The notes beneath the pieces were generated by a model, which saw only the letters and a list, made by a program, of their open reading frames with translations, searched no databases and had not been told where the DNA came from. From Trifolium pratense (taxonomy: Eukaryota > Streptophyta > Magnoliopsida > Fabales > Fabaceae), in NCBI RefSeq assembly GCF_020283565.1, contig NC_060059.1, positions 42,958,338-43,022,337 on the forward strand: a stretch of 64,000 bases of DNA, in the 5' to 3' direction. Position 1 is the first letter of the stretch, and each line of letters begins with the position of its first letter. A program made the position numbers and the translations under genes. Positions 1 through 64,000 of the stretch are shown here, in pieces.

Positions 1-899
1 CTTAGGGACAAATATTTAAAGTGTGAGAGATTAAAAATGAATATTTACTCAAAATTTAAAGCTAAATATATTTTTAGTTCTTATAAAAAAACTTTTTTTT
101 AGTCCCCTTACTAATATTTTGCATATATATGTTTAAAATATTGTAAACATCTCTTAGGGACAAATATTTAAAGTCTATATATTTTCATACTTAAAAAACA
201 AATTAGTTCTTTTATTATAACAAGTCAAAAACTAATTTATACTCAATATAAAAAGTGTCAAAAAATTGTAAAATACAAAAATGATTATTCACTCTAAATA
301 TAATTAAAAATAAAAAATCATACAAATATAAATAAATAATAATTCCTTTATGAAAAAAAAGAAAGTAACAATAATCAATTTTAGTGAAAAAAATAATATC
401 AATTTATGTTGATATATAACCCATCAAGGTGTGAAACATATACATCGTTTAAGAGAGAATAATTAATTCATTCGTCTCGTTCAAAGAAAACTCATTCTCA
501 CACTTTAGCATTGCATTTTCATACGAATAATGCTAATCTGTGCGCGAAATGTTAATTTTTTTTTGTATGGTATTTCTATTTTTTTTGGTACAATACTTTT
601 TATTTATTTAACGTTAACTATATACTATTATTACTATATGGTTTTCAATTTCATCGATTTGGTTTAGTTTTGAAAAAATAATATAAAGTTTAGGCCAGTT
701 GATTTTTTCAAAATAAAAGCATATTAATCTCTTTTTCTTTTTTTCTGGTACAAAAGAGGGGCAAAGCCGCGAAAGCAAAAGAAAATAAGAAACTAAACGA
801 ACACACTTTGAGGCATGCAAGTGCCGGAAAAGTCATAAAAAATGAGACTTTGTAACCCTCAAGGAGGAGTCTAAAAAATATGCAAATCAAAGGAATTAA
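1..899. other. AT-rich intergenic DNA, no gene seen
   Basis: Very AT-rich sequence with short A and T runs. Short open frames on the minus strand at about 614-890 have no recognisable domain and look like chance. The phrase ttagggacaaatatttaaag occurs twice (from positions 2 and about 153), so a short local repeat is present. No promoter, RNA gene or TIR could be supported. Confidence 0.5.
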
Positions 900-1850
900 A
901 GGTTAAATTGAAGTTCGCTAACCAACCGGCAGATCTGCTTCCTTCTCGTCAAGTATGGTTAATCTGGACTTGCCAATCCAAGTTCTTGAGAGCGCGAATG
1001 CGCCCGATTAGCGTTGTAATCCTTCTGTTGACCTTGCAATTTTATGTGACCATGTCAACTAGCACATTTGAATCACTTTCCACTTGAAGATGAGTAATTC
1101 TCTGTCTTCGCGCTAAATCCATTCCAATGTAAATGCCTCACATCTCGACATGGAGCACATCACAAGAGCCAATTTTGCGGGCAAAGCTACTCACACAAAT
1201 ACCATTGTTGTTGCGGAGGAGTCTGCCACATCCGAAAGATGAATTGAATTTTTATGAGCGTCATCACAATTAAGCTTGAACCATCCTTCCTGAGGTTGCT
1301 TGCTTCCAACCAATGAAAATAATATCATTTCGACGAGTCCATCCATCCAAATGAGTTTGCTCGCATCTATAAATCTCCATAGACATCTTGAGAATCACAT
1401 GAGTTGGGTTGTTGGGACGCCGAAAATCCTCTTAAAAAATAATCTTATTTTTCCACATCGACAAGTGTCAACACGTTATCATGAAAATAGTCTTCCATTC
1501 TCTATTATGTGCTCTCTCCATATTATCCAATATCCATTCCCTGCAAGTCAACGAAAAGAAATTAGTAATATGATTAGAAGTCACTAGCTTGATCCACATT
1601 TGGATTGCATAGACGAAATCCCTCAAAATATGGATAATAGTCTCATCTTCATTCCCACATGTAGGGCAGATGGGGTCGATACCATTTCTCTGTCTGCTTC
1701 TGCGGTAGTTTGTTAAAAGACGTTCATGAGAAGCAATTCACATAAATATTTGTATTATATGAGGTCCTTTCCAGTTCCACAAACTTTTTCAATTTCATGC
1801 GAGATAATTATCACGCTGAAGATAATTATCGTTTGCTTGCCGCATAATAA
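900..1850 (-). mobile_element. Decayed LINE (non-LTR) 3' region: zf-RVT plus RNase H
   Basis: Read on the minus strand, about 1720-1560 encodes a zinc-finger-like stretch (DPICPTCGNEDETIIHIL) typical of the domain that follows reverse transcriptase in plant LINEs. About 1280-900 then encodes an RNase H-like segment starting GWFKLNCDDAHKNS and including LLIFKWKV in place of the usual hxVExDS core. Several stops and frame changes interrupt it, so it cannot make a protein. It lies head to head with another LINE piece that starts near 1918 on the plus strand. The family call is from recalled domain features; the limits are approximate. Confidence 0.7.
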
Positions 1851-1917
1851 AAATGACTATAAAGTTGTTATAGTAACTAAGTAAGGTTCTACAATCTTAA
1901 ATAATCGAAGCAAGGGT

Positions 1918-2225
1918 TCAAATTTTGAAGTCTAAGTACAAGTGTGGCAGTAGAACGGTCCCTGATGTTAAAACGAAGCAAAATTGCTCAATCACTTGGA
2001 GGGGAATTCTAGCAGTTTGGAAAGATATGCTATTTGGGATACAATGGAATGTTGGAGACGGTAAAAAATTCACTTTTGGACAGATCCTTGGCAGCCCTCT
2101 GGTATTGCTCACGTTGACAGAGCAAATAAACCAATCACTGACACTCAGCTGAACGCTATGTTAGCATATTTCTCTTATGACAACGGCAATTGGTTAAATA
2201 TAAGACAATTTGGAGGAGCATAAAG
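1918..2225 (+). mobile_element. Decayed LINE fragment, plus strand
   Basis: The plus-strand frame SKYKCGSRTVPDVKTKQNCS, followed by TWRGILAVWKDMLFGIQWNVGDGKKFTF, matches the region between reverse transcriptase and zf-RVT of plant LINEs. There the motif normally runs VGDGxxxxFWxDxW. Here the frame slips just after KKFTF, and the rest (AHVDRANKPITDTQLNAMLAY) continues in another frame. The copy is truncated on both sides. It is oriented opposite to the fragment at 900-1850, so two independent insertions or a rearrangement are needed. Confidence 0.65.
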
Positions 2226-3052
2226 AGTTTTACTTTTGCCATCTACTAATTTTGGGCATGTCCTACGAAATTATCATACTACTCCTGTCCGCTACTTAGG
2301 TCATGGAATACTGTCCGAAATTTAAGTGACGGACGTGTTAAAATTCTTTAGTTTTTGAACCAGTTGAGATCTCACACCCTATCAAGATTTTTATAACGTC
2401 CGCTACTTAAGTAGCGGATGTTATAAAAATTTCTCATTTTAGTAACTTTTGTAATATTTTAATTATGAAAGTTGTACTTCAAATACGAAAGTTGAACGTG
2501 AGACTTTTTATGAAAGTTGTACTTCAAATGTGAGACTTTTTCCTTTATATAAGAAAGTTGTACTCCCTCCGTCCCAAAATATAAGCAAAAAATGGTCAAC
2601 TAAAATGGATGTATTTAGACTAAATTTTTAACCAAATACATCCACTTTAGTTGACCAGTTTTTGCTTATATTTTGGGACGGAGGGAGTACTTCAAATGTG
2701 AGACTTTTTATTTTATATATGAAAGTTCAAATGTGGGACTTTTTGCTTTATATATCAAAGTTGTACTTCAAATGTGAGACTTTGTACTTCAAATGTGAGA
2801 CTTTCATAATTCTGTCCGATGCTTAAGTATCGGACGTTGTAAAAATGAGATTTTTTTGAGTTAAAAACACCCTACCAAAATTTTTATAACGTCCACTACT
2901 TAAGTAGCAGATGTTATAAAAATTTTGGTAGGATGTTTTTAACTCAAAAATTACTCATTTTTTACATGTCCGCTACTTAAGTAGCGGAAAAGTAAAATGG
3001 AAAACTCGTAGGACGCACAAGTGACCGGTAGGATGGGAAAAGTAAATCTCAT
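2224..3052. mobile_element. TIR element with internal hairpins (about 830 bp)
   Basis: The left end (gagttttacttttgccatc) and the reverse complement of the right end (gagatttacttttcccatc) form imperfect terminal inverted repeats. Inside, a near-perfect foldback built on ACGTCCGCTACTTAAGTAGCGGA occurs at about 2389-2431 and 2883-2925, with a shorter copy at about 2968-2990. Between them is a tandem repeat based on gttgtacttcaaatgtgagac. No coding capacity is seen. A related right end occurs at about 10600-10760. No target-site duplication could be recognised, so the superfamily is open. Confidence 0.6.
2563..2687. mobile_element. Stowaway-type MITE nested in the TIR element
   Basis: A 125-bp foldback. 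It begins CTCCCTCCGTCCCAAAATAT and ends with the exact inverse (ATATTTTGGGACGGAGGGAG), flanked by TA on both sides (2561-2562 and 2688-2689). The CTCCCTCCGT terminus and TA duplication are hallmarks of Stowaway MITEs (Tc1/mariner). It sits inside one unit of the gttgtacttcaaatgtgag tandem repeat, so the empty site is visible in neighbouring copies and the insertion is younger than the repeat. Confidence 0.93.
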
Positions 3053-3587
3053 TGGATATGAAACCAAAGACATAATTAAGATCATGAATTTTGTCCATAA
3101 CAACTTGTCTCAAGTTAGGTTGTAATTTATATAAGTTGAAAAGTTTTGAACAAAAAGCTTTCTCTTTACATGTTATTGCTTTGATAATGAAAACTCACTA
3201 AAATCAACTAAATCTGTGGCCATGTAGTCAAGTACCACTGAGGGTGATAAACATGATACTATGCCTATAATTTCTTTGACATGAAAGAAGACAAGTTACA
3301 ACTACATATGACAAGCTTTATGTGCCTGTACTGACTTTCTATGGAACTGCAGGAAAAGAAAAACAGAAATAAAGCCTAATTTACCCCCCTTTGCCAATAA
3401 ATATATCATGAATCATATGACATCCATCACCCTCCCACCTTTTTATTGGTTGTAATTCTTCTCTGAATAAGGGATTTCAATGGATTGACCTACTCTCCAG
3501 GACCATTTTAGGTAATAATATAAACTTCAATTGGTAGGCTATATCTATGAACAAATCAGAAGAGACAAAAACATATATTAGACAGAT

Positions 3588-6500
3588 CTACTTCCACGGC
3601 GGTTGCTGATGTTTGTAGCCAAATGGATAGGTTTCCCAGCAGCTACCATCTGGTTCTTTTCTTTTCCCACCGACCCCTGAACTTGAGGATTGTTGAAGGG
3701 TCCTATCCTCCATAGCTCTGCTCTGACCAGGAAACAAAAATGGCCTTGTAGCCAATGCATCTCTATTCCCGCCATCAATCAAGTAGCCAGAGTTAAGATC
3801 AAAGTTGGGACGGGAAGGTCCAACACCATTTAAACCAAGTTGCGTACCGGGCATGCTCATAATATACGGGGGCTGAGCGTACGATGACAGGACAGTTGAT
3901 GAAGATCCCCCAACTTGAGGCACAACTGGGGCTCCTCTTGAGTCCACCATATATGGAATTGTACCACCTGATCCATAAGCGGCTGGCGAAAAAGACAAAG
4001 AGGGCATTGACGCCAGTCCATTATATCCCAAAAAAGTTGAATGATTGTAGGACACCGCAGGGCCCATCCCTGAAACGCCACCTGATCCTGGCATCATTGT
4101 AAGATCCATTGCAGGCTCAACAGCCTTGCCATTTGGCAAAGACCAAATTTGAGGAACATGCTCTCTTCTACCAACTTCCACCTTGGCACCCAAAATAGAT
4201 ATTGCAGGCGCGTCAGATTTGGAAAGTCCATATGCTTCGATGCTTGAAGAAGATTTAATAGGCCCTTGGTCCACCAAATCAGTTTGAAAGTATGGTCTAT
4301 CATTCAAATCAATGTTTCGAACTGAAGGCTGCATTGACGACGAAGATGATGCAGGTGATGGGCTCGAATAGCCATTTCTTCCAAAGAAGAGCTGCCCCTC
4401 CATCCTCTGATATGAAGGTTGGGTATTATCACCATCATCACCAGCACTGTTCAAATCTAATTCAAACCTCCTTGATCTTTTAGGGCTATGTTCCACTGAT
4501 GATTGCCCAGAAGGCAGGCTTGAAGATTCACCAATTTGTTTTACCAATTCTTCTTCACCCCCAGCCACATTTAAATCAAAATCAAGAAAATCCTGCCTCT
4601 GTTTTGAAATATCAGAGTTCCCACCAGCAGAAACAGTCTTTTGATTATCAGAAATTTTACGAGGTGATGCAGGACGAAAGGCACTGGTGGCAGCCGACCC
4701 TTTCCATCCAAGTGTTCCTTCAAACTGTAAAGGGGCTGTTGGCAATCCTGAAGTCTGTGCAGGTTTTGAAGCAGAGACAACAGGTATCGGTGTTGTAGAT
4801 ATGGTATTTGCAGAAACATTCACATCATCAGAACCATATTCTTCATTAAGATCAAAGGTGCAAAGGCTTTTCTCTGAATTACCTCCTGGATCTTGAGCTG
4901 CTTCAGTCAATTGCGAGGACTCCAAGTCAGGGATACATTCTGGCTCAGCCATAATATCATCTGAAACACTCATATGCTTCTTCTCAGGACATGCCTCAGC
5001 AGAGTTGCTTTGCCTGAATGACACCTCCTCAGGTAGGGCACAAGCAAGGTCATCATTTTTCCCAACAGAATCGGGGCTGCCAGCTTGCCTGATTCCACCT
5101 TCTGAGATTTTCTCTGAAGAAGAGTTATTGAGTTCTCTCTCAACTTCCTGAGCAACTTGTCGAGCGACTTGTAAAGCATCAACAATACCATACTCAAGTT
5201 CAATGTCAGAATTCTTGTTAACAATGTTAGAATTCTTGTTAACAATGTTAGGGCTTCTGGAACCTTTGCTCTGTTTGTAGGAATCAGAACTATTTGAGGT
5301 ATCATCATCTTGATCAGAAACTGGGTCCTTGTCTTCCTTTACAGATCTGGCATATTTTCTATCAACTTCCTGAGCAACTTGTCGGGCGACTTCCAAAGCA
5401 TCAACAATACCATACTCAAGTTCCATGTCAGAACTCTTGTCAATAATGTTGGGGCTTGTGGGATCTTTTCTTTGTTTAAAAGAATCAGAGCCATTTGAGG
5501 TATCGTCACCTTGATTAGAAACTTGGCTCTTGCCTTCTTCCTTCACCGAAGCTTTGGATAGTTGTGGATTGCTAGAATTCGTGGTTCTGGAACCATCCAA
5601 CACATTCATTCTATCAGAGGCACGCGTTCTCATGCTACAAGAAACAATTACTCTATCACTAACACCATCTTCATTGCTTTTAACTTTATGTTCCAAAGAA
5701 GATTCAGGCATTATTGGTGCAGGCACAGGCTTAACTTTTGCTTCACTAACACCAACAGAAACAGTTTCATGCTTAGGACTTATTGGTGCTCCTATTTTTT
5801 CTGCAGGGCCATTATCATTCAATTCTTGCTTCTCCTTCATGGATAGGTCATTTAACTGTAAATCATCTGGTTGTTCTCTAAGTTTCGGTACAGGTAAGTT
5901 ATAGATCCCAGACGATGTCAACTCACCTTCACTTGCGGGAGCATTTTCTTGAACAGAAGTCAAAACAGTAGCAAGATGGTTTGACCGCTCTTTGTTATCT
6001 TCACAATCCAAACTTACAGAGGATTGGTGTGCATTGTCAGAACTCTCTTTCTTTACATTAGCAACCTTATCTGGTATCTGAGTATCCGAGCTTCTCAATA
6101 TCGACTTCTCACCCCCTTCAAGTTGCAGCACATGATCATTGTCATTACTAGCCTCATCCACTGAAGACAACTGGCCTTCCTCCTTAAGATTCTTATCACT
6201 CATATGGTTTCTTTGACCAGTATCCATATCATGAGTTTCAGCATCTCCGTTTTCAACCCCTTTCCACTTGTCAAATAATCCTCTAGCTCTATCTTGAACC
6301 TTGGAGCTGTGATGATCAAGAAGGTTACTTACAGTGGCCCAAATTCCTGATGTAATTGGCTTTTCACTGTCTAGATATAGCTTTTCAATTGCTCGTAACA
6401 TTGCAGTAATTGACTCTTCCACGAAACCATCATTTGTATCAGCACCAAATTTTTGAGCATCAGTTAACCATTTATCGATGAACCACAGTCCATCTAATTG

Positions 6501-6701
6501 AATAAAAAGGTCAAGGCAATCTTTATTCTCTGTAGCAGCAATAGTGCTTGCAACAGCAGCCCACTGTCTCATTGTATCACCAGTGATCTTCACAACGCTG
6601 TCTTGCTCCTTCTTCATTACAGAGACCAATTCCTGCACCCGAGAAGGGGCTATGAGCCCATCTTTCATCTCAGTCAAGGTAAAGAAGTCTTCAAGAGTCA
6701 T
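3588..6701 (-). CDS. TFIIS N-terminal (LW) domain nuclear protein, 1037 aa
   Basis: One long coding exon. Residues about 58-146 (NKDCLDLFIQLDGLWFIDKW through VQDRARGLFDKWK) form a TFIIS N-terminal helical bundle (LW domain), a protein-binding module of RNA polymerase II elongation factors. The rest is low-complexity and Ser-rich, with five DLN motifs (FDLNEEY about 615, FDLNVAG about 705, LDLNSAG about 744, IDLNDRP about 795, FDLNSG about 964). DLN motifs resemble EAR repression motifs. Starting at MTLEDFF and lacking a BAH domain, it looks like the Arabidopsis At4g24200 type rather than the longer BAH-TFIIS protein SUO. A duplicated segment (ELEYGIVDALxVARQVAQEV) lies at about residues 390-525. 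The start is the first ATG without a following stop; an AUG-UGA lies 12 nt upstream in frame. A role in transcription or RNA control is inferred from the domain only. Confidence 0.88.
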   Translation of the reverse strand: MTLEDFFTLTEMKDGLIAPSRVQELVSVMKKEQDSVVKITGDTMRQWAAVASTIAATENKDCLDLFIQLDGLWFIDKWLTDAQKFGADTNDGFVEESITAMLRAIEKLYLDSEKPITSGIWATVSNLLDHHSSKVQDRARGLFDKWKGVENGDAETHDMDTGQRNHMSDKNLKEEGQLSSVDEASNDNDHVLQLEGGEKSILRSSDTQIPDKVANVKKESSDNAHQSSVSLDCEDNKERSNHLATVLTSVQENAPASEGELTSSGIYNLPVPKLREQPDDLQLNDLSMKEKQELNDNGPAEKIGAPISPKHETVSVGVSEAKVKPVPAPIMPESSLEHKVKSNEDGVSDRVIVSCSMRTRASDRMNVLDGSRTTNSSNPQLSKASVKEEGKSQVSNQGDDTSNGSDSFKQRKDPTSPNIIDKSSDMELEYGIVDALEVARQVAQEVDRKYARSVKEDKDPVSDQDDDTSNSSDSYKQSKGSRSPNIVNKNSNIVNKNSDIELEYGIVDALQVARQVAQEVERELNNSSSEKISEGGIRQAGSPDSVGKNDDLACALPEEVSFRQSNSAEACPEKKHMSVSDDIMAEPECIPDLESSQLTEAAQDPGGNSEKSLCTFDLNEEYGSDDVNVSANTISTTPIPVVSASKPAQTSGLPTAPLQFEGTLGWKGSAATSAFRPASPRKISDNQKTVSAGGNSDISKQRQDFLDFDLNVAGGEEELVKQIGESSSLPSGQSSVEHSPKRSRRFELDLNSAGDDGDNTQPSYQRMEGQLFFGRNGYSSPSPASSSSSMQPSVRNIDLNDRPYFQTDLVDQGPIKSSSSIEAYGLSKSDAPAISILGAKVEVGRREHVPQIWSLPNGKAVEPAMDLTMMPGSGGVSGMGPAVSYNHSTFLGYNGLASMPSLSFSPAAYGSGGTIPYMVDSRGAPVVPQVGGSSSTVLSSYAQPPYIMSMPGTQLGLNGVGPSRPNFDLNSGYLIDGGNRDALATRPFLFPGQSRAMEDRTLQQSSSSGVGGKRKEPDGSCWETYPFGYKHQQPPWK

Positions 6702-6764
6702 ATTGTTTCACATAAGCTTCCTCAATGTGTCAAGGCTGTCCTTTTGGCACACCAGAACTTTTTC

Positions 6765-8702
6765 CTGCATTAATATTTGGGATTTAAGAGAAAATTTTCA
6801 AAAGCCCGCACTGCAAAATATAATAGCAAAGTAAGTATGACTGTTATTAACACAATATTCTGAACAAGCAGTTTAATGTTTGCAAAGTATTTAAGGAAAT
6901 TCACTTCACACAGATTTATAGCAAAAAATAAAGTTCCAGATTACAGTAATAGTATTGCAAAATATCATTAATAGATTATATCACCAAAATTTTCAGTCAT
7001 ATTCTAGTCTTAAGACACCAGAAATAAAGACAGAAGTGGATAACAAAGGCTAAACCACAACGAAAACTATGAAAGGTCCTCAATTAAAGTCTCATACAAT
7101 ATCACAGGAACAAGATAGAGAGAAAAAGTATTCACAGTGAAGGATAATGGCAACAAAACAAGATAAAAGAAGAGCATTCCTGTGTCCACTGTCCAGACCT
7201 AACAAATTATTCTCATCCTATATCAAACAAATCCTTGTCCCTGGAATCTAGTCGATAAGCCCACATGACCAATGGCTTTCTTTGTCATAAAGCAGTAGGG
7301 GGAAAAAATAGTTAACCGAAAAATTTTGTCAACTACAAAATACTTACAGATTTACTAATGCAAATCATTTACAAAGATCAGCTACTCTATCATATCACAA
7401 ATTAGTCACAGTTTATATGGGGAAAATCAAGTTTATTGAAGATGTTAGAAAATTATATGTCTGATGTGATAAATATAAACGATGATTTGATAATTAAATG
7501 GAAGGTTAGTCTTTCTATCTATTATTGTTACTGAATACTATGAATTCTCAAGATCCTACTATTTGATGGTTTGATCAATAAAAGATTATAGCAAAATGTA
7601 GTCATTTTTGTTACTATAATGATAATCCAATAGATATATGATGCAAATTTATAGTTTGGACAGTTCCCAACCCTATTATAATTGGGAAAGAAAGTGTGGG
7701 TCTGAAGTTACTTTTAAATCTATATAATTCTAAAGAAAAATTCTCAAAATCAGCTTTTTACAGTGACAGCAGAGACGCATTTCAATATCTATATTAACAA
7801 AATCGATAACGAAAACAATTGCAGAATCTTAACAATTGCAGAATCTTAGTTCTAATTAACAAATATATGCATTAATGAACCCTGCATCACTCCATAAGCA
7901 ACTGCAGCAATTGCGCCATCACAACAATGTCGAATAAAAAGTCAAATTGTCAACATGGAAACATCTTTGTTTAACATTTATTTCAATTGAATGTAGAATT
8001 CTAGCACCACCCCCCAAAATTTGTCGTTTTTTAAAACTGATTTGGATCAACACGTGCGGAGTTAATGAGCACAAGTTTGGAAGACCCTAGAGTTCAGTCC
8101 ATGTAACAAGTTTGACATTGGAACATGGTTTCGATATTGAATTATCAGAGCAAATAATAATAACAACAATAGAACATAATTAACTACATGAATGAATATC
8201 CAAACCTAAATCTATCAACGATAAGATTAGCAATCACTTCAAGAGCAGGTATCAAGTCACGCTTAAAAAGAAAAAGCTGTAACTACCAAATCAATATTAA
8301 TTCATAGTGCAAGTCTGCAACAACCAAATCAGAATCCCCAACACAAAAATGTAATTCACTTAATTTAATTAACAAATAAATCATGATTAAAAACAGATTC
8401 AGAACCATATTAATTTTCAATTTCAACAAAGTATAGCATATAAATTCTGATGTAAAAGGGGAAAAATAAACCTAATTGCAAAACCCTAAATTCGAAGTTT
8501 TTTTATAGAAGAAAATAAAAACACTTAAAAGATTAAAAATTGAATTGTTGTATTGAAATGTAAAAATGAATGAAGTTAATACGAAACAATAAATCATAAT
8601 GAAAAAGGTGAGATTCGTAACGAGAAACGCAAATCACAAAAAAAAAAAATGAAATTAAGAGTAAGAGAGACAAAAATTGAGGTAGAAAGTGATGAGTTTT
8701 AC
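6765..8702 (-). other. Intron in the 5' leader of the TFIIS-domain gene
   Basis: On the minus strand a donor GTAAAACTC follows CACCGAG at 8702/8703, and an acceptor ATTAATGCAG lies at 6765, directly before the exon that carries the start codon at 6701. The nearly 1.94 kb between them has no conserved coding segment; BAH-like coding was looked for and not seen. The upstream exon (8703 to about 8900) carries no usable ATG-led frame and contains a telo-box (AAACCCTA, 8720-8727) of the kind found near start sites of plant housekeeping genes. Splicing is inferred from consensus sites only. Confidence 0.6.
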
Positions 8703-8899
8703 CTCGGTGAAACAAATCGAAACCCTAGCAGCTATGTTTCAGCTGCAAAAAGGAAAAATTCGACAGTCTTAGGTTGTGGAGAAATTCTAGAATGTTCTGT
8801 TTTGGAATTGTATTAGGTTGAGTGAGTTGGTTGTGTTGTGTTGGAAGAATGAATATTAAAAGAAGAAATTGAAAATGAAGAAGAATAAGAAAGTGTTTA

Positions 8900-9778
8900 G
8901 TAGTTGTTGTTGTTCATGAATATTTTCATTTTCATCTTGGAAAATACCAAATAATATTCGGTGAAGATGATTTGATTTGATTTATTTTTTTTGTGAATTT
9001 TTTGGTTTGTAAGTTAAGTTGGGCATTAACACGTGCGACGCCATAACTTGTTTGGAAATGATGTGACGTGAGCTTGCGTGTGACTTTATTTATTTTTATT
9101 AAAAATCTAATTTCATTTCATATCTACTAGTACTATTTCAATATCCCTTTCTCCATTAATCTACTATTTCAATGTCCCTTTCTCCATTAACAAATGTATC
9201 TATCTAGTATTACTACTTATACATTTGGTAAAGAACAAGTACAATGGTTATTGAATGTACACTTTTTTTTTTTTTTACAATTTAGTTGATAATGGTATGA
9301 TGTTGATTAACATCTGTAAGTCTATTTTTTTTTACGTGATTCGTAAAACAGTAAGGATTGGATATAACAATACAAGATAGAATAATATAATACATTACAT
9401 GACAAAACTGTATCGGGGACATATAAGACGATAATATTTTTATATTCGAAAATAAAATTGGTATTTTTGTATTTTTTTTACAGTTGTACTGTGGACAAGA
9501 AGTTGTCTCGTGGTTCAGTGAGGACAAAAAAAATTATTTTTGTCCTGCCCCTTGCTACCTAATTTGTCCAGTCCCATAACCAGTTTCAAATCAAACAGGG
9601 TACGATAAAAGTTGTCATATCCAATCCTCTATTTTTTAGCAGATCAAACGCACCATAAGTATGTAAGTCTATTTATAAAATAAAATACATTTTATTTATG
9701 AAAGCGTGAATATATATTGTAAATATTGATTGATTTTCTATTTTCAATATGAATACAAATATAATCTCTATATAAATA
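8900..9778. other. Promoter side of the TFIIS-domain gene and AT-rich spacer
   Basis: Non-coding. The part near 8900-9050 is the likely promoter of the minus-strand TFIIS-domain gene. The rest is AT-rich with a short direct repeat (tatttcaatatccctttctccatta, about 9134 and 9167). No coding region, TIR or RNA gene was recognised. Confidence 0.4.
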
Positions 9779-9903
9779 CTCTCTCCGTCCCAAAATATAG
9801 GCAAAAATGAGTCAAAGAAACTTGATGTATTTGGTTAAAAATTTAGACCAAATACATTAATTTTTATTGACCAACTTTTACTTATATTTTGAGACGGAGG
9901 GAG
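9779..9903. mobile_element. Stowaway-type MITE, 125 bp
   Basis: Foldback with ends CTCTCTCCGTCCCAAAATAT and the inverse ATATTTTGAGACGGAGGGAG, flanked by TA (9777-9778 and 9904-9905). It has the same length and internal order as the copy at 2563-2687, including the central atgtatttggttaaaaattta stretch, so both belong to one family. The termini have a few mismatches, so it is older than the first copy. Confidence 0.9.
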
Positions 9904-9992
9904 TAATTATATAAAGATTCAATCATATGATATTTATAACACTGAAAACTCGTTCAACTGTTATTTAGTTGTCCGTTATCATATTAGAGATA

Positions 9993-10295
9993 CTCCCTCC
10001 GTCCCAAATTATAAGGGAAAATAAAAAAAAATCACACTTATTAAGAAAAAGTAAAAGATGAGAATTTGAAGTATGTTTTTGTGGGTTTTCCTTGGAATAA
10101 GTTGCATAGGAAGATGTAAAAACAATTTTTATTGGTTGTTGTTTATTGAGAAAATGAGAGAGAGAAGAAATTAAATGCAATTTGCATTTAATTTTATGAA
10201 AATAAGGAAAAAACATTCTTTAAAATAATTTTTTCTCTTATAATTTGAGACAAAAAAAATGGGTTTTTTTCCCTTATAATTTGGGACGGAGGGAG
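9993..10295. mobile_element. Longer MITE with CTCCCTCCGTCCC ends
   Basis: Left end CTCCCTCCGTCCCAAATTAT, right end inverse ATAATTTGGGACGGAGGGAG, about 303 bp. The left side is preceded by TA (9991-9992); the right side is followed by GA, so the TA duplication is not clean. Ends and length differ from the 125-bp family. The interior is AT-rich and non-coding. Confidence 0.8.
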
Positions 10296-11480
10296 GAACT
10301 CTTAAGATAAATATATCAACAAATATACTGCCTAACATTTTCTAGCCTTCAAATACACAAACCTAACTCAAAACTTCTCAAAACTTCATAGGAAGATCAC
10401 TTTTCCTAATTTTGGGGTTTTTGTGCCACATAACATCTTTTATGGTTTTGGAGTTTAGTCCAACTTTCGTTTTATAAATATATAGTAAAATAAATAACCT
10501 AAGTCCCTAAATCCTACAATGAGTATATACATACACTTGTAAAAAAAGTTTGTCTCAATAAATGACTTATTTACTTTTCAAGACAATATTAATTACTTAC
10601 TCTCGAATTCTCCCCCATAAGGTTTTAATCAATAGAAATTTTAACTCATTGTTACTTAAGTGATAGAGGAATTCTGCTATCTAAGTAGCAAACATAGATA
10701 TTTTGGTAATTTTATAAGAGGCGCGAAAAACTGGTTAGGATGACAAAAGTAAATCTCACATAAAATAGAATGAGTTTCTTCCAACCAAAGTAGATTGGGC
10801 CTAAACAATGAAAAGCAAATGGGCGACTTCATTTTCAAATCTTCCCACATGTCCAAATCTAAAAGCATTGATATTTACACATCCCATATTTACTAATATA
10901 CTACCTTCTAAAGTTTAAGTAAAAGCAGGATTGTGTAAATAGCTTTTTCTAAATATGGTGTTGTTGCTCAAAAAAATTGGCAGTGGTGTGTCATCTTCTG
11001 TAGAGAAGTGAAGTGGGCATAATATCACTTATTTCCCGTTTTCTCCAAGGTAGACTCTTGACACTGTCATATTTACTCCAAATATAAAATGTGGTTAATG
11101 AATACTATCATTTACTATATTTTTTAACACGTAAAAATCATCAATATTTGAACACAATTTAAATGGTTATTTGATATATGTACACATGTAAGGACCTAGA
11201 AAATGGGTTTACTTTAATTACATACAAAATCGTTAATTGTGTCCAATTGACGAACAATAAGTTGCAACACTTAATTTGTTATATTCATAAACAATACACT
11301 AAATGTAATTAACCATATACTCGTATTGTTATTTTCAATGCCATCTCTTTGAGATAACAAGTAATCATCATTATCATCATCAAGGAGCAAACTCAAGTAT
11401 TAAGATTTTAAGAGGTTAGGTGTTTATTAATTGCCTGCGTTTCCAAGTTAACTGTTTCAGAAAAAAGCTAATCAAAGCAC
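10296..11480. other. Intergenic DNA with a fragment of the hairpin TIR family
   Basis: At about 10600-10760 a sequence ending gatgacaaaagtaaatctca, with a nearby ctatctaagtagcaaacatag, resembles the right part of the TIR element at 2224-3052, so it is a decayed relative. The remainder to about 11480 is AT-rich and no gene could be supported. The stretch just before 11725 probably holds the 3' UTR of the downstream minus-strand gene. Confidence 0.45.
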
Positions 11481-11724
11481 TGTTTCACAATGTTTCCAAT
11501 CATAAGGGATCTGCATGAAATCCTCCCATTGATTGTTTCTACCAAATCATTTAAAAGATTGCAGCATGGTTTGCAATTCATGCTTACCTACTTCCTTCAA
11601 AGTTCGAAAAGACCAACCACTAAGCACATGATTTACTCTTCATACAAGAATTATTTTCTCGGGGGCTTCTTTGAACATATGACTAGATTCTACTAACCAG
11701 TAGAAATATGAAACTGCAAGGGGC

Positions 11725-14710
11725 TCAAAGATATGTTGTAGCAATTACAACACTTGTTATTTCCTTCTCGAGTTCGGCTTCATCAACCCACAACGAACTT
11801 CGTTTATGCAATAATTCTTTCTTCTCAGCCTTCTTCTCTTCATGTTTTTTGGTTTGCATCCTCCAACTTTCAAGTTTCTCTGCTCTCTCTTTTAACTGAT
11901 TCACAAACATAAGAAATATATTACTATCAATATGCAAAATCTATACCAACAATGACTATTTAATTGAAAAAACATGAAACAAACATTGTGCACAGTAACT
12001 AGATCAAAGTTTCTCCTAAACATAAAATTAAACAAGAAATTAGTTCCACAATTCCTGATAGAGCAGATATCACAGTATAAGATGGAAAGGAAGTTATTGT
12101 ATATATGATGAATGAAAAACTGGAAATACAACCAGAGCTAAGGCTCCTCAGTAGAGAAAGTTTCTCACACTGCCTAACCACAAGGGTGAATACAAAATGA
12201 AGTGATATCATAACTAATTCCCCTCACACACACGCCACACTTTGGGCTCGACATTATCTTTGTAAACCAGCACATCCCCTTCTTTGTTAACAGGCCCATT
12301 CCCATAGTCCTATTCCTATTCCTATCAATTCCACTTGCATAACTTATTTGAATATAGATGTTCGGTATGGATGACAAATGCATCAATTAACAGATAGTTG
12401 AAATACGGAGACAAATGTAAGTGTACAATGTAAATACCCTTGTAACTATACAGTAAAAGGATTAGTTTAGACTTGATGTTTAGATTAGACTAAGCATTAA
12501 TACAAGTGTGTTAGCTTACTGATTAGTAACTAACACACTCCTAGTTCAAAGTCTATATAAAGACTATCTCTGTATTGTAATCATCAGATAACAAATCAAT
12601 AATAAACAGAAGAAGTTAGTTACAATACGGTTATGCTTCACTCTCTTTCTCTCTTTCAATAACAAAAGATGGATTGGCTTGCCTTTCAAATTTTATACTA
12701 ATACTGTAATAATGTTGCTTAGAAAATGAAGTCTGGTCAACTGTAAGGTATAAATACAACACACGGACACTTAATTTATAATTGCACAATTAGTCTTTAA
12801 AGTTCATCGACTCTCTGATCCTGCACATTGTCAATGTGAAATCCACCTTAACTACAATAAAATTAGGTTCTTATAAGTATTAAACCAAAGAGACATATTG
12901 TAGATTTAAAATGTTTTCACTTTTCACAGAGTAAGATGTGATAAATGTATTCAGGGATAAGTTAGAGGACACGGATATTAACAGAACATTATCTTACATC
13001 AAAGTAGACTTCCAGTTTTGAAATTTAAAGTTTAAACCAAGTTAAAAAATAACAAGAAATTGAATTTCAAATCTCAAATATGAACAAATAAAAAGAGACA
13101 CAAGTTAGTTCAGGTTTATTTTACTTCTGTCTAGCTTATGACCATTTACATTCAGTTATGTGTTGCTAGGAAGTCAAACATAAGTTAGACAACCCACACA
13201 TCCATTTATTTTTATATATTTAACAGCTACCTTCTCAATTAAATCAAACATAATTCAAAGCATGCAAAGCGATGTATACTGTCATCGAAGTTATAAGGTA
13301 GGTTTAAGTTTAACCCTAATGACACGTGGTTGAATTTCAGACATATGTCTCCACTATTTTTCTTAGATCCATGCTCTTGTACAAGATCTTTACCAGTTAA
13401 TAAGAATGATGGGTTTACCAGTCATCGTAGTGATAAACCTCAATTAAACCAAAAACACCTAAACTAACTAACTACTAATAACAAGTATTGAAAACAAACA
13501 AGTGCATATGAACAAATCAAACATAAAGATCACATTTTCAAACAATGATATGTTCCAACTTCAAAACAAGAAAAAGTAGATGTAAATCGTTGCTTCCCTA
13601 TTTGACCCTTACAAGCAAAGTTGTAATGATAGATTAATTTATATAAATAGTTGTTTCCCTATTTGACCCTTATAAGCAAAAATTGTAATGAGAGATTAAT
13701 TTATACACGCAGACAGTGTAAAATATATTTATGCACAAGTTACACCATAATGTCACTGTCTCAGATCATTCCTATAATATCTTCATAAATATCTATATAG
13801 TGATATGTAATTGAATATAAGTCACATTTATCTACTTACTACATAAACACAAGTGAAACTGTTTGGGAAAGCTTCTGAAAAGAACTTATTGCAAATATAA
13901 AAATAGTTTGCCCTTATTTTATATTTTGAGTCCGTTTGGATTGACTTGTTTTTGAGCTTATGCAAAACAGCTTATGAAAATAAACAAGCTTTTACATATT
14001 ATTCATAAGTTTGTCAATGTAGTTTATGAAAACACAGCTTATAAAGATACAATTTTTGTTAGGTGAGAACTTATGAATTAACATAAAAACATAAAAAAAA
14101 GTCAATCCAAACAGGCCCTTTGTCGTATAAATAGCTTATAGGTAAGCACTTATGTGATAAACAATTATGCTACAACTACAAGTGCTTAATTAAGTTGATT
14201 GTCCAAACAAAGTGTAATCCAAATTGTAATAAGTTGTTCATCATCTAAAAAAAATCCTCACATTCATTCACAACATGCAACACACATAGATTCAATTTCC
14301 ACAATAATTATAAATTGAAAAAGACTTACAAGAGTTTCTTGAAACTGTTGTTTAGCAATATTACGTTCTTGAGCTCTAAGTTGAGCAGCCTGAGCCTTAA
14401 GCTTCTTACGCTCTTCATTAGCGACTCGAAGCGATTCCCTCCGAGCCTCATCCTTCCGTTGCTTCTCCAACGCCATAGCTTCCATTTCTCTGATGTATTC
14501 CTTCCGAACCTCTTTCACTTGCTTTGCATAGTCTCTACGAAGCTGAGCAAGCATTGCTTCTGCTTCCTTTGGATCCTTTGGAGCTTGCCAGCTTCCAACA
14601 AAGGAACTCGGTGAGAGGAACTTGTGATTTTCACGGTGGTTGTTGTGGTGGGAGTTTGATGCACGTGTGGCGAATGAACGCACGTGTGAACGCGATAATG
14701 TCTTCCACAT
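11725..14710 (-). CDS. Small coiled-coil protein, probably mitochondrial, two exons, 183 aa
   Basis: Exon 1 is 14330-14710 and exon 2 is 11725-11895. The donor CTT|GTAAGT and acceptor AATCAG|TTA join in phase 0. The N-terminus MWKTLSRSHVRSFATRASNS is rich in Arg and Ser and lacks acidic residues, as expected for a mitochondrial presequence. The body (about residues 45-160) is a charged Ala/Glu/Lys/Arg helix, likely a coiled coil (REMEAMALEKQRKDEARRES). An in-frame ATG at 14758 lies 16 codons upstream, but MWKTLSR makes the better targeting peptide. A telo-box (AAACCCTA) lies at 14728-14735. I recognise the protein as a conserved plant type of unknown function; it is often labelled golgin-like because of the coiled coil, which is no evidence for a Golgi role. 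Confidence 0.75.
12416..12658. mobile_element. Possible solo LTR in the intron of the coiled-coil gene
   Basis: A stretch beginning TGTAAGTGTACAATG and ending CTCTCTTTCA has the layout of a short Ty1/copia LTR. A TATA-like ctatataaag (about 12552) is followed by a pyrimidine-rich segment and an aataaa signal. Flanking 5-bp repeats are not convincing and there is no second copy in the window, so this is a weak call. Confidence 0.35.
13929..14119. mobile_element. hAT-like MITE in the same intron
   Basis: Ends tccgtttggattgactt and aagtcaatccaaacaggccc are inverse copies of each other. The interior repeats the words gcttatgaaa and agctta typical of plant hAT-derived MITEs. It is about 190 bp. 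An 8-bp duplication was not recognised. It lies inside the 2.4-kb intron between the two coding exons. Confidence 0.7.
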
Positions 14711-14759
14711 GATTGAATTCAAAATCGAAACCCTAACAGAAAAAAAAAATGAAACCAAT

Positions 14760-16023
14760 TCTGCGGTTGGTTGGTTAGGGTTCTCTCTTCTACTCTCAAT
14801 TCTGCGTTTTCTTTGGTACTACTCCTCAATTGTTACTTTTTTTTTGTTATTGATTTTAATTTAATCTGAACCGTTAAAATCGTTTTTGCCACATGTCGCG
14901 CATCGGTGAAGCAAAACTAGGAGACTGGAGGATAAGGGAAATGGAGCTGATCTGAACTCCCAATTCTGCGTTTTCTTTCACTTGCATTTTTAGGGATTGG
15001 CTTATTTAATAGTACTACTTATATTTTAAATTACTTAATTTTTTTTTATTTTGATAATTTCTTAATAGTATATTTTAAATTACTATATTTTTTTTTATTT
15101 TTGAAAGAAAAATTAAATTACTTAATAGTATATTTTAGATTTCTTTTTAGTCAAATTAGATTAATTTATAGTGCGATGTTTCTATCAACTGAGCTAAATT
15201 CACGGGACTAGTCTCATTTTTTTTTTCTAGTAGTGAATATAGAGACCAACTTAATAATTTAGTAGATTGGTTTTTTTTTTTTTTTTCTTTTAAAAAAAAA
15301 TATAGGGACCAACTTGTAAGATATTTTCGCAGTACATATTTGAGTTTCACAATTGCGCTTCTTCTAACTAAGGGTGTAATGATTAATTCAGTTAAGTTTA
15401 GTTTTTAATAAAATCTATTGGTTTACTAGTTTGGTTTTCAGCGTTTTCCAAAAATTGAAATAGAACCAAACTAAACTGATTATATTGTTGATCGGTTTGC
15501 CTAAAAATAGACTAGGCCAAACGGACCCTAAGTATTTCAATTCAATTTATTGAATTTAAAAATTAAAAATCGATCGAGAATCAAACTGAATTAGTTTTGT
15601 TATTTGCTAATATACCCCATATAGAGTTTAGATGATATATTTTCTCATTTTCCCCCCAACAAGATAACTTTTGAACTATTTTTTCTTTTGCCTTGTGAAA
15701 CTAAATTTTAGATAAATTTCAGACAAACGATGTATATGAAATGCATATATAATCAATTTCCTAACACAACACAGTCACATTGCCATTGCTAATATATAAT
15801 CTCGTATACACACAAAAAAAAACAACGCATATTATTCTTGCGAGTGTTAAGAACAAACGATAGAATTTGAATTTATCTTACAAACAAAAAGAATTTGAAT
15901 TTATCTTTTTTGACGAGTGGTTTGCAATTGAATGAAATCTAACTATATAATAACAAAATGTACCAAACTTGCATTACAAACTTACAATGGTACCATAAAT
16001 TACTACAAACCAATATTCATTCA
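14760..16023. other. Intergenic spacer upstream of the coiled-coil gene
   Basis: The first about 200 bp (14760-14960) are the likely promoter region of the minus-strand coiled-coil gene. The rest is A/T-run-rich DNA with no coding region. A short piece at about 15175-15215 (atcaactgagctaaattcacgg) resembles wording common in plant repeats but could not be assigned. The end of this spacer is the 3' flank of the SYT gene. Confidence 0.4.
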
Positions 16024-19000
16024 TTAGGGAGTTCTCCATTGAAGCTCAATTTGAATCTTTCCATTTTTAGAGTCAATAAGATGATATTTCTCATTGATTC
16101 TTTTGTTGCTAACAACATCAGATAAATTTATCTCCACATATCCAAGATTTTCCTGAATAACAAGGTACGTAGTATATATCAATAATAATGTTAAAAAAAA
16201 AAAAACCATAAGACAAATATGAATTGATCTTATTATAGTGTTACCTTAGGATGCAATAGGCCTAACTTTGAGGAGGCACTTTGGACTTCAACATAAAGCC
16301 TTTCCTTAGTGGGAGGTTCATCTAGAGTAAATTGAAACGTTTCACCCCATCTTGGATCTCTATTTTTCCTTACATGCTGTAAAATTGCCATAAACAATAA
16401 TAGTAAAATTTCACATAACTTCTTAAGTAACTGAGGGTAAAATATATTTTATTCCTCTAAAGTAAGTAGAGACTAAAGTGAAGAAATATTCAATAGTTGA
16501 TATTTGAATCTATACTTGTAAAGTGTATGTTGGATATGAGTGGCGAGTTTGACAAAATCTCGGAGATATCATAATTTTATTGAAGCTACAAAGTGTAACT
16601 TTTGTCAAAATCATGGTGGCTTACTATGATACTGACAATCCAACCATCAATCCAATCACTACCTACTATCAGTTGTTGATTTATTAATCCATCAAATCAT
16701 TGGTTTTACACTCTAAAATGAATTTCTTATTTTAGAGAAATCAAATTCTACTACAACAATATTTTAGTGATATGAGGTTTTGTGCATACCAAAAATCATA
16801 ATCATGATATAATATGATATAAGAATTAGATGATTAATATGATATAAGAATCTGATAGTATAATACCTTGGTTTTCTTTTCCTCTCCTTTAAATATGAGC
16901 CGCGCATACGGATTCGTGTGGTGTTTTCCTTCAACCTCTTCAGCTTCATGGATGATAATCACAAGCAAACCACCAGTAGCAGGTGTTCCTTCAGGAGCCT
17001 TTTCTATTCCATTGTTGTCTTCTGCAGGATTCTTAGGTAACTCATCTTCCGTAAAAGGTTTGTACATAACTTCCACAACGAGTTCTCCACGCGGCTTCTC
17101 ATTCTCAGGATTATCAGGTTCAAGTGTCTTAAGTAACTTAAGAGTAAGTTCTTTTGGTTCATTTGGTGTAAGCTCTTTCAATGGAATTGCATTCATACCC
17201 ATCTTCTCATGCCTTCCAATCTAATTAATTAACAATAACAAATTAATTTTTTGCAGATTGGTCCCTAAAATTTTTTAAATTGTAAAGTGGTCCCTCAACT
17301 TTTGTAAAATTTTGAATTTGACCCAAAACTTCTAAATTTGCATGTGAAGGAACTAATTACCTGCTCCCAGTCATAAACATTAAGCACTAAGGCTTGAGAT
17401 TCTGGATCTTTAATGACCACATTAAATTCTTCATTCCATTCTGGATTCAAGTTCTTGTATTTCACAGTTGTTTTCTTTGAAGCAAGTTTATCATCTTTGA
17501 GTTTAAGTTTCACATAAGGGTCTGCTCCTCCCATTATATCTTTCTTTTTAAGCTTCAATGCTCTCAGAACCTTCACATGAAGAATTCCAACCGGCGTTTT
17601 CATGGCCCTGACAAATTATTAATCAGGTAAAATTAGCCAATCTAATTAACACTTAATAATGTTATAAACTGATAAATCTAAGGAAGAAACAATGATACAT
17701 ACTTTGATGGATCCATTATTTGCACTTCTAAGGCCTTAGGCCACAAATACATTTTTGCAACTTGTTCTTTTATAATTTCCTGAAAGAAAGTGAGAGGCGA
17801 CGATATCAATGCTAAAACTTTACACTACTGAAAATTCGCTAAATTGAAATGTTTTCTAGCGAATGAATTTCCAAATCAGTCTCTAAATTGACTGATGAAT
17901 CAGTTTGCAACTGATTTAGAGATTGATTTGAAAAATGTGGCTGAAGCTAAAACAACTAGTTGCTAAGGCTAGCGACCGATTTGACAATTTTAGTCTCTTA
18001 ACTGATCACTATATCATAGTTTTTATATGTTACCTGGACAATCCTGTAAAGACCGGGAATAGCCATTGCATCAGCTCCAAGCAGTTTTAGTCCAAAATCG
18101 ACATGTGGCTACAATCAACGAATCAAAATGAGATTGTGCTTGCATGTTACACACTATACGTTAGTTATTCAGATGTTTTTGTCCTCACTAAGTAGACATT
18201 ATGTATATATACCTTCTCCATGAGAGACACGTAAATATTGGCGAAACATGGAAAACTTGGAACCAAAGGCTTCAACGTTATGCGTGGAGAAGCGAATACT
18301 TGCAAATCAACAACCTGCAATCGTTTTTTTAAAACGGCCAATGTTAGTATTGTTAGTAACAACTTGCAATCGTTTAATTTAAATCATATAAAAATCTTTC
18401 AAAATATTTGCATTTTCTGTGGTTAAAAAGGTACATGAATGAAGGTACTAATTATTAAATACCTGAACCGTGGCGCGCAATCCAAATGCTTTAACGGCAA
18501 TTATAATGTTAGGATTACCAGCCCATTTCACTGATAGTTCCATAATCAATTCCTTTTCATCAGTGCTATACACTTTCATTCCTGCAACCATAGTATATAT
18601 TTTGATCAACATAATTAAGTATTTATCAGTCTAAAGTCTAATCTTGTATTTGCTCATATTGCTATATTATATACCTTGAAAAGTTGGTGGTAGAGAACCC
18701 AAGTTAAGTTCATCAAACTCAACTGAATCAATTTTGTACTTTGGAATTTGTTCAGCAATAATTGGCTTTGCTATAGTTCTTGCAGTCTTGCATATTGCCT
18801 ATAACATTAAGTAATTGTTGGCACTCTTTGAATATTGATATTTCAAAATAGTTGCATTAATAATACAAAATCTCAAAGATAAAATGTGTGCATAATACCT
18901 TGTTCAAATAAGGCCACATAGACTCAACAAATTTATTAAGCCAGTCAAGCTGCAAAAAACAAAATATTTATTAATTTTCAATAGAGCCTAAAATGCATTT

Positions 19001-19874
19001 CTGGCTCCAAAGATAATCACTTATATACTTCTACAGAGGGCTTAAATGGAAATTTAAAGAAATATAATAACATACACGATCATAGTCTGGATTTTTTATC
19101 CAAAAGGGTAACTCTGGAAGTAACTGTTGCAGAGTTTTTGCATCTAGCTCAACCAAAGGACGAATCGTCGGATCCTGAAATTATATCAAACATGTCATAT
19201 TTTGAACATATTAAGAAAATAAATAAAAGGTTAAATATATTTTTGATCCCTCTAAATATACCAACTTTCATTTTTGGTCCCTTTCAAAAATTTCTTCGAA
19301 CTTTAGTCCTCTAACACTTATGTATTGTAAACTAGTCTTATACTATATTTACTATCTAGCATAAGTCTATAGTTAAACAATGAGAAGAAACAAATGTCCT
19401 GCATATAGATCCCTTCATTTGAAATGAAACAATATTAACAAACATTATATCAAACTTAAAATTGAAACTTGTGATCCAAAAAACACACAACATATAAGGT
19501 TAGTTAGAGAGCAGAAAACTTTCTGTACAACATTATTTAACTCACAATTTTTTTTTTATTTATAAATCTGATCCTTTTTGGTAATCTTATTTTAATTTCA
19601 TCCATCTTAATGTACCCCTCTTACTCCATTATGATATTTCTCCAAGAAAACAAAAACAAAACAGTAGCAAAAGGATAAATTCACAGCTAAAAAAAAAAAG
19701 TCAACAGCATGGAAAAAGAATTTTAAAACAAAAAAAAGAGAATCATGTGAAGAAAAAACTTACCTTGACATCTGTTGATTGGAAGTAGATAAACAAATAG
19801 TATCCAATGACTAGTCCAAGTGAAGTTCCAATTCCTAATCCCAAAAAACCAGTAATAGTACTTAAAATACCCAT
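16024..19874 (-). CDS. SYT2: Synaptotagmin, SYT2-like, 12 exons, 539 aa
   Basis: Exons: 19764-19874, 19076-19174, 18899-18949, 18675-18798, 18463-18581, 18213-18314, 18034-18108, 17703-17779, 17361-17607, 16867-17220, 16245-16376, 16024-16152; frame stays open across all. The length fits Arabidopsis SYT1/SYT2 (about 540 aa). Residues 1-30 form an N-terminal membrane anchor ending GYYLFIYFQSTDV, as in SYT2. Residues about 66-250 are the SMP lipid-transfer domain, 258-350 C2A with putative Ca2+-binding Asp in KKKD, GGADPY and VYDWEQ, and 415-525 C2B, where such acids are fewer. The C-terminus is KIQIELQWRTP. The family tethers ER to plasma membrane and supports membrane repair and trafficking. 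SYT2 rather than SYT1 rests on the anchor sequence. The gene looks intact. Confidence 0.93.
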
Positions 19875-20719
19875 TTCAATTTCACTCTCTAATGTAAATA
19901 GATACTAGCTAGTTAGCTATGGTATTGTAGCTAAATTGCTTCCATATCAAAAGTGGAAAGTTCCAAATTAATCTTGATAAACAAGTACTTGTTGTGGATG
20001 AATGAATGGATTAAATTTCTGAATTTGGATATTAAAAAACAAGTAATAAACAGAAAAGACAAGGAACGTGTATTATTATTAATGTTGTTTGAAAGGGAAA
20101 TAATGTAGCTCTTAATTTATTGGCCACTCTTTACCTTACATCATAGGCCACTTGGTATCCACATAAATAGTCGACAATGATATATATTTGCTGTAGGTGT
20201 CGGCAAGGTCTATTCTTTTACACATTTTATTTTAAATAATCCTATATTTCACATAATTCATGTAGTTACATAATTACTTGAATGAATAAACAAAATTATT
20301 TTTAAGCTAAATGCATGATTATCCTGAGATAATGATCCGACCAACTATGAAATAATGTTGATACTTAAAAACAATGAATGGAATAAAGAGAGGTACATGT
20401 GCTTTCTATTTTGGCTTTTATTATTCCTTTTTTGGCCTGCTTTTGGCCCTCCATGTGTCCTTAGCAATTGTGAAAAACTGACAAAATTTTTTGCTGTTCC
20501 TTTCCATTTGTTTTTTCCTTCAATTGGTTGGAGCTTTCTTAATTTTTTTGTTTTAGTTTTGGAGAAATAGATGCATGATCAGTTCTTTAAGTTATTTGTT
20601 TGAAAAATTCTGACCAGTGACTTTAGGACATGTTAAGAAATTAAATATAATAAAGTTATTTTAAAATTTGTGTAATTAACTAATTAGCATAATCCTTAAA
20701 CACAATTTTGTTAATTTCT
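19875..20719. other. SYT upstream region
   Basis: Promoter-side, AT-rich sequence of the minus-strand SYT gene; its 5' UTR probably lies within the first 100-150 bp. The open frame at 20355-20570 on the plus strand has no recognisable domain and is considered chance. Confidence 0.4.
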
Positions 20720-21250
20720 TTTTATAAATGAGGATATATTAATAAAAAAGATAGTTACAAGAGAAAGGGGGAAGACAACAAACCCTCCCCAAGGTCTAAG
20801 AAAACCGAAAATAAGGTCGACCAATTCTATTTTTAACATTTTTAACAAAGTCCTTTGTAGTCAAAGCGGGACATTGATCAAACCAACATACATATGGAAA
20901 GTCCCAAATTAGCAAGTTTGTCAGCACAATCATTACCCTCCCGAAAGATCTGAGAAACAATAAAAGACATGTTGCTCACGATGTTTAAGCAATTTAACCA
21001 TCTGTTTTTCAACTTCCAAGGGACAATACTATGACACTTGAAGGCCAAGGTAACCAACTTGGAGTCAGTCTCCAACCAAAGCTGATTCCAACCTTTTCTA
21101 TGAGCAAGCTCAATGGCATATATAGCCCCTAAAAGCTCTACTGAATAGGCATTGGAAATACCCAGGTTTAAAGCAAAACAACCAAGGATATTAATATTCT
21201 TATTCCTAAACAGACCTCCACAAGTAGGTCTGGATTCCCAATGGAAGTCC
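20720..21250 (-). mobile_element. LINE 3' fragment, RNase H-like domain
   Basis: On the minus strand about 21245-20800 encodes a continuous RNase H-like domain: CGGLFRNKNINILGCFALNL, AYSVELLGAIYAIELAHRKG, LWLETDSKLV, then FREGNDCADKLANLG. Acidic residues are present in SVELLGA, WLETDS and CADKLAN. This is the C-terminal domain of plant LINE reverse transcriptases. The 5' part (endonuclease, RT) is absent. It ends about 170 bp before the first recognisable ABCB exon, where that gene's own first exon should be. Confidence 0.8.
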
Positions 21251-21418
21251 CATTTGTTTGGTTATTATGCAAAGAGATAGACAAAATAATGTGAAAGAAA
21301 AAAATAAAGATAGTATAATGTCATCTTCAACAAACTCCTCTAACATGCATGTGTTAGACTATGTAAATATGTAATAGTGGAAGTGTTAACTTTTAATTAA
21401 TTCCTTGTCTATTGCAGC

Positions 21419-24400
21419 ATGCTTTGTACTTGGTCTATCTTGGAGTAGTTGTTTTAGCTTCTGCTTGGATGGGTAAACATAACCGCAACCTTGTCTCGTT
21501 TCTTTTTTTACCATAAACATGTACATTTTTGCTTATATTTGATACCGGAGGGAATATACTAGCTAATGATCATTGCTAATACTATTCTTCAGGTGTTGCA
21601 TTCTGGATGCAAACAGGCGAAAGACAAATGGCCCGGTTAAGTTTAAAATATTTGGAGTCAGTACTAAAGAAGGATATCAATTTCTTTGACAATGAAGCCA
21701 GGGATGCCAATATCATTTTCCACATCTCTAGTGATGCAATTTTGGTACAAGACGCAATTGGTGACAAGGTATATGTATACATTAATATTAATCTAGATTT
21801 TACTCTTCTAAAATAATCAATTCAATTAAATATTTCAGTACGATAACATCAACCGATGATTCATTGTAATGTAGACCGGGCATGCAATGGGTTACCTTTC
21901 TCAATTCATAGTTGGATTTGGCATTGGATTTACATCAGTATTGCAGCTTACACTACTCACCTTGGCTGTTGTTCCATTCATAGCTATAGCAGGCGGAGCT
22001 TACACAATAATTATGTCTACTTTATCAGAAAAAGGTGAAGCAGCTTATGCCGTAGCAGGAAAGGTTGCAGAAGAGGTAATTTCTCAAGTGTGTACAGTTT
22101 ACTCATTTGTAGGAGAAGAAAAAGCGGTTGGTTCATACTCAAAGTCACTTGATAAGGCTTTGAAGCTTGGAAAGAAGAGTGGTTTTGCAAAAGGAATTGG
22201 AGTAGGCTTTACATATGGGCTTTTATTCTGTGCTTGGGCATTACTTCTTTGGTATGCAAGCATTCTTGTGAGACATCATAAAACAAATGGAGGGAAAGCA
22301 TTCACAACAATCATCAATGTCATCTTTAGTGGATTGGTTAAACACATTTAATTTGACTTCTTAAAACTATTAATCTTAAAAACTATAAATACTTCATTCT
22401 AGAGATACATGCATGCAAAAAATCCTATGAAGATTAAAAATATGCATGAGCAAATGAATGAATTTGATTTAAGTAATGGCTTTACCGATATAATTGCTCC
22501 CTTTTATAATAGTGTCGTTGGTCAAGCTGCTCCAAACCTTGGTTCCATTGCTAAAGGCCGTGCAGCTGCAGCCAATATCATGAACATGATTGCATCCGTT
22601 TCAGATTCATCTAAAAGGTTGGATGAAGGCACTGTTTTGCCACAAGTAGCAGGGGAAATTGATTTTTGTGAGGTCTGTTTTGCTTACCCCTCAAGAAGTA
22701 ATATGATCTTTGAGAATTTGAGTTTCTCGGTGAATGCTGGGAAGACTGTAGCAGTTGTTGGTCCGAGTGGTTCTGGAAAGAGCACAATTATTTCCCTTAT
22801 TCAAAGGTTCTATGATCCCACTTCAGGTAATTACATCTTGCAGTCCTTTAAGTTGTTTAATTGTACCAGATAAGACAAAATACATCATGAGGTCCTGTAG
22901 AATGTAGATAATAGGCAAATGCAATATTTTTCACTAGGTAAGATCCTGTTGGATGGTCATGACTTAAAGAATGTTCAATTGAGATGGTTGAGAGAGCAAG
23001 TGGGTTTGGTGAGTCAGGAACCAGCACTATTTGCCACTACAATAACTGGAAACATTTTATTTGGAAAAGAAGATTCCGACATAAATCAAATCATACTAGC
23101 TGCCAAGGCTGCAAATGCTCATTCTTTCATTAAAGGATTGCCTGAAGGCTATAATACTCAGGTGAATTCATATGTTCTCATATAAGTCATTTTCATATTA
23201 GCAAATAACATTTTTTTTCTTTTCAAATCAGGTTGGAGAAGGTGGCACACAACTTTCAGGGGGACAAAAGCAAAGAATTGCTATAGAAAGAGCAGTGCTC
23301 AGAAACCAAAATATTGCTTTTAGATGAGGCAACCAGCGCATTGGATGCTGAATCTGAACTCATTGTCCAGCAGGCATTGGAAAAGATAATGTTAAACCGG
23401 ACAACAATAGTTGTTGCACACCGATAATCCACCATACACGATGTAGATAGAATTATTGTGTTGAAGAACGGTCAGGTTTCTGAAAGCGGGACTCATTCAG
23501 AGTTGATGTCCAAGTATGGGGAGTATGTGAGTCTAGTGAGTTTGCAGGCATCACAAAGTTTTGCAAGCTCTAGCTCAATATCTTGCTCAGGAAGTTCAAG
23601 AAATTATAGTTTTCGAGAATTCCCGGACAACCTGAATCATGAGGAGGAGTTGGAGTTGAATAAAGAAAAGAGAACTTCAATCAAGTGATCAAGGCCTGAC
23701 ATCAAACAATGCTTCCACTCCAATTTTGGATTTACTGAAATTGAATGCTCCAGAGTGGCCCTATGCAATTCTTGGGTCAGTAGGTGCAGTTTTTGCTGGC
23801 ATGGAAGCTCCTCTATTTGCCCTTGGAATGACCCACATTTTGACAGCATTTTACTCTCTTCACGGTTCCAAGATCAAGCAAGAAGTTGATCATGTAGCTC
23901 TTATATTTGTTGGAGCGGCTGTTGATCACGTAGCATTTTACATCTTTTTTATTATAATAATCAATATATTTTCACATTACTAAATCATTATAATTAATTT
24001 GACTTGCGGATGTTCTTACTAATGAAATTGCATGGTTTGATCTAGATGAGAACAATACTGGCTCATTAACAGCAATGTTAGCTGCGGATGCAACATTAGT
24101 AAGTAGTGCTCTATTCGACAGACTCTCAACCATTGTGCAGAAGGTAGCTCTCACTCTAACGGCATTTATTATTGCCTTCACATTGAGTTGGAAACTAACA
24201 TTAGTGGTTGTAGCTTGCCTTACCCTTCTCATAGGAGCTTCCATCACAGAGGTTAACCTCGTAAAACAAACTTCACTATGAGTTCTTTCATGTTGCATGC
24301 TTTAGTGCATTATTCATCTGCTCACTCTTTACTGCATAATCAATAACCAAGAGAATTTCATCTGAAAGTTATAATTGTTTATGCAGCAATTATTTCTCAA

Positions 24401-25569
24401 GGGTTTTGGTGGAGATTACAGCCATGCATATTCTAAATCAACTTCTTTGGCTCGGGAAGCTATTGCCAACATACGTACTGTTGCTGCTTTTGGTGCAGAA
24501 GATCGAATATCAATCCAATTCATGTCTGAACTGAACAAACCTAACAAGCAGGCACTTCCAAGAGGCCACATATCAGGTTTTGGTTATGGTGTGACGCAGC
24601 TGTTGGCTTTCTGCTCCTATGCACTTGGGCGTTGGTATGCATCCGTCTTAATCAAGAAGAAAGAGTCAAATTTTGGAGGTGTCGTGAAGTCCTTTATGGT
24701 TTTAATCATCACTGCTCTTTCAATAACAGAAACACTAGCTCTTACACCGGATATTGTGAAAGGGTCACAGGCACTAGGATCAGTTTTCAGAATCCTCCAT
24801 AGGAGAACAGCCATCAACCCAAACGACTCGAATAGCAAGATGATAGCTGAAGTCAAAGGAGAGGTATAGTTTCGAAATGTGTGCTTCAAGTACCCAACGA
24901 GACCTGATAATATATAACCATATTATAGAACTTGAACCTCAGTGTCTCGGTAGGAAAGAGTCTTGTAATGAGATTTTATGACTCTACTTCCGGGTCAGTT
25001 CTGATACACGAATGTGATATCAAAAGCATAAACTTGAGATCTTTAAGGCAGAGAATAGGATTGGTTCAGCAAGAACCTGCTTTGTTCTCTACCACAGTTT
25101 ACGAAAACATCAAGTATGGTAAAGAGGAGGCATCAGAAATAGAGGTAATGAAGGCAGCGAAAGCAGCAAATGCTCAAGAATTCATCAGTAGAATGCCACA
25201 GAAGGGTATAGAACTGAGGTTGGAGAGAGAGGAGTGCAGTTATCAGGAGGACAAAAACAAAGGGTAGCAATTGCTAGAGCTATTCTGAAAGATCCATCCA
25301 TTCTTCTACTGGATGAAGCAACAAGTGCACTGGACACAGTATCAGAGAGGCTGGTCCAAGAGGCTCTTGATACGCTTATGGAAGATCGAACGACAATTTT
25401 GTCCGCTCACAGGCTCTCAACTGTTCGTGATGCAGACATCATTGCAGTGCTGCAACATGGGAAGGTTGCAGAAATGGGAAGTCATGAGAAGCTTATGGCC
25501 AAACCCAGAAGCATCTATAAACAATTGGTTAGTCTACAGCAAGAAAAGCGTCAACCAGAAGAACATTAG
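21419..25569 (+). pseudogene. ABCB13/14-type ABC transporter pseudogene
   Basis: Exon-like blocks follow the order of a full-length ABCB protein (two TMD-NBD halves, MDR/PGP subfamily), closest in wording to Arabidopsis ABCB13/14. Visible: ALYLVYLGVVVLASAWMG (from 21419), TGERQMAR, DAILVQDAIGDK, NBD1 Walker A GPSGSGKST (about 22763), LSGGQ (about 23256), NBD2 LSGGQ (about 25234) and a normal C-terminus ending at 25569. Lesions: no exon 1 or start; an unclear junction at 22336-22515; a 2-nt loss near 23306; TAA at 23425-23427 in the NBD1 H-loop region; a frameshift near 23670; a missing TM segment at about 23930-24000; TAG at 24867-24869; a disrupted stretch near 24908; loss of the NBD2 Walker A at about 24965; a 2-nt gain near 25203. 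These are too many for sequencing error. Confidence 0.92.
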
Positions 25570-26695
25570 TGAATTCATTTGGAGTTTCCCAAGTCTATAG
25601 ATTCAAGTTATACTTGCAGCTTGCAGCTTGAATTGAGGTAAGGTAAGGGTTTAAGATTATGTCTGAGTCTGATGACCAATCCGTCCATAAAAGACGTTTT
25701 CGTAGTGCATCTACATACTGTTTATATATACACATCCTGCCATAAAATTCAAAGCCTATAACTCTCTCTTGCAGAATGTTACAAACTTACAAATTCTGTA
25801 ATTTGCGTTTCTATCATTCAAAGCCTATCACTTCTTCATATAAAAACAAATATTTCATTGGTTATCGTATCAAAAACTGAAAACTGTAAAGGTTTAAGGA
25901 GTAAAATAAATAGGAAATTTTCACATGAGAGAATCATTTTAAATTTCCCATAGTTTCATTCACATGAAACTCAGAGCTGACCTTTTTATTCAAAGACAAG
26001 TTTTTAATATCATTTCCATCAACAAAAGAAGTTCATATCATATCCATCATTTTTGCAGTTTTGACAAGTTTTACGTTGCTGGTATTGTTCTCTAATTGGG
26101 ATTTGGATCCTCTCTCACCGTGCAGAAATTATTTTTTCCATTCAATTAGACAACGTACAACTGCATTTGGTAGCTATTTTACGTGGAAATTTTTTTGCTA
26201 CGCCATAGGAGAGGTTCAGAGTCCCTCTAATTGTAGGACAACAAAATACTGTTTAACCAATGAATGTAGCACAAGTAAGTTTTGTCATAGTAAAAAACGA
26301 GTAAATTTTGTCCAAAAACTAAAGTAAGAAAGTAAAGTAATTGAGTGAAAATGCCCTACTTATAAATCTTTCAAAATTTATCAGTCATTATAATTATACT
26401 CATAAACCAAATTCATGTTTAATAATTTAACCATGATTTACTCAAAAAATAATTTAACCATTGTTCGATAGTAAGTAGTTACCAAAAACTTTACAACCTA
26501 AATGAACTAAATAATTACATAATAATTTTGATATTTTATAATATATTGAATAAAAAATTGGCAATAAACTACAAATAAATCAAGCCATCGAAATTTTAGT
26601 TAATAAAAATGATTAATTTTTATTTTTATAAAAAATAACACATCATGTATATGAAATATGATTCCGTTATGTTTATTACAGAACCTTTAGTTGAG

Positions 26696-26778
<83 letters not shown>

Positions 26779-27169
26779 TGACAAACCTAAATATATAATT
26801 TTTAAAACCAAATAAATTGGTCAATATTATAAGTCGAACCAATCTTGATGAGTGAGCTGAAAATGTTCAATTAAACTGAAAATGTCAGTTATGCTGTATT
26901 ATGTGGCATTATTGCCACCGCAAATATCTTAATGCACGGTGGGGGAATATTCAATTTATATGGCTTTAATACGAAACATTACACTGCATATGTGAACAGT
27001 GCTTTAGAGAAATGACCTTGGCACTGCAATTTTAATGCAAAAGTGATGAACATTGATTTACTGTTTTTGTTGTTGGGATGAAGATGAACAATGATTAAAT
27101 ACATGGCCGATTTTCCGCATAACTGTACATTTGAGCATCTCAAATAAGCCAGTTCAGCAGGGTAGTGAT
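25570..27169. other. Intergenic region between the ABCB pseudogene and VPS35
   Basis: Non-coding and AT-rich. It holds a dinucleotide microsatellite (listed separately). The plus-strand frame at 26061-26327 has no recognised domain. The last 100-250 bp before 27170 probably contain the VPS35 3' UTR. Confidence 0.45.
26699..26775. repeat. (AT)n microsatellite
   Basis: An uninterrupted run of about 38 AT units. The minus-strand open frame across it translates as alternating Ile-Tyr and is an artefact of the repeat. Long AT runs are typically length-variable in plants. Confidence 0.98.
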
Positions 27170-28610
27170 TCACACCTTGATAGAATCATATTTTTCACCC
27201 AGTATACCGCCCTTCTGTTTTTGAAATTGAATGTACCTCAGTGTGCTAGCAAAGAAAGGATCTGAAGCTGGGAGAGCTGACGCAGAGTCACTCTGCATCT
27301 CAGTCTTGATTAATTCTATAAGCCCCTGAATAGTAGCACTGGTAATCTGTGGATTTCCTTTCTCATAATAGTAAATGTACCTGGAACATACTTATCTGTA
27401 AGTGAAAAAAACATGAAAACAGTACACCAAAGCAAACAGTTTTATAGCTTACGGGGACTAACTTATTCAGTATTTCAACAAAAAGTGTAACTGGTCCGCT
27501 GCTACCCCTGGCAACATTGGCCATTTGCTGAGCAGCATTTGCAATCCTCAAAGCACGCTTGAGACAAAGCAAAACCCTGCAATCAAACTGTCAACAACCC
27601 ATCTCCAAGACAAAAACCAGAAGACAAGAAAGGTGGTAATTTATAAGCCTGTACGTCAAATGATGCAGTGACATAATTACAGATTTGATAAATCATGCAA
27701 ATGCATAAATGCGTTAAGAACCTCGACGCATGTTAGAACTAGTATCTAATGTATTATAATTAAGAGATGGGAAAAATAGGATAGAATGGAAACAAACTCC
27801 CTGTGACAGCATGTCAAACAGAGGGCTGCACATTTATTTCAAAAATCAGATGCAAAAACATACAAGAAAATTTCAGAGAATAAGGATAGTGTAGTTACAA
27901 GGACGTTTTCCTACCAAGATTTGAGAGCTTGGCCTCTCCCTTTCCTTAATCCAAAATAACCCAATACTATATTGAAAACTAGGAGACCGACATAGCATGC
28001 CTAATTATCATCTGATACTTATTAATGACACATGGTCTAACAGTACTACATTGAGTATAGGACATAATTAATTCAGAAAACACAAAAGGCATCAATGCAT
28101 GAAATCAATCAAATCATCCCAATTAAACCTACTTGAGTATTTACCAGCATACCTCTCTCCATCCTTAATACCATCTTGATCATCAACCCAAAAGAGATGT
28201 GAGCATGCATAAACAGCTCGACACTGATCAGGTTTCTTCAAAAGCTTTGCGGAATACTGCAGAAAGATAGAACGCCATATTAGGCTGTGGCATGAATACA
28301 ATAAAAAGCTGATAACAATTGCCACAAACCCTTTGTCTAATAACCACCCTCCTGAGAAAATTCATCACACAACTTAATTTATAACGATTTCTAGAAGTGT
28401 AACATTTCAATATGGTCCTTATTTATTATTTTAAGAAGCTTGGTTTTTGGGAGGAGACTTTAAATAATGCCTGAATGTTCCCTTTCTCATAAAAAAAATG
28501 GTTGAACCCCCAAAAAAAGAGGAATTATTCCCTTCCCTATTGTCCCCTTCAATCCCCATCGTTATCCCTCATCGAGACAGACTCTTTTAAAGAAAAAGAG
28601 GAGTGTGTGT

Positions 28611-28664
<54 letters not shown>

Positions 28665-31600
28665 GCATGTAATCAATAACATACCCCTGTGGCCTTGTGT
28701 GTTAATGTATCCCTGTTCTCAACACCAAAGATGTTCATTCTCTGGAGAGTCCCGATAATTAAATGTATTGCAGTTACTTGGGCTTTGGAGTCCTAAATAT
28801 TATTAACAGACAGATTAGACAAGACCACCTTAGTCACATGAAGAAAATCATAAAAAGGATTGTTGTATTAGCAAGTACCGCAATTTCTTCTTCGTATAAT
28901 ACAAATGCCTGAGTGAAAAACTCATAAGCAACAGGCTCGAGGTCACAATCATTAGCAGCCTGATAATCAAAATGAAAATAGGTACAAAAAAGTCACTAAA
29001 ATAATTTTGCAAAATGACAGACTTTATCGTAATCATGATAAAAAACATAATAACTTCGAAAACTATTAAAGCTAATAGTAATGTGATTATGGAGAAGAAC
29101 ATAAAATCACTGTAAACATTGTGCCTTTTGCAAATAGGCACCTTGAACGTTTGCTTCATCCTTATTAATTCTTAAGCCCTACTATTTTTAACCAGAGAGT
29201 TTATTGCAATAATATGATACATTGGTTAGTTTAGAGGGTAGTTAAAAGACTTAGTTTGTTGGGTTGAGTTGGTTGGAAGGAATAAACCAAGCATGTGACC
29301 GATAAATAGAATATGGATTGAGATGGAAAGGGAGGAAATTCGTGAATTTAGAATTGGGAGAGTCAGGATCTCTAAAAAATCCAGGAGTTTGTGTGTTCTT
29401 GCTATTCATTCTTTTTTTCGGGTATTAACCCCCTCCGCCCTCCGGTTCCCGGGAGAATGGAGCTCTGGTAATTTGAGGTTCAGTGAGGGGATATGTAAAA
29501 CCTAGCCAATGATTGTTCCAGCCAGGGATCAAACTCGAATACTCCTGATTGATTCAATCTTAACTGACGCTCATTAATCACTTAAGGTCAACCACTTGAT
29601 TGCTACTCATTCAATAATAGTACATTCTTTTCATTCCCAATATGATAAAGTCCCTATCAACTATGGGCTGACCAAAAGGTCGAGTAAAGTGGCTGTGTAC
29701 TCTTTTCCCAGCATAAAAATAGCAAAGCCTCTTTGCAAAAAACCCATATAAATAATTTTCCCATTCAGACTAAAGAGCTAAACTATCAATCTGATGAGAA
29801 TAAAAGTATGCCCATAAAATATGTTTGGGTGCAGACGCAGAGAATCAGTTTTCAAGCCCCAACTTAACATGTATTCCTGTTTTCTTTGTATTCTGATGGC
29901 GGATTGAGAGTGAAGGGGGAAACAAAAGCAAAACAAATTTGATCATTTAAGCTTGCAAGGTCAAGCATACCTCAGCACAGTGCAGATACATCCTCAGGGC
30001 CAGTTCAGGAGATGATAGAGAAGATAGAACTTCGATCGTCTGTATCAAAATACGGTTATATTTCCATCACATGTGACTGATGATGATATATGGTGCATAA
30101 AACATAACATATATATCAGATATGACTTAGTAAACTACACAGTATGCTTATAGATTTTTTTTAAAAAAAAAAATGTTTCGAGATAGTTTAATGAAGAATA
30201 TTTTAGAGTTGTAAGCCAGTATGGGCTTGTGAAGCAAAACTAAATTATTCTTTAAGTTTGAAGTACATTTTTAATTCACCTCATTTAAAAGCTGAAATAA
30301 TTTTCGGGGTGTTGCAGGTTCTTCTTCTCCTGCTATGTCTCCACCTTGGGCTTGCAATTGCCTGATCAACTGCAGTAAAGCATGATTCAAAAGGAAAAAT
30401 TAGACAGAGAAAGAGCTGAGTTCTTCACTCATAATAAGTAAACCCACTTACACAGCGAGGCGTACAATTTATGTAATATACTAATATGATAACATAATAT
30501 TTGTCACAATAAAAGTCATCACAAGGTTAAAATAATTTGAGGTTTGACAATTAAATCATAAATATGAAAACTTGAGACTCTAAAGTTGAAGGCATTGCCA
30601 TGGTACAACATTTTGTAAATGTTTACAAAATGCTTCCGTAGCTTAACTTAAGGGGTTGATTAAAGGAGCCATCTATAATCAATTGATGGATTACGGAATA
30701 TGGACCTGACAATACCAGACAGCTCCATTCAGATAATTCACAACGTAGAGTTCCGTTCAAGAAGCATGCCAAATATAGTAGACAATAGAGACATTGAAAG
30801 AAATAGTACAATAAAGGAAGAAAGATACCTTAAGTGCAGAAAATATAAGAGAAGGAACAGTGAAAGGTAGGCGCCTTGGTCCTCCACTCATAATATGTTT
30901 CTTTACTGTACATATTATCTGAAGTACAGTGAGTTACAAGTTAGGTGTAGAAGTGGATAGAGAAACACCAGAGGAATTCAATTAGACTCTTAATACACTT
31001 ATAATTACCTTGAACATTTCCTCCGGGTCATTATTATGAAGCATGTTTATAAGGCGGGCAACAGAATTTTGTTCCTCGCTGAAATCTTCTTCATCGATCT
31101 ATGGGCAAGACAAAAGAAGTATTAAAATTGTGTTGAGCAAACACTATACTTACTTAGCAAAAAAGCATAGATATATTTAACAAATTTGGTTTGGTCATAT
31201 AAATAATTTTTATGAACATTTGAAAATGTACAGATTACATATAGCAATTGTACCTTACAAGCAAAAGGTCAAAAACAATAAGTATCAGGTATACCTCATC
31301 CTCGGATGTTCCATCCAAATCTATTATAAGCCCTTTTATTAATTCAAATAAAACTTCAACCTGCAAAAGCATATATAACATTGTTACGTAGAGATAAAGT
31401 TGTTATAATCAACCAACAGCAAGGTAATATACCTTATCGGCGGTAGATATGTAGGTATTATTCTTCATAATGCTTTGAATAATAACCAGAGCCATGAGTT
31501 TATTTGTCACATTATCAAGATGATCCATCACACGAGGATAATTGGAAAGTGTCAGAGCAGTCACAACATCATTGTATTTATCAAGTGGGGCGCTTAAAAG

Positions 31601-34600
31601 TGCAACAACTTGCTTTGTTGCTCTATTGTCATCAAGCTTTGGTTTCCCAGACAGCTTCTTGACACATGATCCCTGCATAAATTCCAGAAAAGGGGCAGCT
31701 TAGCTAATGTGAAAATCCTATCCACAGAATGCCATATGAAAATAACGGATCAAGAAGATGCTGCAGTGTTTGAAAAGTAACATACCAGTACTTGATCCAC
31801 ATAATCAAGTCGGTCCGGATGAACACGGAGAGTAAATGTAAGAAGAGAGACATGCAGAGATATGGCACCCACAATAGGCATGTCAACCTGTGCTTCTATC
31901 ACCTGCAGTCAAATGAAGGTCTTGGATTACAAATCAACTGCCCACACAGTAAAAAGCATAATTACACTGTTCCTTTCTTTCTCTCCAATTTCTTTTCTTT
32001 TATTTGGGGGGCTTGGTCCAAGGGGATAATGGTCAAGTCCTAAAAAATCAAATGACTATACTATGACACCAAATGAGACCAGGATGACAACATTACATAG
32101 CCTTGGCTGATTCCAACAGTGCGCTGCCAACCCGTAAAAAGAAGTAATAGTAGAGAAACGTGCTTCAGGAATTCTAGAGGTACCATTATATGAATAAGTT
32201 ATGATATAAGGAACTGCTGCAAAAACATTAATCATAATTCACGAAGGAAAAAAAACATTGAACAAAATCACCACATTTGTTCCGTCATGGTCTGAAGTTA
32301 TATCAGGAGATATTTTTCTTTAGTTCTCACACAACAAGTTTAAGTAAAAGTTTCAAAGTCGAGAAAGCGCAGCTTACCCTGCTTATTGCAGTACTTAGTT
32401 TGGTAAATGCTTCCACTTGCAAAAATTCGGGTAAAACCTGAGACATAAATGTTATCAGTAAACAATTGGGAGCTTAACTTATGACAAAGGTGCACAAGAC
32501 TTACTTCAGAACTTGAGGCGGCATAATTTGACAACCTGTCCATTAACTGAGATAACACTGTCTTGATGTCTACTGTAGGCTGCAAATACAATCCAATCAG
32601 TCAAAGCAGAGAAAATGTTTTCAACTTTAAGAACGACATAAAAAAAATATTTGCACTGCCTTTGCTCTTCACTTATCAGAGAATTTCCACATATATATTC
32701 TAAAAAAGAGTCACATGGATGACCCACTGCATCCAATAAAATTCTTCATCATCCATGCAAAGAAACCCACCACTAGTAGAGTACATTAAAGAAACAAAAA
32801 ATAAACAAGGATTGTTTTGGATTGAGAATTATAAAATTTCAGACGGTAAATTTAATTTCATTAATTTAATTTTCTTCAAAAAATTAAGTGCGTGGATAAT
32901 TAGAAGTGACAAATAAATTTCCTCCATGAAGAGGATTACAAACAGCAACAAAAAATTTATTCCTCCTCGCACATAAGGTTGACCAGTCACCACTAGAATG
33001 TCTTTTCAAATTGCAAACACATAAAAGGTCATCTATTTCAACTATAATTATTTTGCTCACCTGTAATTGGGGGCAAGCACCTAAGAGTGTCTCAAGTGTC
33101 TGCAAGTGGTATTCATCTGGAAAAACCTGGATTATGCACTCCATGAGATAAAATTGGGCAAGCTCATCTTTACAGTTGACAACCTGCTCAAGCCAATTTA
33201 GACAGTTGAGAGCCATTATAAAATCAAGGCTAATAATAAGAGGAAAAGAATACTTTTTTGGGGAGAAAAAGTACTTTAATAGACCTGCTCTAGAACACTT
33301 GGAAGGACGGTGTCTTTGTACATCTCAAGGTCCACGCCATCTATCTGACTCAGAACATGGAGGTTTTTCCCTACCTAATAATTTGAGAAAAAGGAAAATG
33401 AGTAACCTATTTGTACAAAAACGTATAGCACACAACTTTATAAGGAGATAGTCATATTTTTGTATTACAAGATCGCGAAGCTCGTTCCTTTCTTTATCCT
33501 TCTTCTCTTTTAACCGACCGGGTCCCTGCAGACCAGAAAGCCCAATTGAAGTCCTGAGCTCAGGATCGCCAAAGATTAAGCATGATTCACAAGCACCATA
33601 ACACCTGCATGGCCAGAAATCATGTTCTCATGATTTATTTTTACCTCTAAGGCTATGGCATGCAAGTACTGTGGTGCTATGCATCTCATAAGACAAGATT
33701 AGATTATATTAGATTAGATTAGAGTGAAAGAAGCTCAAAGAACCTGATGTTGCAATCGAACCCAGAGCTTGTTCATTTCTGAGAAATTCTCTAGAACAAA
33801 TTCAACTGCATCCTTTACACTGCCATAATCCCTGCAGGCAAAAGCATCCAGACTCAATCCTCATTCATATAATTCTTGTTCACCAAAACAAAACATCAAA
33901 AATATAAAATTTCCTATATTCAAAATTGAAAGCAAAGACATGGTTACATGTAGGAGGGGAAGTACAAAGTTTTCTGATTAACTAACAAAGATACTCAAAA
34001 ACTACAGATGCATTAAAAGTAAAAATGGCCTCACCCATCTTCGTATTCGGAACCAATATCAGGCAACTTGTCTCTGCTGACTTGAGAAAGATAACTCCTC
34101 AAAAACAGACCGCGAATCGGATGCTGAACGCCGCGACACATCTCTACTAGGTCTTTAAGAACCTCCCTTACAGGAGTATCCTTACACCTAAGGTAAACAG
34201 ATCCTACCGTGCAAAGAAGATACCTGGAAGTAAATTAAAAACAATAGCATCACACTCATTCAGAACCACAACAATAGGATCCTTGATACCAAACGAATAA
34301 TGACTGAACAAGTTTACTCTAGAAGGATCTTTTATGCATATTATATTAGTTTATTTATTAGCACTACTATTGTATGGTTAATGTAGCTATGTTGATCTGT
34401 GTGTGCATCAATTTATATAAGCATTGTATGGTCACAAAGTTGGAATCAATGAAAAAAACAATAAATTTTCTTTCTTTTATTTCTAGCTTCTATAGCCCTA
34501 TACAAATTGGATTGTATCACAGAATAAGTAGTCGTTTTCATCTAAACCAATGAGAGATAACTGTAAGACTATAGGTTGAAACCGCATAACTATTCAAGTA

Positions 34601-35164
34601 AGAAGCACAATATTAGTAAGTTGCAAAAATGAATATTGATTGCAAAAACCACTTACAATCTAGGCAATATATTTCCAGCATGTTGAACAAGCTCATACAG
34701 ATCAACTATTGAAACACCGTGTCTACTTTCGTCTTTGAAGAACATCTCCAACCGCCGTAGCTCATCAAAGGCTCTCATATCTTAAAGCACAAAATACACA
34801 AGAACAATTGAATCAAAGTTGAAACCTAAGTAAAAATAGATTAGAAAATGCACTATAAGAATAAGAGAATAAGAATTATACACAGTTCATAATATTTATG
34901 AGGTGAAAGCCTAGAAGTTCGAAGCTCAGATAGCATCTGCGCAGAGTATTTGAGTGAATCTCTGAGATTATTGTCATCCTGCAAACGCAATTCGATTCAA
35001 TTGAAATTTGGAATTAAAGAAAATTGAGGATTAGGTTATGAAAGTGAGTAAGTTAGGATAATAATAAGTACGAGAGCGCGATGCATGAAGAATGCGTTGT
35101 GTTGAATGGCGGCGATTCCTTCGGCGAGCCATTTGTCTTCGTCGTGGAAGTCATTTGCAATCAT
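27170..35164 (-). CDS. VPS35: Vacuolar sorting protein 35 (retromer subunit), 22 exons, 791 aa
   Basis: Exons: 35072-35164, 34882-34978, 34657-34780, 34035-34223, 33744-33831, 33469-33525, 33285-33374, 33061-33183, 32505-32579, 32378-32437, 31786-31902, 31433-31672, 31295-31360, 31009-31098, 30829-30918, 30280-30369, 29971-30039, 28879-28959, 28685-28792, 28153-28256, 27463-27576, 27170-27380. All join in frame to 791 aa, against about 790 in Arabidopsis VPS35A/B. The VPS26-binding motif PRLYL lies at about residue 101; downstream are the helical-repeat landmarks [33 protein letters not shown] and [14 protein letters not shown]35 is the scaffold of the VPS26-VPS29-VPS35 retromer, which recycles vacuolar sorting receptors and PINs from endosomes. 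Exon 3 uses an AAG acceptor and exon 5 a GTTCTT donor, both slightly unusual. The gene appears intact; A versus B paralogue is not decided. Confidence 0.96.
28613..28661. repeat. (GA)n microsatellite in a VPS35 intron
   Basis: About 24 GA units (TC on the coding strand), just downstream of the exon at 28685-28792 in transcription order, about 25 nt from its donor site. It lies inside the intron and is likely length-variable. Confidence 0.97.
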
Positions 35165-35923
35165 TTATGTTGGAATTGATGAGATCGGTCGGAGACGCCA
35201 CGAGCAGAGAGTTGAACTGAATCTGTGGAGAAGATCGTTGATGCCGTGTGTATAACGGTGGATGAATGAATCCCACAGCACACACCCACCAACGTGACAC
35301 GCGAAGCTAAGTGCTACTTACGATCACGGAAAGTGCCAAAAAGTGATTTGTTTTTGGTGAATAGTGAAGAACTACTCAACTGCCTTTGTTCAGCAATGAG
35401 ACACTCCCTCCATGCTTCTCTTTTTTGCGTTACGGTATAAATATTTCTGCGGGTAACTATAGGTAGGTAGGTCGCGGATTTACAGCCTCCCAAGTGAATT
35501 TTTGGGTGCGCAATCCATACCATTTATTTAAGGGGTCAAAAATTCTTTACATAGAATACAATATTTCAGTGTTGCTGTGAACATAGTTTAATTAGTTGGA
35601 ACATTGCATATAAAATGCAAACCTCGGTAATCTTCACCTTAAAACAAAATAATGAAATTATATTCACTAAGCTACTTGATAAAATTAAAAAACAATATTT
35701 TGTTTCATGAAAAGTCAATCGCACAATTTGTATGATGAATATTTTTATATTAAAGTTTCTATTATGTGTTTTAACTTTTAAGAGTATTTGTTAGTATTTA
35801 TCTATTACTATATTCACCTAATCTTATTTGATTCGTAACATTAACATTAAAGGTGAGTGTATCTTTATTGAAATTTGAAACTTGTTTGTCTGTGTTGTAG
35901 TAGTTTGGTCTTGTTAAAGTGGT
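35165..35923. promoter_or_regulatory. VPS35 upstream region
   Basis: 5' flank of the minus-strand VPS35 gene. The leader is probably within 35165-35300, which is less AT-rich (gatcggtcggagacgcc). The plus- and minus-strand frames near 35314-35523 have no recognised domain. No clear TATA box was identified. Confidence 0.4.
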
Positions 35924-36506
35924 TAGGGTTGAGAATAGGTCAGGCCTACAGGGGCCTTCGGCCTGGCTTGTATAAGTCTGGCATGGTCTGGCCTGATTAT
36001 TAAAAATGCCAGATTTAGGCTTTGAAAACGGCCTGTTTACATAAATAGGTCAGGCTTAGGCTTCTAAAAAGGTCTACGAAGCCTGATAGGCCAGCCTGTT
36101 TATAATAATAATTATTTATATAATATTATTATTTATATCTTATAAAAAAAAATATTATTTATAATAATTATTATTTTTCGTAATCGTATTTGTTATTTTA
36201 TTAGTGTTTAATTATTGTGTTAATCATATTATTAGCTTTTTCTTAATGTTGTAGAAATTATAAAAATTTAAATGTGAACTTTTTAAGGCCTGTTTAGCCT
36301 ATTTAAAAAAACTATATAGAGGAGCTTTAATGTAACACAGACTTTTAAACAAGCTACAAGGCCAGGCCAGACTTTTAAAAGGCTTAGGCCAGGCCAAAAA
36401 AATTAACATTTGATAGGCCGCAGGCCAGGCTCAGGTCTGAAAAAAAATCGTAGGCCAGGCTCAGGCCTGTCAAGGCCTGGTCTGGCCTGGCCTGTTCTCA
36501 ACCCTA
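35924..36506. mobile_element. Non-autonomous hAT element, 583 bp, perfect 8-bp TSD
   Basis: The left end TAGGGTTGAGAATAGG and the right end inverse CCTGTTCTCAACCCTA form TIRs. Both sides are flanked by the same 8 bp, AAAGTGGT (35916-35923 and 36507-36514). Subterminal zones are crowded with variants of AGGCCTGGCC in both orientations, as expected of hAT transposase binding sites. The interior is AT-rich and does not encode a transposase. TIR and TSD are seen directly; the superfamily is inferred from the TSD length and subterminal repeats. Confidence 0.93.
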
Positions 36507-36514
36507 AAAGTGGT

Positions 36515-37862
36515 CGATTATATACCAACATTCGAAACTTGTTTGTTTGTCGTGTTGCAGAAGTCTAGTCTCTTTTAAAGCGGTCAATTATATACTAACA
36601 TAAAGTTGGTTTGTCGTAATCTTATTATATACTCAAAGTCAATTTCAATGTGGTCAATTATGAAAGAGGATCTTCTCCCGTGGACAATTAACCGGAGGTA
36701 ATTTGAATGGTGTTGATTACACCGTAAGAAAATTTAACCGGAGAGGATCTCCTCTCATCGATTATATCTCGACATTAAGTTGATTCGAGTAAAACTAAAA
36801 ATTTGGATTTCTCAAGTTTAATATTTGAGTCTTGCAGATGTAAAAAATTATCGAAAGGGAATACCTAAAGTGATCAATCAAATTTTTTGGTAGAAATTTG
36901 TAAATGTCATTGACCAAATTGGTGAATACTTCCTACACTTTTTTGAAACTAAGTCGTCACATTTTAATTAAAAATTAAATGCTCAAACTCAATGCAACGA
37001 GAAACTTGATAAAAAAAAAAGAAAAAAAAAGAGCTAAACGAAACTAAAATAGAGACTACATATAAGTGGAACATAAGAAACTTAGCGGGGGGGGGGGTAA
37101 GTGACGAAAAAGTTTCGGGTGCTTCAATGTTAAGATTGCACATCATGAATATACAAAGGCAAGGACCCTATTTTTGAAGCTGAGATCAGGTAGAGAGGCA
37201 GTTTCTTCAAAACCCTCAATTTCTATAAGAACACAATATTTCAAACTGCAATGCGAAGTTTCGGGTTTCGTATCAGATTTCAACCTCATTTTGCGTGGAG
37301 TTCACTAACTTAGTCACAGAGAGGTTGTGAGTTGAGCAGCATATTTTATGCTTTCATTTTTTATTTGCTAACTGCTTCCAGTTCTACAAGAACTTACACT
37401 ATATCTGTATGAAAGGAATTGGTTCTTATGTTTGGAACTCCAACCAATATGTAACAAACATGACCAGCTGATTTTAAAATGTTGTGCAACTGTTTCAGTT
37501 AAACGCACACACAACTAATGTATGAACATTACTATGATAAACGCACAAAAAACAAGCCGCAACACTCAATATACTTGTGTATAATGATGAGTTAAAAGTT
37601 TGTTAGTAATACTTCATCTTTTTCATATTAGATAAAATAGTAATATAAGTATGCACATTCTTTCAATACTACTGGCGAATGGTATCCAATTAAAAACTAC
37701 ATGGTTGATAAAAATTGTATATGGTTCTCTGCCACAATGAAATTTTGTTACAAGTTTTTTTTTTTTCCTGTTTAAAAAATAATGCACAGGTTCTTTCAAT
37801 ATTGCAGAACACTGTTCCCAACTAAAAGCTACCTTCTACAGTCTACAAAAATTCCAAAAGAA
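36515..37862. other. Intergenic spacer with a G run
   Basis: No gene supported. Near the left part, wording such as gcggtcaattatatactaaca repeats the sequence flanking the hAT element, so an older local duplication is likely. A run of 10 G lies at about 37087-37096. The last 150 bp may include the 3' UTR of the minus-strand gene that follows. Confidence 0.4.
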
Positions 37863-39981
37863 TCAAAATGGAACTGTGTATGGCAAAGCATAAATGTCAA
37901 TCTCTGGCATGTATTGCGCCCGAGGCCATAGAGATTTTGAACATTGAAAGGCATCAGTCTTCTGTTTCTTTGCGACAGGAATTGCTTCCTTAGGTACCGA
38001 ACTAAATAACCAATCTTGATCTAATGAATCCAACCCATCATAGGTTACCGGCTGAATGTTATGTAAAGATTTATACAAAGCCTCAACCCTTCGACTTTCT
38101 TTATCCCTACGACTTTCTTTATTAACTGTCTCATTTGCTGGTTTAGCATTAACAGGAGCCAAATTCTGCAATGGTTTGCAAACTTTGGAAGCAGGATTTC
38201 CATGTAGCTGATTGGTAGTCTCAGTTTTTGTGACACCCTGTAGTGGGCGTTCAACTCTTCTTGCTTCATGAGAGTGTGAATTTGGAACAACACTTCTTGA
38301 AGAAGACCCCAATTGAAATCCTGGTTTGGATTCAACTTTTGTGATAGCCTGAAGTGGTCGTTCAATTGTTCTTGCTTCATGAGAGTGTGAATTTGGAACA
38401 CCACTTCTTGAAGAAGAACCCAATTGAAATCCTTGTTTGGATTCAACTTTTGTGATAGCCTGCGGTGGTCGTTCAATTGGTCTTGCTTCATGAGAGTGTG
38501 AATTTTGAACAACACTTCTTGAAGAAGAACCCAATTGAAATCCTTGTTTAGATTCAACTTTTGTGATAGCCTGCGGTGGCCGTTCAATTGTTCTAGCTTC
38601 CTGAGAGTGTGAACTAGGAAGTCCAACAGTTCTTGAAGAAGACCCTAATTGAAATCCCTGTTTGGATTCCTCGGGTTCTTGGTGTTTCCTCAATGGAAGT
38701 CGAATTTTAATGGGAGGACCTGTTTCACATAAGAGAACAAATTAGATTTCAAACAAGGGTTTAACAACACAACAATGATCAATGTAGTTGAGCAGCTTTT
38801 AAGCTTTCTCACCATTATCTTCACTAGGTAACAGGGAGTCCCTTTTCCTCTTGCTACTTTGAGAACTATCAGAGGTGCAGGGCTCTTGAGGAGAAGAGAC
38901 AGGTTGACCATGTTCTTCTGTAAGACCACTCCTCTCAAGTTGTTCATTCTCATGATTTTCAACCTTTTGCAACTTCCCGTTGGCTTCAGATTCCTTTACA
39001 TCAATGAACTTGAACTTTATACCAACAGTTGCATGAGAGGATGTTGAATCTTTATGTTTATGTTCTTTGTCTCTTTTCCTCTTTTCCTTCTTCTCCTTTT
39101 TCTCCCTCTTCTTCTCTTCCTTCTCCCTTTTCTTCTCCTCCTTTTCCTTCTTGTCCTTCTCTTTCCTTTCTTTCTTGGGCTTCTCCAAATCCAAGTCCAA
39201 ACGGATCTTTAAAGCACCATAACAACATTTTCAAATGGCAGATACGGAAGACCAAAGAAGCTAATATGCTATATTCAAGCAAGCATTGCAATCTTTCATA
39301 CAAACCAGTTACAAAAATCAAGTATCATGACACAAAATTGCAACAGAAGATCAAGACCTATTTTCATAACAACTATCACTAAGGATTAAAATATGAACCT
39401 AACACTAACATAAAAACTAATGGCATACCGAAAAAACTGGTTCAACATTGGGAAAATTACTTAAACTTTAATTTTAAAAAAACACTCCTATAATCACATG
39501 GCCCATAAACACCCACCAACAAATAATTAGAAAATATTTTTTTAATTTTAAAAAGATCTGTATAAATTGTCGAACTCTAATGAGTTATGTTCTTACAAAA
39601 AAAATTATTGCAGATTTTGATTTCAATAATTTGAAACAAAACCCTAATTTGTTATCTTCTTACAAAAAGCGATTTCAATAACTTCAAAGGAAACACCAAT
39701 TATTATAACACAGATCTATTGTTATTTTCAGGAAAATCAAAATTCTAGGTCAAAAAATTTGGGATCGAAAATTTGATTTCAAGGTTGATCTAATTATTAA
39801 ACCTAATCATAATCACAAATCTACGTCTCGCATGTTATAGGCAGAAAATTTCAAGAACACACACGAAGTTGAGCACAAACGGAAAATCGAAAGTGGCTCA
39901 ACAAACCTTAATCGATTCTTCGATCAAGGCATCGGTTTTCCTCAAATACCCTGGAGGTGGGAAAGGGAAGCAACGAGACAT
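37863..39981 (-). CDS. Lys-rich plant protein with tandem 37-aa repeats, 441 aa
   Basis: Exons 39907-39981, 38813-39206 and 37863-38719 join in frame. The N-terminus MSRCFPFPPPGYLRK is a signature of a conserved plant family of unknown function, often named myb-like protein X or similar for its low complexity. Residues about 30-75 are an almost pure Lys/Glu/Arg stretch (EKDKKEKEEKKREKEEKK) that may be nuclear and helical. Exon 3 carries four tandem copies of a unit ESKxGFQLGSSSRSVVxNS followed by HSHEARxIERPxQAITKV. The C-terminus has the conserved QDWLFS and LPEIDIYALPYTVPF-like motif (here MPEIDIYALPYTVPF). Telo-boxes lie upstream (40050-40057, 40124-40131). Molecular role unknown; exon 2 uses an AAAG acceptor, less typical but fixed by the frame. 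Confidence 0.82.
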
Positions 39982-40912
39982 CTTCACCGATTAAAGAGTG
40001 TCAGATGATTTATAGCGAACGTGAGAAGAGAGAAAGATCACAAAAGACCTAGGGTTTATTCGTTGATTGAAGAAAATTTTGTGGCGGCTATGAGAGGGAA
40101 AGAGAGAAAGATAGAGAGAGAAAAAACCCTAAGATCTGAAAACGCACAAAGCAAATAGAAATTTCTGAATGGCAAGGACTTGTATTTATAGACTGAGTAA
40201 CCGACTTATTGGGCCTTCAATCACGCGTATACATTATGCGCTATTACTGTTTTGCCCTCAATTGTAATCTAAATTGAATCAGATTTGATATTTTTTTATT
40301 CTTCTTTCATATTGGCCAGATAGAAAATTATAAAATATAAAACACATTTGTACAAGAAAAAAAAAGTTATAGAATCTTGCAACAAGTGATGAAGATAATA
40401 TCAAACTTTGCTATAGTTTTTATCTTTTTATTTTTTTTTATTTTACCCTTTATTTTAAAAAAAAAATTTTATGATTTTGTCCTTCTTTATATTATCCAAA
40501 AAATGAATTTAATTTTTAGTAGAGTGACAACCCGTCTTTTTTTTTTACAAGTGAGGAACCGTTTTAATAATATAATTTTTTTTGTTTTAACTTTTAAGAA
40601 TATAATTTTAAAATTGAAATAAAATTTATCAAATTTCAATTTTAAGCTTGATTTAATTTTAGAATCAATTCAAAAGTTATCTTTAAATCAATCTTAAGAA
40701 TATAGGAAATAATTTCGGTTCAATTTTTTTTTTTTTAGTTTATAATGAGTTGGGAATCGAATTCAGGACATATAACGTACTACCCAAACCTCTCACCACT
40801 AGACTAAACCTAATGATTTTTTTCGGTTCAATTTTTAATTAGAATAAAATTACAATGGAAACTTTGTAATGATAGAATATAAATTTCTCTTTTATTCTAG
40901 ATCGTATTAATA
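39982..40912. other. Promoter of the Lys-rich gene and AT-rich spacer
   Basis: The first about 200 bp contain the likely leader and promoter of the minus-strand gene: two telo-boxes and a GA-rich tract (gagagggaaagagagaaaga). From 40260 on the sequence is AT-rich with long T runs. A segment at about 40736-40815 resembles generic plant repeat text (gaatcgaattcaggac), not assignable. No gene seen. Confidence 0.45.
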
Positions 40913-41207
40913 CTCCTTCCGGTCCTTTTTATAAGGAACACTTAGGGCAAAAAATTTGGTCCTTTTTATAAGAAACTTTGACCAATTTTCAAATGTTTTA
41001 AATGTTCAATTTCACTTATGCCCTTATTTATTATGAGAGAAAATTTAAAAATAAGTAAGTTAGTTGAATAAAGAGTAATTAAATAAGGGTATACATGGAA
41101 TAAATTTAAATTTATAAGAGTATTAAATGAAAATAACTATGTTAAATGTGTTTCATTGGTCTGTGTAATTTTTTCAAAGTGTTCCTTATAAAAAGGACCG
41201 GAGGGAG
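40913..41207. mobile_element. MITE with CTCCxTCCGGTCC ends, TA duplication
   Basis: Left end CTCCTTCCGGTCCTTTTTAT and right end inverse ATAAAAAGGACCGGAGGGAG, about 295 bp, flanked by TA (40911-40912 and 41208-41209). The interior is non-coding. Its right border abuts a LINE fragment. Confidence 0.88.
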
Positions 41208-41530
41208 TACTAAACTAGCAGGTTGGAAAGGTAAGCTTTTGAGGATAGTTGGCATCTTGAGTTCAATGTTTATTTACATGGTGCAAAATATTTTGGTTCC
41301 TCAAGGAGTTTTTGATAAGATTGACTCTTGCATTAATCAATTTATTTGGGGTGGTAAAAGTTTTTTTTTTTTTTGACATAATGGGGTGGTAAAAGTTGTC
41401 ATTGGGTAAAGTGGAACAATATTGCTCAACCTAGAAATCAGGGCGGTCTTGGGATACAAAGGGTCCGCTACATCAATACTTCTATGTTAGAAAAATATGG
41501 TTAGGAGTTTCATCATCCAGATAAGTTATG
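41208..41530 (+). mobile_element. LINE fragment (RT C-terminal side)
   Basis: The plus-strand text LAGWKGKLLRIVGILSSMFI is followed by QNILVPQGVFDKIDSCINQF and IWGGKS, the region after the reverse-transcriptase core in plant LINEs. It then breaks at a T run and continues in other frames (HWVKWNNI-like, then NQGGLGIQ-like). Truncated and non-functional. Confidence 0.65.
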
Positions 41531-41784
41531 GGTTTAATTACTATTACACAAATATCTTCAAAATTTCTATATCTTTTTATGATTGTAAGTACAAATGAGC
41601 ATCTTTCACTTGGACATCTATAAAGAAGACAACGATGATTCTCAACAACGGGTTTATTATTAAAGTTGATTGTGGGAACGTATCTATTAAAATATTCATA
41701 AATGACTAAACTTATTAAGTTATTATTGTTATTATTGTTTTTGTTATTAGCATTGATTGTAGATAATTAGTAGCGAACATATTA

Positions 41785-42064
41785 CTCCGTCCGTCCCAAA
41801 ATGAATGAACCGTTTTAACTATATACACTATTCACATATTTTACTTTGACCTTATTTTTCTTCTAATAAATAAAAACAAATATTGTTGTAAAAAAAACAA
41901 ATATTAGCATATAAGATGTTGTTGAATTCATCTCGATGAGTATTTTCAAAATATCATATTTTTATAATTTTTAATAGTACACAATTAAAAATATTAATCG
42001 TTAAAGTTATGCATTGGCATGTGTGACGCAGTCAACTGACTCACTCATTATGGGATGGAGGGAG
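41785..42064. mobile_element. MITE, about 280 bp, TA duplication
   Basis: Left end CTCCGTCCGTCCCAAAATGA, right end inverse TCATTATGGGATGGAGGGAG, flanked by TA (41783-41784 and 42065-42066). Non-coding interior. Same terminal class as the other CTCC-ended MITEs here but a different internal sequence. Confidence 0.87.
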
Positions 42065-42109
42065 TATTCAGAGTTGACTAAACTTATTATTATTATTATT
42101 ACGCATAAA

Positions 42110-43347
42110 GAATAGATTGTCTGGGTGGAAAAGTCGATTCTTGTCGTTTGGTGGTCGTTTGGTTTTGTTAAAGTCTGTCTTGACTTCTTTACCTGTCTAT
42201 GCTCTTTCTTTCTTCAAGGTCCCCTCAGGTATCATTTCCTCTATTGAATCTCTTTTTATTAAATTTTTTTTTGGGGGGGGGGGGGGGGGGGGGGGTGAGG
42301 ATTCTAGGAAAATCTCTTGGGTGAGTTGGAAAGACATTTGTTCGCGTAAGGAGTATGGAGGTTTGGGGGTTAGACAGTTGCGTGAGTTTAACCTAGCGTT
42401 GCTGGGTAAGTGGTGTTGGAGGATGTTAGTGGATAGAGAGGGCTTGTGGTTTAGAGTCTTGGCAGCTCGGTATGGGGTTGAGGATGGTAGACTTTGTGAG
42501 GGAGGTCAGCGAGGCTCGGTGTGGTGGAGGGAGATTGTGCGTTTGAGAGAGGGTGAGGGTGAGTTAGGTGGGAGGTGGTTTGGGGAGCATGTTTTGAGGA
42601 GGGTAGGGGATGGTTCAGATACTCTTTTTTGGACCGACCCTTGGTTGGATGAGATTCCGATGAGGGAGCGGTTTGGACGCCTTTTTTCGTTGGCTGAGAC
42701 CAAGTCGCGCACAGTCGCAGAGATGTTTGCTTTAGGGTGGGGGGCCGATGGAGAGGCGTGGGTGTGGCGGAGGCGGTTGAGGGCGTGGGAGGAGGAGTTG
42801 TTGAGGGAGTGTCAGTTATTACTTCTTGACATTTCTTTGCAGGATCAGACTTTGGACAGGTGGCAATGGAGCCCGGATCCTGACGCAGGGTATACTGTTG
42901 CGGGAGGTTATCAGATTCTGACTCATCAGGTTTATGTTGCTTTACATGATGCGGAAAATCTTATTTGGCACCGTCAGGTTCCGTTGTAGGTTTCCATCTT
43001 TGCGTGGCGCTTATTGCGGGATAGGTTACCCACGAGAGCCAACCTGGTCATTCGTGGAGTTCTAGCTTCTACCGCTGATTCTTGTGTGTTTGGTTGTGGA
43101 GTGACTGAGACGGTCCATCACTTATTTTCATCTTGTAGCATTGCTGCCTCTCTTTGGGACTTAGTTTGTGAGTGGGTTGGCATTTCTTCGCTGGATTTTA
43201 CTACTTTACATGCTCATTTTGTCCAGTTTATAGCTTCGGCAGGTGTATCTCGAGCACGACGGTCTTTTCTTCAGCTTCTTTGGCTAGTGTGTGTTTGAGT
43301 GATATGGACAGAGAGAAATCATCGCTTATTCAAAGGCTCAACAGGCA
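42110..43347 (+). mobile_element. LINE, 5'-truncated; split by the gypsy insertion
   Basis: A long frame from 42117 encodes the end of the RT region (MSGWKSRFLSFGGRLVLLKS, then WKDICSRKEYGGLGVRQLRE, NLALLGKWCWRML, DTLFWTDPWL) and the zf-RVT domain (FAWRLLRDRLPTRANL, CVFGCGVTETVHHLF). Only a few lesions are seen: a TAG at about 42987 and a TGA at about 43296, both apparent single-base changes. The coding frame is cut at 43347 by the gypsy LTR and resumes at 52046. A 23-base G run sits in the ORF at 42273-42295. Confidence 0.85.
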
Positions 43348-43507
43348 TGATGACGAATCGTCACACTCTCTAATCCATGCCTATTTTAGCAACATTAGAT
43401 GCATTTTAGTAGGTTTTTAGCAATAAATATAAGAGAAATCTAACCAAAAGCTTGATTACTTGATTTGCAAGAAAACAGGAAAAATTGCAGGAAATGGAGG
43501 ATTTTCA

Positions 43508-43738
43508 CTACGCTGGGGGCGTAGCCCATCACGCGCCGCGTGATGGAGCTCACAGGGAGCCAAGAATTTTACTCTGATCACGCGCAGCGTGAAGCCTTAC
43601 CACGCGCGGCGTGAAGCTGTGTTGAAGATGAAGATTGCTCTCTGACTTGATCACGCGCCGCGTGATTCGGTTACCACGCGCGGCGTAGTTGATGGATTTG
43701 CAACCACGCGCGGCGTGATAGATCTGGCGCGCGGCGTG
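43508..43738. promoter_or_regulatory. Array of eight CpG-rich palindromes in U3
   Basis: Palindromes at 43508-43524, 43528-43544, 43578-43592, 43601-43613, 43650-43666, 43675-43686, 43705-43717 and 43726-43738. The core is CACGC-GNN-GCGTG; the first is CTACGC-N5-GCGTAG. They form four doublets with centres about 20-23 bp apart, and doublets repeat every 69, 73 and 53 bp. The array ends about 12 bp before the TATA-like box. Each unit contains up to four CpGs and CGCG cores of the class bound by CAMTA factors. A promoter role is inferred. The same array recurs at 50957-51187 in the 3' LTR. Confidence 0.7.
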
Positions 43739-43749
43739 GTTGCCTTCTG

Positions 43750-43758
43750 TATATATAG
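43750..43758 (+). promoter_or_regulatory. Putative TATA box of the gypsy LTR
   Basis: TATATATAG in an otherwise GC-rich stretch, directly downstream of the palindrome array. Position and sequence fit a Pol II core promoter in U3; the transcription start was not identified. Confidence 0.55.
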
Positions 43759-44602
43759 TTTCTGCATAATTCTGTTTTCGGGTTGGAAAATTTGGGGAAT
43801 CTGATCTTGATCTTGGGAATTCCAGGCACGATTCGCAGACTGATCCTGTGTTCCAGAGGAAGAAGGTGGCGAGATTGGAAGCATTCAACATCATGGGAGT
43901 TGATTCCTTGAAGTTGGAGCAAGAATTGAGCTACTTCACGATGAGAGGCTAGACCTCCATTGAGGTTGGATCATGATGAGGAACTAAACCAATGTATTTC
44001 ATGTAATCAATTGTATCTGTACTGAATCTCTCTTTTATGAATGTTATTCAATGAAATTCTATCCTTAATGCTTTACAATTTCTGATCAATCTTGCAATGA
44101 ACTTAGATTTTAATTATGTACGAGAGTATGAGTTGAAATCAGAACTGAATTCATTGTGCATTTGAGTGTTTCCGGTCGAGAGATTGAAACATAGAATGTA
44201 GCATACGATCAACGCGTTTTCAAATACTCCGCTACCGGTAGCTTCCATCCAAGAGATTGGAGAAGTATCGGTAGAGGATAGGGTGGATTTTGACAAGAGA
44301 TTGCGATTCACCATATTGTTGATCTAGTTGTAACATTCGAGTGATTCATTACGATACAATTGAATTGCATGTGAATACTATTGTTTAGGGAATTGTCGAC
44401 GATCCAACCTCATTCTTAATCATTTGATTTCTCAACATTTTCGTACAAACACATCCTTCAAACCAAACCCCCAATCTATGTGTATTTCTTGCATAATGTC
44501 TATGAACACTGTTCGACTAGTCTGATCACACAATCCCTGTGGATCGATATTTTTATTACTACGTGGTAATTCGTTCACTTGCGAAATAATCCATCAAGTT
44601 TT

Positions 44603-44620
44603 TGGCGCCGTTGCCGGGGA
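44603..44620 (+). other. Primer binding site, tRNA-Asp type
   Basis: TGGCGCCGTTGCCGGGGA, a few bases after the 5' LTR, is complementary to the 3' end of plant tRNA-Asp including CCA. This is the usual primer for Athila/Tat-type gypsy elements. Confidence 0.9.
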
Positions 44621-44728
44621 TTGTGATTGATTCGACAAGGCGATAGTGTTCATATTTTTCTGTGTTTTCTTTATTTTTCTGTTTTATATTTTTCTACCGG
44701 AGCGTTCTACTTGTGTGTTTCATTGTGC

Positions 44729-47143
44729 ATGCGGAGAACAGGTCCTCAAGAGCTGCAATTTGATCCAGAGATTGAAAAGACAGCTCGCGCAATTCGAAAG
44801 GCAACAAGGGAAGCTCAAGCTTCAAGGGGAACAGCGTTGCTAAGGGATACACCGGACTGTCAAGGACGGACTGCAGCAACAATGGAAGAAGAGCAGATTC
44901 CACCGGTTCCTCAACCGCCAAGGCGTACCCTTGGTGATTATGGGAGAAGAGACAATGACGCGTTGGCAAATCAAGGCTTTCAGCCGGCGAATCCTGTCTC
45001 ATTCGACATCAAGAACACGGTCCTCTCCGCCCTAAAAGAGAATCCTTATTCAGGTTCGGAAGCTCAATGCCCGAATTTACACTTGTCTCACTTCTATGAA
45101 GCCTGCGACTATACCGATCCACCGGGGGTGAGCGAATCGGACAAAAGACTTAGGTTATTCAAGCATTCTCTCACCGGCCGTGCTAAAGATTGGTTGGACA
45201 CGATACCCGCCGGAACTATTGAGACTTGGAGACAGCTGGAGCGGAAGTTCTTAGATCGTTACTTCCCTATTCATAAGTTCCTAGAAAGAAGGGCTGAAAT
45301 TAGCAACTTCGAACAAGCGGATGGTGAAACGTTGTATGATGCTTGGGAAAGGTTCAAAGTTTGTCTTAAAAGGTGCCCGAATCACGGTTTCGATGGCCAC
45401 AATCAGATGCAAATGTTTACCCAAGGTTTGAGGGCTCAAACGCGAATGATACTTGACGCATCAGCCGGTGGTTCGTTGAAGAACCGTGACGAAACTGAAG
45501 CAAGAGAATTGGTGGAAAGCATGGCTCAAAACGAGTATAGAGCTACTAATGATAGAGGAGCCAAGAAGAAAGGCGGAGTGTTGGAATTGGATACTCAAAC
45601 AGCGCTATTGGCACAGCAAAAGCTCATGACTAGCCAAATGGAAGCAATGATGAAGCTGCTGTCCAATCCGCAAGTTCAATCTTCTCCAATAGGTAAAATT
45701 GACAATGTGCGCTGTGATTTTTGTTTGCAGGACCACCCAAATGGCGGATGCTTCCCGGAGGGTTCAGAGGAGGCTCGTTACCTAGCCAATTTCCGGAAGC
45801 CGTACAACAACAATAACAACGGTTCCGGGTGGGGGAACGGTATGCAAAGTCAAGGTGCACCGCAACAGCAGCAAAGGCCTCCATCAAGGATGGAAGAGAC
45901 TCTAAATCAGTTCATGCTCATGACCCAAAGCAACTTTGAAGCGATGAAATCGAGTCAAGCAACCTCTAACAAGAATCATGAAGCTTCTATAAAGAATCTT
46001 GAGGTGCAAATGGGTCAGCTGTCAAGACAGTTTTCTATGTTGCAAAACCAAGGAGGTTTCGGTGGAAACACTCATGATAATCCGAAAAATGAAACTTGCA
46101 ATGGAATCACTTTGAGGAGTAGAGAGATACCGGAAAGGCCAGCTGTGGAGAAGCCCTTGAAAAAGAAGGTCATTGAGGGAGAAGTTGAAAATAAGCAAGA
46201 AGTTGTAGTTGAAAATGAGAGACATGAGGGAGAAGTAGAAAATGAAAATCTGTTTAAGGAAGTGGAAAATAGTGAGGATGAAGTAGAAGAAGTTGAAAAA
46301 CAGAGGGAGATAAAAGAAAAAGAGAGTAAGAAGGTTGAGAAAGGTAGAGGAGTTGATGAATCGCCATATGCTAGGATGCCTTTTCCTAGGAGAAAGAAAG
46401 TTAAGAATCTTGAGCGGGAGAAGGAGTTCAAGAAGTTCATGAAGGTGTTGAACAAGCTTGAGATGGCCATACCATTGGTTGAGGCATTGGAGCAAATGCC
46501 GAGTTATGCAAAGTTCTTGAAGGAGCTGCTTACAAAGAAAAGAAAACCATTAGATGATGAGATGGTAAGTATGACGGAAGAATGCAGCGCCATCATTCAG
46601 CAGAAGCTACCTCAGAAAAAGAAAGATCCGGGGAGCTTTACAATTACATGCTCTATTGGAAATCTCACTATTGAAAAGGCGTTGTGTGATTTGGGTGCGA
46701 GCATTAATCTGATGCCGTTATCAATGATGAAGAAGATACCGGGAGCAGTAGCAAGGCCGACAAAGATGAGTCTCTCTTTGGCGGATAGATCAATAGTGCA
46801 TCCGGAAGGTATCCTCCATGACGTATTGGTTAGAGTGGGTAAATTTGTGTTTCCCGCAGACTTTGTGGTTCTAGACATAGAAGAAACTAGGGAGTGGGAA
46901 CCGTTGCTACTCGGTAGACCCTTCCTAGCAACTAGCCGTGCCCTAATCGATGTAGAGATGGGGGAACTCATGCTAAGGACCGATGATCAGCAGGTTACAT
47001 TCAATGTCTTTGACAAGATGACATGTGATGACGGAGACCCACAGTGTTTTAGAATTCAGGTTTATGATCACATGGTTAAAAATGCTCTTAAAATACCTTG
47101 GAATGCACACTACTTGCCACATGGTGGCACTTCTTTTCCTTAA
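44729..47143 (+). CDS. Gypsy Gag-protease polyprotein, about 804 aa
   Basis: The frame is open from 44627; the start at MRRTGPQELQF (44729) is preferred because the upstream 34 residues are hydrophobic and unlike Gag. In numbering from 44627: a retrotransposon Gag domain at about 150-290 (LTGRAKDWLDTIPAGTIETW, FLDRYFP), a zinc-finger-like CDFCLQDHPNGGC at about 362, a Glu/Lys-rich linker at about 520-610, and a retropepsin-type aspartic protease at about 670-790 with active-site motif CDLGASINLMP (about 686). The frame stops after HGGTSFP without running into RT. It forms the particle and processes itself; RT and integrase must come from elsewhere. No internal stops, unlike most old elements. 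Confidence 0.9.
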   Translation: MRRTGPQELQFDPEIEKTARAIRKATREAQASRGTALLRDTPDCQGRTAATMEEEQIPPVPQPPRRTLGDYGRRDNDALANQGFQPANPVSFDIKNTVLSALKENPYSGSEAQCPNLHLSHFYEACDYTDPPGVSESDKRLRLFKHSLTGRAKDWLDTIPAGTIETWRQLERKFLDRYFPIHKFLERRAEISNFEQADGETLYDAWERFKVCLKRCPNHGFDGHNQMQMFTQGLRAQTRMILDASAGGSLKNRDETEARELVESMAQNEYRATNDRGAKKKGGVLELDTQTALLAQQKLMTSQMEAMMKLLSNPQVQSSPIGKIDNVRCDFCLQDHPNGGCFPEGSEEARYLANFRKPYNNNNNGSGWGNGMQSQGAPQQQQRPPSRMEETLNQFMLMTQSNFEAMKSSQATSNKNHEASIKNLEVQMGQLSRQFSMLQNQGGFGGNTHDNPKNETCNGITLRSREIPERPAVEKPLKKKVIEGEVENKQEVVVENERHEGEVENENLFKEVENSEDEVEEVEKQREIKEKESKKVEKGRGVDESPYARMPFPRRKKVKNLEREKEFKKFMKVLNKLEMAIPLVEALEQMPSYAKFLKELLTKKRKPLDDEMVSMTEECSAIIQQKLPQKKKDPGSFTITCSIGNLTIEKALCDLGASINLMPLSMMKKIPGAVARPTKMSLSLADRSIVHPEGILHDVLVRVGKFVFPADFVVLDIEETREWEPLLLGRPFLATSRALIDVEMGELMLRTDDQQVTFNVFDKMTCDDGDPQCFRIQVYDHMVKNALKIPWNAHYLPHGGTSFP

Positions 47144-47841
47144 CCCTTAGGGGTATGGAACGTCAAGCATCGGGACGTTAAACAAGCGCTGGTTGGGAGG
47201 CAACCCAACGGTTTCTAATGTTTTAGTATGTTTGTTTTTGAAGTATGTAGGTAGGTGTGTAGCAGAAGCAAGGACAGGAAGCAGAACAGGGCACAACAGA
47301 GTTCTACTACGCCGGGGGCGTAGTACAATCACGCGCGGCGTGATCCTTCAACACAGAGGAAGGAGTTTTCAGCATGTATCACGCGCGGCGTGGGGGATGC
47401 ATCACGCGCGGCGTGAAAACTGGAGAAATATGGAGTCTCTGACTAAGTGATTACGCGCCGCGTGATGGTGATTACGCGCGGCGTGGTATGCTTGAAAGAA
47501 GTTCTTGACCGTTACAATTGGTGCTACGCGCGGCGTAGCAGGGGTCACGCGCGGCGTGGTTACACAGAAAAGCGTGTCAAATTTGAATTTCTTCATCTTT
47601 CCAACTACTCCATCCGTCCCATCATCAATTCACACGGTCTCCCACACGAAAAACTCCATTGATAACCCATTTTCACTCTTCAAACCTCTCCAATTTCACT
47701 TCTAATCACCTTCAATCATCCATTTCCTTCACATTCACATACCACCCATATCACCCACTCCTAATTCCACTCCAAATTCCTCATTTCATCATATTTCACC
47801 ACCTTCCCAAATTAACCCATTTCAATCTTTACTGTATCAAG
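47144..47841 (+). other. Non-coding spacer between gag-pro and ORF2
   Basis: Begins with gttaaacaagcgctggttggg, a short conserved-looking leader, then the second palindrome array (47307-47558), then a pyrimidine-rich, Ser/His-free-looking stretch up to the ORF2 ATG at 47842. No coding domain is recognised, although the frame is open from 47659. Confidence 0.6.
47307..47558. promoter_or_regulatory. Internal array of eight palindromes, homologous to the U3 array
   Basis: Palindromes at 47307-47323, 47328-47344, 47378-47392, 47401-47416, 47450-47466, 47471-47486, 47523-47539 and 47545-47558. The order matches U3, starting with CTACGC-N5-GCGTAG and then CACGC-GNN-GCGTG units. Doublet members are centred 21-23 bp apart; doublets repeat every 71, 72 and 73 bp. 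Gaps match the LTR array closely (4/33/8/33/4/36/5 against 3/33/8/36/8/18/8). Spacers are mostly unalignable apart from a ctctgact word before the fifth unit. It could serve as an internal promoter for ORF2 or as RNA structure; this is inference. Confidence 0.65.
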
Positions 47842-49362
47842 ATGTTGGCACGGCTAACCGGAAAGGGAAAGAAGAAGAGTGATGCTAATCCAACACAAGA
47901 GCCACCCAAGAAACCACGAACAAAGATGAGTGCAAGCAAGGGCCAATCTTCTCGGTCCGCTCAAGCATCTCCTCCTCGCCGGAGCAACGTGACTCAACCA
48001 CAGGTCCATCCCCACTTCATCAGTGCAGTTCATGAAAAAAGGTACTCACAAATTTGAACCTTTACTATTAATCAAGAGAAGGGTTTTGGTGAGGATTTGC
48101 TGAATGGTGTAGCTGAGTTAGGGAATGAGATCAAGTCTAGGGGTTGGGAGAAATTTAATAAGTTGATGATTAAAGATGAGATTAATCCTGGCAACCAGAT
48201 GTGGGCTAGGGAATTCTTTGCAAATGCCTATTTACCGGATCAACCATTGTTTCCGGAGTATGTTTCTGTGGTTAGGGGTGTTAAGGTGAGTTATTCTTTT
48301 GAAACTATAAACAATCTGCTTGGTTGTGCTGCTGGAGGAGTGTGTGAACTCTTGCGTGATAGAGAGAGGATTGACAAGAGTGGGATCGAAGTTAGGGAGG
48401 AACTAAAGAATATAGTGTGTCGTCCGGGAGCAATGTGGCTAGCCCATTCAGCAGCTTCCCTCCCTAGAAGGTTGAGCTTAACAAGTTTTAACCCTATTCA
48501 CCGTGCTTGGGGTGAATTTTGGTTGAAGAATGTGAGGGTTGTAGGTAACAATTCGGAGATTCAGCTTGATAATGCGTACGCGGTCCGGTTGTTGGTTGAA
48601 GGGAAGTATATTAATCTGGGGTATTGGTTACAAAAAGATCTTCATGAGATAGCCAATCATCCGAACCCAACCTTTACTTTGGGACATTGTAATCTCATCG
48701 CTGCTTTGTGTAGGGCGAATAATGTTCCCATGAATGTGCAAGAAGGTGATCTTCATCCCGTCCGACCACTGTCTTTATCTTACTTCATCAAAAAGTTTGA
48801 GAGAGGTCCTATTGTGCCCCGAGGTGAGGGGAATGCTGCAAGAGAGGAAGCTTTGAGGGAAGAAGAAGAGATTAATCGGTTTGAAGAAGGTAACCATCCG
48901 GATCAACAGGGGGATCCGGTACATGAGTATCAAGAAATACCAGCACATGCTCCTCCTCGTTACTCTCATGATATTAATCAGCTTGCTTCAATGTTGCATC
49001 AGATGGAAATTTCTCAATATTCGGGGCTGCCGAATCTCTACTTTGATACTGCCTCTTCCATGTACACCGAGGCGATGACTTACCGGTCTACTTTCCCTCC
49101 TCCTACTTTTGGGACTTTATATCCAGTTGATACTGATTGGGAGGCGCATCAGGCGAGGGAATTGACATCTTTTCAGGCCAGACAAGCTTACAATTCTGGT
49201 TTGAGAACTTCTGAGTTGGCCGAGATCGAGAGGCGACGCCGGGTTGAGCAGGATGAGGCTGCTGCTATGGAGAGGGAGATGCTGGACGTGGATGGGTTGA
49301 ATCTGAACTTGAATAGCCCATTCACAAACTACTTCACTGGCCAGCCGGATGATGCGGTTTGA
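47842..49362 (+). pseudogene. Second ORF of the gypsy element, one in-frame TGA
   Basis: The frame from MLARLTGKGKKKSD at 47842 to the stop at 49362 spans about 506 codons, with one TGA at 48055-48057 after EKRYSQI. The part beyond is open for over 420 codons and contains WAREFFANAYLPDQ, VRGVKVSYSFETINNLLG, CRPGAMWL and NPIHRAWGEFWLKN, which I recognise as the plant-transposon protein domain found in additional ORFs of Athila-like elements. Its biochemical role is unknown. The N-terminus is basic and proline-rich. The single TGA may be a recent nonsense change or be read through. Confidence 0.75.
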
Positions 49363-50796
49363 CGTTGTTGGTGATGATGTTCTGCTGCTGCTGCTGCTAC
49401 TACTTTACTACTCTACTACTCTATCTCTATCTTTACTTAATTGTCTTTTACTTTCGTTAGTTTGTAATAATAATTGATGTTGCTTGGATATTGGCTGGAT
49501 ATTTTATTTGTGTACTCTAAATTTGAATCTTCTCTTGTTTAATGATGGAATGGTTTTTACTTTTAGAGTTTGTTTCAATACTTTGGCATGTTCTTTCTAG
49601 TTACTTGAGTATCAATTACTTGATTTTCTCCGTGTGTGATTTGTGAAACTTGCAGTGCAATAGCTTGTTGCACTCATGTGATCAAGAGGCAAAGGACGGG
49701 AACGCACACTTTTTGACCGGCTCTTTGATTCGACCCAACCGTGAGGTATTGAGCCAAACACTTCTCATCCTTTCTATGTGTGATATCCACTCGTGTATTG
49801 TCTCTCGATTTTGCTTGTCGTCTCTTTATTTGATTGGTAATTTTGTCGCACACACGAGGCATGTTGTTTTGGTACCCTTGAGCCTTTCTATCCACCCTTA
49901 CATATATATCATTTGCTTACCCAATTTGAGCTGAAAGAAAATATGTTATTTTTGCAAAACCTTAAGAAATTTTTGAAAAAAAAAAAAGGCATGACTTTCT
50001 TGGAGGTTAGGCACCTAATTAGTGGTTGATGCGCAATGCTCACCACTAAGTTTGGGGTTGCTCTTTGGAATTAGCAAACAATGAAGTTTGGGGTGAGGGT
50101 ACTAGAGAACTTACAAAAAGTTTTTGGTTAAAAAAATTGAAAATTTTTCAAAGATTCAAGGCGTTAGAGAAAGATATGTTGAAAAGAAATGAAAAAAAAT
50201 GAAAAAAGAGATGAATGTGAAAAAAATAGAAAAGAAATGCAAAAAGAAGTGATAGCTTTGAGTACAAAAAGAATTGCAAACTTGTGTGTTGAAATGAAAT
50301 GTTCTCTAGTCCACTATAGTTCAAAAGAAAAGGGTTGGTTTATGAATTTTTTTGACCTTAGGGGGATCTAACTCCAAGTTTTTCTACTACTTATCCAAAA
50401 ATGTCACCATCCACCCTAGCCAAGCCACGTTATAACCCTAAAAGACCTCTAATGTGTGTGCACAAAGTGAACCGAATGAATTCTTAGACTACTTGCAAAA
50501 TTATTGTTGACTTGCATTGATGTGTTGATTTGAGTGAATTACCCATACTGAAGAGTGCATGTGAGTAGTGTGATGAAATCATAAGAGCCGTGGTCGAAAA
50601 GTGTGAACTACTTGAAAATGTCTTGCGAGAACGGTTGTGCAATTGAGCATTGTTTGCAGGTGGATCATTGATCATCAGGTGAGTCTCACGTATGTATGAT
50701 TCGAGTGAATTTAAGGAAAATGCCAAGGTCTTGACACAAAAGCTTGAGGTAAAAGTTGTTTCCTTGAGGACAAGGAAAGGTTTAAGTTTGGGGTTG
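49363..50796 (+). other. 3' non-coding region of the gypsy element, with PPT
   Basis: No RT, RNase H or integrase motif in any frame. The last bases before the 3' LTR (aagtttggggttg, 50784-50796) include the presumed polypurine tract. The same motif occurs at 50048-50060 and in part at 50084-50094. A (ctg)n/(cta)n stretch follows ORF2 at about 49381-49420, and an A-rich, GAAAA-rich tract lies at about 50160-50260. Confidence 0.65.
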
Positions 50797-52045
50797 TGAT
50801 GACGAATCGTCACACTCTCTAATCCATGCCTATTTTAGCAACATTAGATGCATTTTAGTAGGTTTTTAGCAATAAATATAAGAGAAATCTAACCAAAAGC
50901 TTGATTACTTGATTTGCAAGAAAACAGGAAAAATTGCAGGAAATGGAGGATTTTCACTACGCTGGGGGCGTAGCCCATCACGCGCCGCGTGATGGAGCTC
51001 ACAGGGAGCCAAGAATTTTACTCTGATCACGCGCGGCGTGAAGCCTTACCACGCGCGGCGTGAAGCTGTGTTGAAGATGAAGATTGCTCTCTGACTTGAT
51101 CACGCGCCGCGTGATTCGGTTACCACGCGCGGCGTAGTTGATGGATTTGCAACCACGCGCGGCGTGATAGATCTGGCGCGCGGCGTGGTTGCCTTCTGTA
51201 TATATAGTTTCTGCATAATTCTGTTTTCGGGTTGGAAAATTTGGGGAATCTGATCTTGATCTTGGGAATTCCAGGCACAATTCGCAGACTGATCCTGTGT
51301 TCCAGAGGAAGAAGGTGGCGAGATTGGAACCATTCAACATCATGGGAGTTGATTCCTTGAAGTTGGAGCAAGAATTGAGCTACTTCACGATGAGAGGCTA
51401 GACCTCCATTAAGGTTGGATCATGATGAGGAACTAAACCAATGTATTTCATGTAATCAATTGTATCTGTACTGAATCTCTCTTTTATGAATGTTATTCAA
51501 TGAAATTCTATCCTTAATGCTTTACAATTTCTGATCAATCTTGCAATGAACTTAGATTTTAATTATGTACGAGAGTATGAGTTGAAATCAGAACTGAATT
51601 CATTGTGCATTTGAGTGTTTCCGGTCGAGAGATTGAAACATAGAATGTAGCATACGATCAACGCGTTTTCAAATACTCCGCTACCGGTAGCTTCCATCCA
51701 AGAGATTGGAGAAGTATCGGTAGAGGATAGGGTGGATTTTGACAAGAGATTGCGATTCACCATATTGTTGATCTAGTTGTAACATTCGAGTGATTCATTA
51801 CGATACAATTGAATTGCATGTGAATACTATTGTTTAGGGAATTGTCGACGATCCAACCTCATTCTTAATCATTTGATTTCTCAACATTTTCGTACAAACA
51901 CATCCTTCAAACCAAACCCCCAATCTATGTGTATTTCTTGCATAATGTCTATGAACACTGTTCGACTAGTCTGATCACACAATCCCTGTGGATCGATATT
52001 TTTATTACTACGTGGTAATTCGTTCACTTGCGAAATAATCCATCA
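50797..52045 (+). repeat. 3' LTR of the gypsy element
   Basis: 1249 bp, collinear with the 5' LTR, with four substitutions at 51035, 51279, 51330 and 51411 and no indels seen. It contains the same eight-palindrome array and TATA-like box. It is followed by the AGGCA duplication at 52046-52050. Confidence 0.95.
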
Positions 52046-52295
52046 AGGCACACCTCATCTTTTGTTGGACAAGATCAAGCTATTCTCATTTAGGTGGTTG
52101 AAGTCGACGAGTATTACGTTAACTTTGAACTACCATAGCTGGTGGTCTAGTCCATGGTTGTGTTTGGGTCTTGTTTGATTTGATTGTGATTGTATCTCTA
52201 TGACTATATTGTAAACTTTTTTAGTCTACCTTGGTACATCTTGTGCTAAGGAGGCTGTTTGTGTTAATATATTTCATTTTGGCTTCTTCAAAAAA
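52046..52295 (+). mobile_element. 3' end of the LINE split by the gypsy element
   Basis: After the AGGCA duplication the sequence continues the LINE frame broken at 43347: TPHLLLDKIKLFSFRWLKST, then NYHSWWSSPWLCLG and a stop. A short 3' UTR and an A run follow at about 52289-52296, then (tta)n. Together with 42110-43347 this is one LINE copy. Confidence 0.85.
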
Positions 52296-52561
52296 AATTA
52301 TTATTATTATTATTATTAGCATTGATCATATCATCATAAGATAATTTTAGGCTTTGTATTCATTCATATCATGTTCTTCTATATATAACTATGTATTTCA
52401 CTCATATCATGTTCTTCCGTATATAATACTATGTCTTGATAAATAAATAAAAAATACTATATAGCAGTATATCCTAATAATAATTTACATTAACTACTAA
52501 TTATCTACTAATAATAATAAGTTTAGTAAACTCTAAATATTATTATTTGTTAGGAAAACTG

Positions 52562-52966
52562 TAAGGGTGTGTTTGGTAACACAAATAAGCTAGCTTATAG
52601 CTTATTATATGAGCTTATAAGCTTGTTTCAAAAAATTAGAGGTGTTTGGTAACAAGCTTTTTGTACTAGCTTATAGCTTTTTTCCAGATGCTATTTCAAG
52701 TAGCATTTAAGCTTATAGCTTATAGCTTTTTACACTTTATTCCATTTTTACCCTTTAATTTAATAACTACCCACTCTAAAAAATAAACTACCCACTATCA
52801 ATTAAGTAATTTTATATTTAATAACCACTTTAAAAGCTAATTTTACCAAACACTTTAATTTCAATAAGCTAGTTTTTCAGCTATCAGCTATAAGCTAACT
52901 TTTCAGCTATCAGCTAGCTTATCAGCTATCAGCTAGCTTATAGCTTATTTTTACCAAACAGACCCT
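52562..52966. mobile_element. hAT-like MITE, about 405 bp
   Basis: Left end agggtgtgtttggtaa and right end ttaccaaacagaccct are inverse repeats. Both halves are rich in the words agcttatagct and tcagctatcagcta in inverted orientation. The interior lacks coding capacity. A matching 8-bp duplication was not found, so boundaries may be off by a few bases. A related fragment lies in the GDSL gene intron (about 63740-63915). Confidence 0.75.
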
Positions 52967-52969
52967 AGA

Positions 52970-54215
52970 TATGTTCGAATAGTATCTTTGTGGTATGAGA
53001 AGTGGCTGCATAAAGGTAAGTTATGTACTAGACTTCTCTTTGTAAATATAAGTGATAAGTGATACTAATCTCCAGATTTGTGATGTAGTTCAATCTGAAT
53101 ACTCTTGGAATTTCAGTCTTTTAGCTACTCAAATTCCTTCGGACACAAGATTTGAAATGGAAAACATTATTTTGAATAATACTTATGCTTACCTCATTAT
53201 TTGGGAACCTCATAGTTCAGGCACTTATACTCGACCAAAAGTTCCTATAGGTGGTTGTTGAACATAGACAACAATCGGTGCCTTAAGGATTCCAATTGGT
53301 TATGGATTGGAAGTTACAGTTGCTGAAAATATCAGATTTTTTGCTTGGTTGATTGTGCATGAAAAATTACCAAACAACTCTATCTGATTTAATCATCACA
53401 TGACAAGTGATGCATCTTGTCCAAGATGTGGGGTGGATAAGGAAACAATTATGTGCACTTTGAAGGATTGTCCGAAAGTCGTGAGAATTTGGAACTTCTT
53501 GCATTTTTTTAGTTCTCAAAACTTTTTGAGGTCTAATTGTTACGAGTGCATTAAACATTTTGCTTATGAGAAGGATAGACAATATTTTTTATATCTTGTT
53601 GGTTCATAGAGAGCTCACAATGAACAACTTTTTTTCTAACAACTTGTGGGCTGACTGGATTTTATTGAATCTCATTAATTATTAACAAGAAGCAACTGTT
53701 AGGTGTTTTGTTTCGGCCAATAGTCATAAGAAAAAACATATGCTAGCTTGGAAATTTCTTACAAGTCCAGTTGTTAAATTAAATGTTCATGGTAGCTCTC
53801 TTCGTAACCAGGGACGCTATGTTTTCAGAGGTTTAATCTGAGACACTAACGATTTTCAGCATGTTGAGTGTCAATTGAATTGTCAATCGACTTTGAATTT
53901 TATTCAGGATGGAGTTCCTACAACTCACCTTTACGCATATGTTATTGACCTCATCAATAGGTTCATTGACTATCCTTGGCTCTTGTCTTTCCATCACTCT
54001 TTGAGGGGGTAATAATTGTGTGGACTGGTTAACTAAACATGGAGCATGATTGAAGGGGGACGTGGTCTCTTAGAGGCAGTGTCCAACCCCTCTTTCTACC
54101 TACCTTCTTGCTGACTCAATGGGGATTTCCTTAATCCAGACTTAATTTAGCTGCTTTTTTCATTGTTGTTTCTTTATATTGCATAAAAGAAATGATAGAA
54201 TTTATTCAAAAAAAT
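52970..54215 (+). mobile_element. Decayed LINE: zf-RVT and RNase H
   Basis: Plus strand: WHKG-like lead, then ISDTNLQICDVVQSEYSWNF, then FFAWLIVHEKLPNNS, CPRCGVDKETIMCTLKDCP (zf-RVT, about 53400-53460), then KLNVHGSSLRNQGRYVFRGL and DWLTKHGA (RNase H-like, about 53770-54045). Frame changes and stops (about 53260, 53383, 53838, 54010) make it non-functional. It is a different and older LINE family than the copy at 42110-52295. Confidence 0.75.
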
Positions 54216-55439
54216 AAAATAAAACTTAATCTTGGCTATGATTCAGATTGACTATACTTTTAAATTTTAATTACAAAAGCTGACAAAGTCCTTCTGCATG
54301 ATATTTTTTTTGGGTAAACAACGGGTCCAAAGCCCTAAGAAAAAAAAAAGTGGAATAAAATTAAGTGAGATGTAGAAACATGCTGGTTTTTAGCATAATA
54401 ATAATAAGTTTTATTTTTGGATGAAGTGGCAATATAATAGTCTCTTCACTTATGTTTGCATATAATTTTTCAATTTTCAAATATATGATTTTCTTTTAGG
54501 ATATAACATATATATATTTATTTATGATTGAGAATGCACATAAAGAAAATTATAGATTTATAGCTTGAAATCCATATCAAAACATGAAAAAATGACTAGA
54601 AAGTCATGAAAAAAATGTATCTTTTGGGAGTTCAACTTCAAGTGTTTTGGGGTAGGAGTATATTTTGGAGGGCAAAATTATGATATTTTTGTTCCGGATC
54701 AACCTAGTGGTTTATTAGGCCCCTTTCTTTTGTTTGCAAATTTGCATGGCCCAATTTCGTATCATTACACTTCCAACTTGGTTTTTTTTTTAATGTGTAG
54801 CAAGTACCAACATGCTTTTAGACGAGATTTAATTTTTTTTTTCCTGATAAATTTGATTACAAGACTGAAAATTATACAGTATTAACTAAATATAGTTGAA
54901 ATTAGGTTGACTTTAATTTTCTCTCTAATTGACTTCACCATTTGTTCCTTATCAAAGGTTAAAAATATCAAGTGCCAAATCTGAATATTTGTTGTGTTAC
55001 CATCTTCCCATTCAAAGGGAAATTTGTTGTGTTTCGATTATTGATTCTCTGCAGACGATTGTATAGCACAAGAATTTGATCACGTGTTTAGAGCACCAAT
55101 ATTTTTTGATGCAAGTTTAGAGCACACCAATATGGGTTATTTTTGTGGATGATATCACATTTACCAGTGTCATTTCATTGTGTTATATTATGGATATTTC
55201 ACCTTCAAGCACCGTAGTGCAATTGTGCAATGTTTCCCTCGATACCACTGCAGCATAATAATTTTAGAGCATAATGTGAGATTAGTGGGACTCCGTTGTA
55301 ATTTTTTCCATGTGCATGAATATTTAAAAAATATAATTGAGTTGTTTAAATAATCGTGAAGTATAAAATAATATAAAAATTTGTACATAGTCCTATTTAA
55401 ATGACCAAGTTTAGTGTTATTGATGTGTATGCTCTTAGA
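54216..55439. other. Intergenic, AT-rich, no gene seen
   Basis: Long A/T runs and short repeats (for example cacaccaatat and gagcaccaatat at about 55090 and 55123). The minus-strand frame at 55188-55508 overlaps a MITE and has no recognised domain. Nothing else supportable. Confidence 0.45.
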
Positions 55440-55641
55440 TGATTTGGATTTCTTGCTATACAAAAAGCACTCAGTTTCACGCTGTACTGCATCTGGCCGT
55501 CCGATCACGATCCAACAGATTAGATCTGTAGTGGTTGCTTTTTTACTGTATTTAATCTAAGCTGTTGGATTGTGATCGGACGGTCAGGAAGCAGTACAGC
55601 GTGAAACTGCGTGTTTTTTGTACAACAGGAAATCCAAATCC
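55440..55641. mobile_element. Foldback MITE with perfect 9-bp TSD (MULE-type)
   Basis: A 202-bp element whose two halves are inverse copies over most of their length: GATTTGGATTTC ends, then TTTCACGCTGTACTGC and CCGTCCGATCACGATCCAAC against their complements. It is flanked on both sides by GCTCTTAGA (55431-55439 and 55642-55650). A 9-bp duplication with long TIRs points to the Mutator superfamily. The hairpin could yield siRNA if transcribed. Confidence 0.92.
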
Positions 55642-55650
55642 GCTCTTAGA

Positions 55651-56293
55651 GGTCTTGCAATTATTAATTATACATTGCATGAGTTTGATTAAGTGGTTTG
55701 AGTTTTCTCTATTTATAGATACAAAGTCAAGATTAGCAGAACAAAATTCTGCAACATTGAAGTTGAACTAGATAGACAAAATTAAAATTGAACCGAAAAA
55801 AATAAAATTACCAATTAAAACACAAAAGAACACAAAAGTAATAATATCAACTTTATACAAACAAGCAACCAAACTAAATAGGACATGAAACATTCTCTTG
55901 TAGAAACTAGAAATAAAGAGTTTTTTAATAAAATTTTAAATAACACAAAAGTAATAATATCAACTTTATACAAACAAGCAACCAAAAAAAACTTTATACA
56001 AACAAAAGAACACTTTCGGTCACTAATTTGGAAATTCGAAACGGTACAATACATGTGGAATAATTGTTTTACTCGAAAGACATCTTTATGGTCTACTCTT
56101 GGTAGAGTGCTTCTAGTGAAAAGTACTACTGTATTATGCAATTTTTTTTTGACAAAAGGAAAAATGTTATATATAATATGAATTAATATGATGATATACA
56201 ACTTTTTTTTAATATATTTTTGGCTTATCTATTTAATAAATAGTACTTGATAAATGAATAAGAAATTTTATTTGGTTTGACAAGATTAATTCA
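55651..56293. other. Intergenic with a local direct repeat
   Basis: The phrase acacaaaagtaataatatcaactttatacaaacaagcaacca occurs twice (about 55828 and 55942), a recent tandem duplication. No gene recognised; opposite-strand frames here are shadows of that repeat. Confidence 0.5.
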
Positions 56294-56450
56294 TAAGAAT
56301 AATAGGCCTTGCCTTTTCATTGTTTTGTGTTGGGTTATATACAAAGAGAGTTTCCATACTATGTTTCTATACAATTATGACTAATCAAATACAATAATTG
56401 CTAATCAAATACAATTATTGACTAATCAAATACAATAATAGTCTAATACA
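56294..56450 (-). repeat. 3' LTR of the copia element (157 bp)
   Basis: Shares the core with the 118-bp LTR at 60500, but the word ctaatcaaatacaat occurs three times (about 56381-56436) against once in the partner, which explains the 39-bp excess. Its left end lacks the TG of the other copy. Confidence 0.85.
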
Positions 56451-59214
56451 CCCCCGTAGTCAAGACAGGAGGTTGACGAATGTTGAGACTATCACGAAAA
56501 TCTTCAAAGAGTTGCAACGGAAGTCCTTTGATGAATATGTCAGCAATCTGGTAACGAGAGGGAACATGTAAGACTCGTACTTGGCCGCGAGCAACTTTTT
56601 CACGCACAAAATGTATATCCATCTCGATGTATTTGGTGCGTTGATGTTGAACTGGATTGCCGGATAGATAAACTGCACTCACATTATCACAATAGACTAA
56701 AGTAGCTTTTGTAATTGGGCAATGTAGTTCTAGTAGTAAGTTTCTGATCCAACAAGATTCAGACACGACATTAGCTATTCCGCGGTACTCGGCTTCTGCA
56801 CTGGACCGAGAAAGAGTGTGTTGGCGTTTGGCAGACCATGAAATCAAATTGTCACCAAGATAGACACAATAGCCAGAGGTAGATCGCCTGGTGTCTGGGC
56901 AACCAGCCCAATCCAAATCAGTGTAAGACACCAATTGGCTGATAGAGGAGGGATATAAGTGAAGGCCAAAATCAAGAGTGCCATGAATATACCGAATGAT
57001 ACGCTTCAGAGCTGACATATGTTGTGTTTTAGGGTCATGCATGAATAAGCACACTTGTTGCACAGCGTAAGAGATATCGGGTCTTGTAAAAGTTAAATAT
57101 TGTAATGCACCAGCAAGACTTCGATACTCGGTTGGGTCATGATATGGATTTCCAGAAGAGCCACTGAGTTTTGCCTTGGTGTCGACTGGTGTGGGTGATG
57201 ACTTGCAAGAGGACATGCCTGCTCGTTCTATAATTTCCTCTGCATATTTCTTTTGAGACAGAAAAAGACCACCTGTATGTTTAGTGACAGATATTCCCAA
57301 AAAATAACTCAGAGGACCCAAATCCTTCATGGCAAATTCAGAGCTAAGTTGAGACATAATAGAGTCACGAAGAGCATCAGAGGAAGCAGTGAGAATTATG
57401 TCATCCACATATAGAAGGATATAAGCAGTATCATTACCGTGATGATAAATGAATAAAGAGTGATCAGAGATGCTGTGAGAGAAACCTAGTGTGGTAACAT
57501 AGTCAGTGAATCTCTGGTACCAGGCACAAGGTGCTTGTTTGAGACCATATAGAGACTTCTTGAGGAGACAAACATGCTCAGGATACTGTGGATGACGAAA
57601 TCCAGGAGGTTGGTGCATATACACAGTTTCATGAAGATTTCCATGCAAAAAAGCATTCTTGACATCTAGTTGATGAAGACACCATGACTTAGATAATGCA
57701 ATGCTAAGTACCATGCGGATAGTGGCTGGTTTGACGATCGGACTGAATGTTTCACCACAATCAACACCTGATTGTTGATTTGCACCATTACCTACAAGTC
57801 GAGCTTTGTATCGCTCAAAAGAACCATCAGATTTCTTTTTGTGCCTGAAAATCCACAAACTTCGAATAACATTAGCATTAGAGGGACGAGGAACTAATTC
57901 CCACGTCTTATTTTCAATAAGAGCATCATATTCCTCTTTCATGGCCATTTTCCAATTATGATCATTTAATGCATCAATGGGATTTGTAGGTAAAGGAGAG
58001 ATAGAATTGTGGGTTGATGTATGTAGGTTGAAAAGTATACGGGGTTTGACAATTCCATGTTGTGCTCGGGTTGTCATTTGAGGTGAAAGAGGTGCAGGAG
58101 GGGTAATAGGTGTCTGAGTAGGTGGAGAGGAGGTGGTAGGTGTTGTTTTTGAAGATGAGATCGTTGTTTGAGAGTGAGAATATGTTTTAGCTGTAGGTAT
58201 AGGTTGTTGGGCTGAGGGGGTTGTTGAGGGAGGGGAGGTTGTTTGGTTCGTGGTTTGAGGGGAAGTAGTTTGTTGAGTTGTTGGTGATGATGGTTGGGTT
58301 ACTCTTATGTTGGGAAAGGAGGCCGGTGTAGGTGTGGTGTACATTTGTGAGGTAAGAAGTGGGTTTATGTCGTCATCTAAGAAGTTATAGTTAGTCGTTG
58401 TAGGAGCATTCATGGTGGAAAAGGGAAACGTATTTTCCTCAAAAATAACATGCTGAGAGATAATGATTTTGCGACTTGACAATTCATAACACTTATAACC
58501 TCTATGATTAGACGGATATCCTAGAAAGACAGATGGTGTAGACCGAGGTTGGAGTTTATTCCTAGTGGTGGAAGGAATTAAGGGATAACAAAGACACCCA
58601 AAAACTCTAAGGTATGAATAAGATGGGTCTTTTTGGTAGAGAATTTTGGTGGGTGATTTGAGAGTGAGTTTATTATTTGGAAATATGTTGTGTAGGTAAG
58701 TGGCCATTTGAAGAGCATGGCGCCAGAAAACCGGTGGAACAGAAGCATGAGCAAGGAGGGTTCGGATTATGTTATTGATTGTACGAATTTTTCTTTCGGC
58801 TTTTCCATTTTGAGGGGAGGTGTGAGGACAGGAGAATCTGAAAGACATTCCATTTAGTTCACAAAACTTATGAAAGAGAGCATTATCGTATTCTTTGCCA
58901 TTGTCACATTGAAAACAATTGATGTCACGCTCAAATTGTGTTTTAATGTGAGCACGAAATTGTAAAAAAATAGAATGTACTTGTGATTTGTTTGAGATTG
59001 GAAAAGTCCATAAAAAATCAGTAAAATCATCAAGAAATAACACATAGTAGCGATGTCCCCCGGAGCTTAATACCGGAGAAGTCCAAAGATCGCTATGAAC
59101 GATGTCAAAAGGCATATAAGTAAAGGACAACGAATTATAGAAAGGCAATTTTATTTGTTTCCCAAGTGGACAAGAGTGACAAAAGAAATCATTTTGAAAC
59201 TTATTACATAGCAA
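56443..59214 (-). pseudogene. Copia Pol: integrase, reverse transcriptase, RNase H
   Basis: Open for 923 codons. The integrase zinc finger is partly in frame (CHSCPLGKQIKLPF), and the integrase core has DLWTSPVLSSGG, DNGKEY and AERKIRTINNIIRTLL (D, D, E present). An SFPNI- and Thr/Pro-rich linker follows, then RT (FSPIVKPATIRMVLSIALSK, LDVKNAFLHGNL, catalytic LLYVDDIIL) and RNase H (SAEAEYRGIA, ADIFIKGLPL). Order IN-RT-RH is diagnostic of Ty1/copia. The frame upstream is disconnected from the protease by a small insertion, and Gag is lacking, so the locus is scored as broken although the catalytic domains look sound. Confidence 0.9.
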
Positions 59215-59237
59215 AATTTTATTTCGATGAAGAGAAT

Positions 59238-59894
59238 TTAAAATGGGAGTTCCTGGATTGGATGTCCTAAACGACTATGCCATAACTCGGTAGATGAAGC
59301 GGCAAAGGCAGATGATGGTAATGTTGTTGTGTTTGGTCTTGTGGGAAGAGGGTAAAGGTCACCAGAACTATTACATCTCATTAAAAGTGTTCCTGTCTGA
59401 AAATCTTTCACAGAAAAACCAAAAGGATCGAATTCAACAGATACATCATTATCAATTGTAAATTTTCTGACAGAAACAAGATTTTTTATAAGTTTCGGTG
59501 CATGTAAAACATTGTTTAAAGTTAAGGAGTTGGGTAAAGATGCATGTCCACAACCAATAACAGGAATATGATGACCATTTCCAACAGTAATATTATTACT
59601 CATATTAAAATAAGATGTGAGATTACCTCCATTGCCCGTCATATGAGAAGTCGCTCCGCTGTCCATATACCATTGATCATCAGGAGGAGAGGTAGAGGAA
59701 GTATGCATTGCAGCCTGACTGTTTATAAGAGGTGGAGTAACTGATGGTGGCTGCCATGGATATGCCCATTGCTGCTGTCTGGGATAAGCTGGAGTGGTCC
59801 ATAGAGGCCACTGATAAGAAGACTGAGACCATTGATGCTGTTGAGGTTGGCAACGACGACGGTTGTTTCTATCCCTGCTACAACCTCTTGTCAT
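59238..59894 (-). pseudogene. Copia protease and GAG-pre-integrase segment
   Basis: Starts within the region after the Gag zinc knuckle (RDRNNRRRCQ), then a Gln/Trp/Pro-rich stretch, the aspartic protease active site WYMDSGATSHMTG (about residue 78) and the GAG-pre-integrase motif ELWHSRLGHP near the end. The frame closes a few codons later because of an apparent 5-nt gain at about 59250-59266; the downstream pol frame follows directly. The N-terminal Gag (capsid) region is absent. Confidence 0.85.
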
Positions 59895-59934
59895 ATTGAT
59901 TGTACGACTGATATGAAAGGAGTATGATTTTTTT

Positions 59935-60499
59935 TTTTTTTGGTAATATCAAAAGAAACAGAGCACAATTTGTTTGCTTTTAGCGTTACAGTGCTTTTGC
60001 GAACAAAAAACGAAACAAAGCAATTTGGCGTGCAGTGATAGAGGGAACGGCACAGCGGCGGCTGGAGCTTTCACAAAGAAGAGAATCGCGTGCACCGATC
60101 GGAGAAGAAGATCGATTGAGTTGCGGCGGAGCGAACAGAATCACGAACGGAGAAGACGATCGGAGAAGGTACCAGATTCTATTGTCACAGGCAACGCAGA
60201 TGAAAAGAGGTGTTGCGGCGGTGCTGGTTCTGGCGGCTGAGTTTGCTCAAGGAAGAAGGTGAATTGAACGCACACGTATTTGTTTATATATATATATTTT
60301 AGAGAAAAGAAGGTTGGTGGTTGATATAGAGAGATATGGTAAGGTGCAAATTCAACTAGCAGAAATAAGTTGAATATATGCTAGGCGATGCTGTTGTCAC
60401 AGAGTAATACAACAACAAAATAATTCTGGCGGTGATAGGAAGAAAGAAGGCTGGCAGCTAGTTTTAGGTTTTTTTTGGATCAAACCAAGTGTGATACCA
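59935..60499 (-). other. Leader of the copia element
   Basis: Between the PBS and the protease frame. Contains a GC-richer part (about 59985-60260) with many CGCCG and CGATC words and no Gag homology; open frames on the plus strand here are not recognised. An AT-repeat (tatatatatata) lies near 60285 and a 14-base T run at about 59929-59942. Confidence 0.5.
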
Positions 60500-60617
60500 T
60501 GTAAGAATAATAGGCCTTGCCTTTTCATTGTTTTGTGTTGGGTTATATACAAAGAGAGTTTCCATACTATGTTTCTATACAATTATGACTAATCAAATAC
60601 AATAATAGTCTAATATA
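60500..60617 (-). repeat. 5' LTR of the copia element (118 bp)
   Basis: On the minus strand it ends TTCTTACA directly before the PBS TGGTATCA. It is about 118 bp, unusually short for copia, and matches 56294-56450 over its whole length except for the repeat expansion. Confidence 0.87.
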
Positions 60618-60715
60618 ATCAAAGAAAAATTTCCATTTTTTTTCTTCTGTAAAACAATAAGCTATTATTTAATCCTCTACACACACACACAAAACCTTGT
60701 CTATAATATTTTTTT

Positions 60716-61058
60716 GGCTTAACTACATATTTGGTCCCTTACGTTTATTTTAGGTTTCAATTTGGTCCCTTACGTTTAAAAAGTATCAATTCGGTCCCTT
60801 ATGTTTATTTTAGGTTTCAAGTTAGTCCTTTCCGTTAGTTTTGTCACTTTCAACGTTTGAACAGTACACGTGTCACTGTGTCCAAGTGCCACGTGTCAGT
60901 CCACATATGCAAATTGACTGCCACATGTGACAAAATTGACGGAAAAGACTAACTTGAAACCTAAAATAAACGTAAGGGACCAAATTGATACTTTTTAAAT
61001 GTAAGGGACCAAATTGAAACCTAAAATAAACGTAAAGGACCAAATGTGTAGTTAAGCC
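60716..61058. mobile_element. Foldback MITE (GGCTTAACTAC ends), 343 bp
   Basis: The left arm starts GGCTTAACTACATATTTGGT and the right arm is its inverse, extending over about 125 bp each; repeated words tggtcccttacgttt occur three times per arm. Flanks are tattttttt on the left and tattttttc on the right, which fits a 9-bp duplication with one change (Mutator-like). The centre (cacgtgtcactgtgtccaagtgccacgtgtc) carries ACGTG words. Confidence 0.85.
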
Positions 61059-62884
61059 TATTTTTTCTAGCTATAATGTTATATATATGAAAAATTTTAT
61101 TTCAATTGAATTTTCTTATATATAAAAATCATGAATTGAACCTGTGATCACTTATTTAAGATGCCTAAATATTTACAAATTAGTCTAATATATTGTTGGT
61201 ACATATCCAATGATTAGAAAGATCACTTTAAATAATACAACCCAAAAATATCGAATAAGGTTTCAGTGCATTGAAAAAATGGAGCAATCATGCAAATCAA
61301 TGTCACTAATCGTCCCATCATGACCAAAATGTCTATAGTTTATTTCAACTTCAAAATTTAATATTAAATTAAAATAAAATTCTCTTAAGATATAAAAAAA
61401 ACTATCTAATTTTAATCAGACAATTTTAAAATATTGAATGTACCTGTCTCTAATTTAAAAAAAATTGAAAGACATGAAACATGTTACTACAAATCATCCT
61501 CCACAATTTTTAAGGTATTATTATTTTATACTAGTAATTAATATTTATTCCATTCAATTTGAAGGACACGTACGTTACAACTAGCCAACTGTACCAATTG
61601 TGCCAAACAACTAATTCCAACTACTTGTACCAACCTAGTTATGTTCAGAAGATGAAGATGTGACTTCATGACTATGCTAAGTTCTAACCCATGATTGCCT
61701 AAATTAAAAGACAAAAGTTTAAACCCATTATTATTACTATTGTTTTTGACAAATTTAACCCATTATTTTTAAAACGAGGGCGAAGGGAAATTTACATGAG
61801 ATGTGCTATATGGTACGGCGAGATGGCTACACGATTTAAGCGAACACTCACAGTCCCATTTTTTAAAATTATTGGAAATTATTTTAAGTGCATAATTTGA
61901 CGGATACAAAGATGGGTGTAGGTGAAATCAACGGATGATTATTTGTGAATCTTCGTGAATGAACCTCTCGTAACATTGAGCATTTCTCGATTTACATTTT
62001 ACATGTTTGGTACTGTGCTAGTAAAGGAAAGTATGTAACCAGAATTTACTTACCATGTGTCCATGTTAAGAATTATTTTCCTTGAAACCATTTTCTACTC
62101 CAATTGTATTAATACTCAAACCCCAAGTTAGAGAACAAACTAAAAATTTGTTTAATCCAAGTAATTGAGTACAACAAAAGATAAGGAGCATGGCACGGTA
62201 CACACTAGTATATATTATATATATGTAATGTAAAATTGTTTAAAATTGTCAAATGTAATTTAAATAAATAAAGGAATCAGAAAGTAAGTAGGTAATTTCT
62301 TAGATACTTAGGTTTTGGGTTGAATACCAGTAGGGTTATTATTGTTATTATTTCATCTTTCTCATCTTCTTCTATTACTTATTCTAAGTCCAGTAATTCG
62401 CTCAATGAACCCTTAACTTCATAAGTTTGGAACGAGATTGGATGCGGTCAACACCCATGACTACATGTGGTCAATGAAATAAAAATCGTGCAATCAAGAT
62501 CAAATAATTTAGATTTATAAGTCAGAATTTTAATATTTGTTGGCGCCAATGACTGAACCGACTTTTAAAACATTGCTCACAGACACATATTTAATTAATT
62601 TATAGATGTTAATTTGTACAAGAAAAATGAATTTAATATAAAATGTGACACTCATCTGTGTTACTACTTACTATTATTAGTATTACTAGTATTTACGAGA
62701 AATTAAAATAGTGGCTTGAGCCTTGATGTGATCATCAAACTAGTTTTGCATTAATATCTCTTGCAATAAATGAGCTAAAACAATACTCTGATACACTTGT
62801 AACTTAGTTATATCCTTCTTATATATATAGTATATACTGTATTTAGGAAAAGGAATAAGCAGAATTAAGCAATCTAAATAAATT
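61059..62884. other. Intergenic region and promoter of the GDSL gene
   Basis: No gene recognised from 61059 to about 62700; AT-rich. A TATA-like tatatatatagtatata lies at 62820-62836, about 50-65 bp upstream of the GDSL start codon, so the core promoter is likely there. Confidence 0.5.
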
Positions 62885-64000
62885 ATGAATTCCCTTTCTT
62901 CTACTCCTCTTCATAATAATCTTCGTTTGTTACTGCTCCGTTTCATACTATGTATTGTGGTTTCATGCAAATTAACAAATGGTATTGTGAAATTGCCACC
63001 AAATGTTTCAGTTCCAGCAGTGTTGGTATTTGGAGATTCAATCGTTGATACTGGCAACAATAACAACAACTTGAGAACAACAGCTCGTTGCAATTTCCCA
63101 CCTTATGGGAAAGATTTTGAAGGAGGGATTCCAACCGGAAGATTTAGCAATGGAAAAGTTCCCTCGGACCTCCTAGGTATGTACTAAGTACTATTATACA
63201 TAGGCGACTTCTAAAATGGAAGTCATGATAAATTCTTCCATGGTACTAAGTAGGAGTACTATATATACTACCGGTACCTGTTATGAAATATAAGTAATAG
63301 TAATAATATATAAGTATAGAGGAGAGAAGAAGAGCAGAGAGAAAGAATAAAGTTAGTTTGATCGACCAACAAGTGAGTAGTTTACATGAGTCATAAGTTC
63401 TATTTATAGGCAAATGTAATGGGTCAATAACATGGACCACTAAATATTCATAACAAGTTGGATGTTTTAGGTGTCACTTTTGTATTTTTTATTTTTTTTA
63501 CTTTTATAAGTACTCTCTATCTTAAATAGAATCATATAAATAAGCGATGAGTAGCTTAAATAAATTTTTTTTTTGGCTTAAATGCAGTTTTGGTTCCCCT
63601 ATTTTAAAATCAAATTTTTTGGTCCCCTTTTTCAATTTTTTTTTTACTTTTGATCCCCCACTTTAAATTGGAGTCAATTTTGATGGTGTGGTCAAATCAA
63701 TTATGATGTGGCAAATAAAAATAAAATAAAATAAGGGTATATATGAAATAAAATGTAAAAAGTTATAAGCTCGTGCGCTACTTAAAATAACATATCAAAA
63801 AACGCTATAAGCTAGTTAAATAAGCTTGTTACCGTCACATCTATTTTTATCAAACAAGCTTGTAAGCTAGTACAATAAGATGTAAACTAACTTATTGGAT
63901 TTACCAAACATTTTTAATCTTAATTAGTGTATTGTATTGTGGTCAGTTGAAGAATTAGGCATTAAAGAGCTTCTTCCAGCATACTTGGATCCAAATCTCC
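62885..64000 (+). CDS. GDSL esterase/lipase, partial (exon 1 and start of exon 2)
   Basis: Exon 1 is 62885-63176 and exon 2 begins at 63947 and runs off the window; donor CTAG|GTATGT and acceptor GGTCAG|TT restore the frame. The protein has a hydrophobic signal peptide ([16 protein letters not shown], residues about 13-28) and the block I motif [11 protein letters not shown] with nucleophile Ser52, then [20 protein letters not shown] and, across the intron, [17 protein letters not shown]. This is the EXL-like branch of plant GDSL lipases, secreted enzymes that hydrolyse acyl esters; the substrate is unknown. Blocks II-V and the catalytic Asp/His lie outside. The 770-bp intron contains transposon sequence. 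Confidence 0.92.
63575..63920. mobile_element. MITE fragments in the GDSL intron
   Basis: At 63575 a left end ggcttaaatgcagttttggt, with later tggtcccc and gatccccc words, resembles the GGCTTAA foldback family at 60716, but no right arm is seen. From about 63740 to 63915 the sequence (ttataagctcgtgcg, ataagcttgtta, accaaacattttt) matches the hAT-like MITE of 52562-52966. Probably nested, truncated insertions. Confidence 0.55.

Follow-up and report, generated by a model that had tools for sequence, protein, structure and literature searches.

Structure of the element

The analysed stretch, called the window here, comprised 64,000 nucleotides (C1:42958338-43022337) of the 413.6 Mb genome of red clover (Trifolium pratense). 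It contained a copy of an Athila-like gag-pro-ORF2 retrotransposon with LTRs at 43348-44598 and 50797-52047. The following parts were assigned, in window positions:

43343..43347, plus strand: target-site duplication AGGCA, read from the flanks, with its second copy at 52046-52050
43348..44598, plus strand: 5′ LTR, TG...CA, by self-alignment to 50797-52047
43507..43739, plus strand: U3 palindrome array of eight units, one N5 and the others N3, the last being GCGCGCGGCGT
43750..43757, plus strand: TATA box TATATATA, 12 nt past the last core of the U3 array
44603..44619, plus strand: primer-binding site TGGCGCCGTTGCCGGGG, read from the sequence
44627..47143, plus strand: gag-pro ORF with PF03732 Retrotrans_gag, and Asp_protease_2 under the curated cut-off
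47306..47559, plus strand: internal palindrome array of eight units forming four doublets, by unit search
47842..49362, plus strand: ORF2 with PF20167 Transposase_32, by domain search
50797..52047, plus strand: 3′ LTR, by self-alignment, its U3 array identical in make-up to that of the 5′ LTR

The LTRs were 99.68% identical in self-alignment, with 4 mismatches in 1251 positions. This alignment extended two bases into the target-site duplication, and the terminal CA of the 5′ LTR was located at 44595-44596. The primer-binding site TGGCGCCGTTGCCGGGG is presumably of the tRNA-Asp type of Athila and Calypso elements. Pairing with tRNA-Asp was named for the primer-binding sites of Diaspora and Calypso (PMC1142308). 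The true start of gag-pro probably lies further inside the ORF. Neither the ORF list nor the domain search revealed a pol ORF in the window copy, and ORF2 was the only plus-strand frame of more than 100 aa, counted stop to stop, between gag-pro and the 3′ LTR. With 102.7 bits against PF20167 (cut-off 45), ORF2 resembled the Athila-type accessory ORF; the Transposase_32 domain was also reported for a sunflower Athila (PMC11728184). The window ORF2 held a single in-frame stop at 48055-48057, and intact relatives encoded 506 aa.

Related arrangements were found at two further loci. At C5:37620918-37643735, four LTRs alternated with three internal regions in steps of 7353 bp, and this locus is a tandem array of the window-type element. 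At C1:6687272-6696164, three LTR-type arrays were spaced at 4317 bp, with an additional doublet (L073); they are probably shorter derivatives with the U3 array of the window element. Elsewhere in the window, a minus-strand ORF at 37863-38693 contained a tandem repeat (38226-38669) of four copies with a period of about 111 bp.

Units and geometry of the two arrays

The internal array, located between gag-pro and ORF2, consisted of one ACGC-N5-GCGT unit (47309-47321) and seven ACGC-N3-GCGT units. Unit make-up was alike in the internal array, the 5′ U3 array and the U3 copy of the 3′ LTR. A sequence-only reading of this DNA had proposed that the U3 array recurs between gag-pro and ORF2 with its geometry kept, and the unit coordinates of both arrays agreed with it. 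Between units of 13-15 bp, the gaps were 7/37/10/36/8/39/8 in the internal array and 6/36/9/38/10/17/8 in U3. The earlier gap lists had the same pattern and shorter values, because longer palindromes were counted. The proposed recurrence of the internal doublets at 71, 72 and 73 bp was found for the first units of the doublets; the second units followed at 73, 70 and 73 bp. Exact units numbered seven in U3 and eight in the internal array, whereas shuffled sequences averaged no more than 0.013 per class. Genome-wide, the two-site pattern gave 2245+2093 matches and the reversed control 0+0. A chance origin of the window arrays is excluded.

The unit site is directional. Read in element orientation in 30 copies each, the centre triplet of the N3 site started with GC in 202/203 internal and 177/180 U3 sites, and the mirror form was absent from all 203 internal and 180 U3 sites. 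Units of a doublet were spaced 20-23 bp apart nearly everywhere. Some U3 arrays contained a step of 30-32 bp, and unit numbers varied, with 5 to 12 parsed units among six U3 arrays. The suggested conservation of phase was only loose. Spacers were compared by their best z values against the long spacers of five U3 arrays. These were 5.6, 4.1 and 3.3 for the long internal spacers of the window and 2.8, 7.2 and 2.6 for those of another copy (L071). Against its own U3, just one internal spacer of the window stood out (z 4.1). The description of most spacers as unalignable was only partly correct.

Selection on the palindromes

Copies were taken from the best-scoring 30 of 986 LTR and 30 of 351 internal first-look candidates, a choice that favours close copies. 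Columns with shared variants were found at 7/112 palindrome and 36/141 spacer positions of the 30 internal copies, and at 8/111 and 35/122 positions of the 30 LTR copies. A set with one copy per element retained 17 LTR and 28 internal copies; 13/30 LTR loci (second LTRs, or loci no more than 25 kb from another one) and 2/30 internal loci (the tandem copies L052 and L055) were dropped. In this set, inherited-variant columns accounted for 4/111 palindrome versus 24/122 spacer positions in U3 (p=1.8e-4) and 7/112 versus 34/141 in the internal array (p=1.2e-4). Selection on palindromes relative to spacers, as proposed by the sequence-only reading, was thereby supported in both arrays. Singletons were less skewed, with 19 in palindromes versus 33 in spacers of the internal array and 8 versus 16 in the LTR. 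A McDonald-Kreitman-like contrast with these singletons gave p=0.008 pooled over both arrays and missed 0.05 for the single arrays (p=0.19 for U3, p=0.06 for the internal array). The palindromes held 30 CpG sites per array. Changes from CpG to TG or CA affected 6/900 and 8/900 sites inside palindromes (0.7-0.9%), 27/750 sites outside them in the LTR (3.6%) and 46/390 in the internal flank (11.8%).

These data bear on the view that the arrays are functionless minisatellites, grown by unit duplication, whose U3 and internal copies are kept alike by recombination. The varying unit number, the tandem doublets and the likeness of some spacers between the two arrays would fit. Recombination would homogenise the spacers as well, yet inherited variants avoided the palindromes. 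CpG-rich units would be expected to decay fastest and did not, and the position of the arrays relative to TATA box and leader recurred in other families (see below). A minisatellite origin of this kind is very improbable.

One unit with changes in both arms had been read as keeping its symmetry. This carries little weight, since the outer base pair varied freely. Among 203 internal sites in 30 copies, the outer pair was C/G in 104, T/G in 58, T/A in 28 and T/C in 7, with C/A (3), G/G (2) and A/G (1) being rarer. Among 180 U3 sites in 30 copies, it was C/G in 140, C/A in 25, G/G in 7, C/T in 6 and T/A in 2. Compensatory change within family 1, the ORF2 family of the window element, was rejected on these grounds. 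Nor did 27 unique single-change variants show a preference for G-U pairing on the sense side: such pairing was retained in the sense RNA by 6, in the antisense only by 14 and in neither by 7. Changes hit the right arm in 19 variants and the left arm in 8.

Age of the arrays and a mosaic element

The array pair was old, as had been suggested. A family whose ORF2 was 62-69% identical to family 1 carried both arrays, and the pair is therefore older. Recent gene conversion of the internal array from a sister U3, first suggested by L069, one of whose spacers matched with z 5.6, was rejected for this reason. A comparison of R/U5 relationships for a recombination signal gave no decisive pattern.

The member of that family at C6:33.50 Mb (P0017-type) was a mosaic. 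The end of its gag-pro shared 83% identity with L098 over 132 aa and 75% with L099 over 79 aa, both of family 2, and 70% with the window over 140 aa. Its ORF2 reached 62-69% identity with three ORF2s of family 1 but 38-41% with two family-2 ORF2s, and both of its arrays were of the family-1 class. Both arrays thus go with ORF2 and not with gag-pro, which supports but does not prove co-adaptation. One exchange could carry array, ORF2 and 3′ LTR, because all three adjoin, and such linkage could be enough to keep them together, with no co-adaptation involved. The 5′ LTR of the P0017-type element (L088, L090; C6:33.498-33.507 Mb) showed a shortened U3 array fused to unrelated-looking upstream DNA and lacked a site-to-site stretch found in the 3′ LTR.

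Motif classes in three ORF2 families

The layout was kept in ORF2 relatives 32-41% identical to family 1, but the palindromes differed. The motif classes ACGC-N3-GCGT, GCGC-N4-GCGC and GCGC-N3-GCGC corresponded to three ORF2 families, a small number. Family 2 was represented by L098 and L099 with GCGC-YRTG-GCGC doublets, and family 3 by L096 and L097 with GCGC-N3-GCGC units amid more degenerate ones. None of these four arrays contained ACGC-N3..5-GCGT units. Downstream of family-2 ORF2s, the U3 arrays L100 and L102 were of the GCGC-N4-GCGC type before TATATAAG; downstream of family-3 ORF2s, L103 and L107 carried GCGC-N3-GCGC before TATATATA. With array stretches cut by eye, as also for the CACGCGC counts below, exact units belonged to each array's own class only in 13/13 arrays and in L107; in family 3, just three units per array were exact and the others degenerate. 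The family-2 pattern had 33+38 matches genome-wide versus 0+0 in the control; among these matches were U3/internal/U3 triplets at C5:42.788/42.792/42.796 and C2:15.156/15.160/15.164.

U3 and internal motif class were concordant in 7/7 elements (window; C1:20.85 Mb; C6:33.50; C5:42.79; C2:15.16; C3:46.81; C5:30.02), where C3:46.81 and C5:30.02 contributed only a downstream LTR, assigned to the same element by position and in C5:30.02 farther from ORF2 than usual. That other families bear another motif, alike in both arrays, was missing from the sequence-only reading. So were the direction of the site and the G-poor, ATG-free ORF2 leader that follows the internal array. Family-matched palindromes in both places suggest one matched DNA-binding protein for both arrays. 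The translated end upstream of the family-3 array may be that of an integrase. It matched no family in Pfam or NCBIfam and had one chance match in PDB (E=1), and the label autonomous is unproven for the family-3 element.

The arrays might instead be CpG-dense, sparsely methylated platforms that keep chromatin open at the LTR and at the ORF2 start, and no sequence-specific factor of their own would be needed. The 30 CpG sites in the palindromes of each array and their low decay would agree with this, and Sirevirus arrays were described as forming predicted CpG islands (PMC2829016). A CpG platform requires neither palindromes nor a fixed direction nor a class common to both arrays, and this explanation is improbable.

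Putative promoters in U3 and before ORF2

The distance from the last core to the TATA box was 11-12 nt in 41/41 U3 rows, with the window counted twice and LTR pairs included. Both U3s of family 2 had 12 nt at this place, and two U3s of family 3 had 19 nt. The region between gag-pro and ORF2 contained these further features around the internal array:

47144..47211, plus strand: conserved non-coding block GGAACGTCAAGCATCGGGACGTTAAACAAGCGCTGGTTGGGAGGCAACCCAACG, directly after the gag-pro stop, by alignment
47215..47250, plus strand: stretch resembling a 3′ splice site, with a CTAAT branch-point-like motif, a U-rich part and TGTAG before GT
47506..47516, plus strand: TGACCGTTACA, between units 6 and 7, by alignment
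47574..47600, plus strand: conserved block GTGT.AAATTTGAATTTCTTCATCTTY at the onset of the G-poor leader, by alignment
47588..47841, plus strand: ATG-free, G-poor leader, by composition

The upstream order in other ORF2 copies was array, TGACCGTTAC, last units, GTGT.AAATTYGAATTTCTTCATCTTC block, leader and ORF2 start. In the promoter alignment of 15 family-1 rows, several of them diverged copies (L081-L087, L091-L095), TGACCGTTAC, the first ten bases of TGACCGTTACA, was identical in 15/15. TGACCGTTACA presumably resembles the MSA element (MYB3R, G2/M) with the core AACGG, on the opposite strand. No canonical TATA box was seen after the internal array.

Transcripts of ORF2 may begin in the block at 47574..47600. 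At this block, G content fell from 39% (-50..-20) to 0.4% (0..+20) in 13 family-1 promoters, and the first ATG followed 239-267 nt past it in 13/13. The window stretch 47560-47842 contained 4.2% G. Across the three families, leaders of 253-430 nt had 1.4-3.4% G and no ATG in 17/17 promoters. Among close copies, 29/30 leaders were free of ATG, L056 being the exception. Taken alone, the absence of ATG from the window leader was not significant against shuffles (P=0.22 dinucleotide, P=0.30 mononucleotide). The stretch from the acceptor-like site to the leader contained 2-8 ATGs in 15/17 promoters and none in two. The presence of CCATGG in family-2 palindromes speaks against ribosomes that enter at a cap further upstream and scan across the array.

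The GGAACGTCAAGCATCGGGACGTTAAACAAGCGCTGGTTGGGAGGCAACCCAACG block could be traced in each of the three families, although family 3 had insertions in it. It was strongly conserved even across families without a common array motif. It includes an inverted repeat, GTTGGG/CCCAAC, and may act as an RNA element. The acceptor-like stretch just upstream of the array was similar in families 1-3; the family-2 site meant is TCTAATGCAG followed by GCC, and a later TGCAG before G was also present. Judged by its motifs, 47215-47250 is likely a 3′ splice site. Because it precedes the array, ORF2 may come, at least partly, from spliced RNA. A promoter upstream of the leader would fit best, and a spliced route is possible besides it.

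In an RNA-level alternative, the units would fold into hairpins once transcribed and serve packaging, export or a ribosome shunt, and ORF2 would be translated from LTR-started RNA spliced at 47250. The units are able to pair, and the CTAAT stretch ending in TGTAG or TGCAG before G was present in all three families. Both arrays are present in the element RNA, the U3 array because U3 is the RNA 3′ end. Sense G-U pairing was kept in only 6/27 variants, although this skew came partly from the 19/27 changes in the right arm, and hairpins as the main selected form were disfavoured. The G-poor leader begins only past the array, the ATGs between acceptor and leader would stand in the way, and the near-fixed distance between array and TATA box is a feature at the DNA level. 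The RNA-level alternative is unlikely.

Proposed twin promoters and candidate factors

The observed architecture, conservation, family-matched motifs, constrained ORF2 and leader composition are probably best explained by twin promoters, the first located in the LTR and the second serving ORF2; both would bind one factor, with a specificity that changes from family to family. Promoter activity, start site and protein binding are what we infer from these observations. The U3 array, immediately before the TATA box of the LTR, would serve the genomic RNA and the array at 47306-47559 a second promoter, for ORF2. Transcription of ORF2 would start near 47590 in the TTCATCTTY block and run through the G-poor, ATG-free leader into ORF2. 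A sequence-specific protein would recognise each unit, YACGCGCNGCGTR, as a directional DNA site with imperfect palindromic symmetry, and would occupy doublets with a spacing of about two helical turns. Both arrays would be read by a single trans-acting factor, either a host protein or ORF2 itself. A specificity differing between families would lead both arrays to carry one family-specific motif.

That a host transcription factor reads the sites is a sub-case of the twin-promoter explanation and has a little less than an even chance; FHY3/FAR1 or CAMTA-type proteins would perhaps serve family 1 and other factors the other families. The CAMTA-type CGCG-box motif is VCGCGB. CACGCGC occurred six times in the window U3 and four times in the internal array (both strands). 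It is the published FHY3/FAR1 site, and FHY3/FAR1 proteins dimerise (PMC13306707). Several family-1 units read TACGCGC instead. CACGCGC was found in the four family-1 arrays counted and in none of four family-2 arrays, which also lacked VCGCGB in 4/4. Two family-3 arrays had one and zero CACGCGC, both with VCGCGB. FHY3/FAR1 as a general explanation was weakened by these counts, as it fits some family-1 units and not family 2.

It is possible, if doubtful, that ORF2 with its Transposase_32 domain is the DNA-binding factor for both arrays. ORF2 is under strong purifying selection: median dN/dS was 0.11 (378 pairs from 28 copies, L052 and L055 left out), and 71/84 scored matches to a diverged ORF2 were stop-free. 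The predicted model (mean pLDDT 66) showed a basic N-terminus, a confident core at about residues 60-300 and a long C-terminal helix. This model, built from a 17-row alignment, had no PDB match at E<=0.001. ORF2 might, just as tentatively, act as a sequence-specific activator or anti-silencer for the internal promoter and the LTR, its specificity co-evolving with the palindromes. If true, the Athila-type accessory ORF would gain a function, with ORF2 corresponding to VANC among class I elements and paralleling, in a plant, the Tas loop of foamy viruses.

Comparison with known systems

Athila and Calypso elements share the tRNA-Asp-type primer-binding site, a pol-less gag in many families, an accessory ORF before the 3′ LTR and purifying selection on non-autonomous ORFs (PMC2410132, PMC1142308). 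The main text of PMC2410132 contains neither 'palindrom' nor 'promoter' and describes no palindrome array for Athila/Calypso. Among top-ranked open-licence papers, no report of arrays in the LTR and before an ORF was found for Athila-like elements, and an exact-motif search of such papers gave no occurrence of ACGCGCGGCGT or ACGCGCCGCGT.

VANC proteins belong to VANDAL DNA transposons, and their binding and demethylation activity was demonstrated (PMC5735166). As in that system, non-coding motif repeats differed between related elements along with the protein, here in three families. ORF2 has another domain and is a candidate binder only. Foamy viruses join the LTR and an internal promoter of one retroelement through one encoded protein, Tas (PMC8670036, PMC4929722); the analogy lies in the logic only, and no sequence relation is claimed. 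Grande gene23 is likewise an accessory gene of a plant LTR element with its own promoter, but it is antisense, and the account in PMC7264820 describes no palindrome array as far as it covers this gene.

The closest known case is the repeated motifs of Sireviruses, in a different superfamily. Palindromic motifs in high copy occur in their LTRs upstream of the TATA box and again upstream of ENV, one motif per element serving both places; motifs differ between elements, with some shared, and four ENV-less elements were noted as having no motif copies beyond the LTR (PMC2829016). Bousios et al. (2010) saw support for an internal ENV promoter (PMC2829016). The clover element likewise had clusters before the TATA box and before the accessory gene. 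It differs in being an Athila-like Ty3/gypsy element in which most units form doublets and a G-poor leader precedes an ORF with the Transposase_32 domain. Its cores are ACGC/GCGT and GCGC/GCGC, whereas 12/13 motifs of the Ty1/copia Sireviruses have CGG-CCG cores (PMC2829016). Sirevirus membership is not claimed, because the CGG-CCG core was absent and Retrotrans_gag, the Athila-type primer-binding site and Transposase_32 do not fit a Ty1/copia genome. The expression and role of extra ORFs in plant LTR retrotransposons is an old question that is now testable here: a second promoter and its start site are predicted, the DNA site is defined, and across three natural families this site differs alike in both predicted promoters. 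That Sireviruses, which belong to another superfamily, show a similar layout points to a general strategy.
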